Origin: Oceanidesulfovibrio marinus | GTDB taxonomy: Bacteria > Desulfobacterota > Desulfovibrionia > Desulfovibrionales > Desulfovibrionaceae | Assembly: GCF_013085545.1 (NCBI RefSeq) | Contig: NZ_CP039543.1 | Span: 3,441,322-3,505,321, forward strand | Reading direction: 5' to 3' | Length of the DNA stretch: 64,000 nt | Shown: one piece after another, positions 1-64,000 of the stretch | Position numbering within the stretch: position 1 is the stretch's first letter | How the letters are laid out: every line of letters starts with the position of its first letter | Position numbers and translations under genes: made by a program | The notes under the pieces: generated by a model | Told to the model about the DNA's origin: nothing | Database searches by the model: none | The model's input: only the letters and a program-made list of their open reading frames with translations

Positions 1-765
1 CTGGAATGGAATCCCGGTGATTCAAATGCCCCGGCTCCGGAGAACCTGGAGGTCCTGGTCAAGCAGTGGGCTCTGGCCTGGCAGGCGCAGTCCGACAAGT
101 TTTTTGATTTCTACGATTCGGAGAAGTTCACCAAGGCGCAGGGAACCACCTTCGCGGCGTTCCGCCAGCACAAGGAGTCCCTGTTTCACCATCTGGACTG
201 GATTCAGGTCGCCGCCAACGACGTGATCGTCCTGCCCGGACCCGATTACTGGGTGACGGTGTTTTCACAGTACTACCGGTCCCCGAATCTGACGAGCGCG
301 GGCGTCAAACGGCTGTATTGGCAAAAGGAGGCCGATGGCGCGCTACGCATTGTGGGCAAGGAGTTCCTTGAAGGGGACGCCGCCTTGGCCCAAAAGCTGG
401 AGAAAGAGTACCTGCAGCGGGTGACAACGGAAATGAACGGGTTTGTGGATGCCTGGCGCTCCTCGTGGGAGCGCGGCGATCTCGATGCCTACGCGCAGTA
501 TTACGACAAGAACGCCAATCAGGGGGGACGCCGCGGCATCGAAGCGATCCGCGAGCACAAGCAGGTCGTCTGGCGTGACCAGCCTCCGCAGCGCATTTCC
601 ATCAAGGATATGAACGTGTCTCTGGATCCGCGGGGGGTTCAGATCAGGTTCAGGCAGAAGTACGAAGCTGCGGGAAATTATTCCGACCTGGGATTGAAGA
701 CTTTGGTCGTCGCCCCTACCAAGAAGGGCTGGCGCATTCTCAGCGAGGACTGGAGAGTCCTGTAG
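1..765 (+). CDS. C-terminal part of an L,D-transpeptidase Cds6-family protein (5' end outside window)
   Basis: The reading frame is open from base 1 and ends at TAG 763-765, so only the C-terminal 254 residues are visible. The last ~125 residues form a SnoaL/NTF2-like unit (motifs FVDAWRSSWERGDLDAYAQYY, then a basic segment and a C-terminal WRILSEDWRVL), preceded by a second similar segment starting near VKQWALAWQAQSDKFFDFY. Two tandem NTF2-like units of this kind are found at the C-terminus of Desulfovibrio YafK/ErfK-like L,D-transpeptidases, where they follow the periplasmic catalytic domain. The catalytic domain itself is not in the window, so the enzyme assignment is inferred from the tail. 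The next gene starts 1 nt after the stop, so the two are probably cotranscribed and both may act in the cell envelope. Confidence 0.6.
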   Translation: MEWNPGDSNAPAPENLEVLVKQWALAWQAQSDKFFDFYDSEKFTKAQGTTFAAFRQHKESLFHHLDWIQVAANDVIVLPGPDYWVTVFSQYYRSPNLTSAGVKRLYWQKEADGALRIVGKEFLEGDAALAQKLEKEYLQRVTTEMNGFVDAWRSSWERGDLDAYAQYYDKNANQGGRRGIEAIREHKQVVWRDQPPQRISIKDMNVSLDPRGVQIRFRQKYEAAGNYSDLGLKTLVVAPTKKGWRILSEDWRVL

Positions 766-766
766 A

Positions 767-1579
767 ATGGGTGGGAAGAAATACAGCGTCATCCTGATGC
801 GGGATGACGATCACGTACGTCGTTACCGGATGAGCTCCATCTGGTTCAGGTTCGCGATCTATTCATTTATTTTCCTGATCCTTGTTTCGGCCGGGGGCAT
901 CTATCTCGGGCTGAAGTACTGGAACAAGTACCTCGATGTAAGCGCCACCAACCAGGCGCTGCAGGAGGAGATCCAGACTCAGGATGTGGAGCTGGAGAGG
1001 CTGCGCAACATGGAGCGTATGGTCATGGAGCACCAGACGCTGCCTGACAACGCCACGGCGGAGGACAACGCAACCGGCGTGAACGCCACTGCGGCTGTGC
1101 GCGCAACCGAGCAGGCCAACGCCACGCCCACCGAGACCGTTGCGACGGAGGCCAACGCCACGCCCGAAGCCAATGCAACGCCCACGGCGGCGGTATCCCC
1201 ATACGAGCACGTCACGCCGGTCGAGCTCATGCAGGGCCTGGATAAGGGCGAGACCGCCATCAACGAGCTGAACCTGAAGGAGACCGGCGACGGCTACGCT
1301 ATCCATTTCCTGATCCGGAACGAGAAAGACCGCGGCGTCCTTTCCGGCATGGTCTCCCTGGCGCTCGTGGACCAGGAGGGCGCGATCCGTCCCATCGATG
1401 CGCCCAAGGAGGCGCTCGACTTCACCATCCAGCGCTTCAAGACCATCAATGTGACGTTCAAGACGCCGGATGGGTTGGAAAAAGACAAGACATACGGGCT
1501 GTTGGTCAAGGTAACCAACAAAGCCGGCGAGCTTGTCTTCAGCAAGGTCTACCACCTCCCGGACATTCTCTCCTCATAG
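767..1579 (+). CDS. Single-pass membrane protein with Asn-Ala-Thr-rich periplasmic linker
   Basis: Protein of 270 residues of unknown function. Residues ~1-25 are basic and probably cytoplasmic; one hydrophobic segment (~27-49, WFRFAIYSFIFLILVSAGG) anchors it. A short heptad-like helix (~63-85) follows, then a low-complexity linker (~93-145) with six Asn-Ala-Thr triplets, then a folded-looking C-terminal domain of ~120 residues (beta-rich, ending in a Leu-Pro-Asp tail). The start ATG lies 1 nt after the stop of the upstream L,D-transpeptidase-like gene, so translation is probably coupled. The C-terminal domain should face the periplasm. No family is recognised with confidence. The linker composition is the notable feature and is discussed as a finding. 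Confidence 0.8.
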   Translation: MGGKKYSVILMRDDDHVRRYRMSSIWFRFAIYSFIFLILVSAGGIYLGLKYWNKYLDVSATNQALQEEIQTQDVELERLRNMERMVMEHQTLPDNATAEDNATGVNATAAVRATEQANATPTETVATEANATPEANATPTAAVSPYEHVTPVELMQGLDKGETAINELNLKETGDGYAIHFLIRNEKDRGVLSGMVSLALVDQEGAIRPIDAPKEALDFTIQRFKTINVTFKTPDGLEKDKTYGLLVKVTNKAGELVFSKVYHLPDILSS

Positions 1580-1618
1580 ACGTTTCGCCCGGCCGGCTCT
1601 TGCTGTATATTGCCGGGT

Positions 1619-2593
1619 ATGTATTGCTTCCTCGCATTGCCCCTCAGGCGGATGGCCGTCGATCCGAACTGGCTCGAAGGATTTCTCGAAGCCAGGATTT
1701 TGTTCGACAAGGTCATGTCCGAGCCGATGCTCGCCTCCCGCGACTCGTCTGCACCGGATTGCAGCGACGATATCGATGGCGACTCCACGGTGGCGCCGCC
1801 CACGCTGATGCCCGAGATAGGCATTGATGCGCACACGGGCCAGCGCTTGGGGCTGGCCTGGTGCCGCGGCCTCGCCGCGCGGCTGGAGGACAACGGGCTT
1901 GAATGCGCGGTCCATCTTCCCTTCCTTGATCTCCATCCCGCCAGCCTCGACAACAATATCCTTCTTGGAACCAGGCAGAGCCTGGAGCGCGCCATCGAGT
2001 TCGCCTCACTGCTCTCGCCCTCGCACCTCATCGCCCACTCCGGGTTCGACCCGGGGCAGCACAAGGAAGACGAGTACGAGGAGTACCTGGGGCGATCCAA
2101 GGAGACCTGGCTTGAGCTCTTGCGGCAGTGGCACAACCATCCACCCCTGCACATCGAGAACACATACGAGCTGGACCCGGAGCCCTTGCGCGACCTCGTG
2201 ACCATCCTGCACAGCAAGAAGGTGGGCATCTGCTTCGACGCCGGACACTGGAACAGCTTTTCGCGGGGCAGCGGCCGCCGGGACATGGACCGCTGGCTCA
2301 AGGTGCTCGCCCCGTACATCCGCCACCTCCATCTCCATGACAACGACGGCACGGGCGATCTCCACCTCGGGGTGGGCACGGGCAACATCCCCTGGCATCA
2401 GCTCACCGGCTGCCTCCGGCGGCTCGGCATCATGCCGGGCTGCACGCTGGAGCCCCGCGGTGAGGCGGCTCTGCGCGCCAGCCTGTCCTACCTACGTTCG
2501 CGCCAGGACATCTTCGGTTCTCTGATGTACAGCAGGTGCGTTCCGGCCGGCCGGCGGCAGGGCGATGACCTCAGAAGCTCCATGGAGCCGTAG
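1619..2593 (+). CDS. Sugar phosphate isomerase/epimerase-like TIM barrel protein
   Basis: The 324-residue product matches the xylose-isomerase-like TIM barrel (AP endonuclease 2) fold. It has strand motifs with the conserved metal-ligand pattern: AVHLPFLDLHP, LIAHSGFDPG, LHIENTYELDP (Glu ligand), VGICFDAGHWN (Asp and His ligands), HLHLHDNDGTGDLHLGVGTGNIPW (His/Asp ligands) and a final Glu in TLEPRGE. Such proteins bind divalent metal and act as sugar isomerases or epimerases, or as endonuclease IV. The exact substrate cannot be told. I chose ATG 1619; a TTG three codons upstream and an ATG at 1652 are alternatives. The 3' end overlaps the convergent pseudouridine synthase gene by 23 bp. Confidence 0.75.
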   Translation: MYCFLALPLRRMAVDPNWLEGFLEARILFDKVMSEPMLASRDSSAPDCSDDIDGDSTVAPPTLMPEIGIDAHTGQRLGLAWCRGLAARLEDNGLECAVHLPFLDLHPASLDNNILLGTRQSLERAIEFASLLSPSHLIAHSGFDPGQHKEDEYEEYLGRSKETWLELLRQWHNHPPLHIENTYELDPEPLRDLVTILHSKKVGICFDAGHWNSFSRGSGRRDMDRWLKVLAPYIRHLHLHDNDGTGDLHLGVGTGNIPWHQLTGCLRRLGIMPGCTLEPRGEAALRASLSYLRSRQDIFGSLMYSRCVPAGRRQGDDLRSSMEP

Positions 2594-3581
2594 GCGTCCG
2601 CGGCCATTCGTCGGGTCGGGACATGACGGCGTAGGGCTCCGGCCAGCACGGCAGGGAGACGTACTCCTGCGCACCGTGGCCGGGCAGGACGTCAGCAGGA
2701 AAGGCGATGCGCCAGGCGTGGAGCAGCAGAGGGCTGCCGCCGGGTCCGCCGTACTTCACATCCCCGATCAGCGGAAAGCCGCGCGAGGCGAGCTGCAAGC
2801 GGATTTGATGGGTCCTGCCCGTGAGCAGGCGGACCTCCACCAGGCTGGCGTTTTTCGTACTGCGGACAAGCCGTACGTGGCTGACGGCGCGTTTGCCGTC
2901 CGAAGCGTCGGTGTGCATCTTCTGCGATCCCGGGCGGCCGGACTTGGCCAGGGAGTCCTCCAGGCTGTACGGCCCGCCGGACGGGAACTTCCCGGACACC
3001 CACGCCAGATAGCGCTTCTCCACGGTTCGCGTCTGAAAGGCCTGCTGCAGGGCCGTGAGCGCGGTATACGAGGTTGCGGCCAGCAGGACGCCCGAGGTGT
3101 CCTTGTCCAGCCTGTGCGCCGGCGTGGGAGCAAAGGACGCCTCTGGCAGCATGGCGGATAGTCGGGAGGCGATGCTGTCCGTGTGGCCGGTGCCGCCGTG
3201 GGTGGGCAGACCGGCAGGCTTGTCTATGGCGAGAATACCGTCTTCGCCCTTGGCAATGATGACGAGGGGCGGAGAATGCGACGCGCCAACGCTATCGGGG
3301 GCAGCAGCGGTATCAGCGGTATCTGGGGCCTGAGCGCTGGCGTTCTGGAGCTCTTCCGCCAACCTGGGCGGAATGCGCACCATGCTGCCCTGGGCCAGAC
3401 GGTCGTAGGGCTTGGACCGCTTGCCGTCCACGCGCACCTGGCCCGTGCGGACGAGCTTCATCACGGCGCCGCCGGGCAGATCGGTGCGGCGGATCAGAAA
3501 CTGGAAGAGCTTCTGGCCGGCCTCGTCGGCGCTTACTTCCAGCAGCGGCTTGTGCGGCTGTCTTTCCTCGGGTGCATCCAT
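2571..3581 (-). CDS. RluC/RluD-family ribosomal large subunit pseudouridine synthase
   Basis: About 336 residues: an N-terminal S4 RNA-binding domain (~14-75, with QKLFQFLIRRTDLPGG and VRTGQVRVDGKR) and a catalytic RsuA/RluA domain. The catalytic motif is HRLDKDTSGVLL, whose Asp attacks the uridine, followed by the RTHQIRLQLA motif near the C-terminus. Enzymes of this family isomerise specific uridines in 23S rRNA; which site cannot be decided here. The chosen ATG (3579-3581) directly follows the U-tract of the terminator of the upstream liv gene, leaving no room for a Shine-Dalgarno sequence. An in-frame ATG at 3626 lies before the hairpin and is the alternative. An Ala/Asp-rich insert follows the S4 domain. 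Confidence 0.88.
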   Translation of the reverse strand: MDAPEERQPHKPLLEVSADEAGQKLFQFLIRRTDLPGGAVMKLVRTGQVRVDGKRSKPYDRLAQGSMVRIPPRLAEELQNASAQAPDTADTAAAPDSVGASHSPPLVIIAKGEDGILAIDKPAGLPTHGGTGHTDSIASRLSAMLPEASFAPTPAHRLDKDTSGVLLAATSYTALTALQQAFQTRTVEKRYLAWVSGKFPSGGPYSLEDSLAKSGRPGSQKMHTDASDGKRAVSHVRLVRSTKNASLVEVRLLTGRTHQIRLQLASRGFPLIGDVKYGGPGGSPLLLHAWRIAFPADVLPGHGAQEYVSLPCWPEPYAVMSRPDEWPRTPTAPWSF

Positions 3582-3583
3582 AG

Positions 3584-3616
3584 AAAAACCCCGGCCCCAG
3601 CGACTGGGACCGGGGC
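3584..3616 (-). terminator. Rho-independent terminator after the substrate-binding protein gene
   Basis: On the minus strand a strong GC stem (CCCCGG, mismatch, CCCAG paired with CTGGG, mismatch, CCGGGG; loop CGA-type) is followed by five T. It lies 26 nt beyond the stop of the gene ending at 3642 and directly before the rluC/D-like start codon. Confidence 0.85.
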
Positions 3617-3641
3617 TCGGTACCATATTGTTTCGCGTTGC

Positions 3642-4811
3642 CTACTCGGCGGGGCGGTAGGCGCCGTCCTTTACTTCAAGCACCATCATGGAATCGGTGC
3701 CCAGACCGTTGTGGTCTTCGGGGGTCAGGGAGAAGACGCCGGAGACGCCCACAACGCCCTGGAGCTGCTCCAGCGAATCGCGCAGGGCCGCGCGCTCAGG
3801 CGTGCCAGCCTTCTCCAGGCCAGCCTTGAGCAGCGTGATGGCGTCAAAGGCGTAGCCGGAGTGCGTGTTCAGCGGGAACTCCTTGTCGTAGCCCTGGGCG
3901 GTGTAGTCGTCGATAAACTTCAGGATGACGGGCTTCTGCGGATCGTCGTCAGCAAGGTAGCCGGGTGCCATGATCTTGGTGCCGGGCATGACCACGCCTT
4001 CGGCGGCCTGGCCGGCAAGCTCCAGGAACTTGGGACCGGGCTGGCCGTGGCACTGCACCAGCAGCGGTTTCTCGCCGGGCAGGTTGGAGAAGTTCTTGGT
4101 GGCCACGGCGCCTGCCGGGCCGATGGTCCAGATGATCACGGCCTGGGGCTGGGCCATGGAAAGCTTGAAGGCCTGGGCGGAAAAGTCCATGGCCTGCGGG
4201 TCCATGGTCTCTTCGGCCGTCACGGTCATGCCGTACTCGCCGGCCAGGGACTTGAGATGGCGCAGGCCGTCCTGGCCGAAGCCGTCAGTGGCGGTCAGCA
4301 ACGCGACGGAGCTGACGCCCTTGGACTGGAGGTACTGGTAGATCTTGCGGACCGCTACGGAGGAACGCTGCGGCACCTTGAAGGTCCACGTGTACGGGCC
4401 GAACTTGCCGCCGGCGATAACCGGGTCGCCGCCCACGGTCATGATGGTGGGGATGCCCTGCTCTTCCGTATATTTCTTGATGGCCATGCCGGACCCGGTG
4501 GAGGTAGGGCCGATAATGGCGAGCACGTCGTCTTTTTCCACCAGCTCGCGCGCCATGCGCAGCGCCACGTTGGGATCGGACTCGGTGTCGTAGACCACCA
4601 TCTTGACGGGCCGGCCGAGGATGCCGCCGTTGTCGTTGATTTCCTTGAGCGTCATCTCGGCGACGAGCCGGCTGGCTGTGCCGACAAAGGCGACCTTGCC
4701 GGATTCTGCAAAAAGGCCACCGATCTTGATAGGTTGAATATCCGCAGAATCTACGGTGCCCGCGGTGAGCAGGCATAGCATGCAGGTGATGAGTATTTTC
4801 TTGAACAGCAT
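3642..4811 (-). CDS. livK: Branched-chain amino acid ABC transporter substrate-binding protein (LivK-like)
   Basis: The 389-residue protein begins with a signal peptide (MLFKKILITCMLCLLTAGTVDSA). A type I periplasmic binding fold follows: IKIGGLFAESGKVAFVG, then KEINDNGGILGRPVKMVVYDTE, and VLAIIGPTSTGSGMA, all typical of the Leu/Ile/Val-binding family. It would capture an amino acid or related ligand in the periplasm and deliver it to the LivM/LivH-like permeases encoded just upstream on the same strand (4873-6736). The ATG at 4811 is preceded by a GGAGGT SD. A terminator follows. The family also binds aromatic acids, amides and urea, so the ligand is uncertain. Confidence 0.88.
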   Translation of the reverse strand: MLFKKILITCMLCLLTAGTVDSADIQPIKIGGLFAESGKVAFVGTASRLVAEMTLKEINDNGGILGRPVKMVVYDTESDPNVALRMARELVEKDDVLAIIGPTSTGSGMAIKKYTEEQGIPTIMTVGGDPVIAGGKFGPYTWTFKVPQRSSVAVRKIYQYLQSKGVSSVALLTATDGFGQDGLRHLKSLAGEYGMTVTAEETMDPQAMDFSAQAFKLSMAQPQAVIIWTIGPAGAVATKNFSNLPGEKPLLVQCHGQPGPKFLELAGQAAEGVVMPGTKIMAPGYLADDDPQKPVILKFIDDYTAQGYDKEFPLNTHSGYAFDAITLLKAGLEKAGTPERAALRDSLEQLQGVVGVSGVFSLTPEDHNGLGTDSMMVLEVKDGAYRPAE

Positions 4812-4872
4812 TGATCGTACCTCCGTGGCGGCTACGTAACACACTGGCAAGCGAAGGGAAAGTGTCGGGTTG

Positions 4873-5871
4873 TCAGGAGATCCTGCGCCGCAGGGTCCGG
4901 GGAACAAGGGACTCCAGTCCGGGCAGGCGGCGTTCCGGATCGAAAAGCAGGGCGGCGGCCAGTAGCAGGCCGTGGGCCAGGGTCCGCGCCTCACCCAGAA
5001 TCTGCGCCTCGGACAGGGCCGTCTCCAGCAGAAGCACGGCGAGGAGCGGCGGGTACAGCCTGCCCGGGCCGCCGATGACCAGGAAGAGCAGCGCCTTGAG
5101 CGAGAGGTGCAGGTCGAACTGGTTGGGGCTGATGAAGCCGGCATAGTGGGCGTACAGCGCACCGGCCACGGCCGAGAGCGCGGCGCCCAGCCCGAAGGCC
5201 ATGGCCCGAACGCGCGGACGGCTCACGCCGCAGGCCGCGGCGGCCAGAGAATCCTCGCGGCAGGCCATCAAAGCGCGGCCCAGTCGGCTGCCGCGCATGC
5301 AAACATAGAGATAGACGCCTACAGCCAGCAGGGCCAGCAGCAGGAAGTAGTGCAACCGGTCTCCCTGCAGCGCGCCGATAATGGGCAGCGCGATGGGCTC
5401 GTGGAGCACCATGCCCTCGCCGCCGCCGGTAAGCTCCGGCAGGCTGTGCACCACATTGGTGAAGATCAGGCTGATGCCGAGGGTGGCCATGGCCAGAAAG
5501 CCCTCGCCCAAGGCCTCCATAGGGTAGGAGATGAGCGCGCCGGTCACGAAGACCACGGCTACGATGATGGGCAGAAGGATCGCTGCGCCCTCGGGCCAGG
5601 CGCTTACGGTGAGGGTGGAGAGGTAGGCACCCATGCCGCAGAATGCGCCCTGCGCCAGGGACGCCTGGCCGCCCAAGCCCAGGCAGAAGTTGAGCGCCAG
5701 CACATTGACCGCCAGCAGGAGGTGCTGGTTCACGGCCAGCAGGGAGTAGGACGGCAGCAGCAGGCCCAGCACCGCCAGGGGGACGAAGAATGCGGCGGCC
5801 GGGGCCGCCTCTCTGGAAAGGGCGTCCGGGTTGGGCAGGCGCGCCGTCTGCGTCATGTCGAGCTCAGGCAC
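4873..5871 (-). CDS. livM: Branched-chain amino acid ABC transporter permease, LivM type
   Basis: A 332-residue polytopic inner-membrane protein with about eight to ten hydrophobic segments. LivM hallmarks are visible: NFCLGLGGQASLAQGAF near residue 65 and the EAA-like loop region with SRLGRALMACREDSLAAAACGV, which contacts the ATPase. It starts at GTG 5871, overlapping the 3' end of the LivH-type gene by 8 bp, so the two are translationally coupled; an ATG five codons later is possible. With LivH and LivK it would make a high-affinity uptake system. No livG or livF ATPase gene is present in the window. Confidence 0.9.
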   Translation of the reverse strand: MPELDMTQTARLPNPDALSREAAPAAAFFVPLAVLGLLLPSYSLLAVNQHLLLAVNVLALNFCLGLGGQASLAQGAFCGMGAYLSTLTVSAWPEGAAILLPIIVAVVFVTGALISYPMEALGEGFLAMATLGISLIFTNVVHSLPELTGGGEGMVLHEPIALPIIGALQGDRLHYFLLLALLAVGVYLYVCMRGSRLGRALMACREDSLAAAACGVSRPRVRAMAFGLGAALSAVAGALYAHYAGFISPNQFDLHLSLKALLFLVIGGPGRLYPPLLAVLLLETALSEAQILGEARTLAHGLLLAAALLFDPERRLPGLESLVPRTLRRRIS

Positions 5872-6736
5872 GGACAGCCTCCCGTTCTTTGTGCGGCATG
5901 AGGATCAGAATGACGATGAGGATGGAGTAGGTCACGGCCTCCTTGATCTCTGCGCCAAGGGTGAGGATCAAAAGCGCCTCCAGCAAGCCGAGGCCGATGC
6001 CGCCCAGGAAGACTCTTCCCAACGACGAGTAGCCGCCCAGGGTGGCTGCCACGAATCCCTTGAGCCCGATGCCCAGGCCCATGTCGTAGCGCAGCATGGT
6101 CTGCGGTCCTACGGCCATGCCGGCCAGGGCGGCCAGCAGACCGGCCAGGGCAAAGGTCATGGCGTAGGCCTTCTTGGGGTTCACGCCCTGCAGCGTCGCG
6201 GCCAGCGGGTTCATGGACACGGCGCGGATGGCGCGGCCCCAGCGGGTGTAGCGCAGGAAAAGCGAGAGCAGCGCTCCGCTGCCCATGGCCAGGATAAGCG
6301 CCGTGAGGGTGTCCTGCGAGAAGAAGAGCGGGCCGAGCCGCACCGAGGAGAGCGGCAAAAGCTGCGGCAGCATCAGGGGTTTCTTGCCCCACACGAGGAT
6401 GGCGGCGCCCTGCCAGGTAAGGCTGGCGGCCACGGTGAGCATGAGCTGCTTGAGCGGATGCTTGCGCAGGGAGAAGCCGAGGGTGGTGGCGTAGAGCACC
6501 ACGCCCAGCATCAGCCCCCAGAGCCCGGCCGCGGCAATGGCCAGCAACGGGTTCAGGGAGAAGGCCTGGGTCATGCTGTACAGACCGAGACCGGAAAGGA
6601 GCAGCAGCTCGCCCTGGGCGAAGTTGATGAGGCGCGACGAGTTGTAGACCAGGGAGAAGCCCAGGGCCATGAGGCCGTACACGGCGCCGAGTGCCAGGCC
6701 CGAGTTTATAGTCTGTGCGAGGTAGAGAAGGAGCAT
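5864..6736 (-). CDS. livH: Branched-chain amino acid ABC transporter permease, LivH type
   Basis: A 290-residue integral membrane protein with the LivH signature near the N-terminus (GAVYGLMALGFSLVYNSSRLINFAQGE) and the coupling-loop motif TRWGRAIRAVSMNPLAATLQGV at ~175-195. Length matches the family. It is the first gene of a livH-livM-livK series on the minus strand, with an 8-bp overlap to livM. Together they import branched-chain amino acids or similar ligands across the inner membrane once energised by LivG/LivF ATPases, which must be encoded elsewhere. Confidence 0.9.
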   Translation of the reverse strand: MLLLYLAQTINSGLALGAVYGLMALGFSLVYNSSRLINFAQGELLLLSGLGLYSMTQAFSLNPLLAIAAAGLWGLMLGVVLYATTLGFSLRKHPLKQLMLTVAASLTWQGAAILVWGKKPLMLPQLLPLSSVRLGPLFFSQDTLTALILAMGSGALLSLFLRYTRWGRAIRAVSMNPLAATLQGVNPKKAYAMTFALAGLLAALAGMAVGPQTMLRYDMGLGIGLKGFVAATLGGYSSLGRVFLGGIGLGLLEALLILTLGAEIKEAVTYSILIVILILMPHKEREAVRA

Positions 6737-6781
6737 GAGTGCCGAAACAAGCGCGGGCTCGGCCCGGAAGAGTGCAGAGAG

Positions 6782-6812
6782 AAAGGCCGCCCCGGTTCCC
6801 CAGAGCGGCCTT
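6782..6812 (-). terminator. Terminator after the FG-GAP/VCBS protein gene
   Basis: An AAGGCCGC arm pairs with GCGGCCTTT around a GC-rich loop, on the minus strand, 9 nt after the stop codon at 6821. The trailing T-tract is short (TTTCTCTCT). Confidence 0.65.
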
Positions 6813-6820
6813 GTTGCGAG

Positions 6821-8533
6821 CTACTCGGAATCCGTACGGAATCCTTGGTCTATCAAGCCGTTCTGCGAGCTTGTATCCAGGGGATAGAAGAGCAGCAGGG
6901 AGCGGCGTTTGTTCATACCCAGGGTGCCCGGGTGCTTGTTCACCAGCACGGCGAGGTCGATGATGCCGTCGTTGTTGACGTCGCTCAGGCCCAGGTCGGC
7001 CACGGAGCCCTTGATCCGGCGGGTCTTCCAGACCAGGTTCATGCCCACGCCGTCCCAGTACAGGGCGTGGATCTCGCCTTCGGGGAAGTGGCGGTAGCGC
7101 TCGAAGAACATGGAGGCAACCGACACGGGATGGTTCACGAGCAGCTCGGAGCGGTCGTCGCCATCCAGGTTGAAGGGAATCATCCGCAGCGGGACATAGT
7201 AGTGGTCGCGCAGGAGCAGGTCGTCCTCGATGCCGATGGGCTCGAACTGGTCGGTCAGGCCGATGCCGGAACCGGAGTAGACCTTGTCGGAACGGGACTG
7301 CTGCTCGCCGGTGTTGGTGTACACGCGCAGCTTGTCATCCTTGTCCACGACCACGATCTTGTAGCGCTCTTCCTGCGGCAGGTAGACGAAGTTGAAGACG
7401 TTGGCTTCCTTGGGCAGAAGGAGCCGCGGTCCAAGCTGGAAGGAGCCGCCGGCCTCGATCATTTCGTACACGCCGGTGTCGAAGAGCTCGCGGGAGCCTT
7501 CCTTCTGGCCGATGAGCACGGGCTCGTAGCTGGGCGGCCTCGTCACCACGTTGATGAAGAACGGGATCTTGTCGAACAGTACGGTGAACTTGTTGTCCCT
7601 GTACTTGAGGATGTAGGAGGAGGCGTCGTACACCTCGTAGGTGTTGTCCTTGCCCTTGGTGCTCACGCGGACGGCCGCCACGATGATCTCCTGCTGGCCG
7701 TCGCCGTCCACATCATAGGCGTTGATGTGGATGTTGCGGAATGAGGGCGAGCGCTTGTAGGAGGCCAGGGGCTGGAGCTTGTTCTCGACGTCGAAGCGCA
7801 GGGCGTGCACCTCGTCGTCGTTGATGATGAAGATCTCCTGCTGGCCGTCGCCGTCGCCATCCGCAATGACCATGCTGTTGGCGGAGTAGGGCAGGGTGCT
7901 GGAGCGGATGCGGCCCGAACCGGAGGAGTCGCCGGCGTAGCGGAACTGCGGGTTCAGGTAGAACTGCGTGTTCTGGTTGATCTCGTTGTGCACCAGGCCG
8001 GGGTTCATGGCGTTGACCTGGTTCTGCTGCTGGCCGCCGCCCTGGGGCGCCTGCGCCACGTTCTGGCCGCCCGTCTGGAAGAGGGCGGAGTTGATCTGCT
8101 TGGAGAAGTTCTCAAGCGTCTGCATGAGCTGGTCGTTCTTTACAGAAGCACTGCGCGTCTGTATGGCCCCTTCGGGTCCCATGGACTTGAGGTCGATGCT
8201 CATGCTGTCGCCCATGATGGTGGCGCTGCCCCAGAAGAGGTAGTCCACGCCGAGCTGCGACTTGAGCTGTGCGGCCTTGTCCTCGGCCAGACCCTTGAGG
8301 CTGGGCAGGTTCGCCAGCTTGGATCGGTCCACGGAGACAAACTTGTCCTGCCAGTGCAGGCGGGTGGTCAGCATGTCCTGAATGCCTTCGCTCAGGTACG
8401 CGTATTCGGAAGGGCCGTTTACCGCGAACGGCAGCACGGCGAAGGTGTCCTGCTTTGCCCAGGCCGGGCTGCTGAGCAGCATGAGGAAGCTGCATACGAA
8501 TAGTGCGACCCTGAAGGTCCGATGCGATTGCAT
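6821..8533 (-). CDS. Secreted FG-GAP/VCBS repeat protein with N-terminal FlgO/TolB-like domain
   Basis: The 570-residue product has a signal peptide (~1-26, ending SSPAWA). Residues ~30-150 (FAVLPFAVNGPSEYAYLSEGIQ and the following helix) resemble the FlgO/CsgG-like lipoprotein fold. A Gln/Asn-rich linker follows at ~165-185. The rest is a beta-propeller-like region with at least four Asp-rich loops of the calcium-binding FG-GAP/VCBS type: DGDGDGQQE, DVDGDGQQE, LDGDDRSE and DVNNDGIID. It is exported to the periplasm or surface. The role is unknown; such proteins often serve as adhesins or envelope scaffolds. It is monocistronic, with its own terminator. Confidence 0.75.
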   Translation of the reverse strand: MQSHRTFRVALFVCSFLMLLSSPAWAKQDTFAVLPFAVNGPSEYAYLSEGIQDMLTTRLHWQDKFVSVDRSKLANLPSLKGLAEDKAAQLKSQLGVDYLFWGSATIMGDSMSIDLKSMGPEGAIQTRSASVKNDQLMQTLENFSKQINSALFQTGGQNVAQAPQGGGQQQNQVNAMNPGLVHNEINQNTQFYLNPQFRYAGDSSGSGRIRSSTLPYSANSMVIADGDGDGQQEIFIINDDEVHALRFDVENKLQPLASYKRSPSFRNIHINAYDVDGDGQQEIIVAAVRVSTKGKDNTYEVYDASSYILKYRDNKFTVLFDKIPFFINVVTRPPSYEPVLIGQKEGSRELFDTGVYEMIEAGGSFQLGPRLLLPKEANVFNFVYLPQEERYKIVVVDKDDKLRVYTNTGEQQSRSDKVYSGSGIGLTDQFEPIGIEDDLLLRDHYYVPLRMIPFNLDGDDRSELLVNHPVSVASMFFERYRHFPEGEIHALYWDGVGMNLVWKTRRIKGSVADLGLSDVNNDGIIDLAVLVNKHPGTLGMNKRRSLLLFYPLDTSSQNGLIDQGFRTDSE

Positions 8534-8729
8534 ATGTTCTCCTTGAATTTGGCGCGCCAGGGAGAGTGTTCAAAAAAAGGCGCGGTTCCCAAGTCGAGAG
8601 ACCGGGAGTACGCTTGGTCCGGCATGGATGAGTTCTCGCTGGGAAGGTGTATCCCATAACAACAAACGGGTAAAGTCGCAAAGCCTTGAACAGGCAGAAG
8701 CTTTACAAAATTTAAGGAAGAATTTCCGT

Positions 8730-10022
8730 ATGTTGGAAGATCAGGGTCGGAGCTTCCGGCTCATCTGTCAGGAATGGGAGCGGCCCATGCTGCTGGAGCT
8801 GCTGGCCGCCGAAGGGTATACGTTGGAACCGCTGCCGGCGCACCCGTTGCTGATGCGCGCTTCCGGCGGGGAGGCGGCCCTGGGCTCCAGCCTGGCAGCG
8901 CGGTTCGGCCGGCTCTACATCCAGGACGCGGCATCGTTCATTGCGCCGCTGGCTCTGGACCCCCGGCCGGGCGAGACCGTGCTGGACATGTGCGCCAGCC
9001 CGGGCGGCAAGTCCACCTTTCTGGCGCAGCTCGCCGGACCGGACGGCGTGGTCATGGCCAACGAGCCCAATCCCCAGCGCCTGGCCACCCTGCGGCAAAA
9101 TATCCTGCGCCTCTCCATGGCCAACGTGGCCAGCCTCGATTCGCCGGGTGAGAAGCTGCCCATACCGGACGGCAGCCTGAACGCCATACTGCTGGACCCG
9201 CCGTGCAGCGGCTGGGGCACGGCGGAGAAGCATCCCCGCGTGCGCGAGCTGTGGCAGGGCGACAAGGTGGAGCCGCTCAAGACCTTGCAGCGCAAGCTGC
9301 TGAAGGAGGCGATCCGGGTGCTCGCGCCGGGTGGCCGGCTCGTCTACTCCACCTGCACCACCAACGTGGAGGAGAACGAGGCCCAGGTGCTGCATGCCGT
9401 GGAGACGTACGGCATGCGCATCGATCCCATCGCGCCGCCGCCGGGATACGCCTTTGACGAGCCAGAGCTGGACGAGACGCCGGGTGTGCTGCGCGTGGCC
9501 GGGGAGCTCTCGGCCGCGCAGGGCCACTTTGTGGCGCGGATGGTCAAGCCGGGCAACGGGTCGGCGGCTGCTCCGGAGCACGATGATGACGCGGTGAACG
9601 CGTCCCTGGAGGCCCTTGAGCGCAAGGGCGGCGTAGTCGTGGACGTGGACGAAGTTCCCGGAGCCGAGCACCTGCCGGCCGGGGAGCTGGTGGCTTTCAA
9701 GGGCCAGGTCCGCTTTTTGCCGCGCGCCGTGCTGGCCATGCTGCGGCCGGGCACGCGTTGGCAGGGCATGGCCCTGGGCCGCTTGACCGCCGGCGGTTTT
9801 CGGGTGCAATCTCGCTGCCGTGCGCTCATGTCGCCGTCGCCAGGGGCGGAGGCCCTCAATGTGACGGAGACAGAGCCGCTGGAAGATCTTCTGGCCGGCC
9901 GCGGCCATTTTCTGGATGCGCCGGCGCGGACAAAACCCCTGCCGCTGTATTACAGAGGGTTGGCGCTTGGCTGGCTGGCGGTCAAGGGCGACGGCCGGCG
10001 CGTGCTCTGGACGGAAAAGTAA
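8730..10022 (+). CDS. RsmB/NOP family rRNA (cytosine-C5) methyltransferase
   Basis: A 430-residue enzyme with the complete NOL1/NOP2/Sun catalytic core. The SAM motif is VLDMCASPGGKSTFLAQL, the first catalytic Cys lies in LLDPPCSGWGT and the second in YSTCTTNVEENEAQV. A C-terminal PUA-like extension (RFLPRAVLAMLRPGTRWQG onward) suggests an RsmF-like enzyme methylating 16S rRNA. I prefer the ATG at 8730 because AAGGAAG stands nine nt upstream; an in-frame ATG at 8628 would add 34 residues without a clear SD. The next gene follows after 58 nt. Confidence 0.88.
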   Translation: MLEDQGRSFRLICQEWERPMLLELLAAEGYTLEPLPAHPLLMRASGGEAALGSSLAARFGRLYIQDAASFIAPLALDPRPGETVLDMCASPGGKSTFLAQLAGPDGVVMANEPNPQRLATLRQNILRLSMANVASLDSPGEKLPIPDGSLNAILLDPPCSGWGTAEKHPRVRELWQGDKVEPLKTLQRKLLKEAIRVLAPGGRLVYSTCTTNVEENEAQVLHAVETYGMRIDPIAPPPGYAFDEPELDETPGVLRVAGELSAAQGHFVARMVKPGNGSAAAPEHDDDAVNASLEALERKGGVVVDVDEVPGAEHLPAGELVAFKGQVRFLPRAVLAMLRPGTRWQGMALGRLTAGGFRVQSRCRALMSPSPGAEALNVTETEPLEDLLAGRGHFLDAPARTKPLPLYYRGLALGWLAVKGDGRRVLWTEK

Positions 10023-10080
10023 TCAGACACCGCGGCGCATTCACTCACACAACCAACACTTCTACGGGAAAAAGCTGACT

Positions 10081-10842
10081 ATGATCGGAACCACACGGCG
10101 GCGGGCCAGACTCTTCGACCCGGAATCCGGGAAGAGCGTGATTCTGAGCCTGGACCACGGTGCATCGGACGGCATGATCCCCGGGATCGAGAAAATACAG
10201 GAAATGCTGGGGGCGGTCGGCTCCAGCCGGGCGCAGGGCGTGGTGCTGAACAAAGGCCTGGCCCGCTCCTGGGGCGGCAACGTGGATCAGCGGGTCGGCC
10301 TGGTCATACAGCTTTCCGGCGGCACCAAGCATGGGCTGCCCACGTACAACAAGAGCCTGGTTTGCTCCGTGCCGGAGGCGTTGCGCGCCGGGGCGGACGC
10401 GGTGTGCGTGCACGTGAACCTGGGCAACGATCTGGAAGACCGCATGCTGGGCGACCTCGGTGTGGTGACGGACGAGGCGCATCAGCTGGGCCTGCCGGTG
10501 ATGGCCGTGATCTACGCCCGCGGCGGGCAGATAGTGAACGAGCTGGACCCCGCGCTCATCGGCCACTCCATCCGCCTGGGCGGCGAGCTGGGCGCGGACC
10601 TGGTGGCGGTGCCCTTTTCCGGCGAGTCCGAGAGCTTCGGCCGCGCGGCGCGCTCCTGCCCGGTGCCGGTGCTGGTCACGGGCGGACCGCGCAAGGCGAG
10701 CCTGGACATTGTTCTGGACGATATCTCGCAGGCCTTGGAGGCCGGCGCGTCGGGCGTGTGCGTGGGCCGCAACATCTTTCAGCACCCGGACCCCATTGCG
10801 GCCCTGGCCAAGGTCACGGAGCGGGTGCACGGCGCGAAGTAG
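10081..10842 (+). CDS. DhnA/FbaB-type class I aldolase homologue (ADTH synthase-like)
   Basis: The 253-residue TIM-barrel protein belongs to the archaeal-type class I aldolase family, which includes fructose-bisphosphate aldolase, LsrF and 2-amino-3,7-dideoxy-threo-hept-6-ulosonate synthase. Visible family motifs are ILSLDHGASDG near residue 22, VHVNLGND, VMAVIYARG, and the C-terminal phosphate-binding TGGPRKA and GVCVGRNIFQH. The barrel strand that normally carries the Schiff-base lysine (family pattern ADLVK) reads GADLVAVPFSGE, so the lysine is replaced by alanine. In Desulfovibrio a paralogue starts the alternative aromatic pathway, but the partner dehydroquinate synthase II gene is not adjacent here. 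Substrate uncertain. Confidence 0.75.
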   Translation: MIGTTRRRARLFDPESGKSVILSLDHGASDGMIPGIEKIQEMLGAVGSSRAQGVVLNKGLARSWGGNVDQRVGLVIQLSGGTKHGLPTYNKSLVCSVPEALRAGADAVCVHVNLGNDLEDRMLGDLGVVTDEAHQLGLPVMAVIYARGGQIVNELDPALIGHSIRLGGELGADLVAVPFSGESESFGRAARSCPVPVLVTGGPRKASLDIVLDDISQALEAGASGVCVGRNIFQHPDPIAALAKVTERVHGAK

Positions 10843-11018
10843 CACCGGGGGAGCTCAGGCTGCCGGTTCAGAAATCGGGGCGGTAATGGGCCGGCGATGT
10901 GTTGTACCCGGCGCATCGCGATTTCCTGGTATCGCTCAGGATGGCCTGTGTCGTGTGCGCTCTGCGTGAGCTGACGCTCGTTCCTTATTCGTCGCGTCAG
11001 GCGATCCCCGTCTGATCC
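10843..11018. other. Intergenic region between convergent genes
   Basis: About 175 bp between the aldolase-like gene and the convergent pentad-repeat membrane protein. I see no open frame with a credible start, and no strong terminator hairpin with a T-tract. Confidence 0.5.
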
Positions 11019-11363
11019 TCAGCGTTGCGGCGGAAAGGCTCCCATCTTCTTGTAGCGGCCGTACAGGAAGAAGCCCATGGTCCACACACCCACCGAGAAG
11101 ATGCCCGTGGAGAACACGCCCACGGAGAAGATTCCCACCGAAAATACGCCCACGGCAAAGGTGCCGATGGCGTAGATTCCCAGAGCAAAGTGGCCGGCGG
11201 TAAAGACGCCATAGGCGAAGTCGCCGGCTGCGAAGTACGCGCTGGCAAAATCCCCTGCCTGAAAAATACCCGAGACGAACAGGGAGAGCACCACGCCCAG
11301 TGCGACCAGCACCAGCGTGGCGTTGCGGATGGCCTTTCTGTACGGGGTTGAACCGGTCTGCAT
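11019..11363 (-). CDS. Small membrane protein built of five-residue xxGxF repeats
   Basis: A 114-residue protein: basic N-terminus, a hydrophobic helix at ~14-34, then from ~38 to ~100 about a dozen pentads with Gly at position 3 and an aromatic residue at position 5 (AAGDF, AYGVF, TAGHF, ALGIY, AIGTF, AVGVF, SVGIF and so on), ending in a basic tail. The regular period of five recalls pentapeptide-repeat right-handed beta helices, but the Gly/Phe pattern is different. It lies 43 bp downstream of a ClC channel gene on the same strand and may be cotranscribed with it. Function unknown; membrane location is inferred from composition. Confidence 0.75.
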   Translation of the reverse strand: MQTGSTPYRKAIRNATLVLVALGVVLSLFVSGIFQAGDFASAYFAAGDFAYGVFTAGHFALGIYAIGTFAVGVFSVGIFSVGVFSTGIFSVGVWTMGFFLYGRYKKMGAFPPQR

Positions 11364-11405
11364 CCTGGGCCTCCTGCGGAAGAGCGAGGCCCCGGGGGTG
11401 GAGAC

Positions 11406-13214
11406 CTACTCTTCTTCGAGTGTCTTGATGGTGTGGGAGTAAGCCTTGAAGACGTCCTCACGGTTGATCATGCCGAGGACCTTGTGGCCTTTCTGGTGAT
11501 CCACCACGGGCAGCTGGCCCAGGTCCGTATCCACAAACGAGAGCAGGGCCTGATAGAGGTCGTCATGAGGATACAGGACGATAGGCTTTCTCGCCAGCTC
11601 CTTGACCAGGATGACGTCGTAGAGCGAGTCCTCGAACAGGACCTCGCGCACGTCCTGGATGGTGAGGATGCCGGTAAGCTCGCCGGCCTCGTTTTTCACC
11701 GGGAAGCAGAACTCGTTGGTGCCGGCGATGATGTCCACCAGGGCCTTGAGCGTGGTGCCCTCTTCCAGGGTGGTCACGCGGCCTGGGCGGAAGAAGTCGC
11801 GCACCTGGAGCTGCTCCAGGATGTTGATGGTGGCGTCCTTGATGTGCGCCGGCGACTCGAACTTGTTGTCCACCTGGTTGTCGTAGAGGAAGAGCTTGCG
11901 ACCCATGACCAGGCACAGCGCCGAGGCGAGCATGAGCGGCGCGAGCAGGCCGTAGCCCTGGGTGATCTCGCAGACCATGAGCAGCGGACCCACGGGGGCG
12001 TGCGCCACGCAGGCGAAGAATGCGGCCATGCCCACCAGCACGTAGCCGCCTGGCTGGGTGGCGATGTCCGGGAAGTAGGTGTGCGCGAGCTTGCCGATAA
12101 CGCCGCCGCTGACGCCGCCCACGAACAGGGCCGGGGCGAACATGCCGCCGCTCATGCCGGAGCCCAGAGTGAAGGATGTGGCCACGGTCTTGGTAAGAAT
12201 GACCAGCAGCATGATGGCGATGGGCAGGTTGCCGAGGATGGCCTCCTGCAGCCAGCCGTAGCCGCCGGTGAGCACCTGGGGCACGGCCATGCCCAGCATG
12301 CCCATGCACAGACCACCCATGGTCATGGCTGCGGTGATGCCGGCCTTCTCGCGGATCTTGCCGAAGATGGAGAACTTCAGGAAGCGGAAGGTCTTGATGT
12401 AGAACCAGCCCGTGGCCGTGCAGAACAGGGCGAGGATAGCGTAGAATATGAGTTCGCGGCCGTCTCTGAAGTGGAATGTCGGGATGTCGAAGATGGGCTT
12501 GTTGCCGAAGGTGAAGCTGAAGATGGTGTAGGCCACCACAGAGGAAAGGACCGAGGGCAGGATGGCCTCGGACTCGAAGTCCTCCATGTAGATGACCTCC
12601 ACGGCCGTGATGGCGCCGCCCAGAGGCGCGCGGAAGATGGCGCCCAGGCCGCCGGCCGCGCCGGCCAGCAGCAGGATGCGCCGCTCCTTGACCGAGAGCT
12701 TCAGCTTGTTGGCGAGGAACGAGCCGATGCCGGCGCCGATCTGGGAGATCGGTCCCTCGCGGCCGGCCGAGCCGCCCGAGGCGATGGTCAGCACGGCCGT
12801 GGCGCCCTTGATGATGGGCACGATGGGACGCAGATAGCCTTCGTTGCGATGGAAGGACTTGATCATCGCGTCCGTGCCGTCGGTGCCGGAGTCCACGGTT
12901 TCGGGAATGAACTTGCTGACGAGCAGGCCGGTGATGAGGCCGGTGGCCGTGGTGAAGATGGGCACGAGCCAGGGCCGGAACGAGCCGGCTGGCAGATGGA
13001 AGACTTCTTCGTTGACGAGCGCCGGCATCTCGATGCCGGCCAGGTGGTGCAGCAGGAAGGTTTTGATGAACTCGATGCTGATGAAGAAGAGAACAGCGGC
13101 TACGCCGGAAAACACGCCGACCAGAATGCCCAGCGTGAGCCATCGCACGTAGTCAACATTCTTGTAGGAATGGAGAATGGTGCGCCAGGGGCTCCTCAAT
13201 TGGGCAGGTAACAT
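11406..13214 (-). CDS. ClC-family chloride channel/transporter with C-terminal CBS pair
   Basis: A 602-residue polytopic protein. The ClC selectivity motifs are present: SGGSAGREGP at ~145, including the gating Glu; AIFRAPLGGAITAVEV at ~195; and TLGSGMSGGMFAPALFVGG at ~350. The last ~150 residues form two CBS domains (RPGRVTTLEEGTTL and RKPIVLYPHDDLYQALL), which in this family bind adenine nucleotides and regulate gating. The protein moves chloride or fluoride-like anions across the inner membrane, either as a channel or as an H+ antiporter. It lies upstream of the pentad-repeat gene and 16 bp downstream of ribF on the same strand, so the three may form one transcript. Confidence 0.92.
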   Translation of the reverse strand: MLPAQLRSPWRTILHSYKNVDYVRWLTLGILVGVFSGVAAVLFFISIEFIKTFLLHHLAGIEMPALVNEEVFHLPAGSFRPWLVPIFTTATGLITGLLVSKFIPETVDSGTDGTDAMIKSFHRNEGYLRPIVPIIKGATAVLTIASGGSAGREGPISQIGAGIGSFLANKLKLSVKERRILLLAGAAGGLGAIFRAPLGGAITAVEVIYMEDFESEAILPSVLSSVVAYTIFSFTFGNKPIFDIPTFHFRDGRELIFYAILALFCTATGWFYIKTFRFLKFSIFGKIREKAGITAAMTMGGLCMGMLGMAVPQVLTGGYGWLQEAILGNLPIAIMLLVILTKTVATSFTLGSGMSGGMFAPALFVGGVSGGVIGKLAHTYFPDIATQPGGYVLVGMAAFFACVAHAPVGPLLMVCEITQGYGLLAPLMLASALCLVMGRKLFLYDNQVDNKFESPAHIKDATINILEQLQVRDFFRPGRVTTLEEGTTLKALVDIIAGTNEFCFPVKNEAGELTGILTIQDVREVLFEDSLYDVILVKELARKPIVLYPHDDLYQALLSFVDTDLGQLPVVDHQKGHKVLGMINREDVFKAYSHTIKTLEEE

Positions 13215-13230
13215 CGTAATAGCCTATCCT

Positions 13231-14172
13231 TCACAACTGTGCTTCCGGCGATTCGAGAATGCGCCGTGCCAAGGCTGCGTCCTCCTTTATGCGCGCTATA
13301 AGCTCGTCTGGGCCGGAGAACTTCTGCTCCGGGCGGATGAACTGCACGAAATGGACGCGTAACTCTTGGCCGTAAATGTCCTCCCCGAAATCGAGGATAT
13401 GGACCTCGAAGGAAAACTGCCGTCCCTCGAAGGTCGGTTTGTAGCCGATATTTGCAACGCCAGGCAGCATGCGGTCTCCAAGCTGGGCCCAGACGGCGTA
13501 GACGCCGTTCTTGGGCGTGACTTCGTTCTCCAGCTGGAGGTTGGCCGTGGGAAAGCCCAGCAGGCGGCCGCGGCTTTCGCCGCTGACCACGTTGCCGCGC
13601 ACCACATAGAAGCGGCCGAGCAAGGGCCGGACGGCAAATACGTCGCCGGCTTTGATAAGGTCGCGAATGCGCGTTGACGACACGATGGCGCCGTTGATGA
13701 TCACGGGGTCGAGGCGCTCGACATTGAAGCCGAACTCCCGGCCCAGCTCCGAGAGCATGGCAAAGTTGCCCTGGCGCCCCTTGCCGAAGGTGTAGTCGTA
13801 GCCCACCACCAGCTCCTTCACGTTGAGCCAGTCCACGAGGTACTTCTGGACGAACTCGCGCGGGGACAGGGCCGCCATCTCGCGGTTGAAGTCCAGCATC
13901 ATGGTCAGGTCCACGCCCAGGGCTTCGATGAGGTCGAGCTTCTGTTCGCGGATGGTGATGAACGGCGGGGTGTGTGGGCCGATGAGCACCTGCAGCGGAT
14001 GAGGGCAGAAGGTGATGACCGCGCTGGCCAGGTTCTGGGCGCGGGCTTTGGCCAGCACGCGCTCGATGAGCCGGGCATGCCCCTTGTGCACGCCATCGAA
14101 ATTGCCGATGGTTGCAGCGGTGCCTCTGGTGAGGTCGAGGGTTATTTCCTGCTTGAGACGAGCAATTTCCAT
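13231..14172 (-). CDS. ribF: Bifunctional riboflavin kinase / FAD synthetase RibF
   Basis: A 313-residue protein of standard length. The N-terminal nucleotidyltransferase domain carries TIGNFDGVHKGHARLI (HxGH-like motif) and the conserved SSTRIRDLIKAGDV segment. The C-terminal flavokinase domain carries GRLLGFPTANL and the later Glu/His residues (FEVHILDFGEDIYGQ). It phosphorylates riboflavin to FMN and adenylates FMN to FAD in the cytoplasm. ATG 14172 was chosen because family members start a few residues before the TIGNFDG motif. It is divergent from tRNA-Leu, and no FMN riboswitch is seen upstream. Confidence 0.93.
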   Translation of the reverse strand: MEIARLKQEITLDLTRGTAATIGNFDGVHKGHARLIERVLAKARAQNLASAVITFCPHPLQVLIGPHTPPFITIREQKLDLIEALGVDLTMMLDFNREMAALSPREFVQKYLVDWLNVKELVVGYDYTFGKGRQGNFAMLSELGREFGFNVERLDPVIINGAIVSSTRIRDLIKAGDVFAVRPLLGRFYVVRGNVVSGESRGRLLGFPTANLQLENEVTPKNGVYAVWAQLGDRMLPGVANIGYKPTFEGRQFSFEVHILDFGEDIYGQELRVHFVQFIRPEQKFSGPDELIARIKEDAALARRILESPEAQL

Positions 14173-14267
14173 AGATAGGAACCTGGCGGGAGTAGGCGAG
14201 CGAAGCAAGTTAACGCAATACGCGGAACCATTCAAGAGAGAAAAATACGCAATCCTCAAAAAAGGGG

Positions 14268-14296
14268 TTGCAATTTTTGAGCGGACTCGTTAGATA
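14268..14296 (+). promoter_or_regulatory. Sigma-70-type promoter of tRNA-Leu
   Basis: TTGCAA (14268-14273), a 17-nt spacer and TAGATA (14291-14296), ending 16 nt before the tRNA 5' end. The spacing and the matches to consensus are good. Confidence 0.7.
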
Positions 14297-14312
14297 CCAC
14301 TCCTTCGCTGCT

Positions 14313-14399
14313 GCCGAAGTGGTGGAATTGGTAGACACGCTAGGTTCAGGGTCTAGTGCGGGTTTCCGCGTGGGAGTTCGACTCTCCCCTTCGGCACCA
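14313..14399 (+). tRNA. tRNA-Leu (anticodon CAG)
   Basis: An 87-nt type II tRNA. The acceptor stem GCCGAAG pairs with CTTCGGC and ends in encoded ACCA. The D-arm contains GGAATTGGTAGAC, the anticodon loop is TTCAGGG (CAG), there is a long variable arm, and the T-arm contains GTTCGACTC. It reads CUG codons. There is no sign of a phage junction here: the prophage integrase is 10 kb away. Confidence 0.95.
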
Positions 14400-14409
14400 A
14401 ATTTCCGAG

Positions 14410-14441
14410 AAGGCCTGCTCATTTCGAGCAGGCCTTTTCTT
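14410..14441 (+). terminator. Terminator of tRNA-Leu
   Basis: A perfect 11-bp stem (AAGGCCTGCTC / GAGCAGGCCTT) with loop ATTTC, followed on the plus strand by TTCTTTTTATT. It sits 10 nt past the tRNA. It lies next to the stop of the DUF2339 gene on the other strand and might also serve it, though less well since there is no T-tract in that direction. Confidence 0.9.
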
Positions 14442-14442
14442 T

Positions 14443-17397
14443 TTATTCATCGCCCTTTTTTCGCAGCCCCTCCAGCAAGTCCCGCTCACCAAACACGTAC
14501 TTCGAGTAGAACCAGCTCAGGCCCAGCAGGCTGAGGCCCAGGCCGAAGAACGAGAACACCCGGAACAGCCCTTCCAGCTCCGAGGCGTCGTAGAGGAAGA
14601 CCTTGGCAACGGCCAGGATCATCACCACCAGCGAAGCGAAACGCAGCACCCGCGCCTTGCGCAGCGCGCCGAAGAGCAGGAGCCCTATGCCGAAGACCAG
14701 CCAGGCCACGGAGTACGCGTAGACCTCGGCGTTGCCGGTTGGCCCGCCGTTCAGGAGCTCGCCCTGGTACGCCTGCCGCACCTCCAGGGAGATCAGCAGA
14801 AACGCCAGCAGCAGCATGAAGCCGTAGAGGGCCGTGTCCCACCGGCCACGCGGTACGTACTGCATGGCCCGCCAAGTCCAGAGGATGGGCAGGCCGTACG
14901 TCAGCAACAGGGCGTTAACGATGGGGTAGGCGCCCACGTTCTGCGACGCCCACAGCGGGTTGTAGGTGATGCAGTCGAAGTAGCAGATCCGGAACACGGC
15001 CACGCAGCAGAGCACGATGCCGCCCACGGTGACGGCCGGGCGCGTGTACCGCTCTGCAATCCACAGGCAGGCGATGCCGTAGGCAAAGAGGATGTTGGTG
15101 ATGACGCCGCGCTCGAAGAATCCGGCTTTGACAAAGAGCACGTCCGAGGCCACGTGGAAGACGTGGCGGGTGAGGTAGTAGCCCATCACCCCGATGAGCG
15201 CGATGGCGGAGAGCTCGAAGATGCGCACCAGGACGCCGTCCTTGCGCCGGCGGAGCAGGTACGCGGACAGCACAAAGAACACGGCCGGCACGCCGAGCTG
15301 GAAGGCCGGCCAGTCCACGATGGGAATACCCTCCTGCAGGGCCAGCTTGACCTCCACCAGGCTGTACGCGCTGAGCTGCACCAGCAGCAAAATCTGCGGC
15401 AGCAGCAAAAAGCCGAACACGCCGGCGAGGATGCCAGCGATGGGCCGCAGCGCCTTGATCTCCAGCCTGGTGTAGAGCCAGGCAATGGCGCAGAGCTCGG
15501 CCGAGAAGGCCACGGAAAGGAACTCCCGCGGCAGCTCGATGGACAGCGCAATGGAGAGGAAAGCCGTGCACGTGGCCGCGTACAGCGCCAGCAGGTGCGG
15601 CTTCTGCGGATGCTCCCGCGGCACCTCCACAATGATGTTCCGCAACGCGTATACCGCCAGGCAGAAGAGAACCAGGGCAAGCCCGCCCCAGAACAGCGGA
15701 ATATCCGTGAACAGCCAGGTGTTACGCAGCTCGAAGTAGGCCAGCAGGTAGTAGCCGATGCTCGACGCCACCACGAGGCCGGTCCAGATGAGCGGCCGTT
15801 CGCTGCGAGACTGCAATATATACCCGCTGGCCACGTAGAGCGCGCCGAACAGGCCCAGGGTCTGGGCAAAGGCCACACCGTCGGCCGCACCCCAGCTGGC
15901 GAGCATTGCCGCGTTCACGGCCATGGCGATCCATGGCACCAGCCCGTAGAGCCGCTGGTTGAGGAAGGCCAGGACAATGCCGCCGATGGCAATGAGCCCG
16001 TACAACCCCCACTCCATCAGGCCGTAGTCGGCCTGGTCGGCCACGAGGCTCATCAGCCCCAGGGCTCCGGCCATGGTCAGGTAGTTGAGGATGGAGGTGA
16101 TGCGGAACCAGTTCGGGTGGTCCGTATCCCCCTCCAGGTACTGGCGGTGCGAGGAGATGACTACGGTGGCGCTTACGGCGATGAGAAACAGGCCGAGCCA
16201 GATGGAGTCGCTCGGCGTGAATTCGCTCACCAGCCAGGCAAGGACCCAGACGAGCGCGCCGATCACCGTGGGGATGGAGAGCACCCACCAGCGCTGCCGG
16301 CGGACCACGGCCATCATCCCGAGCACCACCAGAAAGAGGTAGATGAACAGTACCGAGGCCTGCGGATGCCTGGAGCCGATCAGCAGCGGCGTGACAAAGC
16401 CGCCCACCAGGCCGAGCAGGGCGATTGGCAGGCCGAAGCGCAGCGAGAGCAGCACAGCGCCGGCCGTGACAGCGGCCATGCCCACCAGGCCCACGTAGGA
16501 CGGCAGCAGGTCGTACAGCGTGGTTGCCGCGAACAGGCTGACGTACAGCACGGCGATGCCCGCGCCGGACAATGCCTGGGAGATGCGCACGCCGTCAGCG
16601 AGGTTGGGTTTGCCGCGTACCATGTCCGCCGCATAGAGCAGGCAGAGGCCGAAGACACCGCCGAGCACGACGCGCACCGTGGGGCTGAGCAGTCCCTGCT
16701 CGATGGAGTACTTGACCAGGAAGAAACCGGCCAGAGCCAGGGCAATGCCGCCGAGCCAGACGAACAGGCGGGAGCCGAACTGCTGCTCGATGTCCTTGCG
16801 CTTGCGCTCGGGCTTTGGCGCTGTTGCCTGCGGCGGTTTGTGTTCGGGCGATCCAGGCTGGGATGAGGGCGTGGACTTGGAAACGATGAGCTTGTCGAGC
16901 ACGTCGTCCACGGATGCGGCAGGTTGGGAGATGCGCTCGCTGGGCGGCTCCGGCGCGTCCTTTGTAATGGGGGCACTGGGGGATGCGGATTCCGAGGGTG
17001 CCGGTTCTGCTGTCACCGGCTCTGCTGTCTCCGGTTCGGCGTCTGTCAGGGGCTCTGCTTCGCGGGGCTCGCCAGGGATACTGGGCGCGGTCGGTTCGGT
17101 CGCCTCCTCGAAGAATGATGGCTCTGCCTCGGCATCGGGCATGGCGTCCGGTTCGGGCTCCGGCGTCTTAGCAGCAGGGCCTGAGATTTCATGGACCGCA
17201 GTCACCTCTGCTTCGGGCGTTGCCGACGCAATATCCGCGCCCTGCTCGATCCGCCCGGCCAGGCGCTCCAGGCGTTCGGTCAAGCTCTGGAGTTGCCGGG
17301 TCATTTTGTTGATCCGGTACCAGTTCACCCAGGGGACGATCAGGCACGCCAGCAGCAGGAGGGCGACGCAGGTGGCGATGAATGCCCAGATATCCAT
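14443..17397 (-). CDS. DUF2339 family large polytopic membrane protein
   Basis: A 984-residue protein. The N-terminal helix (~3-22) anchors it; residues ~28-190 are a coiled-coil stretch followed by a Pro/Glu/Ser-rich linker; from ~215 to the end there are more than twenty hydrophobic helices, ending with a basic cytoplasmic tail (EGLRKKGDE). This layout and the QQFGSRLFVWLGGIALALAG entry motif match DUF2339, a family of unknown function sometimes annotated as a surface-associated membrane protein. Translation could begin at 17397 or four codons earlier. It is transcribed towards tRNA-Leu and has no obvious operon partners. Confidence 0.85.
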   Translation of the reverse strand: MDIWAFIATCVALLLLACLIVPWVNWYRINKMTRQLQSLTERLERLAGRIEQGADIASATPEAEVTAVHEISGPAAKTPEPEPDAMPDAEAEPSFFEEATEPTAPSIPGEPREAEPLTDAEPETAEPVTAEPAPSESASPSAPITKDAPEPPSERISQPAASVDDVLDKLIVSKSTPSSQPGSPEHKPPQATAPKPERKRKDIEQQFGSRLFVWLGGIALALAGFFLVKYSIEQGLLSPTVRVVLGGVFGLCLLYAADMVRGKPNLADGVRISQALSGAGIAVLYVSLFAATTLYDLLPSYVGLVGMAAVTAGAVLLSLRFGLPIALLGLVGGFVTPLLIGSRHPQASVLFIYLFLVVLGMMAVVRRQRWWVLSIPTVIGALVWVLAWLVSEFTPSDSIWLGLFLIAVSATVVISSHRQYLEGDTDHPNWFRITSILNYLTMAGALGLMSLVADQADYGLMEWGLYGLIAIGGIVLAFLNQRLYGLVPWIAMAVNAAMLASWGAADGVAFAQTLGLFGALYVASGYILQSRSERPLIWTGLVVASSIGYYLLAYFELRNTWLFTDIPLFWGGLALVLFCLAVYALRNIIVEVPREHPQKPHLLALYAATCTAFLSIALSIELPREFLSVAFSAELCAIAWLYTRLEIKALRPIAGILAGVFGFLLLPQILLLVQLSAYSLVEVKLALQEGIPIVDWPAFQLGVPAVFFVLSAYLLRRRKDGVLVRIFELSAIALIGVMGYYLTRHVFHVASDVLFVKAGFFERGVITNILFAYGIACLWIAERYTRPAVTVGGIVLCCVAVFRICYFDCITYNPLWASQNVGAYPIVNALLLTYGLPILWTWRAMQYVPRGRWDTALYGFMLLLAFLLISLEVRQAYQGELLNGGPTGNAEVYAYSVAWLVFGIGLLLFGALRKARVLRFASLVVMILAVAKVFLYDASELEGLFRVFSFFGLGLSLLGLSWFYSKYVFGERDLLEGLRKKGDE

Positions 17398-17703
17398 GAG
17401 ACCTCGCACGATTGAGGTTGTATTTCGTCAATGATCTCCCTGGATACGCTCTATCACAATCGCATGCTGCTGTATAACGCTGAAACGCGAGGGGTATTGG
17501 CGGCTGCTGCGGTCGGGTGTCAACGCACCGTCTCGGAGGATCGGTGCATTCGTTTGCAATTCCATGCACCGCACCGGAAATCAGTGCCGCTCGCAGTTGG
17601 CACCGTCCTTGCTTAATGTTCCGACAACGGCTCACGGCGAGCCGTCCAGGAAAAACCTGCCGCGCATGGACGCGGTCAGCACAGGATGCAAGGAGGAAGA
17701 GCC
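17398..17703. other. Intergenic region between divergent genes
   Basis: 306 bp holding the leaders of the DUF2339 gene (minus) and the small ORF at 17704 (plus). No convincing reading frame. TTGCAATTCC near 17554 could be part of a promoter, but I cannot assign a clear -10. Confidence 0.4.
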
Positions 17704-17922
17704 ATGGAAGGCTTTCAGGAAGTCATACCCGCATGCCGTTACGATTACGCGCCGCCTGCCGTACGGGTGGAGGTTCTGCCGGTAGCGGTACACGAGGTTC
17801 AGGTGCCGGGCATGGATGAGTACCTGGAGATCTCCCGGCTCATTTACACCTCCCTGGGCCGCCGTTTCGGCCTGGTGGCCAGGCTGCGCGAGGCGTGGCG
17901 GTGGCTGACCGGCAAGGCGTAG
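17704..17922 (+). CDS. Small protein of unknown function (72 residues)
   Basis: A short gene supported by an excellent SD: AAGGAGG lies 8-14 nt upstream of ATG 17704. The protein is mixed in composition, with a Val/Pro-rich middle (VRVEVLPVAVHEVQVPG) and a C-terminal amphipathic basic segment (RRFGLVARLREAWRWLTGKA) that could associate with membrane. It has no recognised family. It stands alone between a divergent membrane protein gene and a palindromic repeat element. Confidence 0.6.
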   Translation: MEGFQEVIPACRYDYAPPAVRVEVLPVAVHEVQVPGMDEYLEISRLIYTSLGRRFGLVARLREAWRWLTGKA

Positions 17923-17928
17923 AACGGG

Positions 17929-18058
17929 TTTTGACAGGCTGCCCCAACTCCCACGCTGGCTGCGTTGCTTCAAAAAGTTTAAATCCTCGCGTAGTTCAAC
18001 ATACGCGTCGGCCTTGAACTTTTCTTGCGCCTTGCCACCGTGGTTTTTGAACAGTCTG
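17929..18058. repeat. Imperfect palindromic intergenic repeat element
   Basis: About 130 bp with a dyad centred near 17997. Inner arms CGCGTA/TACGCG (17988-17993, 18002-18007); middle arms CAAAAAGTTTAAA and TTGAACTTTTCTTG; outer arms CCACGCTGGC (17951-17960) and GCCACCGTGG (18034-18043), 9 of 10 complementary. Related TTTTGACAGGCTG and TTTTTGAACAGTCTG words flank it. It resembles dispersed REP/MITE-like elements; copy number cannot be judged from this window. Confidence 0.55.
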
Positions 18059-18150
18059 TCGGAAGTGGCTCTTTCCTATCGCGCGCCAGAGAAAGCGTCT
18101 TTCCTTGCATGACGCGCATCAGAATCGGCGCAGCGCATTCCTTTCGAATC

Positions 18151-18190
18151 AAAAGCCCCCGCTCCTCCTCGTGAGGACCGGGGGCTTTCT
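18151..18190 (-). terminator. Terminator after the acyl-CoA thioesterase gene
   Basis: The arms AGCCCCCG and CGGGGGCT, with an inner TCCTC/GAGGA stem, form a stable hairpin. On the minus strand it is followed by TTTTGATT. It lies 65 nt past the stop at 18255. Confidence 0.75.
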
Positions 18191-18254
18191 GCGTGATGCA
18201 AAGGGCTGACGATCAGGCCACAGGCATTCGCGCCTGAGCTCGGCGCTCCACGCG

Positions 18255-18725
18255 TTACTCCCTGCTGCGCAGGGTCAGGCGCATCTGGCGGCGCTCCATG
18301 GCTTCGAGCTGGCGGCGCTCGTCATCCGGGGTCTCGGGGATGAGCGGCGGCACGTCGCACGGCTTGCCGTCACTGGTGAGCGCCACAAAGGTCAGGTAGG
18401 CCGAGTTGGTGTAGCGGATCTCCCCGGTGTAGAGGTTCTCCGCCTCCACGCGCACGCCCACCTCCATGGAGGTCTTGCCCACGCCGTTGAGGTTGGCCTT
18501 CAGGTGCACCAGCTCGCCCACGAACACGGGGCGGATGAAGTCCACGCGGTCGATGGAGGCTGTGACGGCCACGCCGCGCATGTGGCGCATGGCCACCATG
18601 CCGGCCGCGGTGTCGATATGTTTGAGTATCACACCGCCGTGGCCATGCCCCAGGGGGTTGGCGTCCTCCGGCAGAATGAAATGGGACATTGTTATGCGGC
18701 TTGCGCTGGGCGGCTTTCCTTGCAT
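18255..18725 (-). CDS. Hotdog-fold acyl-CoA thioesterase (YciA/BACH type)
   Basis: A 156-residue hotdog protein. It has the acyl-CoA hydrolase pattern: ILPEDANPLGHGHGGVILKHID, with the catalytic Asn/Asp and Gly-rich turn; then ASIDRVDFIRPVFVGELVHL; and TNSAYLTFVAL at the end of the core sheet. It hydrolyses acyl-CoA thioesters to free CoA and acid in the cytoplasm and usually assembles as a hexamer. AGGAG precedes the ATG. It lies 9 bp downstream of the TauE/SafE-like gene on the same strand, so the two are probably cotranscribed. The acyl chain preference is unknown. Confidence 0.88.
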   Translation of the reverse strand: MQGKPPSASRITMSHFILPEDANPLGHGHGGVILKHIDTAAGMVAMRHMRGVAVTASIDRVDFIRPVFVGELVHLKANLNGVGKTSMEVGVRVEAENLYTGEIRYTNSAYLTFVALTSDGKPCDVPPLIPETPDDERRQLEAMERRQMRLTLRSRE

Positions 18726-18734
18726 GGCCGGCTC

Positions 18735-19100
18735 CTATTTTTTGAAGAACATGTAGATGGCCAGGACGATGAGGACCATGGCGAAAATTTTCTGGAACAT
18801 GGCGGTGTCCACGTGCTCCACGAGGCGCGCTCCCAGCTGGGCGCCGACAAGGCCGCCCACGCCGAGGAGAAGGCCCACCCTGTAGTCCACATTGCCCAGC
18901 CTGCCGTGGGCCACCACCGCCGAAAGGGCGATGATGATGGTGGCCATCAGGGACGTGCCCACGGTCTTCTGCGCGGTGTACCCCATAAAGAGCAGGATGG
19001 GCACCATGAGGAACCCTCCGCCCAGGCCCGTGAAGGACGCGGCAACGCCGACCATCGCGCCCAGGAGGAGATATACGGGGTATGCTGTCACGGAAGTCAT
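18735..19100 (-). CDS. Short TauE/SafE (DUF81) family permease
   Basis: A 121-residue membrane protein with four predicted helices. It contains the TauE/SafE glycine-rich signature (AASFTGLGGGFLMVPILLF) and the related repeat segment LGVGGLVGAQLGARL. Full-length members have ~250 residues formed by two such halves. This one is a half-size form that would need to dimerise, a type that does occur in the family. The family exports sulfite, sulfoacetate or other anionic organosulfur compounds. It starts at ATG 19100 and is followed after 9 bp by the thioesterase gene. Confidence 0.78.
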   Translation of the reverse strand: MTSVTAYPVYLLLGAMVGVAASFTGLGGGFLMVPILLFMGYTAQKTVGTSLMATIIIALSAVVAHGRLGNVDYRVGLLLGVGGLVGAQLGARLVEHVDTAMFQKIFAMVLIVLAIYMFFKK

Positions 19101-19209
19101 TGCTGTCGTTCTCCTGTGTCCGGACGCGGTGCCGTGGGGCGGCGCGCCAGGGGCTTCGAAAAAAAGGAGTATGCGCGATTGCGAGGCGGGTGCCAAGAGG
19201 GAGAACGGG

Positions 19210-21393
19210 TCAGCTCTCGCCATTGTCCTCTTCGGCAAGGGCCAGGATCTTGAGCACCACGATGGTGATGTCGTCTTCCTGAGTGGCGCCGCCGCGGAAA
19301 CGGGCGGCGTCGTCCAGCAGCTTGCGGGCGATCTTGCGGGCAGGCAGGGCAGCGGCGCGCCGCAGGCTCTGCTGCAGCCGTTCGCGGCCATAGAGCTCGC
19401 CGTCCGGGTTTTCGGTTTCGATGAGCCCGTCCGTGTACAGGAGGGCGATCTGTCCGGAGCAGAGGCAGCCGGCGGAGAAGGCCGTGTAGGTGGTGTCGGG
19501 GTCCACGCCCAGGGCCAGGCCCGGCACGCCCTTGAGCTGCTCGAAGGTGTCGCTGGCGATGTCGTAGAGCAGGGCCGGTTCGTGGCCGGCACGCACCCAG
19601 TACATCTGGCTCGTCTCCAGATCCACCTCCAGGTAGAACAGCGTCACAAAGCGGCCGCTGCCCTCCTCGTCCATGTGGAGCAGGCGGTTGGCGTCGCTCA
19701 CTGCCTCGGCTATGTCCTCGCCGCGGCCTTTGTCCAGAAAGCGGGCGCGGAGAAAGGCGCGGGTGGAGGCCATGAGCAGCGCGGCCGGCATGCCGTGGCC
19801 CGAGACGTCGGCCACCAGAGCGCCGATGCACTGACGGTCCGGCCCGCAGGGCTCGATGATGTCGTAAAAGTCGCCGCCGGTCTCCTCGCTGTAGGAGATG
19901 ATCGCAGCGGTCTGGATGTTCTCGCGGCTGGGCAGGGTGTCCGGCAGCAGGGTGTGCTGCACCTCGCGGGCAATGCTCAGCGACTGCTTGAGGCGGATGC
20001 TCTCGGCCAGGGCCGGCACGGTCGTGTTGAAGCTCTGCGCGACCATGGTCAGCTCATCGTCGCCGCGTTCCGGCACCCGCACCGAGAAGTCGCCGGCGGC
20101 AAGCTGCTGGGAGGCCGTGGCCAGCTCCCTGGCGCGGCGGATGAGCGGCCGTGAGAGCAGGAAAGCGACGATGCAGAGCAGGGCGAACATGCCGAGCAGG
20201 ACATAGCCGATGAAGCGGACCTGCTGCCGCACGCTGCCCAGGACGTACTCCTCCATCATGTGCGCTTCCGAGGCCAGATCCTTTTCCGGCGCGATGAGCA
20301 CCAGGCCGGCGCCGAACTCGTCCAGGGGTGTGTAGGCCCAGATGCAGGGCTCGCCGCGGAAGGGCATGGTGCGTACGCCGGAGTGGTTCGCGGCCAGATC
20401 CCTGGCCAGGGGAGCGATGTCCACACTGCAGGACGCCTCGTCGCACAGGGCGCGCCGGCCCAGGTAGGAGCGCCAGCGGCGTTGGCCGTGGGTGTCGGTC
20501 TCCTTGCCGGCCAGCACGCGCAAGGTCCCGGGCGATTCGGGCTCCGGCTCTACCAGAAAGGCGGCCAGATTGGGCGAGAGCACCTTGAGATCCTCTTCAC
20601 CGGCCACGAAGGCCGAGACCGGCGCGGCAATGGCCGTCACGCCGAGGAGCGTGCCCTCTGCATCGCGCAGCGGGGCCGCCAGGGTGAACGCCGGCTCCAT
20701 GGTGAAGGGGTCCGGGCCGGAGAGCTTCCACATGGGGCTCTGGAGGTCGCGCACCCCCCGGAACCAGGCGATGAAGCGATCGGTCAGGGCGCGTTTGGGC
20801 TTGTCCACCCTGGGGTAGAGGGAGAGTACGCCCGATTCGAGCACGGTCCACTGCCAGAGAATGGCGTCCTGCTGCGATACCGCCAGGGAACGGTAGACCG
20901 GCAGGAACGAAGGGATGCGGTCGGCCAGGGTCGCGTTGGACCAGCCATCCTCGGAGAAGAGTTCCCCGGAGGCGTCCATGCCGGAAAGCACCACCACGGT
21001 CTGGTCATCAAAGTCCACGGGCAGAGGCGTGCATTCGCGCGGACCGCGCATGATGCAACGCGACTGCGGAAAGGACGCGGTGCTCACGCCCTCGGCATAG
21101 AGGGGCAGGTTGTCGTCGGCGTCATTGTCGCTGATCAGCCGCCGGGTCAGCTCCGCGGCCTGTATCCGCAGAGCAAAGGAGAGCAGGGCGCGCTCCCTGT
21201 TCATGGCCCGGGCCTGGTCCTTGGCGGTGCGCTCGAACTCGAACGCCACCGTGTGGAGCATGGCGGTCTTGCCGTGGGCGGCCAGGTCCTGCCCCATGTG
21301 CTCGGTGATCCGCTGGCTGAAAAACTGCATGGCGCTCATGGGCAGCAGGCCGACAACGAGCAGAACGATCAGAATTTTCCAGCGCAGGGACAT
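19210..21393 (-). CDS. Membrane PP2C/SpoIIE serine phosphatase with HAMP domain
   Basis: A 727-residue sensor-type protein. TM1 is at ~5-25 and a large extracytoplasmic region spans ~26-390 (double-Cache-like layout). TM2 (~393-415, IGYVLLGMFALLCIVAFLL) leads into a HAMP domain (~416-468, LAAGDFSVRVPERGDDEL). The C-terminal PP2C_SIG domain (~490-720) has the metal-binding motifs GGDFYD, VADVSGHGMPAAL, YTDGLIE and EDDITIVVLK. It should dephosphorylate Ser/Thr on an anti-sigma antagonist (RsbU/SpoIIE-like) in response to an external signal. No RsbV/RsbW partners are next to it. It lies downstream of a histidine kinase on the same strand. Confidence 0.9.
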   Translation of the reverse strand: MSLRWKILIVLLVVGLLPMSAMQFFSQRITEHMGQDLAAHGKTAMLHTVAFEFERTAKDQARAMNRERALLSFALRIQAAELTRRLISDNDADDNLPLYAEGVSTASFPQSRCIMRGPRECTPLPVDFDDQTVVVLSGMDASGELFSEDGWSNATLADRIPSFLPVYRSLAVSQQDAILWQWTVLESGVLSLYPRVDKPKRALTDRFIAWFRGVRDLQSPMWKLSGPDPFTMEPAFTLAAPLRDAEGTLLGVTAIAAPVSAFVAGEEDLKVLSPNLAAFLVEPEPESPGTLRVLAGKETDTHGQRRWRSYLGRRALCDEASCSVDIAPLARDLAANHSGVRTMPFRGEPCIWAYTPLDEFGAGLVLIAPEKDLASEAHMMEEYVLGSVRQQVRFIGYVLLGMFALLCIVAFLLSRPLIRRARELATASQQLAAGDFSVRVPERGDDELTMVAQSFNTTVPALAESIRLKQSLSIAREVQHTLLPDTLPSRENIQTAAIISYSEETGGDFYDIIEPCGPDRQCIGALVADVSGHGMPAALLMASTRAFLRARFLDKGRGEDIAEAVSDANRLLHMDEEGSGRFVTLFYLEVDLETSQMYWVRAGHEPALLYDIASDTFEQLKGVPGLALGVDPDTTYTAFSAGCLCSGQIALLYTDGLIETENPDGELYGRERLQQSLRRAAALPARKIARKLLDDAARFRGGATQEDDITIVVLKILALAEEDNGES

Positions 21394-21523
21394 GCATCAC
21401 CTCGGGTAGAACAAGCCGGGGCCGCAGCAAGCGAGAAAGGAAGTAGTGTTTTGGGCTGAAAACATGATCCCAAGTATACGTGAGGAGGGGGCTTTGTAAA
21501 TGTTGAGGCGTGCGCGCCAGCGT

Positions 21524-23923
21524 TTATTCAGGGGACGCGGCGGCGCCGTTTTCCGGCTGGTCGTCGGCCAGATGGCCCGTGACCGAGGGGATCTCGAACG
21601 TGAAGGTGCTGCCCTTGCCGGGTGCGGACTGGACCCAGATGCGACCGCCGTAGTGGTCTACGATCTGGCTGGAGATGGAGAGGCCAAGGCCCGTGCCCAT
21701 GGGCTTGTCGCGCAGGGTGTCGTTGGTGGGGGCCTGGTGGAACTTGTCGAAGATGCGCTCCATGTCGTCCGGCGCAATGCCCACGCCCGTGTCCTGCACG
21801 CTGAAACGGTAGTACCCCTCGTCCGTGGGCTGTGCGGTGATGGTGATGCTGCCGGACGGTGTGAACTTGAGGGCGTTGTTGAGCAGGTTGATGCAGACCT
21901 GGAGATAGCGGTCCGGGTCGACACGCACCAGGGTGTCCGCCTTGCTGACGTCCAGGCGCAGCTCCACGCCTGGTTTCTGCTGGAACTGTGGTTCCACGGC
22001 CTCCATGGCCTGCAGGGCAAGGGCGCGGGAGGAGCAGATGATGTCGCGCCACTCCACCTGGCCGGATTCGATCTTGGAGAGGTCGAGGATTTCGTTGATG
22101 AGCCGGGTGAGCCGCTCGCCCTCGCGCGCGATGATGTCCAGGTTTGCCTGCATGCGCTCCAGTCGCGCTGTGATGTCCTCGGAATCGCGGTTGTTCTGCG
22201 CCCCGAAACGGGTCAGCTCGCGGTTCACGAGCTTGGCGAACCCCAGGATGGAGGTCAGAGGCGTGCGCAACTCGTGGGAGATGGACGAGAGGAAGTCCGA
22301 CTTGAGCTGATCCAGCTCCCGCAGCCTGCGGTTGGCCTCCTCCAGCTCGCGGGTCTTCTCCAGCAGCGATTGGGAGCGTTCCTCCACCAGCTGCTCCAGG
22401 TTCTTGTTGACCGCATCCAGCTGCTGCTGTGTCTGCACCCGTTTGGAGATGTCGTTGAGCAGAATGTAGACCGCCTTGATGCGGCCGCTCTCGGTGCGCG
22501 TGCACTTCACGGAGAGCATGGTGTAGGCTATGGAGCCGTCGCCGCGGGTGAAGCGGACGTCCAGGGCGTAGCCGTCGATTTCGCCGTTGCGCAGGGAAGC
22601 GAACCGGATGCTCTCGGTGACGTAGTCCTTCTGGTGGATGAGGTCGCTCCACTGCCTGGTCATGATCTCGTCGCGGGAGTAGCGCAAGACCTCGCAGAAG
22701 CGGTCGTTGATCTCCAGCCAGCCGGAGCCGGTTTCGTCCATCACCGCCATGCCGATGAGCCCCAGCTCGAAAAGGCTGCGGTAGAACGAGGCGCTCTCCT
22801 CGATGCTCTGGTAGGAGCGTGACAGCTCCGAAGCCATGTGGTTGATGGCTTCTTCCATGATGCTCCACTCGTCGTCGCGACTCAGATCGATGCGCCGCTC
22901 CAGGTTGCCGGCGCGCAGGCTTTCGATGCCCCGGCGCAGGTTTTCCAGCGGCAGCTGGAAGTTGTGCAGCCGGAAGAACTGGGTCAGCGAGACAAGGCCC
23001 AGCAGCACGCCCACGGCCAGCAGTATCAGCTGACTCCTGGCGGAGTTGGTGATGGAGACGATCTGCCCGCGCGCCGCCAGGGATGTGTTTGCGGCCTCTT
23101 TGTCCAGGCTGGCCATCTCCGCGAGGATGGCGTCCTGATGGGTGTTCACACGTTGCGTCGCCACTTTGAGATTCCGCGTGACGCGGTGCAGGTCGCCGAG
23201 CGCGTCGAGGTACTTGCCGGCCGCGAGCTTGAAGGCTCGGACTGTGGCGGCGTCGCCGTTGCCGACGGCTGTGTACGCCTGCATCTGGATGCGCAGCTCG
23301 TTCACGGCCATGGCCAGAACGTCCCCTCCCCTCACATCGCGTGCAAAATGCTTGGGCCAGTACTCGGTGCGCAATACGGCCACGCGGAGCATGTCCTCCT
23401 TGAGCGATTTCAGCAGGGACAGCTGCTCCTGCAGGCGTGGCGTATCCGACGCATCGGCGTCCGAGGTGTAGAGGAACTCGGCCTGGTCCATGTTCCTCAA
23501 TCCGGAGTTTTCCAGGCGTCGCAGCCGGGCGAGGACCAGGTTGACCACGCGGCAGCTCTCGAAAACCATGACCAGGCTGCGGCGGTAGTCTTCGAGCGAG
23601 GTGCGCAGGCTGCGGCCATGCGCATTGCTGGCCAGAACGTCGATGTCGGTAAGCAGCCGCCGCGACTCCTCCTCCAGAAGCTGCTCGTTCTCGTAGAAGT
23701 TGCCCATCAGCGAGGCGGCCCGGGCAAAGGCCATGGAGAGCTTGCGGGCGGTGCTGCTGTTGTCGATGATCTGGTGGAGGCTGTCGGAAATGAGCGAGGA
23801 CGAGATGCCCTCGATGGTGGAGAGCTTGACCAGCACCACCACGGAAAAGGCGATGAAGAGCAGGCCGGCGGCTGCGTTGGTCAGCAGCAGCTTTCTCCCC
23901 ACTCCCAGGCGGAAGCGCTTCAT
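21524..23923 (-). CDS. Hybrid-free sensor histidine kinase (HAMP-PAS-HisKA-HATPase)
   Basis: A 799-residue membrane kinase. TM1 (~11-33) and TM2 (~299-318, LILLAVGVLLGLVSL) bracket a helical periplasmic sensor. Then come HAMP (~325-375), PAS (~378-490, with SLFELGLIGMAVMDETGSGW), a coiled-coil linker, HisKA (phospho-acceptor His in SISHELRTPLTSILGF) and HATPase_c (DTGVGIAPDD and GTGLGLSIS). No receiver domain and no adjacent response regulator are seen, so its partner is elsewhere (orphan kinase). ATG 23923 was chosen since AAAGGA lies 11 nt upstream; ATG 23935 is an alternative. It is the last host gene before the prophage. Confidence 0.9.
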   Translation of the reverse strand: MKRFRLGVGRKLLLTNAAAGLLFIAFSVVVLVKLSTIEGISSSLISDSLHQIIDNSSTARKLSMAFARAASLMGNFYENEQLLEEESRRLLTDIDVLASNAHGRSLRTSLEDYRRSLVMVFESCRVVNLVLARLRRLENSGLRNMDQAEFLYTSDADASDTPRLQEQLSLLKSLKEDMLRVAVLRTEYWPKHFARDVRGGDVLAMAVNELRIQMQAYTAVGNGDAATVRAFKLAAGKYLDALGDLHRVTRNLKVATQRVNTHQDAILAEMASLDKEAANTSLAARGQIVSITNSARSQLILLAVGVLLGLVSLTQFFRLHNFQLPLENLRRGIESLRAGNLERRIDLSRDDEWSIMEEAINHMASELSRSYQSIEESASFYRSLFELGLIGMAVMDETGSGWLEINDRFCEVLRYSRDEIMTRQWSDLIHQKDYVTESIRFASLRNGEIDGYALDVRFTRGDGSIAYTMLSVKCTRTESGRIKAVYILLNDISKRVQTQQQLDAVNKNLEQLVEERSQSLLEKTRELEEANRRLRELDQLKSDFLSSISHELRTPLTSILGFAKLVNRELTRFGAQNNRDSEDITARLERMQANLDIIAREGERLTRLINEILDLSKIESGQVEWRDIICSSRALALQAMEAVEPQFQQKPGVELRLDVSKADTLVRVDPDRYLQVCINLLNNALKFTPSGSITITAQPTDEGYYRFSVQDTGVGIAPDDMERIFDKFHQAPTNDTLRDKPMGTGLGLSISSQIVDHYGGRIWVQSAPGKGSTFTFEIPSVTGHLADDQPENGAAASPE

Positions 23924-24205
23924 GCAGCGCGCCATCCTTTCGGAGTGCAACTAAGATTAATAATCATGACGCGGTGTAACGTGCAAATAGAGAAGAAGCA
24001 ATAGGTCATCTGGTAGCGCAGGTTCAAGAGCGGGCCGCCAACGAGCTGTCCAGCACAGACCACTGATACGGATATCCTTTTTTGCACCGGGAGTGAATAG
24101 CTCGAACGTCTGCCCATCTTCATACCTTGCGCTGGGTTTCTTGACGCCCCCACTAGCTGATATTACAGGACATCTCTTTTTCCTGTTGCCTTTACATGTT
24201 GCCGC
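23924..24205. other. Host-prophage junction region (probable att side)
   Basis: 282 bp between the histidine kinase and the integrase gene. No tRNA or tRNA fragment is apparent. The prophage's left attachment site should be here, but its core cannot be defined without the right junction, which is outside the window. The divergent promoters of both genes also lie here. Confidence 0.4.
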
Positions 24206-25471
24206 ATGTGGGTGCAAAACAGGGGCAAATCCGCTGCATGGGGACAAAAGAGAGGCAAAAAATTGGAGCGCGTCAAGAAGTATACAGGGGTCTATGTATA
24301 CACGTCGACCACAAAACGACACCAGGGCCGTCCGGACGTCTGTTTTTACGTGACGATCAAGAACAATGGCAAGAAAGAACGCCACAAAATCGGCTGGCGA
24401 TCCGAAGGCATCGACGCCGCATACGCCTCGCAGAAACGCACAGAGCTCCAGAACCAGGCCCGCCTGGGTGAACAGCCACGCGTGCGTCCTAAAGAGAGCC
24501 TGACGCTGCAGGAGGCGTGGACGGTGTACTACGAGAACCACTGCCGCACCAACACCAAGAGGCCTGAAAAGCTTTTGTCGCGCTGGAGAAACCATGTCAA
24601 AGACGAACTGGGCGACAAGATGCTGAGCGAAATATCCCCCCTGGACCTGGAAGTCTTCAAGGCAACCCTGCAGGAGCGCGGCAAGAGCCCGAAAACGATT
24701 GAACTCACCCTGGCCCTGATCCGCAGCATTTACCGCAAGGTGGCGCGGTGGGATCTCTACCAGGGAAATATCCCGACAGACCGCATCGAGTGGCCGCGCT
24801 ACGACAACGCCCGCGAACGCTGGCTGACGCCTGACGAGGCGCGGGCCTTGCTGGAGGAAATCAGCAGACGCGGCTGGGATCCGCAAAAAATGTTTTGGCG
24901 CATGTGCATGATCGCCCTGTATACCGGCCTGCGCTTCAGTGAAATCGCCAACCTCAAGGGCGAACAGATGAATCTGGCGGCAGGCACCATACGCGCCCAG
25001 AACACGAAATCGGGCCGGGACCGTACAGTGTTCATTACCGGTGAACTGGACCAGGTGCTTCGGGATATTCCGCTGCACCCCGGCCACCTGGTCTTCCCCA
25101 GGCGCAGTGGAGGCGTCCATACAGTAGTTCCGGGCATCTTTCCAAGGGCCGTCAACGCCCTTGGATTGAACGACGGTGTGGACGACCGGAAACATAAGGT
25201 TGTCTTCCACACCCTGCGCCACACGTTCGGTAGCTGGTTGGCCATCTCCGGCGTCCCGCTGTACTGGATCTCCAAATTGATGGGACATTCCAATCAGGAT
25301 ATTACCGAACGGTACAGTCACCTTTGCCCTGGCATGCAGCGGCACGCGGTTGATTGTATTGATACAGCGCTTCATCATGGCATTACGCCTGGTCTCTGGT
25401 TTTCACTCGGAGAGCGCCAAAATACGAATCCAGATCCCGACGGCGGTACAGAACTCGCTTTCCCCGCTTGA
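24206..25471 (+). CDS. int: Tyrosine-family site-specific integrase of the prophage
   Basis: A 421-residue recombinase. The basic N-terminal arm-binding region (~20-75) is followed by the SAM-like core-binding domain (~98-185, LQEAWTVYYENHCRTNTK). The catalytic domain has Arg in ALYTGLRFSEIANL, the HTLRHTFGSW box, His in LMGHSNQDI and the nucleophile Tyr in ERYSHL. All catalytic residues are present, so the enzyme should be active in prophage integration and excision. The start is uncertain: ATG 24206 was used, and TTG 24263 is possible. The last 89 bp overlap the convergent excisionase-like gene. Confidence 0.93.
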   Translation: MWVQNRGKSAAWGQKRGKKLERVKKYTGVYVYTSTTKRHQGRPDVCFYVTIKNNGKKERHKIGWRSEGIDAAYASQKRTELQNQARLGEQPRVRPKESLTLQEAWTVYYENHCRTNTKRPEKLLSRWRNHVKDELGDKMLSEISPLDLEVFKATLQERGKSPKTIELTLALIRSIYRKVARWDLYQGNIPTDRIEWPRYDNARERWLTPDEARALLEEISRRGWDPQKMFWRMCMIALYTGLRFSEIANLKGEQMNLAAGTIRAQNTKSGRDRTVFITGELDQVLRDIPLHPGHLVFPRRSGGVHTVVPGIFPRAVNALGLNDGVDDRKHKVVFHTLRHTFGSWLAISGVPLYWISKLMGHSNQDITERYSHLCPGMQRHAVDCIDTALHHGITPGLWFSLGERQNTNPDPDGGTELAFPA

Positions 25472-25745
25472 CGTACGAAGGCCCCACGCCGGCCCACCTG
25501 TCTTTCTCCTGTGTCGACGTGGGGTAGCTGTACAGCTGCTCGACCTCCTTACCGGTCAGCAATTCCTTCTGTCTCAACCTCGCGATCTGCGCGGCGTCCG
25601 TAAACAGCGCTTCCAGCGTTTCCTTGACCATGCCGGCCGTGACGGCGCTCTGTGCAATTGCCTGTTCTTCCATTTCCTCTCTCTCTTTCAGGTTTCCGGC
25701 CCTCAGTTGCTGCCCGCCGCTACAAGTCTGGACCCACGTGCTCAT
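25383..25745 (-). CDS. Excisionase-like small DNA-binding protein
   Basis: A 120-residue protein. The N-terminal half is helical (~20-60). The C-terminal ~55 residues (ELLTGKEVEQLYSY, then VKRGKRVLYRRRDLDSYFGALRV) look like the MerR/Xis-type winged helix used by excisionases and AlpA-like regulators. The gene is convergent with, and overlaps by 89 bp, the integrase gene, and its start overlaps the stop of the CII-like gene upstream by 4 bp. This position fits a lytic-phase protein that directs excision. The assignment rests on context and the short wHTH-like motif. Confidence 0.6.
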   Translation of the reverse strand: MSTWVQTCSGGQQLRAGNLKEREEMEEQAIAQSAVTAGMVKETLEALFTDAAQIARLRQKELLTGKEVEQLYSYPTSTQEKDRWAGVGPSYVKRGKRVLYRRRDLDSYFGALRVKTRDQA

Positions 25746-26212
25746 GCCGCAATCTCCATTTCCTCAACGTGGCGCAGTAAGGCCATAACCGCCTCGATAG
25801 CCTCGTAGCCCTCCTTGAGGATCTCTTTGCGTTCCCGCAGGCTCAGCTTGCCGTCTTCCAGTGCCTGGCCGTACACGCCCATCAGCTCGCCGAACTCCTT
25901 GACGGCCTTGATGGAGGCCTTGTCTATGGGGCCTGTGGCCGTCACACGCGGTAGCTTCACAAACACGCCGCCCCGCTTCTGCGCCAGGAAGTCCACCGGG
26001 GCGTTGCTGTCCGCCAGCTCCATCAGCAGCAGCAAGTCCCCTGCACCGAGTTTATGTGTTTCGACTGCGCTGTTCAGCTCGCTGGCCAGGGTCGAGTAGG
26101 GCTTGTTCATCAGCTCCGCGATCTGCGCGAACGACTTGCCGGACGGTGCGCGGTGCGCGATGTCGTACAAGAGCTCCACAAGGCTCCTGTAGATGGACGG
26201 ATCGATTGGCAT
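25742..26212 (-). CDS. Phage regulatory protein, CII-like (CP76 family)
   Basis: A 156-residue helical protein with an N-terminal HTH-like region (KSFAQIAELMNKPYSTLASELN) and the layout of the P2/186-type phage regulatory CII family (PF06892). In 186-like phages CII activates the lysogeny promoter at establishment. I take ATG 26212 as the start, with GGAGAA nine nt upstream, rather than the longer frame from 26251. The stop overlaps the start of the excisionase-like gene by 4 bp, so the two form an early operon on the minus strand with the Cro-like gene at 26286. Confidence 0.7.
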   Translation of the reverse strand: MPIDPSIYRSLVELLYDIAHRAPSGKSFAQIAELMNKPYSTLASELNSAVETHKLGAGDLLLLMELADSNAPVDFLAQKRGGVFVKLPRVTATGPIDKASIKAVKEFGELMGVYGQALEDGKLSLRERKEILKEGYEAIEAVMALLRHVEEMEIAA

Positions 26213-26285
26213 GGTAATTTTTCTCCAATATTTGCGTGGATATGTGCGCAATGATGCTGCACGAAAAAGGGAAGCTAAAAAACGG

Positions 26286-26588
26286 CTAGGCGCTTATGAA
26301 CCGCTCGGCCTGGGCTGCCTTGGCGCGTAATTCGTCCAACCAGCCTTTCTCCGGGCCCCGCTTCCGGTCCACACCGTCAGGCAGCAGAAAGTCCGGAATG
26401 TGCTCGCCTGTCGGAGCCTCGTAGGTCTCCAGCTTGGCGCGGATGGCCGTGGGCACGGTTTCCGAGTTGCATAATTTGCTCGTATGACCCAGCGAAACGC
26501 CCAGATGCTCCGCCAGATCATTCAGAACAGCACCTTGCATTCGCAACCAGCCGACAATCCGCCCTTGACGAGGAACACTGGATTCCAT
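26286..26588 (-). CDS. Cro-like helix-turn-helix regulator
   Basis: A 100-residue protein with a lambda-repressor-like HTH at ~8-45 (VGWLRMQGAVLNDLAEHLGVSL, then HTSKLCNSETVPTAIRAKLE). The tail is charged and ends in a helix. It is divergent from the CI-like repressor at 26680, 91 bp apart, the classic arrangement of a phage genetic switch, with this gene leading the early operon. ATG 26588 is preferred to the in-frame codon at 26636. Its operator sites should lie in the 26589-26679 gap, but no clean palindrome is visible there. Confidence 0.68.
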   Translation of the reverse strand: MESSVPRQGRIVGWLRMQGAVLNDLAEHLGVSLGHTSKLCNSETVPTAIRAKLETYEAPTGEHIPDFLLPDGVDRKRGPEKGWLDELRAKAAQAERFISA

Positions 26589-26679
26589 AACGATTTCCCT
26601 TGGTTTAACGGTTAATAAAAGCGTGTTGCCCTTCATGTAGTCCGAAATTTAGCCATGGTCAACCAGAAACGGAACTAAA

Positions 26680-27192
26680 ATGTCTATTTTTAGCGAGGAA
26701 GCGTTTGCGCACCGGCTCCGCGCGATCAAAGAGGATCAAGGCCTGTCCCTGAAGGATATGGCGGCCAAAGCCGGCCTCAGAAAGCCCCAGACCCTGCGCA
26801 ACTACCTGGAAGGCCGCGCGCTGCCCAACGTGGAAACCGTGGCCACCATGGTGCTAAACATCGGCGTTTGTTCGTATTGGCTGCTGACAGGCGAGGGCGA
26901 AATGTGGGCGCAGGAGGACGCTGCCCACGGAGCTGGAACGACGCCAGGCGCCGGAGCTCAGGCAGAAGGCCAGCAGCCCCAGACGGACCTGGGGCGGGAG
27001 CTGGACGACGTGCGCAAGGAGTTTGAACGGGTGGCCGCGCCGCCCGAGGTGGTGCAACAGGCCATGCTGGAGACCATCAAGTCGAGATCCGCACCCCAAG
27101 AAGAGAATCCGGCTGGCGACCTGGCTGACAGGTCGTCAGGCACAGGGAAGGATGTCCGGGGGCCGCGCCGGGCCAAGGGCTTGGGTTCCTGA
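26680..27192 (+). CDS. Phage CI-like repressor (Xre-type HTH, no autoprotease domain)
   Basis: A 170-residue protein with an N-terminal XRE HTH (~8-65: RLRAIKEDQGLSLKDMAAKAG, then TLRNYLEGRALPNVET), followed by YWLLTGEGEMW, typical of CI/C2-type phage repressors. The rest is a disordered Ala/Gly/Glu-rich region with a short helix (~107-135). There is no S24 LexA-like peptidase, so induction is unlikely to go through RecA-driven self-cleavage. An antirepressor (30825-31619) may serve instead. The gene is divergent from the Cro-like gene. Confidence 0.75.
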   Translation: MSIFSEEAFAHRLRAIKEDQGLSLKDMAAKAGLRKPQTLRNYLEGRALPNVETVATMVLNIGVCSYWLLTGEGEMWAQEDAAHGAGTTPGAGAQAEGQQPQTDLGRELDDVRKEFERVAAPPEVVQQAMLETIKSRSAPQEENPAGDLADRSSGTGKDVRGPRRAKGLGS

Positions 27193-27334
27193 TACTCGGC
27201 AGAACAGCAGAGGGATACTACTGGGGGCTTTTCTGGGCACGGACATAGTGCGCGGGAAGCCTCACCCTGTTGTGTGTGGGACTAAACGGAAAAATTTTCG
27301 TAATCTTAACTAAGCCGGGGCAATGCAAGCATCT

Positions 27335-27362
27335 TTGACAGTAAAGCCTTGGCGAGTATACA
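27335..27362 (+). promoter_or_regulatory. Sigma-70-type promoter for the ParB-like gene
   Basis: A perfect TTGACA (27335-27340), 16-nt spacer and TATACA (27357-27362), 51 nt upstream of the ATG at 27414. It would let this cargo operon be expressed independently of the phage repressor. Confidence 0.6.
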
Positions 27363-27413
27363 TGATGAACTGTTTTCAACCAAAATTTATGACAAACTCA
27401 GGCGGGACCAAAT

Positions 27414-28541
27414 ATGTGCGCCCAATGCGTTGACCCAATTCCTCCTCACCAAGCTTGCCTCATAGATCCTGACAAACTCATATTTGATTTGGATAACCCC
27501 AGACTGTCACTTCAATATGAGGTAAGTCCTGGGGCTTCTGAAAAAGATTTTATCTTAGCTTTGAAGAAATCTGCTGACCCAAGCGAGCTAGTTCTTTCAA
27601 TTGCTGCGAATGGTTATTTAGCCATTGAGCCAATGGTAGTTATGGGTAAAGGCCCAAACTACAAGGTTTTAGAGGGCAATCGTCGATTGGCCGCAATCAA
27701 ACTTCTCCGTAATCCAGCTCTTGCTGAAGAGTGTCGTATTCAACTTCCAGAAATTCCTGCGCATAAGGACCTCGGATTAGACGAGGTTCTTGTTTTTCGC
27801 GTAACCACGGAAGATGAAGCCAGAGCCTTTATTGGCTTCAAGCATATCAATGGTCCACACAAATGGGATGCAGTAGCCAAAGCCAAGTATGCTGCGGATT
27901 GGTTTGATCAGGGCAATATCAGTGTGGAAGAAATATCCAATCGTATTGGTGACTCTTTCGATACAGTAAGAAAATTGCTTTATGGCTGGAAGGTTCTCCA
28001 GCAGGCTAAGATTTTGGGTGTCTTTGAAATGGAGGACCGTCACCCTACTAGAAAATTTCATTTCTCTCACCTTTATGTGGCACTTACTCGAAGCCAAGTC
28101 CGAGAATACCTTGGCTTGTCCCCGAGTTTTACCCAAGCAGAAATCAAAGATAACCCAATCCCTGATGACAAAAAAACAGAGCTTGGGAATCTTTGTAATT
28201 GGCTTTATGGAAGCAAAAAAGACAACCTCAAACCACTTGTAGTATCCCAAAACCCAGATGTTAAAAATTTAGCCAATGTACTTGCTGACAAAAAAGCCCT
28301 ATCTCTACTGGAGACAGAAAGAGATTTATCTCTTGCCATCAGCGTTTTAACCCCTGATGATGTTCTTTTTATGAAGGCGTTGTATAAAGCTGAATCAGAG
28401 GCGAAAAAAGCCAGTGCCCATGTTCATACATACGATGGAACTCAATCATTATACGACACTGCACTAAATCTAAGAAATATAGCAACCTCAATTTGTACGA
28501 ACATGAAATTTAAACATGACGATCCTGTTCAGGAAGATTGA
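27414..28541 (+). CDS. ParB/Srx-fold protein of a possible restriction/defence module
   Basis: A 375-residue protein. Residues ~18-110 form a ParB/sulfiredoxin-like domain: LIFDLDNPRL, then IAANGYLAIEPMVVMGKGPN and VLEGNRRLAAIKLLRNP, the GNRR box of the family. A helix-turn-helix-like segment follows (ISVEEISNRIGDSFDTVRKLLYGW), then a helical C-terminal half. ParB-like domains can use CTP or act as nucleases, and they occur in defence islands. The GC content is well below the flanking phage genes and the codon use differs, which suggests recent acquisition. The next gene begins 3 nt after its stop, so the two are an operon. Confidence 0.78.
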   Translation: MCAQCVDPIPPHQACLIDPDKLIFDLDNPRLSLQYEVSPGASEKDFILALKKSADPSELVLSIAANGYLAIEPMVVMGKGPNYKVLEGNRRLAAIKLLRNPALAEECRIQLPEIPAHKDLGLDEVLVFRVTTEDEARAFIGFKHINGPHKWDAVAKAKYAADWFDQGNISVEEISNRIGDSFDTVRKLLYGWKVLQQAKILGVFEMEDRHPTRKFHFSHLYVALTRSQVREYLGLSPSFTQAEIKDNPIPDDKKTELGNLCNWLYGSKKDNLKPLVVSQNPDVKNLANVLADKKALSLLETERDLSLAISVLTPDDVLFMKALYKAESEAKKASAHVHTYDGTQSLYDTALNLRNIATSICTNMKFKHDDPVQED

Positions 28542-28544
28542 TTT

Positions 28545-29612
28545 ATGTTTCAGCCTCTTTTTGTTGAGACTCCAGCAGCCCGACTCGTTGATTGGATGGA
28601 ATTTAGAGCAATTTTGCATCACTACAACGAGTGTGCCCTTGATGAGCTTTGGGAATCAATGGGAATTGCTGAAGACACATATCAGGATGCCTTAGAAAAC
28701 CTTGACCCTGATGATGTCACGGCCATATGCAATGAAGATACGGAACGAGAACAAGTATTAGGCAGAATTGAAAGAGAAATTGATCGCCGAGTAGAAGCAT
28801 TACGTATAGATAGCACTCATTCAGCTTATCCATTTAAGCTTGAAGATAGTGCACTCCAATTCGAATTGAATAGTACAATCCCAGGACAACTATCTTATTT
28901 GCTTTGCTTACGACTAAGCCTTGCAATGTCTAATGTCCTCGATACAGATCAGGTTCCTGCAATTAAAAATAGTCTTGAACGAAATCTCTTTCAACATTGT
29001 GCCAACCTTGCAGCCGCTGGCTATCTAGGGGGAAAAACCTATGCCTTTGGTTGGCCCCGGCCTGACAAAACTGGATTACTTGATGCCCTTCGAGCTTTAG
29101 AAAAAGAAATGGGAAGTGAGGGAGTGGTTCGCCATATGGCACCGAAGGGTGCCCCTACACGCCCCAAAGATGACCAAGTAGATGTAGTTGCCTGGATTCC
29201 TCACCATGATGGCCCAGGTTGTGCGCTTACTTTATGGGGGCAAGTGGCTAGTGGTCTAGACTGGGAAGAGAAGCCATTAAGCACAGATAGAATAGAACGC
29301 TTCCGCGGTCGCTGGTATAAAGAAGCACCTTGCCTAAAACCTATCCGAGCTATGTTTGTCCCGTTTAGCTTGTTTGATGACGTATATGACCAAGATCCCA
29401 GCCACTATCTTGCGGCACTATTCGACCATACCAGAGAATATGGTATCATTTTCCATCGCTATCGCATTCCGCTTTGCGTTCAAAAGGCCTTCGATCGAGG
29501 CGACGAGGTCTCCGTAATGCGGTCTTTGCCCAAGCATGAGGTCGCTAGTCAATTACAAAACTGGTGGGAAGATTTCTTTGCTTCTTTGAACCACACATCA
29601 ACTGTAACATAA
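28545..29612 (+). CDS. Unknown protein, possible PD-(D/E)XK nuclease
   Basis: A 355-residue protein with no family I can name with confidence. The N-terminal half is helical and acidic. Around residues 205-250 the segment QVDVVAWIPHHDG, then ALTLWGQVASGLDWEEK is consistent with a PD-(D/E)XK nuclease core: an Asp on one strand, a Gln on the next, and a nearby Lys. This is an inference from pattern only. The gene is 3 nt downstream of the ParB-like gene, and its last 15 bp overlap the convergent adenine methyltransferase gene. The combination suggests a nuclease with a partner and a protective methylase. AT-rich, as its neighbours are. Confidence 0.5.
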   Translation: MFQPLFVETPAARLVDWMEFRAILHHYNECALDELWESMGIAEDTYQDALENLDPDDVTAICNEDTEREQVLGRIEREIDRRVEALRIDSTHSAYPFKLEDSALQFELNSTIPGQLSYLLCLRLSLAMSNVLDTDQVPAIKNSLERNLFQHCANLAAAGYLGGKTYAFGWPRPDKTGLLDALRALEKEMGSEGVVRHMAPKGAPTRPKDDQVDVVAWIPHHDGPGCALTLWGQVASGLDWEEKPLSTDRIERFRGRWYKEAPCLKPIRAMFVPFSLFDDVYDQDPSHYLAALFDHTREYGIIFHRYRIPLCVQKAFDRGDEVSVMRSLPKHEVASQLQNWWEDFFASLNHTSTVT

Positions 29613-30458
29613 TGGCCTAGCTTCTTCTGTTGGCACAGTCACCCATGGGGGCAAGATCAACAATTCTGTCGCCTTACGTTTAGTTTGAGCACTATAGCGG
29701 ATCGGAATTTGCGTTATGTGCGCCCAACTGTAAAGTTCGTGGATAATTGGGTGGTCATCGTAAGTTAACACCCAGGGTATACGCGAATGCGCACGCAGCC
29801 ATGTGGCCAAGGACTCATGTTGCTCATGACCGAATGCGTTCATATACAAATGCCTGCCTTGGCCCACATATGGGGGATCTAAGAATAAAAAAGGGGGGCG
29901 GGGAAGCGCCGCAAGAGCTTCGATAAAGTCAAGTGCATCCAAACAGCTTATACTAATACGGCTCTTCCATTTTGCCAGACGCAATATGCGCTTTTCTAAA
30001 TTTGCCTTGTTGTAACGTGCAGTGATTGGATACGCACCACTTTGATCAAGTCCGCCGATAGGTCGGCCACGCAATATTCCAGAACGATTTGTCCTGTTAA
30101 GAAAGAACGTAGCAAAACCTCTGGCTGCTAATTCATGATGCTCTGGCTTTTCCCATATAGCCCGTTGCTTGCTCCATTCCTCCACTGTAACAGGTGTATC
30201 CCGCAATAACTTAAGAAACTCTTCTGTCTCTCCAAGTATTGCCAACCACAAATCACAAATAGCTTGATCTACATCATTGAGCGCTAAGTGCTCTGCCTCA
30301 GCTGCATACAATAGCTTGACTGCTGCTCCTGCGCCTCCAGCGAATGGTTCTGCAAAGACTCGACCAGAATAATTGTTAGCGCGCAACAGAGCCGCAAGGT
30401 ATGGAGCGATAGCGCTTTTACCCCCTGGGTAGCGTAACGGACTAAAGATAGTTGCCAT
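29598..30458 (-). CDS. D12-class DNA adenine-N6 methyltransferase
   Basis: A 286-residue enzyme with the full D12 (Dam-like) architecture: FSPLRYPGGKSAIAPYL near the N-terminus (SAM-binding PGGKS), VFAEPFAGGAGAAVKLL, and the catalytic motif FLFLDPPYVGQG at ~195 (DPPY). It transfers a methyl group to adenine N6 in a specific DNA sequence, which is not deducible here. It is convergent with, and overlaps by 15 bp, the putative nuclease gene, and could protect self DNA from it. An orphan Dam role in phage DNA modification is also possible. Confidence 0.9.
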   Translation of the reverse strand: MATIFSPLRYPGGKSAIAPYLAALLRANNYSGRVFAEPFAGGAGAAVKLLYAAEAEHLALNDVDQAICDLWLAILGETEEFLKLLRDTPVTVEEWSKQRAIWEKPEHHELAARGFATFFLNRTNRSGILRGRPIGGLDQSGAYPITARYNKANLEKRILRLAKWKSRISISCLDALDFIEALAALPRPPFLFLDPPYVGQGRHLYMNAFGHEQHESLATWLRAHSRIPWVLTYDDHPIIHELYSWAHITQIPIRYSAQTKRKATELLILPPWVTVPTEEARPLCYS

Positions 30459-30824
30459 ATTTATTATTTACCACAGATAAATTGCCATGGCCATGAAAAA
30501 ATCACAGCTCCTAAATGACCATAACATACTTAATCCGCCAAGTTGATCATCAGCAGAGGTCTACCGCCTTGCCCTGACTAGCGGACCAGTCCGCGAGTTC
30601 TGACGTTCCGTATCTCCCGTCTTTGCCCTAACTGTTTTTACAATGTCAACGCACCTTATATGTGCGCAGTGCGTTGCGCGGAAGGTTGTCGCCAACGTCC
30701 ACACTATGGATGCATTCTCTACCGCGGGATAATCGCGTAAAGCGCTATCCCACCTATCACGCAGCTCAGGAACCAGAGGGGGCGCTTCGGTCTCGCACCC
30801 ACGCCGAAACGCCCCCTCCTATCC
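30459..30824. other. Intergenic region with hairpin and copy A of a direct repeat
   Basis: 366 bp without a credible gene. It holds repeat copy A (30595-30652) and, at 30776-30817, a strong hairpin with arms AGGGGGCG and CGCCCCCT plus an inner TTCGG/CCGAA stem, 8 nt past the stop of the antirepressor gene. The hairpin lacks a T-tract, so its terminator role is only possible. Confidence 0.5.
30595..30652. repeat. Direct repeat copy A flanking the antirepressor cassette
   Basis: 58 bp starting GAGTTCTGACG and ending AATGTCAACGC. It matches copy B (32094-32150) at roughly three quarters of positions with one gap, with conserved blocks at both ends and a central CTGTTTT. Confidence 0.6.
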
Positions 30825-31619
30825 CTACGCACGTGCAACCAGGTTGTAGAACACCTTATTCTTCGGCGTGGCCCGTTCGACACCGGGCATGTGCTTGAGC
30901 GCCCGGCCGAAGGCGTTGTGGGTTGGGACGTCGTGTTTCGGGACGCCACGGTCCTGGCACCAGGCGCAGAACATCGCGTAGAGGTCCTTGGCCTGGGTCT
31001 TGGCTTCGCGCGGCGTGGGCCGGTCCGGATCGATCTCCACCACGGTCAGCTCTTCCGCCGCGAACTCCTCCACCAGGTCGAAGCTGCCCGGCAGCGGGTA
31101 CCCGCTCCCCAGCTCGGGGCGGCCGGGCCGGGCCGCGAACAGGCCGCAGAACTCCTCGAACAGCCGCTTCACGTCCTCTTCCGCGCCGCCGGAGAGCTTG
31201 GCCGTCTGCACGGCCGCGCGCATGGCCTGGCTGCGCAGAATCGGCTTGAGCCGCAGCGAGGGGCGCTGGTCATCCGGAATCCGCAGGCCCGGCGCGTCAT
31301 ACCGCCCGGTGGTCCGGATCGCCGGCAGCACCTCCGACGTCACCCACTTGCGGAAGCGCTTCGCCTCGGGCTTGCGACTGGCGAAGATCAGCGCGTACAG
31401 GCCGGACTCGGAGATACAGAGCATGTCCTGTCTGCCGCCAGGGGTGTACACAACACGTACCCCCTTCTCGTCATCATCAAGGGGTCCGGTAGTATCGGAC
31501 CCCTTCCAGATAACCTCTAAGCAATTGCACACGTCCTTGGCCACAAACCAGGGCGCAGCCCCGTGCATAACGACGCGCACGGCGTTGCCGTCAAAGTCGA
31601 AGGGCATGATGTCAGACAT
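30825..31619 (-). CDS. BRO-N domain phage antirepressor
   Basis: A 264-residue protein. The N-terminal BRO-N domain (~5-105) is recognisable by the WFVAKDVCNCLE segment, LCISESGLYALIFASRKPEAKRFRKWV and TSEVLPAIRTTGRYD. The C-terminal ~85 residues (FAAEELTVVEIDPDRPT to NLVARA) look like the small winged domain seen at the ends of phage primase-like and antirepressor proteins. Antirepressors bind the CI repressor or its operators to trigger lytic growth. The CI-like gene here lacks a self-cleavage domain, so this route may be important. It overlaps the small gene upstream by 8 bp and lies in a cassette bounded by two imperfect direct repeats. Confidence 0.82.
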   Translation of the reverse strand: MSDIMPFDFDGNAVRVVMHGAAPWFVAKDVCNCLEVIWKGSDTTGPLDDDEKGVRVVYTPGGRQDMLCISESGLYALIFASRKPEAKRFRKWVTSEVLPAIRTTGRYDAPGLRIPDDQRPSLRLKPILRSQAMRAAVQTAKLSGGAEEDVKRLFEEFCGLFAARPGRPELGSGYPLPGSFDLVEEFAAEELTVVEIDPDRPTPREAKTQAKDLYAMFCAWCQDRGVPKHDVPTHNAFGRALKHMPGVERATPKNKVFYNLVARA

Positions 31620-31872
31620 GGCCGCCCCCCTGCTGGGGGTCGCAGCCGGCCGCGGACGCTTCAGCGGCCACAGCCTCGCTCAGACGGTGCAGATCCCGGT
31701 CGAGCTCGCCCATGAATGCGGCGAGGCCGTCCAGAACTGCGTCGCTGTGCTCTTCGAAGTACGCGGACATGGCCCAATGCAGGGCCGTGAAACGGACGCT
31801 GACCGATGCCAGTTGTTCCTGCCGCTGGCGCAATCGCTGCGCCGACCAGCCGGAAGGGGATGGCGTGATCAT
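31612..31872 (-). CDS. Small phage protein of unknown function
   Basis: An 86-residue, mostly helical protein with many Gln, Ala and Arg residues. It is supported by a clear SD (GAGGAG, seven nt before ATG 31872) and by an 8-bp overlap with the antirepressor gene, implying translational coupling. No family recognised. It is the first gene of the two-gene antirepressor cassette, so a role in controlling the antirepressor is conceivable, but nothing in the sequence shows it. Confidence 0.6.
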   Translation of the reverse strand: MITPSPSGWSAQRLRQRQEQLASVSVRFTALHWAMSAYFEEHSDAVLDGLAAFMGELDRDLHRLSEAVAAEASAAGCDPQQGGGHV

Positions 31873-31913
31873 GAAGGGACTCCTCTGGTTTTCTGAAGTT
31901 GGCTTCCCTGATG

Positions 31914-31995
31914 AAAAAAGCCGGGAGTTCAGACCCTCCAGAGGCAGGGCTGGCTATTTTAGGCTTGACGCCCTGGACATTTCACCACTCCCGGC
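31914..31995 (-). terminator. Probable terminator downstream of the purine permease gene
   Basis: On the minus strand GCCGGGAGT (31987-31995) can pair with ACTCCCGGC (31920-31928), or a nearer CTGGAG arm can pair with CTCCCGG. Both forms end directly at a run of six T (31914-31919). Confidence 0.45.
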
Positions 31996-32093
31996 GATGT
32001 AGTCGGTAGTATGGCGCCCACGGAAAGGCAAATACGGCTGCGCTGGACGCAAAAAAACCGCTGCTGACGGGAGACGGTATCCGCCTCTGGAAG

Positions 32094-32150
32094 GAGTTCT
32101 GACGCTCCGTGTTCCAAGCATTGCCACATCTGTTTTCGAAATGTCAACGC
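32094..32150. repeat. Direct repeat copy B flanking the antirepressor cassette
   Basis: 57 bp matching copy A at 30595-30652: GAGTTCTGACG, TCCGT, TTGCC, CTGTTTT and AATGTCAACGC blocks are shared in the same order and spacing, with one 1-nt gap. Confidence 0.6.
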
Positions 32151-32177
32151 GTGGGGGGGTCTGCAGAGTCAATAGCC

Positions 32178-33689
32178 TCATTTAGTTGAAGAAATAAAAA
32201 GTCCCACAAAAGCAATTATAGACATAAAAAATAACAAAATTTCAATTTTTAAGAAATTTATCAATTTCAATGTTTTTAATTTTTTATAGTTAATCTTTAC
32301 CAGCGAGTAATACAACATGCTTGACATTATTGCAAAATCAAAACCAAATGTAGGTACTAATAAAACAGCAAGAGCTGCAGGCGCTAAAGTGTGAAGTTCT
32401 TGCCTGTCTTCATCTGTTACCTCATCCGAAAAGAAAGATTTTGCTGTTAAATGAAGTCCTAAACAAAACAAATTAGGAGCAATTGCAAACTTAACAATAT
32501 CACGCAAGTAAACAGTATCTGTTCTAACAAATAAAAAAAATACAGCACAAATAACAAAGAAAAAAAAGCAATAACGGGCCGTACGTGGGTTTGTGACATA
32601 TTTCTCTACAAGTTCTGGCTCCTTTGACAAATCACCTGTTTGTGTCATTATATTGTTCTCGGCATAATAAACAGACGGAGAAATTAGAAATGCTGCATTT
32701 ACCATAGAAGTAACAGAAGTAGTTACGAATGCTGTATCAATACGTTTATACTTCTCTTTATCTGATAACTTTTTGGAGCACATGAACATCTCATATGGAC
32801 TTCCGGGTATATCAACGATAACGACCACCACCAAAACCATACTCAAGTATATTAAGCTACCGAGATCGGCTTCAGTACCATTTGGATAACTAACGCCGGA
32901 AAAAAAAGTACTGTGCGAAAACAACATATTTCTTATACAATCTATGTTTATCCAAAAGTTATTAAATGATAAATCGACTGATACTTTCGAATAAGAATTA
33001 GACACAGCTAAATAAAAAATCAACGCTGGCGATACGATATTAACAGATCTCAAGGCTAATAGAACGATACTCTGTCCTCTCCACCTGCAACTACTTTTTG
33101 ACCATACCGCAACAGCTCTTTCTGATCCAATGATCACGACTACAGCTATCATAAAACACAACAGTGAATACAGGTGGACACTATAGTCCCCGTCCCACTT
33201 AATACTAAAAATACGCGTGCCTAATGAAACTTTTGATCCTATAACAGCACCCAACGCAACACTCGCAAGAAGCGTCCCCACACTCGCACGAATACCAATC
33301 CTTAGAGGGCCCTTGAACGAATCAAGCAAATTCTGTCGTATAGATTTACCATTTTTACAAATTACTATTGAAAGAAACAGCGTCACTACAGACGTAGCCA
33401 AGGCCGCTATAGGGAGGTTATTACCAAGCTTCCCTCCAGCATACCCATATGAAAAAAATGTAGCTAGACCTATTCCTGGGGCAACGACCAAGCCAGACTT
33501 CGTCAAGATAGAACTAAGGAAGGTTCCAAACGCCATTAAAGCGAACGATACACATACAATGACACCAAAATTGATACCCAGAGGCCCTGAGACCAGTGCA
33601 GCTATTGTAAATGGAGCATAAAATACAACAATTGTCAGGCTGAGGGCCATTAAACTAAAGTCAACTCCAGAATCATTATTTTCTTTCAT
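32178..33689 (-). CDS. NCS2/AzgA-like nucleobase (purine) permease
   Basis: A 503-residue polytopic protein with about 12-14 hydrophobic segments. The VAPGIGLATFFSYGYAG segment near residue 70 matches the APGMGLNAYF signature of AzgA/PbuG adenine-guanine-hypoxanthine permeases, and the overall length and later TEADLGSLIYL-like region also fit. It should import purine bases by proton symport. It is extremely AT-rich for this genome (many Lys, Ile, Asn codons ending in A/T), 8 bp downstream of a guanine deaminase gene, so the pair forms a purine uptake and use operon within a prophage. The sequence is rather divergent from typical AzgA. Confidence 0.68.
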   Translation of the reverse strand: MKENNDSGVDFSLMALSLTIVVFYAPFTIAALVSGPLGINFGVIVCVSFALMAFGTFLSSILTKSGLVVAPGIGLATFFSYGYAGGKLGNNLPIAALATSVVTLFLSIVICKNGKSIRQNLLDSFKGPLRIGIRASVGTLLASVALGAVIGSKVSLGTRIFSIKWDGDYSVHLYSLLCFMIAVVVIIGSERAVAVWSKSSCRWRGQSIVLLALRSVNIVSPALIFYLAVSNSYSKVSVDLSFNNFWINIDCIRNMLFSHSTFFSGVSYPNGTEADLGSLIYLSMVLVVVVIVDIPGSPYEMFMCSKKLSDKEKYKRIDTAFVTTSVTSMVNAAFLISPSVYYAENNIMTQTGDLSKEPELVEKYVTNPRTARYCFFFFVICAVFFLFVRTDTVYLRDIVKFAIAPNLFCLGLHLTAKSFFSDEVTDEDRQELHTLAPAALAVLLVPTFGFDFAIMSSMLYYSLVKINYKKLKTLKLINFLKIEILLFFMSIIAFVGLFISSTK

Positions 33690-33697
33690 TTTACAAC

Positions 33698-34168
33698 CTA
33701 ATACATATGTTTCTTTTCAATTTCAGCCCACTCTTGGAATACCTTAATCGATTCAGAATGCATTAGCTGTAGGAGTGGCAATCTACGTTTAACATTTTCC
33801 ACAGCAATTTCATTATAAATATCTGCATCGTCAAATCCGATACCAGCAGCATCATGCCGTGTGTTTCCATAATATATTTTATCAATCCTTGCCCACCAAA
33901 TGGCAGAAAGACACATTGGACAAGGTTCACAGCTTGTAAAAATAATACTTCCTGAAAGATTAAACGTTGCAAGACGTTCACAGGCCATGCGTATTGCAAC
34001 TATCTCAGCATGTGCTGTTGGATCATTTTTGCTCACGACACAATTCATGCCCTCCCCAACTATCTCATCATTTTTCACGATTACAGCTCCGAAGGGCCCC
34101 CCCCCACAAGCGAGGCTTTTTTTTGATAGGTCTATAGCCCGCTGCATATAATTTATTTCATTTGCCAC
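33698..34168 (-). CDS. guaD: Guanine deaminase (GuaD-like, cytidine deaminase fold)
   Basis: A 156-residue zinc enzyme, the same length as Bacillus GuaD. It has GGPFGAVIVKNDEIVGEGMN, the zinc-ligand His and catalytic Glu in PTAHAEIVAIR, the two Cys ligands in TSCEPCPMCLSAIWWARI, and the GuaD-type tail AGIGFDDADIYNEI. It would convert guanine to xanthine in the cytoplasm. The GTG start at 34168 has AAAGGAG six nt upstream. It is the first gene of a two-gene operon with a purine permease; both are AT-rich, suggesting transfer from a low-GC donor. A tRNA or cytosine deaminase role is less likely given the C-terminal motif. Confidence 0.82.
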   Translation of the reverse strand: MANEINYMQRAIDLSKKSLACGGGPFGAVIVKNDEIVGEGMNCVVSKNDPTAHAEIVAIRMACERLATFNLSGSIIFTSCEPCPMCLSAIWWARIDKIYYGNTRHDAAGIGFDDADIYNEIAVENVKRRLPLLQLMHSESIKVFQEWAEIEKKHMY

Positions 34169-34466
34169 AATCCACTCCTTTCCGTTAGGATTATCTACAT
34201 ATAGCTTTTCGTCAAGTTGTCCTTTTTACTTATTCATTTGAATGCGCCATGAGGACTCTATTCATACCACAAGCTATATCCTTTGTGGCCGACTCCCCCT
34301 CCTTCAACGTGGCCGTATGAATATTTTCCACCGTGAATCTACTTTTGGCGAAACTTTGGCAGGTTCCCTGCCCGCCGGAAGCCCAGGCAATGCGAACCAA
34401 CGCCCTTACTCATGGCTCGCATTGCCACCGTGAAGAAGCGCCCCAAGTGGGGCTTGCGCCACTCCG
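34169..34466. other. Intergenic region with two hairpins
   Basis: 298 bp between guaD and the second adenine methyltransferase gene. It has an inverted repeat GGCAATGCGA (34386-34395) / TCGCATTGCC (34417-34426) and a hairpin at 34434-34455 (GCCCCA/TGGGGC) about 12 nt past the methylase stop, which may end that transcript. No purine riboswitch is seen before guaD and no gene is visible. Confidence 0.45.
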
Positions 34467-35258
34467 CTAATTGAAAACCAAGGACCGGCGCGGCTCGAAG
34501 TTGCTCACCAGCACTTCCTTGGCCTTTGGCCGCGTGCCGTTGCTGCAGGAGTAGCGCACCGTGACCGGCTCGATCGTCATACCGGCGTACAGTTCACGGA
34601 TCAGGGGCGTATCGGCCTGGCTCAGGATGAAGCGGCCTTCGATGGCGCGCAATGTTTCGGCAAGCCTGGCGTGGTCGTCTTTGGAGAACAGGCCCTTGCC
34701 GTAGACGTTCTCCGTGCCAACGTATGGCGGGTCCACATAGAACAGCGTGGTGGGCCGGTCGTACTTGCGTATCACTTCGTCAAACGGCAGCCGTTCGATC
34801 AGCACTCTGGAGAGCCGCAAGTGCGCGGCGGACAGCTCTTCCTCCATGCGCAGCAGGTTGAGCCGCGGCGGCTGCACTGCCGACGTGCCGAATGTCGGGC
34901 TTGTGATCCGGCCGCCGAAGCACATCTTCTGCACGTAGTAGAAACGCGCCGCCCTCTGGATGTCCGTGAGCAGTTCGGCGGGCAGCCTGGTTTCGCGCTC
35001 GAACTCCGCGCGGCTGCAGAGCACGTATTTGAAGTGGCGCAGAAACTCTTCGAGATGGTTCTGCAACACGCGAAACAGGTTCACGACGTCTTCGTTGATG
35101 TCGTTCAGCACCTCGACTTTCGAGGGTCCTTTGCGGAACAGCGTCCAGGCACCGCCGCAGAAGGGTTCGCAGTAGCAGGTGTGGTCCGGGAACCGGGAAA
35201 CAATCTCTTTACACAGGCGGCTTTTACCGCCCATCCAGCCAGCGAGTGGCGATTTCAC
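34467..35258 (-). CDS. Second D12-class DNA adenine-N6 methyltransferase (phage Dam type)
   Basis: A 263-residue enzyme with SPLAGWMGGKSRLCKEIVS (SAM-binding GGKS), CYCEPFCGGAWTLFR, EVLNDINEDVVNLFRVLQ and catalytic FYVDPPYVG at ~180. The length and layout match phage-borne Dam-like methylases found next to tail fibre genes. The start is GTG 35258, with AAAGGA nine nt upstream; longer reading frames upstream are unsupported. It probably methylates a short site such as GATC, though specificity is not readable. It is unrelated in detail to the methylase at 29598 and has normal phage GC. Confidence 0.88.
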   Translation of the reverse strand: MKSPLAGWMGGKSRLCKEIVSRFPDHTCYCEPFCGGAWTLFRKGPSKVEVLNDINEDVVNLFRVLQNHLEEFLRHFKYVLCSRAEFERETRLPAELLTDIQRAARFYYVQKMCFGGRITSPTFGTSAVQPPRLNLLRMEEELSAAHLRLSRVLIERLPFDEVIRKYDRPTTLFYVDPPYVGTENVYGKGLFSKDDHARLAETLRAIEGRFILSQADTPLIRELYAGMTIEPVTVRYSCSNGTRPKAKEVLVSNFEPRRSLVFN

Positions 35259-35433
35259 AGTCAGTTGTCCTTTACGGTTGGGCCTGCCGCCTGCTACGTA
35301 GGGCTCCGCTCTTGGCCAACCCGAGAGCCCTACGGCGTAGCGGCTTCGGCCGTGGTCCGGTGCGCGAACACCGGGCCGGTGGGGCGTTGCACCGCCCCGC
35401 CTGCGCCTCCGATTACAAACTCCTGGAGATGTT

Positions 35434-36081
35434 ATGCCGACATCCATCCCCTCTACTTTCTACATGTTTTGCCAAAGAAATCACCTGATGGTGAATAACC
35501 TCCAATACACTGGAGGTATTACTTCCAACGGAATTGCCACAGCGACAGTTAGCCCCGAAGCTACAGCTTCATACCTTTCAGGAGACATGCCATACATAGG
35601 ATTTGGTCCAATCCATGGCCGCGAAAATATCATTCCATCCTACTTTCATCTTTCAGTTCTCTCAGAATATTACGTTGAATATGCCCTAGAATATGTACGG
35701 AGTGGACATTTTAAGACATATCCATCTCGCGTTACATGTTTCTTTGCTTTCGATGATATGGACTTTTGCCATAAGGCATCCGCCATATATGGATGGAACT
35801 TGAACGAAGTTAAAATATTCAATCTCGTACCATCGCCTCTGAATAAATATGCACGTTGCGACATGGAAATTGTAACAATCATGCGTGCTTTTCAGCCTTA
35901 CGGTACTCCATTCGAGTTGTTCGAGACTGCTGCACATCGCTACTGGTCTGGCCAATCAGGCTTCGGAGATATCTTCCATAGATTCCAAGTCAACGAGCCG
36001 CCCCCAGAGCGAGAGCCAATCTGGGAAACCCTGATTGAAGGTCGACTTCAGCTTGTCAATGGCGACCAGCCTGCGTGTTAG
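35434..36081 (+). CDS. Cargo protein of unknown function, possibly ADP-ribosyltransferase-like
   Basis: A 215-residue protein that starts 5 nt after GGAG (ATG 35434). It begins with a Thr-Phe-Tyr-Met strand and contains YPSRVTCFFAFDDMDFCHKAS, then VKIFNLVPSP and a later AAHRYWSGQSGFGD. The order, short strand, then Ser-Arg/Phe-Ala-Phe, then a YW-G segment, is reminiscent of small ADP-ribosyltransferase-fold families such as DUF2441. This is a weak, pattern-based suggestion. The gene is on the plus strand, opposite to the late genes, is lower in GC than its neighbours, and is placed between tail-fibre genes and a methylase, where phages often carry accessory toxin or defence genes. Confidence 0.5.
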   Translation: MPTSIPSTFYMFCQRNHLMVNNLQYTGGITSNGIATATVSPEATASYLSGDMPYIGFGPIHGRENIIPSYFHLSVLSEYYVEYALEYVRSGHFKTYPSRVTCFFAFDDMDFCHKASAIYGWNLNEVKIFNLVPSPLNKYARCDMEIVTIMRAFQPYGTPFELFETAAHRYWSGQSGFGDIFHRFQVNEPPPEREPIWETLIEGRLQLVNGDQPAC

Positions 36082-36139
36082 ATTTCGATTATCCAGCACA
36101 GGCCAGGTGCTAGCCACTCTTGGTGTAGAGACCAGTCGT

Positions 36140-36697
36140 CTATCCTCCCGGCACGGCGAAGATCTCGTTGAGCCGTTCGACACTCCAGCCTGCGGCCTCC
36201 AGGGCCGCGCGGGCTTCCTGCGCCTTGGCGTCGGTCACGTCCACGCCGCGTGGCGCGGTCAGGACGTGGAGCGCCAGGGGCGCGAGCTCCCGCGAAGTCA
36301 TAATTGCCGCCTGCTCAGTCGGCGTAAAACGTTCTTTGAACTCGAACGCGCTGAGCAGCACAGGCTCGGGCGGCGGCGTCACCCATTGCGCGCCGTCCCA
36401 CTCGTCGCGAACCGTGGCCGGTTGCAGCGTGGTCACATCATCGGACAGTGGCCCGAGCTCCATAACCTGCAGCTCCTGAAGCGTGGCGGTGTCGTATACA
36501 GTCTCGCCGCGGTGATCTTCGACCTGCTCCCATGCCGCGCCGTTCCACACTGCAGTGTCGCCTGAATCCGTTTCGGGGGGCTCGATCTTGGTCGCGTGAG
36601 CTGGAAGGATGAACACACCCGGCTCCAACGGGCTTTCGTCCGCCAGGGAGGGGCCAAGGTATGCGCCAGTATCACGGTCATAGTGGTATATCTGCAT
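36140..36697 (-). CDS. Tail fibre assembly chaperone-like protein
   Basis: A 185-residue protein. The N-terminal MQIYHYDRDTGAYLGPSLAD, then EPGVFILPAHAT is typical of tail fibre assembly proteins (Tfa-like) of many Desulfovibrio and enteric prophages. The rest is an acidic, Trp-rich stretch (VWNGAAWEQVEDHRGE) and a C-terminal helical domain. The chaperone helps fold or trimerise the distal fibre and is normally encoded just after it, as here: the fibre gene ends 9 bp upstream on the same strand. It is the last gene of the late operon. Confidence 0.8.
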   Translation of the reverse strand: MQIYHYDRDTGAYLGPSLADESPLEPGVFILPAHATKIEPPETDSGDTAVWNGAAWEQVEDHRGETVYDTATLQELQVMELGPLSDDVTTLQPATVRDEWDGAQWVTPPPEPVLLSAFEFKERFTPTEQAAIMTSRELAPLALHVLTAPRGVDVTDAKAQEARAALEAAGWSVERLNEIFAVPGG

Positions 36698-36706
36698 AGA
36701 GGTCTC

Positions 36707-37753
36707 CTAATATTTGATGCATGCCAGCCACGCGATAGTCTTCACGCGGTTTTCAGAGCCGCCCGTGTTCGTTGTGGCTGTACTCGATGCATACGAACTC
36801 CCGCCCGAGACAGCCATCGCATTGCTTCCATTGGACGCGGTGTATCCCCGAACCGTAACGACGTGTCTGTGGGTCAAGATCGCGTCGGCTTGATACGATC
36901 CAATAGCGCGGCCTGAATCAACGCCGCGGCCATCGTCCCACACGCGGATGTGCATGCCCCGTGCATCCGGCAAAGTGAATGTTGTGGATCCATTGCCTGG
37001 CCCGAACTGGCCGGCCTGTTTGGCTCCTTCGCTGGCCGCCAGGTTGCCGGAACCCTGAGCATAGGCCCATAAATCCGCATACACCGTGCGAGAGTACGCA
37101 CCACCGTTGAGCTTGAGCGTGCCCGGCAATGCGTTGCGCCCCGGAACAAAGCGGACCGTTCCTACCGCGTCGGTTGCCGCCAGCGCGCCGATATCGGCTG
37201 GCGTCAAGCCATTCAGCGCAGCGGCCAGTGATGTCGAAGCGGCGGCCAATGTATCGACCGCCGCCTGAAGAGTTGCCGCCTGCAGATCCGACATGGAGTT
37301 GTCATATGGCACTTGGCCGGCCGAAACCCCGTGCGGGTTGTCCTGCTGCGCCGCGTGCGCCAGCAGCTGGTCAGCCAAGGCATCGACCGCCGCCTGGATG
37401 GTTGCCGCATCCAGGGCCGACGCGTCGTTGTCGTACGGGACCTGTCCCGCCATAACCTGGTGCGGGTTGTCCTGCCGGTCCGCGTGCACGCTCACGGCGT
37501 CAATCACGGCCTGCCCTTCGTCGAGCAGCGCCTGCATGTCCGCGGCCAGGCCATCCACCAGCGGCTGAACCGCCTCATTGATGCGCGTCAGGCCGTAGTT
37601 CGTGGTTTCGGCAACGACTTTATCCCACGTGACCTTGAGCTGCTCCAGGGCGTGCAGCCGGCGCACAAGTTGGTAGAAGCGATCATTGAACGTCTCAGCG
37701 TTCAACGGCGTCTTGCCGTCCTCGATCTTGAAGTTCTCGTAATCGAGCGTCAT
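36707..37753 (-). CDS. Tail fibre protein with collar-type C-terminal domain
   Basis: A 348-residue protein. Residues ~1-90 are a helical shaft start. Two tandem ~43-residue repeats follow (~90-175): HADRQDNPHQVMAGQVPYDN, then HAAQQDNPHGVSAGQVPYDN, each followed by an Ala/Asp-rich helix. The second half is a phage collar-like receptor tip: GAYSRTVYADLWAYAQGSG, FTLPDARGMHIRVWDDGRGVD and a His-rich ILTHRHVV segment. DNPH repeats and the LPD-RG-F/H-R motif are typical of P2-type fibres. It determines host receptor binding at the tail tip. Confidence 0.82.
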   Translation of the reverse strand: MTLDYENFKIEDGKTPLNAETFNDRFYQLVRRLHALEQLKVTWDKVVAETTNYGLTRINEAVQPLVDGLAADMQALLDEGQAVIDAVSVHADRQDNPHQVMAGQVPYDNDASALDAATIQAAVDALADQLLAHAAQQDNPHGVSAGQVPYDNSMSDLQAATLQAAVDTLAAASTSLAAALNGLTPADIGALAATDAVGTVRFVPGRNALPGTLKLNGGAYSRTVYADLWAYAQGSGNLAASEGAKQAGQFGPGNGSTTFTLPDARGMHIRVWDDGRGVDSGRAIGSYQADAILTHRHVVTVRGYTASNGSNAMAVSGGSSYASSTATTNTGGSENRVKTIAWLACIKY

Positions 37754-37762
37754 GGCTACCCC

Positions 37763-40048
37763 CTACAGCGCCACGTCCATGCGTTGCGCCACGTGGAAGC
37801 ACTTTAGCGCCGTCGAGGTCGTGCCCTCGATGACGATCTGGTACTCCGAGATACCGTCCGGCGCGTTGGGCTCGAAGGTCGCGGTCCGGCGGATGGAGCC
37901 GTCGGCAACGGGCTCGTCGGTCACGGCGGTTGCGGCGTAGACCGTCTCGCCGGAACGCAGCGACGCCGTGCAGGCGTGCTTGGTCTCATCCCAGCCTTCC
38001 AGAAGCAGGATCACCTGGATCTGCGCCGAAGGCGCGGCCAGCTCCCGCATTGTGGAGATGTGCTTGAACGTGTCCCCGCAGCGGAAGGCCCGCAGCTTGG
38101 AGCCGGCCAGGCCCACGGCCGGCATGACGTCGCTCGATCCCACGAACACGGCCCGCAGGTTGAGCATGGCCGGCAGGCCGAGCAGGCCCGCTTCGTTTGT
38201 CTGATCCACGCGCTTCCAATCGCCTTGGCCATCGGCGCGATACTCCATCCAGTACTCGGTGGCCGGCGGCGTGGTGATCTGCGCCAGGGTGTGCAGCCCG
38301 GCAATACCCTCGGACAGCGAGAGGGACGAAAGCTCGACCACCGTGCGGGGGTTCGCGAATTGCGCGAACCAGGTGGACATCATCAGGTCCTTTTCCAGGT
38401 CGCCCTGGAACCAGTCGCCATCCGTGGAGTAAAACAGCGTGCCCTGGGTGTACTCGGTGCCCTCGACCAGGGAAACGGTGTGGTCACCGGCCGTGACCAG
38501 GATAATGGCGTACCGCGCGCCGGCCTGCAGATAGAGCGGGTCCGGGAACTCGAAGTCCACCGCGCCGACCGCAAGGTTGGCGGCCTCCACCGTGGTCCGG
38601 CCGAGAACGCGCTCGGGGTCCGGCAGGCCGTGGTCGGTCTCGCAAAGCAGCATGTGCACCGCGCCGTCCGCGGCCACCTTCTCGAAGTTGAGGCTGATGT
38701 GCGTGAGCCAACCGTTCTGAGCCACCAGGAACGTCTGCGCGACCTGGCTGCCGGAGATGGTGTGCTCCACGGACTCAACCCAGGTGTAGGGAACGCTGAA
38801 CCAGTCCTTCCACCAGTACTGTTCACGGGTTACGCGGTGTTGATCCCACGGCCAGTGGAAGTACTGGTTGCTCACATCTTCGACGATCTTGCCGGACGTT
38901 TTTGGAGGCGGCGTGTACGGGCCTTCAAAGACCTCCTGCACCACCTCGTATTGACCGGTCTTCCAGTGGCTGCCGTTGGTGCAGATCGTTTCCGTGGGCG
39001 AGTAGATGGTGCGGACGTAGGTGCGCACGCCTTCGTGGAAGGTGCGCTCCGTGTACTGGTACTGCGAGAGCTGGAGCCCATCGGCGCGCACCGAGCCGGT
39101 GGAGAGCCGCTTGATGGGCGTATACGCGGGAAGGATCATGCCCGAGGCTCGCTGCACCACGGCTGTCTCGTACGGGTTGAACAGGGCAAGCTGCTGCTCG
39201 GTCAGGCCCGCGTAGGGGAACCGTACCCCCTCCAGGACGCGGGCATAGTAGCCCGTACCGTCCGGGGCCGAAGCGTCGGAGTTCAGGAAGTTGTCGGCGT
39301 CGTAGGCCGTGGTGTTGTCAGGGAGCTGCACCTTGTCCCGCAACAGCGCCACGTCGGCAGCGAGCTGGGTGATCAGGCCGGTGCTGGCGATGTTGTCCAG
39401 CCGGCTGGCCAGGGCCGCCAGGTCGCTGAACAGGGTCATGAGCCGCGGCGTCATGGACGTGATCCAGCGCGCGTTGGCCAGGCTGCCCTGCCAGACTTCG
39501 AAGAGCTGCATCAGGCGGCCATTCTCGTTGGCCACGATCTCCTGGATACCGTCGGTGGACAGGCGCACATACGCCACCAGGGTGTTGCCCGTGGGGATCT
39601 CAGGCTTCTGGGGACCGGGGCTTTCCAGGCCGGCCGTGATGTGCGTGGCCACGGTGCGGGCCCGTTCCATGGCCACCATGGACGGCTCGGTCTGGGCGCT
39701 TTCAATGTTGATCAGGAAGTCGCGCGGCTGCAGGTCCAGCTCCTCTTCCTGCCCGCGCAGACTGACCGCGACCCACTTTTCATCCTGCACCGGCAGATTG
39801 CTGAACAGGCTCTGCGTCTGAGCGCCGCCGGCATAGACCTTGCCCGTCTGGCCGTCCCAGAGCCGGCCCGCGGCGATGTCCAGCTCGGTGGCGCTGTGCA
39901 TGGTCGCGTTGAAGCCGACGTACATCCGCTCGTTGGTGATGGCGTCCATGACCATGTGCGCCAGCGAGTCGCTGGTGAACGCCTGGACGTTGTTGAGATC
40001 GACCGTGAGCAGCTCTTGGCGGTCCCGGTAAATAACTTGACGTTCCAT
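37763..40048 (-). CDS. Large tail protein (DUF4815-like) downstream of gpI
   Basis: A 761-residue protein beginning MERQVIYRDRQELLTVDLNNVQ. It contains long beta-rich stretches with low-complexity content, a central WKDWFSVPYTWVESVEHTISG region and a C-terminal IVIEGTTSTALKCFHVAQ. Position directly after tail protein I and before the fibre gene suits DUF4815-type proteins, which are fibre adaptors or side proteins of contractile tails. The TGATG overlap with the gpI gene (TGA ends at 40048, ATG starts there) supports this start. The exact role is inferred from place. Confidence 0.65.
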   Translation of the reverse strand: MERQVIYRDRQELLTVDLNNVQAFTSDSLAHMVMDAITNERMYVGFNATMHSATELDIAAGRLWDGQTGKVYAGGAQTQSLFSNLPVQDEKWVAVSLRGQEEELDLQPRDFLINIESAQTEPSMVAMERARTVATHITAGLESPGPQKPEIPTGNTLVAYVRLSTDGIQEIVANENGRLMQLFEVWQGSLANARWITSMTPRLMTLFSDLAALASRLDNIASTGLITQLAADVALLRDKVQLPDNTTAYDADNFLNSDASAPDGTGYYARVLEGVRFPYAGLTEQQLALFNPYETAVVQRASGMILPAYTPIKRLSTGSVRADGLQLSQYQYTERTFHEGVRTYVRTIYSPTETICTNGSHWKTGQYEVVQEVFEGPYTPPPKTSGKIVEDVSNQYFHWPWDQHRVTREQYWWKDWFSVPYTWVESVEHTISGSQVAQTFLVAQNGWLTHISLNFEKVAADGAVHMLLCETDHGLPDPERVLGRTTVEAANLAVGAVDFEFPDPLYLQAGARYAIILVTAGDHTVSLVEGTEYTQGTLFYSTDGDWFQGDLEKDLMMSTWFAQFANPRTVVELSSLSLSEGIAGLHTLAQITTPPATEYWMEYRADGQGDWKRVDQTNEAGLLGLPAMLNLRAVFVGSSDVMPAVGLAGSKLRAFRCGDTFKHISTMRELAAPSAQIQVILLLEGWDETKHACTASLRSGETVYAATAVTDEPVADGSIRRTATFEPNAPDGISEYQIVIEGTTSTALKCFHVAQRMDVAL

Positions 40049-41373
40049 CAGATAATGACCTCCAGGGTGTATTCGCCGCAGACAGCCGTCCCGGCGAGTA
40101 TGCTTGACGATGCGCGTATGACGCGGTGATTGCGTGTATGCACAAGGACTTTGTCGGAGAATCGGGAGGCCATGCGGCCCACCCGGCACATGAGGGCAAT
40201 CCACTCCCCGGCCGTGGACGAAGCGGCGTAGCGGCCGGCGGCCTGGCCAACGAACGCCTTGAGGCGATTCGCGCGCCTGGTCATGTCCACGGCCAGCTCA
40301 CCTGTATGAGGCGGCAGCGCGCCCAGACGCATGGCGCCGGCATAGGCGCTGCGCTCGCGTGACGGCCACACGGCCCGGTCCGGATCAAAGAGCTTGAGCG
40401 TGCGGCCCAACCGCAACCCGGCCGTCGATCCAACAATCTGCCCGACGCCGACATAGCTGCCGCCGCGATCCGGCCAGACATCCGTGTACTTGTTACCGGC
40501 AAAGAGCCCGCGCGCCGTTCCCGGCAGCTTGAGCACGTCGTAGCCGGCGCGGATCGGGCTCAGGGACGGCGTGATGGCCAGGGCCTGGCGGCGCTCCACG
40601 GGGTTGGCGTACGGCCTGGCCAGCTTCAGCGTGTAGACGCGGGACGCGGCCGTGGATGCGACGGCGCAGCCGGCGAGCGGCCGGCCGGCATAGAGGCCGT
40701 GCGCCGTGCCGGGCAGCCGCACCTGGACTGTCTCGGACACGGTCCGCTGCTCCGTGGCGCGCGTGATCTCCAGGGTGTGCAGGGGCGTTTCCGTATCCTG
40801 CTGCGGATCGTACAGCGAGACCTGGTCGCCAATGCGCAGAATGGCGTCCGCTTGCGCGGGAAACGCGACAGGCCCGGCGCTGTCGTGGGTGAATCGGCCG
40901 GTGAACAGACGCCGGCCACCAGCGCCGGTATGGACATACGGCCGGATGCGGATCTCTGGGTGCGGCGCTTCCCAGGCCACCCGCTCCGCCTCGGTCAACC
41001 CCGCGCCGGCAAAGCTCTTGTGCGGCGGGCTTGCGCCCAACAGCTCGCGATGCAGGCGGGAACGGAAGAAGCGGCGGTATCCGGCCACCGTGCCCTTGAG
41101 CTGGTGATCGCGGAAGAACTGGCGGATGTAGTCCAGCCGTTCGGCGCGGGACGTGGCCAGATCATAGCCGTCCACGTGAAAGCCCCAGGCAACGGCGTCC
41201 AGGACCGCGTCCGTGTGGCGGTCCAGATCCGGATAGATGATGGTCTGGTCGATGGCTCCGGTGACGGCCGCGATCTCGGCTTCAACGGCCGCGGCAATGT
41301 CCTGGATGGTCTCATCGCCGGCAATAGACGAAGGCAGCAGCTCCTGCAGCGTGATGTCCTGGAGGGTGCTCAT
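40048..41373 (-). CDS. Tail protein I (P2 gpI-like) with long C-terminal extension
   Basis: A 441-residue protein. The N-terminal ~150 residues match P2 gpI (LPSSIAGDETIQDIAAAVEAE, IYPDLDRHTDAVLDAVAWGFHVDGYD, FRDHQLKGTVAGYRRFF). P2 gpI has ~176 residues, so ~260 extra residues are present here, with repeats of a beta-rich unit (LPGTAHGLYAGRPL and LPGTARGLFAGNKY). gpI is a baseplate wedge component that links J to the fibres. It overlaps J by 4 bp (ATGA). Confidence 0.82.
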   Translation of the reverse strand: MSTLQDITLQELLPSSIAGDETIQDIAAAVEAEIAAVTGAIDQTIIYPDLDRHTDAVLDAVAWGFHVDGYDLATSRAERLDYIRQFFRDHQLKGTVAGYRRFFRSRLHRELLGASPPHKSFAGAGLTEAERVAWEAPHPEIRIRPYVHTGAGGRRLFTGRFTHDSAGPVAFPAQADAILRIGDQVSLYDPQQDTETPLHTLEITRATEQRTVSETVQVRLPGTAHGLYAGRPLAGCAVASTAASRVYTLKLARPYANPVERRQALAITPSLSPIRAGYDVLKLPGTARGLFAGNKYTDVWPDRGGSYVGVGQIVGSTAGLRLGRTLKLFDPDRAVWPSRERSAYAGAMRLGALPPHTGELAVDMTRRANRLKAFVGQAAGRYAASSTAGEWIALMCRVGRMASRFSDKVLVHTRNHRVIRASSSILAGTAVCGEYTLEVII

Positions 41374-42494
41374 CCCTTAATCCCTCCAAAGACGCACCGC
41401 ACAGAGCCCACCGTGGCCAGCTCATGGGCAGCCAGGCCGATGGCCACGGGCAGGGCCACGTCCACCTGGGACGCGCCGGCCTCCACCAGCATGGCCGTCA
41501 AGCGCGACGGATTGAGGTCCCGGCCCAACCGGGACGCCTGCCAGGCAACATAATTCTTGGCCGCCGTGGCCACCCGGTTCTGAATCACGGCCACCTGCGC
41601 CGCGTCGCCAGGATCGATCCACCAGGTGCAATCCACATCGTAGGCCACGGGCTCCGGCGGCAGCACCCGGACCACGTCGGTCAGGGGCCGCACTTCCTCG
41701 TGCGTCAGGGCGGCGCGCACCGCCGTAAGGATCTCGGTTGACGGCGGCGCGCCGTTGCAGAGCGGGTAGACATCCACGCGGCCGGGCTCCGGAGAGACCA
41801 CAGCCACGTCGGATACATCCTGGTGCGCAGTGAGAGCGTGATACCGGTACGCGCCGGCCGGGCCGCACACGGCCAACCGCTCCGGAGCGAGCTGCACCCG
41901 CTGGCGGTATCGTTCGTCGCCTTCCACGTCCGTGCCGCCCAGGGAGACCGCCACATTGGCCACCTTGGAGATATAGGCCACCGGGTCCACCAACTGGTTG
42001 ATCTGGCCGGCGACCAGACCGTTGCCGATGGTCCCGGCAACGGAGCACGTGGCCAGGGCATCGATGCTGGTCTCGCCCGCATTGATCACGGCGGTTTCGT
42101 CCAGCGCCCACATCAGTTGCCCGTCCGCCGTGGCGCGGGTGCCGGCCGGAATGGGCACGGCCCAATCCAGGGGCGCAGCCAAGGTGAAGCGCAGTGTGGT
42201 CCTGGCGCACTGATCACCCAGCCGCGTTGTCCGCAGGAGCGCGCCCAGCTCGTCGAGGTAGGGGCCGATGGAGAAACGAACCAGATTTTGCTTGGCGGAC
42301 CAATCGATCAAAAAGCGTTGCTGCACGATGATGTAGGCCAGGGACTCCAGGAACAGCCGGACCGGATCGCCCGGGTAGAGCTTCTGCTCTGCGATGGCTT
42401 CATAGGCCGTGATGATCTCGGCTTCGACCGCGCTGGCGTCGGTCTCGCAAAACTGGATTTTGTCCAATGCCGTGGAGGGCGTGGGACTACTCAT
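41370..42494 (-). CDS. Baseplate protein J (P2 gpJ-like)
   Basis: A 374-residue protein with the baseplate J architecture: PVRLFLESLAYIIVQQRFLIDWSAKQN, DWAVPIPAGTRATADG, GTIGNGLVAGQINQLVDPVAYI and a central DEERYRQR-like GDERYRQRVQL segment. In P2-type phages J forms the baseplate wedge around the hub. The ATG at 42494 overlaps the gpW-like stop by 8 bp, and the end overlaps gpI by 4 bp, so these genes are translated as a block. Confidence 0.9.
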   Translation of the reverse strand: MSSPTPSTALDKIQFCETDASAVEAEIITAYEAIAEQKLYPGDPVRLFLESLAYIIVQQRFLIDWSAKQNLVRFSIGPYLDELGALLRTTRLGDQCARTTLRFTLAAPLDWAVPIPAGTRATADGQLMWALDETAVINAGETSIDALATCSVAGTIGNGLVAGQINQLVDPVAYISKVANVAVSLGGTDVEGDERYRQRVQLAPERLAVCGPAGAYRYHALTAHQDVSDVAVVSPEPGRVDVYPLCNGAPPSTEILTAVRAALTHEEVRPLTDVVRVLPPEPVAYDVDCTWWIDPGDAAQVAVIQNRVATAAKNYVAWQASRLGRDLNPSRLTAMLVEAGASQVDVALPVAIGLAAHELATVGSVRCVFGGIKG

Positions 42495-42816
42495 AGTCCC
42501 CCCTGATGGCGATCCGCACCACCGGATACAGGCGGCCGTCCATGGCCTCAGCCTGGCGCGGCTGGAAGTCCACACTGACCACGGTGCAGCGGGGCTCACG
42601 CATTTCGATCTCGTCAATGGCGGCCCCGGTGTACTCGGCCATGGCCTCGGGCAGCGGCCTGTCCAGGAAGGTGATGGGCACGCCGAACGTGCGGTCCAGG
42701 GGGACCGTGCCGCGGATCGTGGTCAGGATCGTGCGCACGTTCTGCAGGATCTCCTCCACCCCGGACGCGCCGACAACAACGGCCGCTGGCTGCCCTGTGT
42801 CCACAATGAAATCCAT
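42487..42816 (-). CDS. Baseplate protein W (GPW/gp25 lysozyme-like family)
   Basis: A 109-residue protein with the GPW/gp25 pattern: EEILQNVRTILTTIRGTVPLDRTFGV in the first half and CTVVSVDFQPR in the second. gp25-like proteins sit between the hub and the wedge of contractile tails and help join the sheath to the baseplate. It lies between U and J, the position of W in P2, and overlaps J by 8 bp. Confidence 0.88.
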   Translation of the reverse strand: MDFIVDTGQPAAVVVGASGVEEILQNVRTILTTIRGTVPLDRTFGVPITFLDRPLPEAMAEYTGAAIDEIEMREPRCTVVSVDFQPRQAEAMDGRLYPVVRIAIRGDYE

Positions 42817-43197
42817 CTAGTTGTACTCCTTGAACTTGAGCTCCAGCTCGACCCAGAGGACTCTGCCAGGGGCCATGCTCTTGGCCTTCTCCGCGCTTTC
42901 CGTCAGCACGAAGCGGCCGAGCCGCCGGCCGGCAATGGCGAGGGCGTGGTGATCTCCGGCGTCAATCAAGGCGTCCACTTCGCCCAGGCGGGCCTGCACG
43001 TCGGTAAAGGTGTGGTCGAGCTGGACCTTGAAGCCGATCTCCGCAAGCGAAGTCCCGAGGTGTTGCAGCCTGGCCAGGCCGTCGACCACGGCGTGCTCGG
43101 CAAACTGCGCCGTCCGCCGCCGGCGAAAATCCTGCGGCGTGAAGACTTCGGAATCGCTGACCCGGAACACGAGCGGACCAAAGCTGCCGACCTGCAT
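42817..43197 (-). CDS. Tail protein U (P2 gpU-like)
   Basis: A 126-residue protein with gpU features: N-terminal GSFGPLVFRVSDSEVFTPQDFRR, FAEHAVVDGLARLQHLGTSL and the end VLWVELELKFKEYN. gpU contributes to the tail completion complex or terminus. ATG 43197 was chosen because TGATG couples it to the gpV-like gene. A GTG one codon earlier is possible. Confidence 0.82.
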   Translation of the reverse strand: MQVGSFGPLVFRVSDSEVFTPQDFRRRRTAQFAEHAVVDGLARLQHLGTSLAEIGFKVQLDHTFTDVQARLGEVDALIDAGDHHALAIAGRRLGRFVLTESAEKAKSMAPGRVLWVELELKFKEYN

Positions 43198-43958
43198 CAC
43201 GCGCCCCCGCCAAGTGTTCCGTCGATGGGGTTGTCCACGATCAGGTCGGTGACGTGCAGCTTCCCTTTCAGCAGGTAGTCGCCGCGCTGCTCCACGTCGC
43301 CTATGTGCAGCTCGTCGGCGCGCCGTTCCACCGTGACCAGGTCGCCATCGGCTCCGGTAGTGGTCACGTTGCCGACCAGGCGGATCAGCGGAGCCACAAC
43401 CTGGATGGTTGTAGCTGACTCGGCTGTCAGCTCGCCCCCGGCCGTGACTATCGCGTTGCCCTCGACGTCCACGAAGAGGTCCTCGCCGATCCTGGCCACA
43501 GCCGTGCCGCCCACATCCGCCGTCAGATCGCGATCGATGGTCAATTCAGCGCTGCCGTCCACGATGTGGCCGGTCAGTTCATGCCGCTTGCGGTCGTACT
43601 CGAGCCAGGTCCCATCCCTGAAGCGGATGTGGCGCTTGTCCGGATCCGCCACGGGCACCGTGTCCGCTTCCGAGTAGATGGCGCCGATGACGCAGCCCTG
43701 CTCCTGGCCGTTGGGCAGGAACAGGCACAGCACGTGCTCGCCCACGTCGGGCATCTGGTACTGTTTGTCCTGGCAGGTTTTGTCGAAGCGGACGGGCAGC
43801 TCGCGAGTCACCAGAGGCGTGCCGCCTGCATGCACGTCGGGCAGCTGCACGCGGACCGTGCCTTTTTCCGGCAGTATGGAGGTCACGACGCCGACGCGGA
43901 TCATGCGCATGACCACGGCCTCCAGGGCTTCAAGGCGGCGTACTATGTCGTTTACCAT
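43197..43958 (-). CDS. Baseplate assembly protein V (spike, P2 gpV-like)
   Basis: A 253-residue protein. The N-terminal ~90 residues form the OB-fold part (RVGVVTSILPEKGTVRVQLPDVHA, GEHVLCLFLPNGQEQG and GCVIGAIYSE), followed by a beta-helix of short repeats (ELTIDRDLTADVGGTAVAR) that would form the trimeric needle. The C-terminal VDNPIDGTLGGG closes the spike. The protein punctures the outer membrane during infection. Its stop overlaps U by one nucleotide. Confidence 0.88.
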   Translation of the reverse strand: MVNDIVRRLEALEAVVMRMIRVGVVTSILPEKGTVRVQLPDVHAGGTPLVTRELPVRFDKTCQDKQYQMPDVGEHVLCLFLPNGQEQGCVIGAIYSEADTVPVADPDKRHIRFRDGTWLEYDRKRHELTGHIVDGSAELTIDRDLTADVGGTAVARIGEDLFVDVEGNAIVTAGGELTAESATTIQVVAPLIRLVGNVTTTGADGDLVTVERRADELHIGDVEQRGDYLLKGKLHVTDLIVDNPIDGTLGGGA

Positions 43959-44977
43959 GTGAGGGTCTTCCGTATTTTTGCGGACGTGGTGTAGCCCGCG
44001 CTTCTGTCGAATCCGTGGCGCACCTGCTCCACTGCGTAAATTCCATCGAACCGCCGGAACCCGGACAGGCTGAGATTCATGCCGGCAAGGAGCCTGGGCT
44101 CTCCCATCAACGCGACGTCTCCCTCGACCTCCTGCTGGTTCTTCTTGCGGAGCGCGGCCTTGGCCTTTTTCTCGGCCATGGCCACGTCTTCGGCGATCTG
44201 GTTCACCCGCAGAACACGGCTCCCCGCTGGGGAGTCCGGCGGGGTGAACGTGTACGTCTTGAGCTGCTTGTCTTTGGGATCGTGGTAGGAGACCTCGCAG
44301 GCCTTGTAGACGTCCGTGGCCTTGGTCCGCAGGTTCAACGTCCTGAGATTGCTCTGCCCCCGCGAAATGGAGAAGGAAGCGGGCTTGGCGTCGTACCTTT
44401 CGCCGGCAAAAACGATGATCGTTGCGTCGTTGATCTTGAGGTTCAGCCCGAATTCATCCGCAACGCGCTTCATGAAGGCGATGTCGGTCTCTGCCCGCTG
44501 GTCGAGCCGGGAGAACTGCACGTCGTCCGCCTGCCAGGAAAGCTCGAATCCAGCCTGCTCCGAGATGTCCAGAAACACCTGGCGGAGGCTGCCGTTCTCC
44601 CACGCCCTGGTCTTGACCTCTTTGCGGATGGTGTTCTGGGTCATGGAGCTGACCGCTTTCAAAGAAATGGTGTCGCCGCTCCCCACCGAGATTTCCACCT
44701 CGTCGACCTGGAAGGAGCCACAGGGTATCGACACCGGGCTCGATCCCGGACCGTCCCAGCCCTCCAGGCAGATGATGGAAGCGGAGACCGTATCGCCCTT
44801 GCGGGGCAGCCAGTCGCCTTTCCAGAGGTGGTCCCGATCATCCATGTCGATGCGCAGGTCATCGGCCTGGCCGTGGGCGTTGTCCGTGTAGGCAAAGCTC
44901 TTCACGAATGGCGCAATGTCCCCCGAGATGTCCCTGCCGAGATAACGGAGCTGGATCGTGGCGGCTCTAGATTGCAT
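43952..44977 (-). CDS. Late control protein D (P2 gpD-like, tail hub)
   Basis: A 341-residue protein of the P2 gpD/VgrG-hub family: SFAYTDNAHGQADDLRIDMDD, GDTISLKAVSSMTQN, FLDISEQAGFELSWQADDV, AFMKRVADEFGLNLKI and a final SGFRRFDGIYAVEQVRHGFD. In contractile tails it forms the hub that holds the spike. It overlaps X by 11 bp and V by 7 bp. Family name comes from a role in late gene control in P2, but the structural role is established. Confidence 0.9.
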   Translation of the reverse strand: MQSRAATIQLRYLGRDISGDIAPFVKSFAYTDNAHGQADDLRIDMDDRDHLWKGDWLPRKGDTVSASIICLEGWDGPGSSPVSIPCGSFQVDEVEISVGSGDTISLKAVSSMTQNTIRKEVKTRAWENGSLRQVFLDISEQAGFELSWQADDVQFSRLDQRAETDIAFMKRVADEFGLNLKINDATIIVFAGERYDAKPASFSISRGQSNLRTLNLRTKATDVYKACEVSYHDPKDKQLKTYTFTPPDSPAGSRVLRVNQIAEDVAMAEKKAKAALRKKNQQEVEGDVALMGEPRLLAGMNLSLSGFRRFDGIYAVEQVRHGFDRSAGYTTSAKIRKTLTW

Positions 44978-45182
44978 CGCGCCTCCAGGGTGGGGTTACG
45001 GTTTCGACGTTGGCGGAGTTGACGTCCGGGATCTGCAGGACAACCCCGGCGGAAAAAACCAGGGTGCCCCGGTGCGCGGGGTTGGCGTCGAGCAGGAGGT
45101 GCAGCAGATGCTCGCTGCCCAGAACGGCCCGCGCGATGGAGTCCCAGGCCTCACCCTGGGAAGTCGTGTAGGTGCTAGGCAT
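44967..45182 (-). CDS. Tail protein X (LysM-like, P2 gpX family)
   Basis: A 71-residue LysM-type protein (YTTSQGEAWDSIARAVLGSE, then ANPAHRGTLVFSAGVVLQIP). Members of the X family bind the tail tube and may attach to peptidoglycan. The start overlaps the tape measure stop by 8 bp (ATGCCTAGC) and the end overlaps gpD by 11 bp. Confidence 0.85.
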   Translation of the reverse strand: MPSTYTTSQGEAWDSIARAVLGSEHLLHLLLDANPAHRGTLVFSAGVVLQIPDVNSANVETVTPPWRRDAI

Positions 45183-47310
45183 ACGCCGTTCGCTCCCGCT
45201 CTCTGAACATTTCAGCGACCACCCGCTTTATCCGCTCCTCCAGCCCTTCGTTGGCCTGAGATACGGCGGCCCGGACCGTTCCGCTGTCCGTTCCCCCGGA
45301 TACATTCACCGTCTGGTTGATGGTGATGGTCTGGCTGGTGGCCTGCCTCGACTGGACAAGGCTGTTGACGCCGGCCGGAAGCGCGCGGGACGGTGTGTTT
45401 GGCTTGGCGGCCGCTACCGGAGCGGCCTGCGCCGCGTCTCCAGGGTTGGACTGCTTCGCGTCGTCACCGCCGCCGAAGATGCTGCCCACAGCGCCGCCGA
45501 CGGACTTCAAGAGACCGCCCACAACGGAGGCGCCTTTGGAGATCATCCCGATAAGCGGCAGCCCCTTGATCTTGTCCCAGGCCCAGGTAAACGCCTTGAC
45601 GACGGCGTTCCAGACGCCCACGAAGAACGTCTTGACCTTGCTCCAGTTGGCGATCAGCAGGGTTGCGCCTATTGCGATGCCACCCACGATCAGGCCGATA
45701 GGGTTGGCCATGACAGCCAGGCCCATGACCCGGAACGCCGTGCCGATGGCGGTGCACGCCCCGGTGACGATGGCCTGTCCGATGGCCCACGCCTTTTGCG
45801 CGGCCCCCAGCACTGCGACCTTTGCGGCCGACCAGGCGGACGAAAGACCGACGGCCCGCAGCCCCGAAGCCAAAGCCGGCAACATGCCGGACACCATCGG
45901 CCCGACAGCCCTTCCCATGGTGACCACGTTCATGGTGAAACGCCCGACGCCGAAGGCCACGCGCCCGCCCATGACCACACCCAGGGCGATGGCCGCGTTT
46001 TCCCAGCCGCCAAGCAACCCGACCACGCCTTCGACCACGCCCCATGTGGTGGAAAAGACCGAGTACAGACCGCGCCCGAAAGACATGATCCCCGGAACAG
46101 CCGCTTTGACGGACTCGCCGATGCCGACCAGATCGGCCCGGTGGGACCTGACCCAATCGGACAGCCTGGGGGCGATATCCTGCAGCAGGGGAGCAAGCGC
46201 GCCGCCGATCAAGCCGAAGACCTCGGAGGTCACAGAACCGATGACCGTGGTCAGCTGGCCGAAGGCGGTGTTGTAGGCCAGAGCGCCTTCCCGGCCCTCG
46301 TCGGACAGAACGTTCAGCTGGCGCTGCTGCGCAAGGATCTCGTCAACGCCTTCCTTTCTGGATCGCAGGTAGCCGAAAAACTTGTTGGCCTCGCCGCCCA
46401 TGAGTATGTCCGCCGCGGAAGACGCTTGCTGCCCGTCGGGCATTTCCTTGATGGCCTTGGCGATGCGCCGGAACTGCTCTTCCGGCTTCAGATCCTGCAG
46501 CTCTTCAAAAGAAAGGCCGATGATCTGCAACGACTCCTTGACCGGGGTTGTCTCTTCCAGCCCGGCGGACTCCCCGAGCTTGTTGTTCATCTCCTCGATC
46601 AGGTCCCCGACGTTATCGATCTCGAACCCGGCCTCCTTGGCCACACCGCCCCAGGCCTGGAAGGTTCCGGCGGACACCCCGAGCGCCCTGGCCAGGGCGA
46701 CCTGCTCCCCCGTGGCCTTGTTGGCCACGGTCATGGCCGCCCCGACAGCGCCCACTCCGGCCGCAACGCCTGCAGCAACGCCAGCGCCCATCTTGGCGGC
46801 GGAGCCGATCTGCCCACGGATCTTCCCGGCGGCCTCCATCCCCTTGTTCAGCCGGTCCATTCTGGACTGCGCCTTGTCGATCTGGGATGTCAGCTTGCGA
46901 TAGTCCTTGGAGAGCGCGCCCAGCCCCTGCCCGGTCTCGTCGATCCTGACCTTGTGCCTGATAAACTGCTTGGACGCCGAATCTACAGAGGACCTCAGGC
47001 TCTTCACCTTGCCTTCGGCGTTCTCAATGCGACGCGCCATCATCCCCGAGGCCCCGCCGGCGGCTTCTGCCTGGCCTTTCAGGTCGGCCAGGTCCTTTTC
47101 AGCAGCGGCAAGCTCGCGCCTGGAGGAACGGACCTTGTCCCGGAGCTCATAGAAGCCCTTCATGAGCTTGTGCGTAGGCTCGGATTTCAGCCCCCGGATA
47201 GACGAGCCAAGCTCCTTGATCCGGGACTCGGCACCCCCGAAGGTCGACTTGAACGTCGACCCCAGGGAGGCTCCGATCTCCATGCTTATGCCGAGTTTGC
47301 GCTCTGCCAT
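45175..47310 (-). CDS. Tail tape measure protein
   Basis: A 711-residue protein. Residues ~1-170 are coiled coil (Lys/Glu/Arg-rich, GFYELRDKVRSSRRELAAAEKD), followed by a hydrophobic Gly/Ala-rich domain (~175-200), then helical segments and a second hydrophobic region (~400-550), with a Ser/Gln-rich beta-type C-terminus (VQSRQATSQTITINQTVNV). The length sets tail length; 711 residues is consistent with a tail near 100 nm. It follows the E/E' pair as in P2. Confidence 0.88.
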   Translation of the reverse strand: MAERKLGISMEIGASLGSTFKSTFGGAESRIKELGSSIRGLKSEPTHKLMKGFYELRDKVRSSRRELAAAEKDLADLKGQAEAAGGASGMMARRIENAEGKVKSLRSSVDSASKQFIRHKVRIDETGQGLGALSKDYRKLTSQIDKAQSRMDRLNKGMEAAGKIRGQIGSAAKMGAGVAAGVAAGVGAVGAAMTVANKATGEQVALARALGVSAGTFQAWGGVAKEAGFEIDNVGDLIEEMNNKLGESAGLEETTPVKESLQIIGLSFEELQDLKPEEQFRRIAKAIKEMPDGQQASSAADILMGGEANKFFGYLRSRKEGVDEILAQQRQLNVLSDEGREGALAYNTAFGQLTTVIGSVTSEVFGLIGGALAPLLQDIAPRLSDWVRSHRADLVGIGESVKAAVPGIMSFGRGLYSVFSTTWGVVEGVVGLLGGWENAAIALGVVMGGRVAFGVGRFTMNVVTMGRAVGPMVSGMLPALASGLRAVGLSSAWSAAKVAVLGAAQKAWAIGQAIVTGACTAIGTAFRVMGLAVMANPIGLIVGGIAIGATLLIANWSKVKTFFVGVWNAVVKAFTWAWDKIKGLPLIGMISKGASVVGGLLKSVGGAVGSIFGGGDDAKQSNPGDAAQAAPVAAAKPNTPSRALPAGVNSLVQSRQATSQTITINQTVNVSGGTDSGTVRAAVSQANEGLEERIKRVVAEMFRERERTAYA

Positions 47311-47328
47311 TGTTGCTCCATCACACCG

Positions 47329-47771
47329 TCAGATCCTGGGACCCAGTTGCTTCTCAACCTCTGCGGCCTCCGCCAGCCAATCCAGCATTTCCGTTTGCTC
47401 AAGTCGTTCGATCTCGGACAGCGGCCAGCCCGATAAGCGACTCAGCAAAAGCACTGCCCGCCTCAGATTTCCGATTCCGCCTCCAGCTTGGGAACCTGGG
47501 GGCGGCTCACTTTCAAAAAACGGTAGGCCTCCATCAGCAGCTCGTAATCGCCATCGGGCATGTCCATGATTTCCTCGGAAGGCACGTCGCAAAGCAGCCC
47601 GAACAGGGTGACCTCGATTTCTCCGGAGGTTGCGTCCGGGCCGGCCGCCCGCTGTGCTTCGAGACGGTCCCGCACCAGGCAGCGGCGCATGGTCAGCTCA
47701 GTCACTTCGTTGTCGCCCACGGTGATGGGCTCCGACAGCGTGATGGTCTTGGTGATTTGTTTCTTCGCCAT
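47329..47771 (-). CDS. Tail assembly chaperone E+E' (produced by programmed -1 frameshift)
   Basis: The E reading frame (47771 to 47463) carries T_TTT_TTG in frame at 47520-47514. A -1 slip there joins 86 codons of E to a second frame that runs to a stop at 47329, adding 61 residues (GAA AGT GAG CCG onward, LLSRLSGWPLSEIERLEQTE). The product would be ~147 residues. P2 uses the same slippery heptamer for E+E'. The tail chaperone pair guides tape measure folding. A stable stem-loop lies 8 nt after the heptamer. Confidence 0.85.
47463..47771 (-). CDS. Tail assembly chaperone E (unshifted form)
   Basis: A 102-residue protein of the P2 gpE/Mu gp41-like family (PF10109-type): MAKKQITKTITLSEPITVGDN, then LTMRRCLVRDRLEAQ, and MDMPDGDYELLMEAYRFLK at the end. 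It is the zero-frame product, made without frameshifting, and would be in excess over E+E'. It starts 3 bp after the tube gene and ends at TGA 47463. Confidence 0.85.
   Translation of the reverse strand: MAKKQITKTITLSEPITVGDNEVTELTMRRCLVRDRLEAQRAAGPDATSGEIEVTLFGLLCDVPSEEIMDMPDGDYELLMEAYRFLKVSRPQVPKLEAESEI
47514..47520 (-). promoter_or_regulatory. Slippery heptamer T_TTT_TTG for -1 frameshift
   Basis: Codons CGT TTT TTG AAA in the E frame; the heptamer is in the correct phase (X XXY YYZ). Eight nt downstream a hairpin CCGCC-C-CCAG / CTGG-A-GGCGG (loop GTTCCCAAG) supplies the pausing element. Confidence 0.85.
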
Positions 47772-47774
47772 GGG

Positions 47775-48308
47775 TTATGCCTCCTCGCCGACCGCGGCAC
47801 GCACAGCGGCCAGATGGTCCGTGCCGTCGACCATGAAGATGTAGTTCAGCTTGTCGAGTTCGAGGATCTCCTGCCCGTCCTGGACGTACTTCAGGTAGGA
47901 AATCTCGAGCTCGAGCTCCGAGTCCTGCGGCTTGGCCGTCTCGAACTTGCCGAGGGATGCGCTCTTGGGCATGCCGCGCAGGATGACCCGCTCGGAAATG
48001 ACTTCGATTTTACCGGTGCCGCCGTCGTGGTGCTGCACAGCGGCGCGCAGATCGAGGTGGTGGTACTCGGGGGCCTGGAGCTGGATGAAGTTCGCCGTCT
48101 TGGTCCGGAAGGCCAGCTTCGCGCTCATGGACTGGAACTGCCCCAGAGTGGGGCTGTCTATTTCGCCGGCGATTCCTGCGCCGGACAGGGGCTCGGTCAT
48201 GGCCTGCAGTTGTGGCAGCTCGACCGTGGCCACGCCCATCAGCACGGCCCCGTCCTTGTAGACGTTGAAGGTGATGGTTTTCTCGGGGATCTTGTTCACA
48301 TTGGCCAT
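47775..48308 (-). CDS. Major tail tube protein (P2 FII-like)
   Basis: A 177-residue protein with the FII family features: KIPEKTITFNVYKDGAVLMGVA, then ATVELPQLQAMTEPLSGAGIAGEID and LELEISYLKYVQDGQEIL near the C-terminus. It polymerises into the inner tail tube. It is directly downstream of the sheath gene (10 bp), the order in P2. Confidence 0.9.
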   Translation of the reverse strand: MANVNKIPEKTITFNVYKDGAVLMGVATVELPQLQAMTEPLSGAGIAGEIDSPTLGQFQSMSAKLAFRTKTANFIQLQAPEYHHLDLRAAVQHHDGGTGKIEVISERVILRGMPKSASLGKFETAKPQDSELELEISYLKYVQDGQEILELDKLNYIFMVDGTDHLAAVRAAVGEEA

Positions 48309-48318
48309 CTCTCACCTC

Positions 48319-49554
48319 TTACGAAAACAGGTTTTGGAGATACTCGGGGTCGTACTCCAGGGTGTTGACGATCTCCCGCGCCGGCGAAGGCGGGGTCAGG
48401 TAGGTGTGGAAGCGGATGATGCCGTCCATCAGGTCGGTTACCGGGTTTTCGTCTTCCACAAACACGATGCGCCCGCCCAGGATGATCTCCATGGCGCGGA
48501 AGCCGTTCAGCCGGATGTTCTCGCTGTCGATGATCGTCTGGATCAGGCGGCGGGTAACAGGCCAGTCGACCTTCTGGAAGTAGGTCAGAATGAAGGTGTT
48601 CGCGTGCCAGCTGAAGAACCGGCGGATCGGAATAAAGGCGTCCTTGGGATCGGTGACGCTGGGGTAGCATGCAGTCCGGTTGCCCCACAGCTTCCACCCG
48701 CCGACAAAGTTCAGCGCGGTGACCACGCCCTGGCTGTTCAGGTAGTTGGCCTGGTCAAGACCGAGCCAGACTTCCTCGCCGCCGGCCACTGCAGAGTCCG
48801 CATACAAGCGGTTGTTGGAAGGCGAGCGGTACGGCACGTCTCCACTCTGTTCGTCCACGTCCCCGATCAGCCCGGCCAGCTGGGTGGACATGTGGAAAAC
48901 CTCATCGCCGAGTTTCACCTTGGGCCAACACACGATCATATTCGGGTCGGTCAGGTTGTTGTCGTTCTTGTACCCGGCGACGTCGGGGTAGTACGGCACG
49001 GTGTCGTCAGGGATATCGACCAGGGCGACGGCCTTGAACAAGCCGTTGATGTCCGTGGCCTTCGCGGCCATGGCAATAGCCACGGCCGGATCATGGGACC
49101 AGCCGGGGGCGCAGATCAGGCCGGGAACGACCCGGAACCGCGTGAACACTTCGTTGATGAGTTCCAGGCCCGTCAGCTTGCCGGTGTTCGCGTCGATGCC
49201 GCCGATGATGTCCGCGGAGGTCACCTGCAGGGGATCCGGCTCTTCGTCGGTAGTATGCTTCGCGGGGTCGTAGACGTTGACGAAGACCACCGGGGCCACG
49301 CCGTACAGCCCGAACTGTGAGCGGGCGAACTCGCAGAGCGAGTAGCTCTGCCAGTCGTCGCTCTCGCCAAATGCTGCAACGAACTCGGTGTAGGTGTAAC
49401 AAAGCACTGGCTCGTTGATCTTGCGCTCGGCAGGATCCTTGTCCTCGATCGGGGCGGTGCCGAATACTACGGGTATCGATGCCGAGATCCTGCGCGGGGG
49501 CAGTATCGACGTGGGCACCTCGAGGGCGTAGACGCCGTGTTGATACGCGCTCAT
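48319..49554 (-). CDS. Tail sheath protein (P2 FI-like)
   Basis: A 411-residue sheath protein: TSILPPRRISASIPVVFGTAP at the start, then YTEFVAAFGESDDWQSYSLCEFARSQF, FVNVYDP and a C-terminal RLNGFRAMEIILGGRIVFVEDENPVTDLMDG. Length is typical for P2-type sheaths. The contractile sheath drives the tube into the host envelope. It overlaps the upstream gene by 4 bp. Confidence 0.92.
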   Translation of the reverse strand: MSAYQHGVYALEVPTSILPPRRISASIPVVFGTAPIEDKDPAERKINEPVLCYTYTEFVAAFGESDDWQSYSLCEFARSQFGLYGVAPVVFVNVYDPAKHTTDEEPDPLQVTSADIIGGIDANTGKLTGLELINEVFTRFRVVPGLICAPGWSHDPAVAIAMAAKATDINGLFKAVALVDIPDDTVPYYPDVAGYKNDNNLTDPNMIVCWPKVKLGDEVFHMSTQLAGLIGDVDEQSGDVPYRSPSNNRLYADSAVAGGEEVWLGLDQANYLNSQGVVTALNFVGGWKLWGNRTACYPSVTDPKDAFIPIRRFFSWHANTFILTYFQKVDWPVTRRLIQTIIDSENIRLNGFRAMEIILGGRIVFVEDENPVTDLMDGIIRFHTYLTPPSPAREIVNTLEYDPEYLQNLFS

Positions 49555-50015
49555 ATTTCAAAACCCTCCACAATTTGCCGCGGGGCAGGCCTGCGCCAGG
49601 TGGTGGCCAGGACTACGACCGCGTATCGATGCTGTTCTCTTCTGGGGTCCGGACGCCTGGTGCGGACCGGCCATTGTCGTTCAAATTCATCGTCGAGCAC
49701 CCGGGCTTTGCGCAGAATGGTCCGAAGCCGGTCGGTGAACGCCGCGGTCCATTGCTCCAGCCCTTGCGGCCCGCGGTGCGAACTCATGCAGAGCGTGATT
49801 TCCACAGAGACCACGCTCTCTTTCTCGCTGTCCTCCGCCTCTTCCCAGGAGACCACGACGCAAGGGAAAGCTTCCTCGCCGCCAAGGCCTTCAGGCAGGC
49901 CGCCGACATACACCGGGGGCTCGGTCAGAACCTCCGCCTCCGGGTGCTCCAACAGGAAGCCGGCCAGGTCCTCCCGGATCCGGCGGCCAAGCGCTTCGAT
50001 CAGGCGGGCAATCAT
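49551..50015 (-). CDS. Tail terminator/completion-like protein
   Basis: A 154-residue protein: MIARLIEALGRRIREDLAGFLL, then PPVYVGGLPEGLGGEEAFPCVVVSWEEAE and a basic Arg-rich C-terminal half. It resembles Mu gp37-like tail terminator proteins that join tails to heads. Position between the minor tail protein gene and the sheath supports this. It has 4-bp overlaps on both sides. Assignment is moderate because the family is divergent. Confidence 0.6.
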   Translation of the reverse strand: MIARLIEALGRRIREDLAGFLLEHPEAEVLTEPPVYVGGLPEGLGGEEAFPCVVVSWEEAEDSEKESVVSVEITLCMSSHRGPQGLEQWTAAFTDRLRTILRKARVLDDEFERQWPVRTRRPDPRREQHRYAVVVLATTWRRPAPRQIVEGFEI

Positions 50016-50623
50016 CGGAGCCCCGCCTGCTGCAGCACATATTCAGCCTCGTGGATGACGTTCTTTTGCAGACGCTCTTCGGCGAGCTCCTGCAGCTCGA
50101 ACTGATTGCCCTCGTCTTTGAGGGCCTGCAGGTGGCTCGGCCCGAAAAGTACGCGCAAGGGATACTGGTCAGAGCCCACCCGCTTGTAGACCTGCGCTCC
50201 GCTTCCGGAGGCCTGGACAAAGGAGCCGCCCACGACCTTGCGGCCGGACGTCTTCTTCACCTGGACGGACACGCCTTGCTTGGGGCGACGGCCGCCAGCG
50301 GCCACAGGAACGCGGGGCCGGGCGCCGTAGCGGAACAGCGGCACGGACATCCGTCCTTCCGCCCGGAGCAGGGCGCGGGGGTACTTGTCCGCAGGCCTCG
50401 GGTTGACGATGGTCATCTTGCTGCGCACGTCTTTGGCCGGCACGTTGTAGTCTTCGCGGATCTTCCGCACCACGTCGGTGCGCATGCCCTTGATCGTTTT
50501 GGACAAGGCCCTGCAGGTGGCCTTTTGCATTCCGCCCGGAACCAGCGACAACACGTCGTTGAGCTCTTCCAGCGCCTTCTCCGCATGGAAGGTATCGATC
50601 CGGATCAGATCGTTTTTCGCCAT
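50012..50623 (-). CDS. Prophage minor tail protein Z-like (GPZ family)
   Basis: A 203-residue basic protein: ALEELNDVLSLVPGGMQKATCRALSKTIKG, then AKDVRSKMTIVNPRPADKY and the C-terminal GPSHLQALKDEGNQFELQELAEERL. This is the lambda Z-like minor tail family seen in many prophages. ATG 50623 overlaps the stop of the upstream gene (TGATG). It lies between the head-tail joining gene and the tail terminator-like gene. Confidence 0.75.
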   Translation of the reverse strand: MAKNDLIRIDTFHAEKALEELNDVLSLVPGGMQKATCRALSKTIKGMRTDVVRKIREDYNVPAKDVRSKMTIVNPRPADKYPRALLRAEGRMSVPLFRYGARPRVPVAAGGRRPKQGVSVQVKKTSGRKVVGGSFVQASGSGAQVYKRVGSDQYPLRVLFGPSHLQALKDEGNQFELQELAEERLQKNVIHEAEYVLQQAGLR

Positions 50624-50925
50624 CAGGACACCTCCTTGTAGAGCTGGATTTCGAGAAAGCCCCCGGCCCCTTTGGTGTTGGAGACGATCCACGGCACGCC
50701 GTCCAAAATCATGGGGCGGCCGGACTTCGGCCTGGCCAGCTCCGCTTCCTTGACCACCAGCTTCCTGACCTGGACGTTGACGTTCTCCCTGGCTTCGTCA
50801 GGCCCTTGGCCTTCGTCATCGACCAGGGCCGTCAAAGGCCGGCCGTCAATGACCACCGGCTGCCCGAAGTCCTGCAGGTAGATCTCCAGATCCCCGCCCT
50901 GGATGGCGTCCATGAGAGTTGTCAC
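50623..50925 (-). CDS. Head-tail joining protein-like
   Basis: A 100-residue protein starting at GTG 50925 (or ATG 50913). It has IYLQDFGQPVVIDGRPLTALVDDEG, a linker, and SGRPMILDGVPWIVSNTKG, with beta-rich ends, matching the head-tail joining type of lambda-like prophages (FII-like fold). It follows the lysis genes and precedes the Z-like gene. Its stop forms TGATG with the next gene. Confidence 0.62.
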   Translation of the reverse strand: MTTLMDAIQGGDLEIYLQDFGQPVVIDGRPLTALVDDEGQGPDEARENVNVQVRKLVVKEAELARPKSGRPMILDGVPWIVSNTKGAGGFLEIQLYKEVS

Positions 50926-51137
50926 GGCCTGTTCTCCAGCGTGTCTATGTAGAGGAGCAGCTCTTTTGCGTCTTCGCGGCCCATGCAGATGCCGCCGTCA
51001 GGAGTCGCCACCAGGCTCTCCAGAGTCGGACGGGGTGGCTTCGGACTTGTCTCCTTTGAAACGGCGCACCCACTCGCCAGCAGGATCATCAGCAATGGCG
51101 TCAGCAGAACGCTGGCGCTCACGAGCCCGCCACGCAT
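50922..51137 (-). CDS. Rz1-like outer membrane lipoprotein (o-spanin candidate), overlapping the gene at 50998
   Basis: A 71-residue protein with a signal peptide ending in a lipobox (LLTPLLMILLASGC, cleavage before Cys), followed by a proline-rich segment (SPKPPRPTLESL). This is the pattern of Rz1 o-spanins. It lies out of frame over the 3' half of the gene at 50998-51207, an overlap common for Rz/Rz1 pairs. It would link to an inner-membrane partner and disrupt the outer membrane at lysis. Confidence 0.6.
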   Translation of the reverse strand: MRGGLVSASVLLTPLLMILLASGCAVSKETSPKPPRPTLESLVATPDGGICMGREDAKELLLYIDTLENRP

Positions 51138-51207
51138 CCCATGCCGTCTGGATGGCGCGCGCGATGAGGCCGAGCGTTCTGCCGATGTTGTCGAGGAATG
51201 ACCACAT
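50998..51207 (-). CDS. Small phage protein overlapping the Rz1-like gene (lysis region)
   Basis: A 69-residue protein starting MWSFLDNIGRTLGLIARAIQ, which forms an amphipathic helix, followed by an Arg/Glu/Ala-rich helical stretch (WRARERQRSADAIADD). It could be the i-spanin (Rz-like) partner, though a clear transmembrane segment is missing. It lies directly after the holin-like gene and embeds the Rz1-like gene start in another frame. The SD is GAG-type and weak. Confidence 0.45.
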   Translation of the reverse strand: MWSFLDNIGRTLGLIARAIQTAWDAWRARERQRSADAIADDPAGEWVRRFKGDKSEATPSDSGEPGGDS

Positions 51208-51221
51208 TGCACGGAACCGGC

Positions 51222-51491
51222 CTATGAGAGGGCTTTTGCGGACGTCGCAGTGAGCTTCTTCCGCGAGGAGAAGATGCGGAAAATGATCTTCAGCAGGGAG
51301 GCGAAGGAGACAACTCCGCCGGTAATGACCACCGGGAGTTGCGCCTGCGTGTCGGGATCGACCTGAATTCCGAAGAGGAGAAGGACGCCGCAGACCAGCG
51401 TAACAATGGACGTCCAGATCTCCTTCGAAGTGTACCAGACTTTCTTCTCTTCCACGCTGCCCGTCACTTCCACGATGTTCGTCTCTTCCAT
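51222..51491 (-). CDS. Holin-like two-helix membrane protein
   Basis: An 89-residue protein with a hydrophilic N-terminus (~1-22) and two hydrophobic helices (WTSIVTLVCGVLLLFGI at ~26-43 and VVITGGVVSFASLLKIIF at ~53-70), then a basic tail. Size, topology and position between endolysin and spanin-like genes fit a small holin or anti-holin. It is 12 bp downstream of the transglycosylase gene. Confidence 0.6.
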   Translation of the reverse strand: MEETNIVEVTGSVEEKKVWYTSKEIWTSIVTLVCGVLLLFGIQVDPDTQAQLPVVITGGVVSFASLLKIIFRIFSSRKKLTATSAKALS

Positions 51492-51503
51492 GTCGTTTGC
51501 TCC

Positions 51504-52049
51504 TTATGATTGCGGCCACTGGCCGCTCAGGGCGGCCAGGACCTTTTGCGGGTACTCGGGATTGGTATTGTGGACGGCCGCATACGGACCGCCGTTGTAG
51601 GCGCGGCAGACGCCGGCCCAGCCAAAGCGTTCGAGATAACGGCAGGCGAAGGCGTAGTGGGCCAGGTGCCGGCAACCGTACTCCAGGCCGATCTCGGGCT
51701 CGCATAGCGTTGTCAGGAAGGGAGCCGTGCAGCCGCGCTCCCGCGCCACCGCGCCCATAATCTGGAGCAGCCCGAAACTGGTCTGCTGGTGCTGCCACTC
51801 GGTGTGGCGGCCCACACCGGCCGGGGCAGGAAAATCCGGCGGCGCGGTTTCGCTGGCGCTCTCCGCCGCAGTGATCCGGCGGAATGGCGCGTTGCTGCGC
51901 ACATCCCACAAGTAGCGGTAATGGGGCTCCAGCCGGCAGGCCGTGGCGTCCCAGCCGGACTCCACGGTGATCATGGCGCAAACGAGCGCCGGCGGTAGGT
52001 TGTGCCGCAGAGCTATCGTGGTGGCGAGTTCATGAAGCCTCTGTTTCAC
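51504..52049 (-). CDS. Phage endolysin: lytic transglycosylase (SLT family)
   Basis: A 181-residue protein with the SLT motif: LPPALVCAMITVESGWDATA (catalytic Glu), TSFGLLQIMGAVARE (GLLQI) and RAYNGGPYAAVHNTN (AYNGG). It degrades peptidoglycan by forming 1,6-anhydro-muramic acid ends. The GTG 52049 start overlaps the upstream holin-like gene stop by 4 bp (GTGA). The lack of a signal peptide suggests it depends on a holin. It is found with two small membrane proteins as a lysis cassette. Confidence 0.85.
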   Translation of the reverse strand: MKQRLHELATTIALRHNLPPALVCAMITVESGWDATACRLEPHYRYLWDVRSNAPFRRITAAESASETAPPDFPAPAGVGRHTEWQHQQTSFGLLQIMGAVARERGCTAPFLTTLCEPEIGLEYGCRHLAHYAFACRYLERFGWAGVCRAYNGGPYAAVHNTNPEYPQKVLAALSGQWPQS

Positions 52050-52477
52050 TTTTCTCCCTCCTGCTCCTGAAACGATTCCAGCTTGACGATGAGCTTCCGG
52101 GGAACGCGCATCCCGAGCTCTCCCAGATGGCGGCACACGGACAGAAATTCGTTGATGCAGATGAAGGCGACCATGAAGTCGCGCACGTAGCTGGATACGA
52201 ACGGCAGCGGATCGGCCAGGGACAGGTCGAGCATGTGCGCCGACATGATGACCAGGACGTACAGAAGAAACTTGCCCAGCCCGCGGCGGAAGCGGCTGCT
52301 GCTGTACGTGCCTGCGTTCCACGCGCGGTAGAACCCGAGAACGAAGTCCGTGACGTACAGAACCGTCAGCGCCAGCAGCGCCGCGTTGATGCCCCCGAGC
52401 AGCCACGCCGAACAGCTGCCGATCGCGGCGAAAATGGACTTCAGCGTCACATGGTCTACGAACACTTCTTTGAACAT
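52046..52477 (-). CDS. Phage holin family membrane protein (holin 4/BhlA-like)
   Basis: A 143-residue membrane protein: MFKEVFVDHVTLKSIFAAIGS, hydrophobic helix ~18-50, a second FLLYVLVIMSAHMLDLSLA at ~76-94, and a third near VAFICINEFLSVCRHLGELG, followed by a basic tail. The layout matches the toxin-secretion/phage-lysis holin family (PF05105), which permits endolysin access. It precedes the transglycosylase and overlaps it by 4 bp. Confidence 0.72.
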   Translation of the reverse strand: MFKEVFVDHVTLKSIFAAIGSCSAWLLGGINAALLALTVLYVTDFVLGFYRAWNAGTYSSSRFRRGLGKFLLYVLVIMSAHMLDLSLADPLPFVSSYVRDFMVAFICINEFLSVCRHLGELGMRVPRKLIVKLESFQEQEGEK

Positions 52478-52532
52478 CGACGGCTCCTGCCGTTTCAGCT
52501 TGAGGGAGCCAGGCCGCACAAAAGATGGACCC

Positions 52533-52552
52533 AGCCCCCTCAAGAGGGGGCT
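52533..52552 (-). terminator. Hairpin directly after the capsid gene
   Basis: A perfect 8-bp stem AGCCCCCT / AGGGGGCT with a four-base loop (CAAG on the plus strand) begins within the capsid stop codon. No T-tract follows, so it may be a partial terminator or mRNA-stability element, as often seen after capsid genes. Confidence 0.5.
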
Positions 52553-53543
52553 ATCGAATGGCTGTCAGGACGTAGCCGCAGTTCTTGCTGATGTCGGACA
52601 GGATGTTGCCGTTGTCGTCGTAGCTCTTGAGCAGGCGCACATCGATGTCGTGGCGCACGCGAATGATGGTCGAGCGGACGGCGGGGTCGTAGTAGTCCTC
52701 GACCACGAAATCCTCGCTCGCGCCCTCGTTCCATTTGAACGTCCGGCCGATGGAAGGCTCGTAGATCTCAGCGCCCTGGGACGCGACGCAGGCCAGGACA
52801 GCGACGGCGTCGCTCCAGATGTCCTCAAGCTCCGGATTCTTGGCGCGGTTGGCGCCGTTCTTCAGCGCGCCGGCCAGCTCGATCTCGATATCCAGATACG
52901 CCTCGAGGTGCTGCAGCCCGATCGAACCCGTCTTGCGGGTGTCAGGGAACAAGTAGTGCACGGCGTCCTTCACCTTGGTGCAGCGGGCCAGGTCCAGGTA
53001 GGTCTGCCAGGTAATGACCATCTTGTTGTAGACGACGCCCTTCTTGCGGCCGGCGGTCCTGGCTGTGTCGATATCCAGCTTCGGGTCGGCATTGTCCGGC
53101 TCGGTCCACTTGGCAGTGGCTGCTGCGGTGAGGAAGTTGTCCGGATTGCTCAGCTTGGAAGCGACCTCGATCTCGAAGGCGCGGAGCACGATGTTGGTGC
53201 ACAGGTCCGTCGCGCTCTTCTCCATGTCGATCTGCGACTTGTAGATGGCGCGGAAGCGGTCATCCAGAGGTTGCTCGTGGCCACGTTCGCGGCAGGAGTA
53301 ATGCCCGGCCTCGAACTTGCCGGAGCTGCGCTGATAGGCTGCGCCGTGGGCACGCTCCACCTTCTCGACGTTAAAGAGAAACTTGGCGGGCAACACGGGG
53401 AAGTCGGCGCTTTGAGCGCCAACCGGGTAGTACGGTGCGACCTTCGAGGCGATGAAGCCCATGGAAGGGGCGTTGGTCATGGCCTCGTGAACAAGCACCC
53501 CAAGATCGGGGCGCAGGCGTTCGGTTCCATTCTCAGGAATCAT
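52551..53543 (-). CDS. Major capsid protein (lambda gpE-like)
   Basis: A 330-residue protein with the lambda E family features: RPDLGVLVHEAMTNAPSMGFIAS at the start, the RSSGKFEAGHYSCRERGHEQPLDD segment (E-loop region), ARTAGRKKGVVYNKMVITWQTYLDL, and VASQGAEIYEPSIGRTFKW near the end. It forms the HK97-fold shell. The gene follows the decoration protein gene by 11 bp and is followed by a hairpin. Confidence 0.88.
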   Translation of the reverse strand: MIPENGTERLRPDLGVLVHEAMTNAPSMGFIASKVAPYYPVGAQSADFPVLPAKFLFNVEKVERAHGAAYQRSSGKFEAGHYSCRERGHEQPLDDRFRAIYKSQIDMEKSATDLCTNIVLRAFEIEVASKLSNPDNFLTAAATAKWTEPDNADPKLDIDTARTAGRKKGVVYNKMVITWQTYLDLARCTKVKDAVHYLFPDTRKTGSIGLQHLEAYLDIEIELAGALKNGANRAKNPELEDIWSDAVAVLACVASQGAEIYEPSIGRTFKWNEGASEDFVVEDYYDPAVRSTIIRVRHDIDVRLLKSYDDNGNILSDISKNCGYVLTAIR

Positions 53544-53554
53544 GGGGATCTCCT

Positions 53555-53944
53555 TTAGGCGGCGACGTTGACGATCTTGCCGCTTTCAACGGGAAGGACC
53601 TCGATCACGTCCCCGTCTTCAGCGGATGCTTCCAAAGCGACGCCGACCTTGATGTAGTCTCCGGCGGCCGCCGGCAGAGCCGACACGGTGCCATTGGCCG
53701 CGGCGAAGACTTCGGCCGCGATTTCGACGGCGCCCTTCGCTTCGATGTGTTGCGTTCCGGGCTTGTTCCAGTAGGCCACGCCGATGTCTTCGCCGCTCTT
53801 CTGGGGAACGCGGGTAACGCCGACACCGAGCCGAGTAGCGGGGGCGTAGACAACCTGGTCATTGGCGTTGATTTCAACGCGCCGCCCATCAACCATGTCT
53901 TGCGCAGCGGGATGTGATCCGATTCCGTAATCGTTGTAGCTCAT
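53555..53944 (-). CDS. Head decoration protein (DUF2190-like)
   Basis: A 129-residue protein with the DUF2190 pattern: VYAPATRLGVGVTRVPQKSGED, then AVEIAAEVFAAANGTVSALPAAAGDYIKVGVALEASAEDGDVIEV. Such proteins stabilise the capsid surface, equivalent to lambda gpD in position. ATG 53944 is coupled to the protease gene stop (TAATG). Confidence 0.8.
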   Translation of the reverse strand: MSYNDYGIGSHPAAQDMVDGRRVEINANDQVVYAPATRLGVGVTRVPQKSGEDIGVAYWNKPGTQHIEAKGAVEIAAEVFAAANGTVSALPAAAGDYIKVGVALEASAEDGDVIEVLPVESGKIVNVAA

Positions 53945-54438
53945 TACTCAGCACCTCCGTTCTTGCCGGCGAGCCAGGCCGCGTGGGCGTTGGGGTGACG
54001 GCGGGCTACGGCGATGAGCGCCTCGCCCTTGCTGCACTTCGCCGCGTCCATGTGGGCCGCGACAAGGCCTTCGAAGCCGTCAGCCTCCGAGGCGGACAGA
54101 TCCTTCCCGTCCTGGCCGGCGGACTCGGACATGGTTTTCTCGAACTCCGCCAGGGCCTCGGTCTGCCCCTTGCGTTCGGCGGCCAGAGCGGCCTTGTAGA
54201 ACTCCTTGGGGTCTGCGCCGGACTGGACCGCCTCGAGGGTCGTTTCCGCTCCGGCCTGCGCCCCGAGCAACTCCACCACGCGGGCGCGCTCTGCGGACGC
54301 GCCGCGGGCCTGCAGCTCGGCAGCGAGCTCCGGGTTTGCCGCGGAAAGCTGTGCGGCGGTCACGGTGGACAGATCCAGGACACCGGAATCGCCGCCACGG
54401 GCGTCGGTGTCACCAGCGGAAGAGGTTCCGGTGGACAT
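53944..54438 (-). CDS. Nested scaffold protein (Nu3-like) with internal start
   Basis: A 164-residue product from an in-frame ATG at 54438 within the S49 peptidase gene, preceded by a perfect AGGAGG (54444-54449) at 5-nt spacing. It contains the acidic Ala/Glu-rich scaffold (VTAAQLSAANPELAAELQARG, RVVELLGAQAGAETT) only. This parallels lambda Nu3, which is translated from within gene C. The SD is too good to be accidental, but expression is not shown. Confidence 0.7.
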   Translation of the reverse strand: MSTGTSSAGDTDARGGDSGVLDLSTVTAAQLSAANPELAAELQARGASAERARVVELLGAQAGAETTLEAVQSGADPKEFYKAALAAERKGQTEALAEFEKTMSESAGQDGKDLSASEADGFEGLVAAHMDAAKCSKGEALIAVARRHPNAHAAWLAGKNGGAE

Positions 54439-55323
54439 GTGTTCCTCCTGTTCTTCCTGATTGGGTGATTCGGACAGCTCCAGGGCTCGCGAAATGGCGA
54501 ACTCCAGGTTGCCGACGGAATGGACGAAACCCCGCGAAAGGGCTTCGTGGCCTATATGGGTCGAGCCGTCGGCCAGCTTCTCGAGGACGTCCTCGACGGA
54601 CATCCCGCGATGGCGGGCCACGGCGTCAACAAACAGGGAGTAGTAGTTGTCGACGCGCTCCTGCAGATACTCGCGCCCTTCTTCGGAGAGCGGCTTCTCG
54701 TCGGAAGCCAGCCGCTTGTAGTGGCCGGCGTAGAGAACAGTCCGGCGGACGCCCTCTTTCCGGTCGCGCTCGGAGTAGTCGAAGTGCATGGCGGCCACGC
54801 CGATGGATCCCACTTGCGCGTCCGCGGTGCAGATCATTTCCTGCGCTGCAGATCCGATCCAGTACGCGGCGGAGCACATCAGCTCGGACGTGTGCGCCAC
54901 CACCGGCTTGCCGGCTTCGCTCACACTGGCGATGGTGCCGGCCAGGTCGTTGAGGCCGAACACGCCGCCGCCGGGCGAATCGATATCGAGCACGATGGCC
55001 CGCACCAGATCGTCATTCGCCGCCTGGCGGACCTGCTTGCCGACAAGCTCTGTGCTGCAGCCGCCGGAGAAGGCCTGAAAAAGATTCAGGCGGCGGGCGA
55101 TGACCCCGGCGACGGGAATGACGGCCACGCCATCGACGATCGCGTAAGGGCGGTTGGCCCCATCTGACTCCCCGGCCAGTTGCGCGAAGATCTCGCCATT
55201 GCCGGCGCGGCCCTCGAGCATGGCCTGAGCGAAGTCCGCCACCTGCTCCATCTTGTTCGGCTCCAGCGCCCACACCTCGCCAACAAGGGCGGAGAAGGCT
55301 CTCGGTGCTCTATTCGCTTTCAT
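53944..55323 (-). CDS. Prohead S49 peptidase (lambda C-like) with scaffold domain
   Basis: A 459-residue protein. Residues ~50-285 form an SppA/ClpP-like serine peptidase: VDGVAVIPVAGVIARR, AIVLDIDSPGGGVFGLNDLA, catalytic Ser in HTSELMCSAAYWIGSAAQE and GSIGVAAMHF. The rest (~295-459) is an acidic, Ala-rich scaffold ending in RRHPNAHAAWLAG. In lambda, C and Nu3 are encoded this way. It processes and shapes the procapsid. It overlaps the portal gene by 14 bp. Confidence 0.9.
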   Translation of the reverse strand: MKANRAPRAFSALVGEVWALEPNKMEQVADFAQAMLEGRAGNGEIFAQLAGESDGANRPYAIVDGVAVIPVAGVIARRLNLFQAFSGGCSTELVGKQVRQAANDDLVRAIVLDIDSPGGGVFGLNDLAGTIASVSEAGKPVVAHTSELMCSAAYWIGSAAQEMICTADAQVGSIGVAAMHFDYSERDRKEGVRRTVLYAGHYKRLASDEKPLSEEGREYLQERVDNYYSLFVDAVARHRGMSVEDVLEKLADGSTHIGHEALSRGFVHSVGNLEFAISRALELSESPNQEEQEEHMSTGTSSAGDTDARGGDSGVLDLSTVTAAQLSAANPELAAELQARGASAERARVVELLGAQAGAETTLEAVQSGADPKEFYKAALAAERKGQTEALAEFEKTMSESAGQDGKDLSASEADGFEGLVAAHMDAAKCSKGEALIAVARRHPNAHAAWLAGKNGGAE

Positions 55324-56815
55324 TCGTTTCCTCGCTCGCTTCGTCCGTCTTCCACACGGCGTCGGGTATCGTGTAGGAGCTCATGTCCACGTCAAATTCG
55401 GCCTCCAGCTCCTTGATGAACGCCTTTTCCTGGGCCACCTGGCGCAGACCGGACCTCCAGTTGCGGCCCATACGGCCGTATATCTCTCGGTAGCTGGTGG
55501 TGTGGCTGCCAAGCTCAAGTACGGAGGCCTTGGCCCCCTTCTCCCGATCGATCTGGCGCATGGGTTGGGCCAGGTGCTCGCAGCAGCTGTAGGCGTAGAG
55601 GTTGCGCAGGTACTCCTGCGGCTTGAGCGGCACGCGGTTGCGCAGGGCCGCCTCGTAGAGGATCCAGGACCACACCGGCTGATTGAACTGGTCATTGAGC
55701 ACCCGGTGCTCGAACTCGTTGAACTGGTCCGCCTTCTCCATGGAGGCCTTGCTTGCGGAGTAGCTGGCCTGGAACTTCCGCAGCACGTTTTCCGCGCCGC
55801 GGCCGGTGGACATGCCGAGCCGGTCGATAATGGCCCCGAACATTTCGGAGTACCGGGAGGGGGCCGCGTCCGGCTGGAAGAAGGTCGGCTTCTCCTTGCC
55901 GGATCCGAACAGCACGGTCCCTTTCTCCAGCTCCATCACCCGTTGATGCCAGGGCGTGTTGCGATCGACAGCCCCTTGCCCGAAGTCGTTGATGAAGAGG
56001 GTGAAGAGGTTGCGCACCATGGCGCCCACAACGGCGGCTTCCGCCAGGTCGTTGGAGTGGCGGATCTCGCCGATCATCGGCCCCAGCAGAGAATCCTGCC
56101 GGTACTCGGCAACGTTGCGGACGTCGCAGACGAGAAGAAACCGGGGCAGGCCGGTTTTCTGGTCGAACACGTCGTACGATGCGCAGTCGGAGGAGGGGGG
56201 GCGCATGGACAACGCGCCCGGTTTGCGGATCCAGACCTTTTCCGGCTCGCCGTCCGCGTCGATCTGGACACCGTCGTAGATGTCACTCTCTGCCAGGTCG
56301 GAGGGGGTGACGAGCCGGAAAGGATCGATGGGAAGGAGACACGTCGAGAACGGGGCTCCGGGCCGGGGCTTCGCTATGACCTGGAAGACGCCCACCCCCA
56401 GCAGCTTCCACTGGAAGTAGGCGAGCGCCTGCAGGCCATAAATATTCAGGCGGCGCGTGGCGTCGCACCAATGGCGGCAGTCAAGACCCCACTCTTCCCA
56501 GCAGCGAGCCGTGGCCGTCTGGAACTCCGCTTCCCACTCCGCCGTAAGGTCGAGCCAGTCCGCCCTGGGGGCAGGTTGCGGCGTCAGGCCGATGCCCACG
56601 GATTCCACAACGAGCGACTCGAGCACGCCATGCGCCATGGCGTCGTTGTGGTAGAGATCGAGGGCGCGCTCTGCGGAACGCTCGATCTGCCGCTCGGCTT
56701 CGCGCCTGCTGACAATCGAGTTCGTCCAGTTGGACAGCGCCCCCTGGAGAGACGCGCTGTGCCGGCGGGCGTGCTTTGCGCGGGATGCGCGGCGGGTGAC
56801 GAGCTGCTTCCTCAT
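55310..56815 (-). CDS. Portal protein (lambda gpB family)
   Basis: A 501-residue protein with lambda-type portal features: WTNSIVSRREAERQIERSAERAL, DLYHNDAMAHGVLESLVVESVGIG (lambda portal signature), FQWKLLGVGVFQVIAKP and YSASKASMEKADQFNEFEHRVL near the stem region. It forms the dodecameric vertex for DNA packaging. It overlaps a small upstream gene by 4 bp and the protease gene by 14 bp. Confidence 0.9.
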   Translation of the reverse strand: MRKQLVTRRASRAKHARRHSASLQGALSNWTNSIVSRREAERQIERSAERALDLYHNDAMAHGVLESLVVESVGIGLTPQPAPRADWLDLTAEWEAEFQTATARCWEEWGLDCRHWCDATRRLNIYGLQALAYFQWKLLGVGVFQVIAKPRPGAPFSTCLLPIDPFRLVTPSDLAESDIYDGVQIDADGEPEKVWIRKPGALSMRPPSSDCASYDVFDQKTGLPRFLLVCDVRNVAEYRQDSLLGPMIGEIRHSNDLAEAAVVGAMVRNLFTLFINDFGQGAVDRNTPWHQRVMELEKGTVLFGSGKEKPTFFQPDAAPSRYSEMFGAIIDRLGMSTGRGAENVLRKFQASYSASKASMEKADQFNEFEHRVLNDQFNQPVWSWILYEAALRNRVPLKPQEYLRNLYAYSCCEHLAQPMRQIDREKGAKASVLELGSHTTSYREIYGRMGRNWRSGLRQVAQEKAFIKELEAEFDVDMSSYTIPDAVWKTDEASEETNESE

Positions 56816-57045
56816 TCCCCGCGCCTCACAGCGACGTTGCCAGCGCGGGCGAGGATGTTGCCCTGCCGGCGGACGCGCTCTTCTCCGGCCAGCTCGTTAC
56901 GGGCCTTGAGCAGCACGTCGACGCCGGGGCGCTTCATCTTGCGTCCGTACGCCTCGTACTCTTCCGCCTGCATGGACTTCTCGAGGGAGGAATCCAGGAC
57001 TTCTTCGAGCTGCTTGGGATCTTCGGCCATTGATTTCGACTCCAT
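56812..57045 (-). CDS. Small protein before the portal gene, function unknown
   Basis: A 77-residue charged helical protein (KQLEEVLDSSLEKSMQAEEYE, then KMKRPGVDVLLKARNELAG). It occupies the place of lambda gpW (between terminase and portal) but shows no clear gpW match. ATG 57045 or ATG 57030 (with GGAG nine nt upstream) may be the start. It overlaps the portal gene by 4 bp. Confidence 0.5.
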   Translation of the reverse strand: MESKSMAEDPKQLEEVLDSSLEKSMQAEEYEAYGRKMKRPGVDVLLKARNELAGEERVRRQGNILARAGNVAVRRGE

Positions 57046-57136
57046 CCGCCGCGTTTTCGTGCGGCGGTAATGATGGGTCGAAATTACCAGCGAAAAGAGG
57101 GAAGTCTAGAGCATATACGTAGCAAAATTATATGGT

Positions 57137-57166
57137 TAGTAGATTACTACGTGTAGTAATCTACTA
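57137..57166. repeat. 30-bp perfect palindrome, likely operator
   Basis: TAGTAGATTACTAC, central GT, GTAGTAATCTACTA: perfect 14-bp arms. It covers the -35 area of a TATAAT -10 box (57127-57132, minus strand) reading toward the portal genes, which suits a regulatory binding site. Confidence 0.65.
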
Positions 57167-57169
57167 CAC

Positions 57170-57217
57170 GCGAGCCCCCTGCGCAGGGTCGGGATCGACT
57201 CCGCACAGGGGGCTCGC
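57170..57217. repeat. GC-rich inverted repeat next to the palindrome
   Basis: GCGAGCCCCCTGCGC (57170-57184) pairs with GCACAGGGGGCTCGC (57203-57217), 14 of 15 bp, with an 18-nt loop. It is not followed by a T-tract in either direction. Confidence 0.6.
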
Positions 57218-57379
57218 ATCATAATATAAGCAATCGCTATGCCTGGTAGGGCGGGATCAGGTTGGGAATCTGTTAGTCATATGCTCGGGTGCGTTTTGGT
57301 CGGAAAGCAGACACTCTTTGTTGTGGCAAAAACATTCGTTCAACTTGACAAAAACATACCAAAAACATACAAGAGTCTC

Positions 57380-57637
57380 ATGAACGAGATCGAGTGGACC
57401 CAACGAGCACGCCGCCAGTTCCGCCGTATTGATGCTACACAGCGCACCGCCATCCGCAACGCCGTGGGCGAGCTGGCTAACTGGCCGGACTGCCGCAATG
57501 TCAGAAACCTGGTGGGGCGCGAGGGGTACAGGCTGCGAGTGGGCCGTTACCGAGTCTTGTTCACGATCCACGAAAACGGAGAGGTCCGGATAGTCAGAAT
57601 CGAGGAGGTAAAGAAACGTGACGATCGAACATACTAA
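57380..57637 (+). CDS. RelE/HigB-type toxin of a toxin-antitoxin pair
   Basis: An 85-residue RelE/ParE-superfamily toxin: EWTQRARRQFRRIDATQRTAI, then GREGYRLRVGRYRVLFTIHEN and IVRIEEVKKRDDRTY at the end, with the expected basic residues and beta-sheet. RelE-type toxins cut mRNA on the ribosome. The ATG 57380 was chosen as the family starts just before the first helix. The antitoxin gene overlaps its end by 20 bp. It is transcribed opposite to the late genes. Confidence 0.85.
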   Translation: MNEIEWTQRARRQFRRIDATQRTAIRNAVGELANWPDCRNVRNLVGREGYRLRVGRYRVLFTIHENGEVRIVRIEEVKKRDDRTY

Positions 57638-57968
57638 CGTTGAACACCAGGTTCTGCGTGGGCCAGACGGCGAGCCCCTGTACGCCGTCATTCCCTGGGA
57701 TGTGTTTGTGGAACGGTTCGGGGCCGAGGCCGATGAAGACGTAACCATTCCGCATGGGGTTATCGTTATCGAGGATGAAACCGGCTGCTCGCTGATCCGG
57801 GCATGGCGCGAGCATCTGGGGCTGACTCAGGCCGAGATTGCGAAGCGCATGGAGATCTCCCGCGGCGCGTATGCGCAGATGGAGGCCTTGGACGCCCGCC
57901 CCCGGCCCACGACCCTCAAGAAAATCGCGAGGGCCATGGGCGTGCACTGGCGACAGCTTCAGGATTAA
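57618..57968 (+). CDS. XRE-family antitoxin (HigA-like)
   Basis: A 116-residue protein starting GTG 57618 with GAGGAGG-like SD upstream. The N-terminal part (~1-55) should bind and neutralise the toxin. The C-terminal XRE HTH (~63-115: EHLGLTQAEIAKRMEISRGAYAQ, then TLKKIARAMGV) binds DNA for autoregulation. Toxin-first order, as in higBA. It would help maintain the prophage. Confidence 0.85.
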   Translation: MTIEHTNVEHQVLRGPDGEPLYAVIPWDVFVERFGAEADEDVTIPHGVIVIEDETGCSLIRAWREHLGLTQAEIAKRMEISRGAYAQMEALDARPRPTTLKKIARAMGVHWRQLQD

Positions 57969-58002
57969 GAGCCCCGGGCATAGGATCTAGGACTTGAAGC
58001 GC

Positions 58003-58024
58003 GCCTTGGAAATTATTCCAAGGC
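58003..58024. terminator. Hairpin between convergent antitoxin and umuC genes
   Basis: A perfect 9-bp stem GCCTTGGAA / TTCCAAGGC with a 4-nt loop, 34 nt past the antitoxin stop and 61 nt past the umuC stop. It has no T-tract, so terminator function is only possible. Confidence 0.4.
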
Positions 58025-58085
58025 ACTTCACCACGACGCGCACGCTCATGGTCGCAGCAGGGCGCAAAACAAACGTGGTTGCAGG

Positions 58086-59384
58086 TTACCTCACCTCGGG
58101 CAGCTCATCCCATGAGGTCGTGTACCGAGGCGACAGCCGCGACTGTCGCATTCGCCACGGACGGCCGAGCCCAGCCGCCGCGATCTGAAGCGCGCCGCGG
58201 CCCCACTTGGCGTTGGTGCGGTCCAACACGTCCATGAGTGTGGCCTGCCGTGGTTCGTCCGCAGTGTTCTCGTCAAACAGGGGAAGCTGGCGGCCGGCGG
58301 CCGGTTCCAGCGCAGTAAGTAAGACCCCGGCCTTTTTGTAGCGATACCCCGCTTTATAGATGCCTCGCGCCAACTCCTGCGCCGCCCGCACCAGGGTGGG
58401 CGTGTGGGATGTGGGCCGCGACAGGCTCATGTCCCGACCGTTGGAATACTGCGGCTCATCCTTGTGCGGGTTGGTCTGGACGTAGACCGTGAGCCGGCCG
58501 GCCACGGCGCCTTGGGCGCGCAACTTTTCGGCGGCGCGCGAAACGTAGGCCGAGGCAGCCTCTTCCAACTCCACCAGGCGCGTCACGGGCCGGCCGAAGG
58601 AACGCGAGGAGCCAATCGCCTTTTTGCTTGGCGGCACGTCTTCCAGGTCGAGCACGGACTTGCCGCGTAGCTCCAGCACCGTGGACAGGCCAGTCAGGGT
58701 CATGGTGCGGCGGATGAACGGATCCGGCGCATCGCGTAAGGCTCGGGCGGTATGGATGCCGTTGCGCGCCAGCATAGCGGCGTAGCGCCGGCCCACGCCC
58801 CAGATATCGCGCGTGTCCAGGGCTTCTAGCAAAGCATCGCGCTCGGCACCTGGTGGAGGTAAGACGTACACACCGTCGCATTCCTGGGCCTTCTTAGCCT
58901 TCCGGTTGGCGATCTTGGCCAGGGTCTTGGTCTCAGCCATGCCCACGGACACGGGGATCCCGGTCCAGCGGGTCACGGTCTCGCGGATGGTGCGGGCGAA
59001 CGCGTGCGTGTCCCGGATCGGCAGGCCGTCAATACGCAGGAACGCCTCGTCAATGGAGTATATTTCCAGATCCGGGCTGAACATGGTCAAGACCTCCACA
59101 ACCCGGCGGGAGAGATCGCCGTACAGGGCATAATTGGATGAGAGCACGCGCACGCCATTGGCGCGAAAGTAGGCCTCGCGCTTGAAAGCCGGCTCGCCCA
59201 TGGCGATGCCTAACGCCTTGGCCTCGTTGGATCGAGCGATGACGCAGCCGTCGTTGTTGGAGAGCACCACCACGGGCACGCCCCATAGCGAGGGATCGCA
59301 GACACGCTCACATGAGACGTAGAAATTATTGCAGTCTACCATGGCGAAGTATGGCGGCGAACGGCGGGGCAGCAATGGCGTCAT
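58086..59384 (-). CDS. umuC: DNA polymerase V catalytic subunit UmuC
   Basis: A 432-residue Y-family polymerase. The palm motifs are present: [19 protein letters not shown] at the N-terminus, [15 protein letters not shown] and the catalytic [12 protein letters not shown] (SIDE). Then come the helix-hairpin-helix [18 protein letters not shown] and the little-finger domain ending in a C-terminal region with RQLPLFDE, a likely beta-clamp binding motif. It performs error-prone bypass. It follows umuD by 10 bp. Length matches typical UmuC (~420). Confidence 0.94.
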
Positions 59385-59394
59385 GGGATATCCC

Positions 59395-59901
59395 CTACAG
59401 CGTGCGGACAACGGCCGTGACCACGCCCCAGGCCGCGAACGAATCATCCTCGGTCACGTCCAAGGGCGTGTATGCTGGATTGGCCGGCATGAGCAGTAAC
59501 GAACCGCCCTGTTCCACGAGGCGCTTGACGGTGAGCTCGCCGCCCACGGCGGCCACCACGATGCGGCCTGACACCGGGTTCAGGGCACGATCCACCACAA
59601 GAAGATCGCCGGATTCGATGCCGGCGTCGCGCATAGAATCGCCAACTACGCGCACGAAGAAGGTGGCTGCAGGATGGCGCACCAAGTACTCGTTGAGGTC
59701 AAGAGTTCCCTCCACATAGTCTTCGGCAGGCGAGGGAAAGCCGGCAGGTACGGCGGAGAGGTAGAACGGAAATTCCTGTTCCGAGCCAGGGTTGAAGGTA
59801 AAAAGGCGAAGACCCGCTCCGGCGGAAATTCCGAAGCGCATATGGCTGTTGACTGAGTGCGGCATGTACAAGCCCTTGATGTTACTCGGTTCTGCGGGCA
59901 T
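59395..59901 (-). CDS. umuD: UmuD-type LexA-like autoprotease
   Basis: A 168-residue S24 peptidase: [21 protein letters not shown] near the cleavage site (Ala-Gly in PAG), Ser nucleophile in [20 protein letters not shown], and catalytic Lys in [10 protein letters not shown]. RecA-stimulated cleavage activates UmuD for polymerase V. I chose ATG 59901; ATG 59865 with AAGGG upstream is an alternative. Upstream is a 12-bp-arm inverted repeat, the probable operator. Confidence 0.9.
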
Positions 59902-59910
59902 GAGTGTGCC

Positions 59911-59957
59911 CGTCTGTTTATGCTGTGCAACATTATGTTGTAAAACATAAACAGACG
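59911..59957. promoter_or_regulatory. Nested palindromes upstream of umuD (operator candidate)
   Basis: Arms CGTCTGTTTATG (59911-59922) and CATAAACAGACG (59946-59957) are perfectly complementary over 12 bp. Inside is a second palindrome CAACAT-T-ATGTTG (59928-59940). The site lies 10-56 bp before the umuD start and could bind LexA or the phage repressor. Confidence 0.7.
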
Positions 59958-59994
59958 TCAAGCTCGCACGACAACGTTAGGAACTGAATGGGGC

Positions 59995-60240
59995 CTACCC
60001 CTCCCCTGCATGGTCCATCTCCACGCTCTTGAAGCGCAAGCCACACGTCCCGCAGCGGTGGAACCGTTCGCGGCAAGGGCCTATCCAGGAACATGTTACC
60101 GTCACTCTGCAGCGCCTCGCGCCGCAAAGTGGGCAGACTCCCCCATGCCGGCCGCTGTAATCGACGCCTGGCGTGCTCTGGATCTCCTCAACCAGTTTGC
60201 GGAGGTCTTCCTTGGGGATTGAACGAAGTGAGTCGTACAT
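59995..60240 (-). CDS. Zinc-finger protein, Ogr/Delta-like
   Basis: An 81-residue protein with two Cys pairs in CPLCGARRCRV and RFHRCGTCGLRFKS, the arrangement of a zinc ribbon like P2 Ogr/Delta, which activate late promoters. An N-terminal helix (LRSIPKEDLRKLVEEIQ) precedes it. The start overlaps the terminase stop (TGATG). It may control the late genes; this is inferred. Confidence 0.6.
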   Translation of the reverse strand: MYDSLRSIPKEDLRKLVEEIQSTPGVDYSGRHGGVCPLCGARRCRVTVTCSWIGPCRERFHRCGTCGLRFKSVEMDHAGEG

Positions 60241-62132
60241 CAGAACCTCCGGAAATTGGGGTTGATCACGCGGCCAGCCAGAGGCGACCTGGAAACGGCC
60301 GGCTCCGGCTCTACCTGGCGTTGGGGAGTTGCGCTGCGGTACTGAGGTTCGGCCAGCAGTTGCAGGGCCGGCGTCCAGTCAGGATGGGCGCAGGCCGCGG
60401 CGTACACCTCGCAGTCCAGCAGATGGTTCGCGGCTTTCTTCTGCACCCAGGATGCATTGCCCTTGCCGTCCACCTCGCGCTTCTCCGAATTGAGCTGCCG
60501 TAGGTAGTCGTCACCGACGTCCCTGTGCAGCCACATGGGCTGGAGCGAGTCCGGCCGCAGACGAACCAGGAAGATCAGGTCCTTCAGATCGACCGTGTCC
60601 AGCGTGTAGATCGTGATGTTCTGCTGATACTCTTTCGGCACATCGCGATGGACGCCGGTTTCGGACCGCCGCACCACGACGTCCTGCTTGCGCGATGCGC
60701 CTTTGACCGCGAAGAAGCTTTCGTCGTCCGCCTCAAGGACCATCAGCTTGACCTCTTCCGACCTGGACCACCCCTCCATGTGCGATTCATCCCGCGTGCC
60801 GCCGAAGTCGATGGCGGTGCGCCAAATGGGCATGAGCACGTCGTCGCGTCCTTCCACCGGGTAGGCCGTTCTGATGCGCTGCGTGTCCAGGGCGTCCTTG
60901 TTCGGCAGCTCGCCATAGTCGATCAACCAGGATTCTCCGGAGCGAGCCCAGGCGCGGACCACAAAGAAGTAGCTGGACTTCTGGCTATCCACCCCCATGG
61001 TCAGCGCGACGGCTTCGGCCGGCACGATGCGCGGCGGCCGGTCGTGCAGGATCATCTTTTTGACCTGATCTTCCGGCGTGTCGAACGTCACCACCTGGTA
61101 GGGCCTGGAGGGGTGCGAGTTGTCGAAAGCCTGCATGTCCGCCGGGGTCCCGCGCTCCAGCGCCGTGAACCAATCGGCCATCACCTTGCTGAGTGAAACC
61201 GTGCGGCTGTACCAGGAAGGGATAATCACGCCCACGGCCGTGGGGTTGGGCACTTCGTGTTCCGCGTACAGATCGCCGCGCTGGACTGCCAGGTTCCGGT
61301 GGTGGTCGTTCCATCGCATGGCGCAGCCCTCGCACTCGTAGTAGGCCGCGCGCTGCTGCAGGATCTGCTTGGGGTCGCGCATCTTGCCGGGAACCTTGAT
61401 CCGCTTGAAGTCCATGATCTGCAACTGGCCGCAGTTCGGACACGCCGCCCTGATCTGGTAGATGACCTGGGCTTCCGCTTTCATGTCGCGCCAGATAGTG
61501 GACTGCCGTTCGTTCCCGCGCACCTTGGAAAACCGGAGTGTCTTTGCTTCATCCTCGTAGGACATCGTCCGCTCGAGCATGCGGTGCACGGCCTGGCGGT
61601 CGAGGTATGCGTCCTCCTCATCGACGCCCAGCAGGCGAAGCGTCACGGACGAAGCCGAGGCGTCGGACCCCGCATACATGCCGTAGACCGCGCCGAACTT
61701 GGTCAGGATCTTGCCCTTCTGCAGGGCGCTCTGCCTGTCGGTGGACAGCAGCTCCTTCAGCGCTCTGCTTCGCCTGAAGTGCGGGCCGAGCTTTTCGTCA
61801 AAGATACGCTCCATGGTGCCCTGGTCGGGCATGCCGATGCCTGCTGACGAAGGGTTGCGGCTGATCTCCGAGCAGAGGCAGGCGTATGCGATGGTGGTTT
61901 TGCCCGTCTGTGAGGGCGCCGCGATAAGGACGGTCCGCACGGAAGGCATGTCCCAGAGGTCCATTATCCAGCGGCCGTACGGGTAGAGGTCATGCCTGTA
62001 CGTTTGGCCGGCGTAGGGGCCTGTCACCAGCACGAAGTCATCCGAAGCGAAATCCGCCGTGGACTTCCAGGGGCGGGACTGAAGGACCTGGATCTCTCCA
62101 GGGTACAACGAGATAGGCGGAGCTGAAATCAT
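60240..62132 (-). CDS. Terminase large subunit (lambda gpA-like)
   Basis: A 630-residue protein of the GpA family: Walker A in VLIAAPSQTGKTTIAYACLC, RLLGVDEEDAYLDRQAVH (Walker B region), CPNCGQLQ and CEGCAMRWND zinc-like Cys pairs in the middle, then the nuclease half with MGVDSQKSSYFFVVRAWA and ATAIDFGGT-like segments. It drives packaging and cuts cos sites. It overlaps the small subunit gene by 4 bp. Confidence 0.93.
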   Translation of the reverse strand: MISAPPISLYPGEIQVLQSRPWKSTADFASDDFVLVTGPYAGQTYRHDLYPYGRWIMDLWDMPSVRTVLIAAPSQTGKTTIAYACLCSEISRNPSSAGIGMPDQGTMERIFDEKLGPHFRRSRALKELLSTDRQSALQKGKILTKFGAVYGMYAGSDASASSVTLRLLGVDEEDAYLDRQAVHRMLERTMSYEDEAKTLRFSKVRGNERQSTIWRDMKAEAQVIYQIRAACPNCGQLQIMDFKRIKVPGKMRDPKQILQQRAAYYECEGCAMRWNDHHRNLAVQRGDLYAEHEVPNPTAVGVIIPSWYSRTVSLSKVMADWFTALERGTPADMQAFDNSHPSRPYQVVTFDTPEDQVKKMILHDRPPRIVPAEAVALTMGVDSQKSSYFFVVRAWARSGESWLIDYGELPNKDALDTQRIRTAYPVEGRDDVLMPIWRTAIDFGGTRDESHMEGWSRSEEVKLMVLEADDESFFAVKGASRKQDVVVRRSETGVHRDVPKEYQQNITIYTLDTVDLKDLIFLVRLRPDSLQPMWLHRDVGDDYLRQLNSEKREVDGKGNASWVQKKAANHLLDCEVYAAACAHPDWTPALQLLAEPQYRSATPQRQVEPEPAVSRSPLAGRVINPNFRRF

Positions 62133-62971
62133 ACCGCATCCCCTTTCGGGCAGACCTCAAAGCGGGACATGGCCACGCTGGCTTGATCCGGATCTCCGTC
62201 GACCAGTTCGAGCAGCTGAGCCATGGTGTCTGCCGCCTTTTCCTTTCGTGCGGCGTCCCACTTTTCCCACGCCTCCTGCAGGTCATCGGTGAACCATTCG
62301 CCCATGGCGAAGGTGTTCAGCCCATCGATGATGCGCTTGCGGAAGAGATCCAGCAGAACAGGAGACCGGGCGAACATCCATCCGGACAGCGCTTCGGCCT
62401 TGTCCTCGTCGCCTCCGACCAGGGCGATTATCTCCTTCGCGACGTCCAGATCCCCGCCAACCGCGGAAATGATCTCGGACTTGTGGTCGCGCATGAACGA
62501 CGTCATGTAGAGCTTCCATGCCTGCTGGCGTTCTCCGAGCTCGCGTTCCACCTGGTGCAGGGGGATGATTTCACCGAGCTTTTCCTGGAGCTTGATCCGC
62601 TTCAGCTGCGCATCGACCTCTTTGACTTCGGCGTCGGCCATGGTCCTGCGAGACCTGGCCAGCTCGGTCTCCCCCTCGCTTTCTTCGGGCTCCGGCAGTT
62701 CCCCCTTGCTCCCCACCTGCACCTTGTCCCCCAGCTCCCGCTTGGCGTACTGGTCGACGGTCCGCTTCGCGAAGCCGCCGGCGCCGCGGCGGGACTTGAG
62801 CAGGGCCGCGTCGATGTGGTTGTAGACAGTCTTCTGCGCCACCCGGAAAACGAGGCCGTGCTCTTTCGTGGCAACCTCCCTGTCCCCGTAGATATATTCA
62901 TCACCCACCTCGCACGTGAGGTAGCGATGGATCTGTGCGGCGTTCTTGAACCAGACGTTTTCTTTGTTCAT
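62129..62971 (-). CDS. Terminase small subunit (Nu1-like)
   Basis: A 280-residue protein. The N-terminal wHTH region (NAAQIHRYLTCEVGDEYIYG, then VAQKTVYNHIDAALLKSRRGAGGFAKRTVDQYAKR) binds DNA, followed by an acidic linker and helical coiled-coil (ADAEVKEVDAQLKRIKLQEKLGEIIPLHQVERELGERQ), matching Nu1-like subunits. It recognises phage DNA and delivers it to the large subunit, whose gene overlaps by 4 bp. Confidence 0.82.
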   Translation of the reverse strand: MNKENVWFKNAAQIHRYLTCEVGDEYIYGDREVATKEHGLVFRVAQKTVYNHIDAALLKSRRGAGGFAKRTVDQYAKRELGDKVQVGSKGELPEPEESEGETELARSRRTMADAEVKEVDAQLKRIKLQEKLGEIIPLHQVERELGERQQAWKLYMTSFMRDHKSEIISAVGGDLDVAKEIIALVGGDEDKAEALSGWMFARSPVLLDLFRKRIIDGLNTFAMGEWFTDDLQEAWEKWDAARKEKAADTMAQLLELVDGDPDQASVAMSRFEVCPKGDAV

Positions 62972-64000
62972 TCAGCGCACCTCCAAGTATTCGCCGAAAT
63001 AGTGGTTGATGATTTTGGCGAGTGAATTGAGCCCGAGCTCCGGGTCCAGCTCCTTGCGCTGGCTCAGCCTGTGTCGAAGCGCGCCGAGCTTTTCTCTGCG
63101 CGGCGTATCCGCATTAAGCGCCTTCCAATCGTTCCCGGTAATCCCCATCCACAGCTCACCATCTCGAGGGCATTTGAAAATGCGGAAATCGGTAGCCTTG
63201 AAATCCTGGTAGAAGTCCGACAGATCCTGCTTCCAAAGCGGCCAGGGCTCCATCTTTTCCAGCACCTGCTCCAGCGTTGGCGCGGTGGTGCTGACCTGCG
63301 GCTCCGGTTCCTGCTTCTGAGGGGCGCTTGGGGCGTCTTGCTGGGGCCGGGTAGCGTTCTGCTTCAAAAATCGCTGAGCGTACCCAGGCAGGCCTTCCCA
63401 GACCCATCTGCGGACATCCAGCCCATTACGGTACGCGTCCCCCACGTCCTTCCCCATGGACGGCGGCGCGGGGTAGCGGATGCTGTTCGGGAACTCCTCT
63501 TCCCAAAACGTGTAGGTGTTGGCTGCGCCGGCGGAATCGTAGTCCAGGGCGTTCAGGATGACCTTTGCGCGGCGAAGGATGATCGTGACGAAGTCGCACG
63601 GCTGCTTTGCAGCTCCGCCCGTGCCGATGGCGCCGACGCCCATCCGGTGGCAAATGGCCCACAGCATGGCGGCGTCGCGCTCCGTTTCCACCAGGATCCA
63701 GATCCGGCTTGTCGGGCGGCCGTACACATGGAACAGACCGTTGGCCCCGCCTTTCACTTCCCAATATTTCCGCTCTTCACCCCAGGGCGTCAGCGGATTC
63801 GGCCGGCGGACCTTGAGCTTCACCACCTGGTTGTCGCGGAACACCGGCATGACCAGGCCTTCGGGAAGCCAGATCTTCTTTTCCTTGCCGCGCTCATTCT
63901 CTTCGTGGGGCAGCCCCCAGGCGGTGACAGGCGGCCACTTGTCCTTTTCGTTCCAGCCGAACCTGCAAAGCTCAGCGACCTTGGCGCTGATGCCGCAACG
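62972..64000 (-). CDS. Phage DNA primase with Toprim domain (5' end outside window)
   Basis: The open frame runs through the window edge; 342 residues are visible. The fragment contains the Zn-finger-adjacent primase segment (CGISAKVAELCRFGWNEKDK), then ENGKEKK-like, a Toprim domain with Glu in RIWILVETERDAAML and Asp pair in ILNALDYDSAGA, and a C-terminal helical part. It synthesises RNA primers for phage replication. The gene directly precedes the terminase genes, with the stop one bp before the small subunit's ATG. Confidence 0.85.
   Translation of the reverse strand, partial: RCGISAKVAELCRFGWNEKDKWPPVTAWGLPHEENERGKEKKIWLPEGLVMPVFRDNQVVKLKVRRPNPLTPWGEERKYWEVKGGANGLFHVYGRPTSRIWILVETERDAAMLWAICHRMGVGAIGTGGAAKQPCDFVTIILRRAKVILNALDYDSAGAANTYTFWEEEFPNSIRYPAPPSMGKDVGDAYRNGLDVRRWVWEGLPGYAQRFLKQNATRPQQDAPSAPQKQEPEPQVSTTAPTLEQVLEKMEPWPLWKQDLSDFYQDFKATDFRIFKCPRDGELWMGITGNDWKALNADTPRREKLGALRHRLSQRKELDPELGLNSLAKIINHYFGEYLEVR

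What the first reader, a model, noticed from the sequence alone, without database searches (positions are those of the whole stretch)
27335..30458. ParB-like gene, possible PD-(D/E)XK nuclease and convergent adenine methylase: candidate new restriction/defence module
Three adjacent AT-rich genes in the prophage: a ParB/Srx-fold protein with a GNRR box, a 355-residue protein with a QVDVVAW...GQVASG...K pattern that could be a nuclease core, and a D12 adenine methylase that converges with a 15-bp overlap. A clear sigma-70 promoter precedes the first two genes. A methylase next to a probable nuclease suggests self/non-self control. The ParB-like protein could be the recognition or CTP-switch part. 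I do not know a named system with exactly this composition.
Basis: partly seen in the sequence, partly recalled or inferred. Interest (0 to 1): 0.75.

Follow-up and report, generated by a model that had tools for sequence, protein, structure and literature searches.

The report
Prophage restriction cassette with ParB switch
A prophage carries a three-gene cassette, a DNA-marking enzyme, a predicted DNA-cutting enzyme and a ParB-like switch protein, that recurs across many bacteria with different kinds of DNA mark and looks like an unnamed form of restriction-modification defence.

Summary
The 355-aa middle protein is predicted with good confidence (pLDDT 87.4) as a winged helix plus a PD-(D/E)XK domain; the ten best rows of the structural second look are nucleases of that fold (MspJI, FokI, N.BspD6I, Shedu SduA). 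The ParB-like protein has the ParB nucleotide-binding domain and HTH. The trio recurs: of 80 viral contigs picked by the ParB-like gene alone, 79 carry the nuclease gene directly after it and 76 also a DNA methyltransferase within 1.5 kb; in the four exceptions the DNA ends inside or just after the pair. The mark varies: N6-adenine (D12), C5-cytosine, an SPPY-type methyltransferase, and, in six gammaproteobacterial genomes, the phosphorothioation cluster dndBCDE. ParB and nuclease co-diversify (r = 0.90); the mark class changes at least 9 times on a quick nuclease tree. Best reading: a restriction module that spares DNA bearing its partner's mark, with ParB as nucleotide-driven sensor. Nearest named systems are PD-λ-5 (ParB-like protein, same methylase family) and DndI. 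Nothing is shown biochemically: cleavage, mark sensing and phage resistance are inferred. The window's nuclease matches no PADLOC or NCBIfam model.

The parts
27335..27362 (+). candidate sigma-70 promoter TTGACA-16-TATACA for the ParB-nuclease pair
   Evidence: 10 of 12 consensus matches; not listed by the tool scan
27414..28541 (+). ParB-like protein, 375 aa: ParB nucleotide-binding domain, HTH region, helical C-terminus
   Evidence: AlphaFold2 pLDDT 91.9, pTM 0.83; Foldseek best hits ParB/KorB/Noc, E about 1e-5; PHROG 3694 E=9.2e-75
27672..27686 (+). EGNRR, the Box II (GxxR) nucleotide-binding motif
   Evidence: residues 87-91 invariant in all 44 aligned rows, window included
28545..29612 (+). 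predicted nuclease subunit, 355 aa: winged helix plus PD-(D/E)XK domain
   Evidence: AlphaFold2 pLDDT 87.4, pTM 0.90; PHROG 14650 E=1.6e-38
28557..28865 (+). N-terminal winged-helix region (about residues 5-107)
   Evidence: VIA rows over this part include BRR2, MukE-MukF, ORC, FOXO4 and APC2 chains, Z 2.9-4.5; that these parts are winged helices is recalled
28866..29513 (+). PD-(D/E)XK domain (about residues 108-323)
   Evidence: N.BspD6I Z 6.4 (rmsd 4.5, 154 aligned), FokI 6.0, MspJI 5.8, EcoT38I 5.4, BsaWI 5.2, AspBHI 5.1, SduA 4.9
29169..29273 (+). putative active site: D209, D213, Q233, K243
   Evidence: of 94 deduplicated rows: D213 94, Q233 92, D209 92 (E in the other 2), K243 88
29598..30458 (-). 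D12-class N6-adenine DNA methyltransferase, convergent, 15-bp overlap
   Evidence: Pfam PF02086 E=1.3e-19; PADLOC PD-Lambda-5_B E=4.4e-99 over residues 1-279

Best explanation
A restriction-modification-like antiviral cassette carried by a prophage. The methyltransferase marks resident DNA at its own sites. The winged-helix PD-(D/E)XK protein is the cutting subunit. The ParB-like protein is a nucleotide-binding DNA clamp that holds the nuclease on DNA or licenses it, and lets go (or hydrolyses its nucleotide) when the DNA carries the partner's mark, so unmarked incoming DNA is cut and marked DNA is spared. Shown here: predicted folds, the conserved active-site pattern, the tight linkage, the co-diversification and the exchange of the marking enzyme. 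Inferred: that it cuts DNA, that the mark blocks it, which nucleotide is used, that the two proteins form a complex, and that it stops phages.
For: Fold: pLDDT 87.4; Foldseek best hit MspJI E=1.5e-3, prob 0.93; the top ten VIA rows are all nucleases of this fold; Pfam Mrr_cat reaches 1 of 43 members, E=0.0039. Linkage: 79 of 80 ParB-selected viral loci have the nuclease gene next and 76 a methyltransferase within 1.5 kb; with the nearest methyltransferase of each locus set aside, 3 of the 432 other gene-like ORFs of these loci are methyltransferases of the classes sought. Genomes: 41 of 41 nuclease-selected loci carry the ParB-like gene beside it or, in L039, fused to it. Exchange of mark: at least 9 changes of mark class among 85 labelled rows (100 shuffles: 33-45); ParB-nuclease distance correlation r=0.90 (500 permutations, maximum 0.06). 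Phosphorothioation: dndE-D-C-B convergent with the pair in 6 genomes (PADLOC names for L048). Position: in phage 12474III the trio lies between the portal gene and gene A, the P2 defence hotspot described in PMC9519451. Mechanistic model: DndI, a ParB-like domain plus HNH nuclease, is active without the mark, and the authors propose that mark-stimulated ATP hydrolysis frees it from self DNA (PMC11662687, passages).
Against: No biochemistry or phage assay. Structural matches are moderate (Z at most 6.4; Foldseek E 1.5e-3, no match at E<=0.001), and the tool warns that Z under 8 can reflect a common arrangement. The lysine is not invariant (88 of 94) and lies 10 residues after Q233, off the canonical spacing. 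L026 keeps an open pair beside D12-like pieces without an open frame, which a freely active nuclease should not tolerate unless the assembly is faulty. In the DNA held, L004 has two pairs but one methyltransferase, and L045 two pairs with none. The cassette is rare near the window's organism (1 of 149 genomes, the window's own; 3 of 394 of the phylum, the window's own included).
Confidence: 0.62

Rival explanations
1. Mark-licensed effector, as with SspE: the pair needs the mark on host DNA to become active and then attacks invading DNA, so the mark is a trigger, not a shield.
For: SspE relies on phosphorothioate for activity (passages and a listed abstract), and the antiviral activity of PbeABCD depended on the presence of phosphorothioation (PMC6459918 passages); the pair without a working methylase in L026 would then simply be inactive and harmless.
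Against: The pair occurs with four classes of marking enzyme, easier to explain if the mark merely blocks DNA engagement; DndI, also a ParB-like nuclease encoded next to dnd genes, is active without the mark.
Confidence: 0.17
2. Abortive system triggered by failure of modification, in the sense in which Vassallo and colleagues call PD-λ-5 an 'RM+Abi system': the pair senses phage interference with the methylase and kills the cell.
For: Same methylase family and a related ParB domain as PD-λ-5; [quoted passage not shown]
Against: PD-λ-5_A profiles are longer (428-592 positions, apart from one of 169) and match our protein only in its ParB region, residues 17-199 at most; the present cassette has a dedicated nuclease that matches nothing in PADLOC (0 of 43 members).
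Confidence: 0.12
3. Phage-serving genes: the methylase protects phage DNA from host restriction, and ParB plus nuclease act in phage DNA maintenance, replication or packaging.
For: The window copy lies in a prophage and 80 examined viral contigs carry the ParB-like gene; some ParB relatives partition phage-plasmid DNA.
Against: The pair also lies beside dnd defence genes in 6 genomes and in the P2 defence hotspot; a nuclease conserved with an interchangeable mark fits no phage housekeeping role that I know. Whether the 41 genome loci lie in prophages was not examined.
Confidence: 0.06

Closest known systems
PD-λ-5 (E. coli prophage defence system, Vassallo et al. 2022, PMC9519451)
   Same: ParB-like protein next to the same methylase family (PD-Lambda-5_B E=4.4e-99, residues 1-279); described as a prophage system
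   Different: The A profiles match ours only in the ParB region (best profile: residues 20-162 of 375); no PADLOC model matches the winged-helix PD-(D/E)XK protein. In the phage AS1 locus, whose two proteins match PD-Lambda-5 A and B, the ParB-like gene is followed directly by the methylase
DndI / IscS-DndBCDE-DndI (PMC11662687)
   Same: ParB-like nucleotide-binding domain coupled to a nuclease, encoded adjacent to dndBCDE and cotranscribed with dndFGH; our pair lies between DndH and dndEDCB genes in four loci (L040, L041, L048, L054)
   Different: DndI is one protein, DUF262 plus HNH; here two proteins with a PD-(D/E)XK nuclease, and most copies seen pair with a methylase instead of phosphorothioation
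GmrSD / BrxU Type IV restriction (PMC4619093 listing; passage on GmrSD in PMC12839542)
   Same: ParB-like NTPase plus nuclease acting on DNA according to its modification
   Different: GmrSD cuts modified DNA and has an HNH nuclease; here a marking enzyme accompanies the pair
MspJI / AspBHI and other PD-(D/E)XK restriction enzymes
   Same: nuclease fold; the D...Q variant of the active site (motif of MspJI recalled, not from a call)
   Different: modification-dependent enzymes (AspBHI by its entry title, MspJI recalled) without a ParB partner (recalled)
PbeABCD (PMC6459918)
   Same: a restriction cassette that occurs with either phosphorothioation or methyltransferase genes (passages)
   Different: other proteins (PbeA with helicase motifs, SMC-like PbeC); the word ParB does not occur in the main text
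PDC-M38 (PADLOC candidate)
   Same: PDC-M38A matches the ParB-like protein over residues 51-338, E=1.3e-23
   Different: its profile is 715 positions long and the nuclease matches no PADLOC model; a search for the name found 0 papers

Membership tests
PD-λ-5 | B component: D12-type methylase of that family | tested here: met
   PADLOC PD-Lambda-5_B E=4.4e-99, residues 1-279
PD-λ-5 | A component over its full length | tested here: not met
   best A profile covers residues 20-162 of 375, profile 10-161 of 466; the AS1 phage protein covers 4-381 of 473 of another A profile
PD-λ-5 | two components only | tested here: inconclusive
   a third conserved gene lies in the window and 79 of 80 ParB-selected loci; PADLOC matches name only A and B, but I did not see the figure of the paper that shows its genes
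Type II restriction-modification | DNA methyltransferase linked to the nuclease | tested here: met
   76 of 80 viral loci; four cut off by contig ends
Type II restriction-modification | restriction endonuclease fold and active site | tested here: met
   predicted fold and conserved D/D/Q/K; moderate Z, so a prediction, not proof of activity
Type II restriction-modification | nuclease and methylase act independently on one recognition sequence | not testable with these tools
   no specificity data; the constant ParB partner argues that the nuclease does not act alone
DndI/GmrSD-like ParB-coupled nucleases | ParB-like domain coupled to a nuclease | tested here: met
   adjacent genes in 79 of 80 viral and 41 of 41 genome loci; one of the 41, L039, is a fused ORF that also contains ambiguous bases
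DndI/GmrSD-like ParB-coupled nucleases | HNH (DUF1524) nuclease | tested here: not met
   no HNH family among Pfam matches of the window protein (E up to 1) or of the 43 members (E up to 0.01); PD-(D/E)XK-like model instead
canonical chromosomal ParB | family score above the curated cut-off | tested here: not met
   TIGR00180 19.0 bits against a cut-off of 58.45
canonical chromosomal ParB | Box III (ENxxR type, recalled) for CTP and magnesium | tested here: inconclusive
   not seen by eye in the alignments; H144, G147 and W151 are invariant there; [quoted passage not shown]

The most novel reading that the evidence does not exclude
Probability: 0.4. Interest if true: 0.88.

Novelty: new variant of a known kind. 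Interest (0 to 1): 0.74.

Why it matters
ParB-fold switches are known in chromosome segregation and, lately, in defence nucleases such as DndI. A ParB-like protein as the constant partner of a predicted restriction enzyme, with the self mark exchanged, would give a simple two-protein system in which to ask how a nucleotide switch reads DNA marks of unlike chemistry. It is tractable: a whole relative sits in phage WPhi and, covering at least 80% of the query, in 103 of 5,426 complete E. coli genomes, annotated in the rows listed only as 'ParB N-terminal domain-containing protein', 'hypothetical protein' and 'DNA cytosine methyltransferase'. Annotation by PADLOC, which has no model for the nuclease, would see such loci as methylases or partly as PD-λ-5.

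Tried and rejected
Rejected: chance neighbours (76 of 80 ParB-selected loci have a methyltransferase within 1.5 kb, against 3 among 432 other gene-like ORFs of the same loci); orphan methylase with unrelated genes (the pair is constant while the methylase class varies); canonical chromosome-partition ParB (score below cut-off); a small remnant element (tail, head and terminase genes follow).

Led nowhere: sequence search of solved structures for the nuclease (0 hits); viral scan with the single window protein (0 confirmed); the window nuclease against annotated phages (no match); nuclease queries against plasmids (the L001 protein 1 record, the window protein 3 records; not followed); the viral structure library (no match at E<=0.001); the fold list names no single closest family, and absence from it excludes none; an empty-site comparison (one partial left-flank match in the only congener held); papers on PDC-M38 (0), on 'ParB N-terminal domain' with cytosine methyltransferase and prophage (0); 'phage wphi' occurs in none of the 12 papers listed and 'ParB Srx' in none of the 15 listed. 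The DefensePredictor paper (PMC13092281, find only) has no 'ParB' in its main text, but its figures and supplement, which show predicted REase and MTase systems, were not seen.

Rows dropped before counts: one search left out pairs with a nuclease ORF under 240 aa or a ParB ORF outside 300-599 aa, so L016 (ParB ORF of 719 aa, start too early), the fused L039, the split ParB of L008/L092 and L014/L057, and truncated copies (L031, L033, L044, L093); 125 pairs became 94 after 85% deduplication. Some viral loci repeat contigs already held (L064=L009, L087=L010, L092=L008, L103=L011), and L056 and L057 contain L013 and L014. The scan confirmed 121 relatives and kept the best 80; the other 41 were not examined. 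Methyltransferase classes come from small seed profiles (D12 4, C5 4, SPPY type 1 sequence), so other classes would be missed; the base that the SPPY type modifies is not known.
Full report
OBSERVATION. The three ORFs are at the stated places: 27414-28541 (+), 28545-29612 (+) and 29598-30458 (-), the last two converging with a 15-bp overlap. They are AT-rich (GC 0.419, 0.453, 0.476; window 0.614) inside a contractile-tailed prophage: integrase and CII-like regulator on the left, tail sheath, tape measure, head protease, portal and terminase on the right. A TTGACA-16-TATACA promoter candidate (10 of 12) lies at 27335; the tool scan, with its stricter rule, does not list it.

WHAT THE PROTEINS ARE. 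The methylase is D12 class (Pfam E=1.3e-19) and matches PADLOC PD-Lambda-5_B over residues 1-279 (E=4.4e-99). The ParB-like protein matches no Pfam family, PHROG 3694 strongly and, in predicted structure (pLDDT 91.9), the nucleotide domain and HTH of ParB, KorB and Noc (Foldseek E about 1e-5). EGNRR is invariant in all 44 aligned rows; [quoted passage not shown] The middle protein matched no NCBIfam or PADLOC model and, in Pfam, only a chance-level MgtE_N (E=0.37). With 43 aligned rows its model has pLDDT 87.4 and pTM 0.90. Foldseek puts MspJI first (E=1.5e-3, prob 0.93; no match at E<=0.001). In the second look, which re-aligns Foldseek's own candidates, the ten best rows are nucleases of one fold: N.BspD6I (Z 6.4), FokI (two entries), MspJI (two entries), EcoT38I, BsaWI, AspBHI, SduA (Shedu) and PfoI (Z 4.8); Can2 (4.5) and NucC (4.4) follow a helicase chain that aligns to the N-terminal part. 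Residues about 5-107 resemble winged helices. In 94 deduplicated rows D213 is invariant, Q233 is kept in 92, D209 in 92 (E in 2), K243 in 88, R82 and R305 in 94. One of 43 members touches Pfam Mrr_cat (E=0.0039). I read D213/Q233 as the metal-binding pair of a D...Q variant (that MspJI uses this variant is recalled), with a displaced lysine at 243; that is inference.

THE CASSETTE IN OTHER GENOMES. Annotated phages: 12 records match the ParB-like protein. In WPhi, vB_EcoM-12474III and Pseudomonas D14A the order is ParB-like, middle gene, then a convergent methyltransferase, as in the window, but that enzyme is a C5-cytosine methylase. Genome scan with the nuclease alignment: 172 pattern matches, 41 confirmed loci, L015-L055, whose titles name proteobacteria, actinobacteria, Bacteroidota, Chloroflexi, Planctomycetota, Armatimonadetes and others. 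All 41 have the ParB-like gene beside the nuclease gene or, in L039, fused to it (in L044 the nuclease ORF is short, 177 aa, with a 93-aa ORF between). The partner in these 41: D12 methylase 12 (L037's about 0.9 kb off), D12-like pieces without an open frame 1 (L026), SPPY-type methylase 10, C5 methylase 8 (L042's lies about 3.2 kb off, across a large P-loop ORF), dndBCDE 6, and 4 loci without a partner in the DNA held: L038 (contig end; DndH upstream), L031, L033 and L045.

LINKAGE TEST. A viral scan with the ParB-like alignment alone confirmed 121 relatives; the best 80 were kept and examined. The nuclease gene follows directly in 79 of 80; L066 ends within the ParB gene. A methyltransferase lies within 1.5 kb in 76 of 80; in L066, L085, L093 and L115 the contig ends within the pair or 40 bases after it. 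Layout: 58 convergent downstream (C5 36, D12 22), 14 codirectional downstream, 4 upstream; median gaps of -4 and 0 bases for the two convergent classes, with one gap of 1,394. With the nearest methyltransferase of each locus set aside, 3 of 432 other gene-like ORFs of these loci are methyltransferases of the classes sought. Several loci repeat contigs already held or are close relatives, so these are not 80 independent events.

EXCHANGE OF THE MARK. On a tree of 94 nuclease proteins (quick method, 24 of 91 inner branches open) the class of marking enzyme (85 labelled rows) needs at least 9 changes, against 33-45 in 100 label shuffles: the class is inherited for long periods and replaced several times. 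The phosphorothioation group forms one branch of seven rows (including L038, whose partner genes are not in the DNA held), support 100, within a larger group otherwise labelled C5 or unlabelled. ParB and nuclease distance matrices correlate at r=0.90; 500 permutations reach at most 0.06, although part of this can be shared ancestry of the host elements.

PHOSPHOROTHIOATION LOCI. In L040 (Marinobacterium), L041 (Salinibius), L043 (Marinomonas), L048 (Vibrio), L049 (Thalassotalea) and L054 (Enterobacteriaceae bacterium LSJC7), all gammaproteobacteria (Vibrio and Enterobacteriaceae recalled), the pair converges on dndE, dndD, dndC, dndB (in L043 a 227-aa ORF lies between; L048 proteins named by PADLOC, DndE E=9e-59, DndD 3.3e-294, DndB 6.1e-177, DndC 0). 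A DndH relative lies upstream in L038, L040, L041, L048 and L054. This resembles the neighbourhood of DndI in Salmonella, adjacent to dndBCDE and cotranscribed with dndFGH (PMC11662687, passages). DndI is a ParB-like domain plus HNH nuclease whose ATPase is stimulated by the mark, which the authors propose frees it from self DNA. I take this as the best mechanistic model for the pair. The passages shown from the survey of Dnd neighbourhoods (PMC10853773; 12 of 33 places shown) name no ParB protein of the loci other than DndB; supplementary data were not open to me, so I cannot say the association is unrecorded.

HOW IT MOST LIKELY WORKS. The partner enzyme marks resident DNA; ParB loads on DNA and licenses the nuclease; on marked DNA it hydrolyses or releases and no cut is made; unmarked invading DNA is cut. 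Shown: predicted folds, conserved residues, linkage, exchange. Inferred: every biochemical step. L026, an open pair with a broken methylase in a metagenome assembly, and the second pairs in L004 and L045 are the results that fit worst; they are easier under a mark-licensed (SspE-like) rival.

KNOWN KIN AND NOVELTY. PD-λ-5 (PMC9519451; section 7 read in full, passages elsewhere) protects against phage; its PADLOC models share the methylase family and a ParB-like region with the window, but the A profiles align only partly and the nuclease has no counterpart in PADLOC (0 of 43 members match). Since the full-length A component was tested and not met, I do not file the window under PD-λ-5, though it probably works in a related way. 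PbeABCD is a precedent for a restriction cassette that occurs with either phosphorothioation or methylases. In the listings of searches, and in the passages of the papers opened, I found none that names this trio; the library holds only open-licence PubMed Central papers. I call it a new variant of a known kind: restriction-modification logic with a ParB-like switch as a constant partner.

PREVALENCE. A WPhi-type trio covering at least 80% of the query is in 103 of 5,426 complete E. coli genomes; 36 more matched at 90-95% identity, and the seven of these listed cover only the methylase. Near the window's organism it is rare: 1 of 149 genomes, the window's own, and 3 of 394 of the phylum, the window's own included.

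Noticed in passing
window 34467-35447 (-): A second D12 methylase (Pfam E=4.5e-32) about 4 kb from the cassette in the same prophage; no ParB-like hit beside it.
   Followed up: no
window 32178-34168 (-): A second AT-rich block (GC 0.34-0.43): a 503-aa, hydrophobic-looking protein with no Pfam family and a deaminase (dCMP_cyt_deam_1, MafB19-deam); possibly another accessory cargo pair.
   Followed up: no
window 30595-30652 and 32094-32150: Imperfect direct repeats (17 nt at 94%, 30 nt at 80%) flank the Bro-N antirepressor block between the two AT-rich cargo stretches; may mark where cargo was exchanged.
   Followed up: no
L039 4807-6930: ParB-like and nuclease genes read as one 707-aa ORF in a Brevundimonas assembly; ambiguous bases (X) make a true fusion uncertain.
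   Followed up: partly
L026 6954-7649: D12-like methylase pieces without an open frame, convergent with an open ParB-nuclease pair.
   Followed up: partly
L004 1863-8618 and L045 1-6981: Two ParB-nuclease pairs in one locus; one lies after a large P-loop protein (PADLOC Helicase_II / MzaC match in L004), resembling Z1-type restriction clusters (Z1 name recalled).
   Followed up: partly
E. coli genomes, e.g. NZ_CP027362.1 3223691-3224628: 36 genomes matched the WPhi trio at 90-95% identity; the seven listed match only the methylase (93%), which may reflect exchange of the ParB-nuclease pair beside a constant methylase.
   Followed up: no
L005 3977-6442 (Marinobacter phage AS1): A PD-λ-5-like pair: 486-aa ParB-like protein followed directly by a PD-Lambda-5_B methylase, with no relative of the nuclease found in the locus; a natural comparison for the added subunit.
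   Followed up: partly
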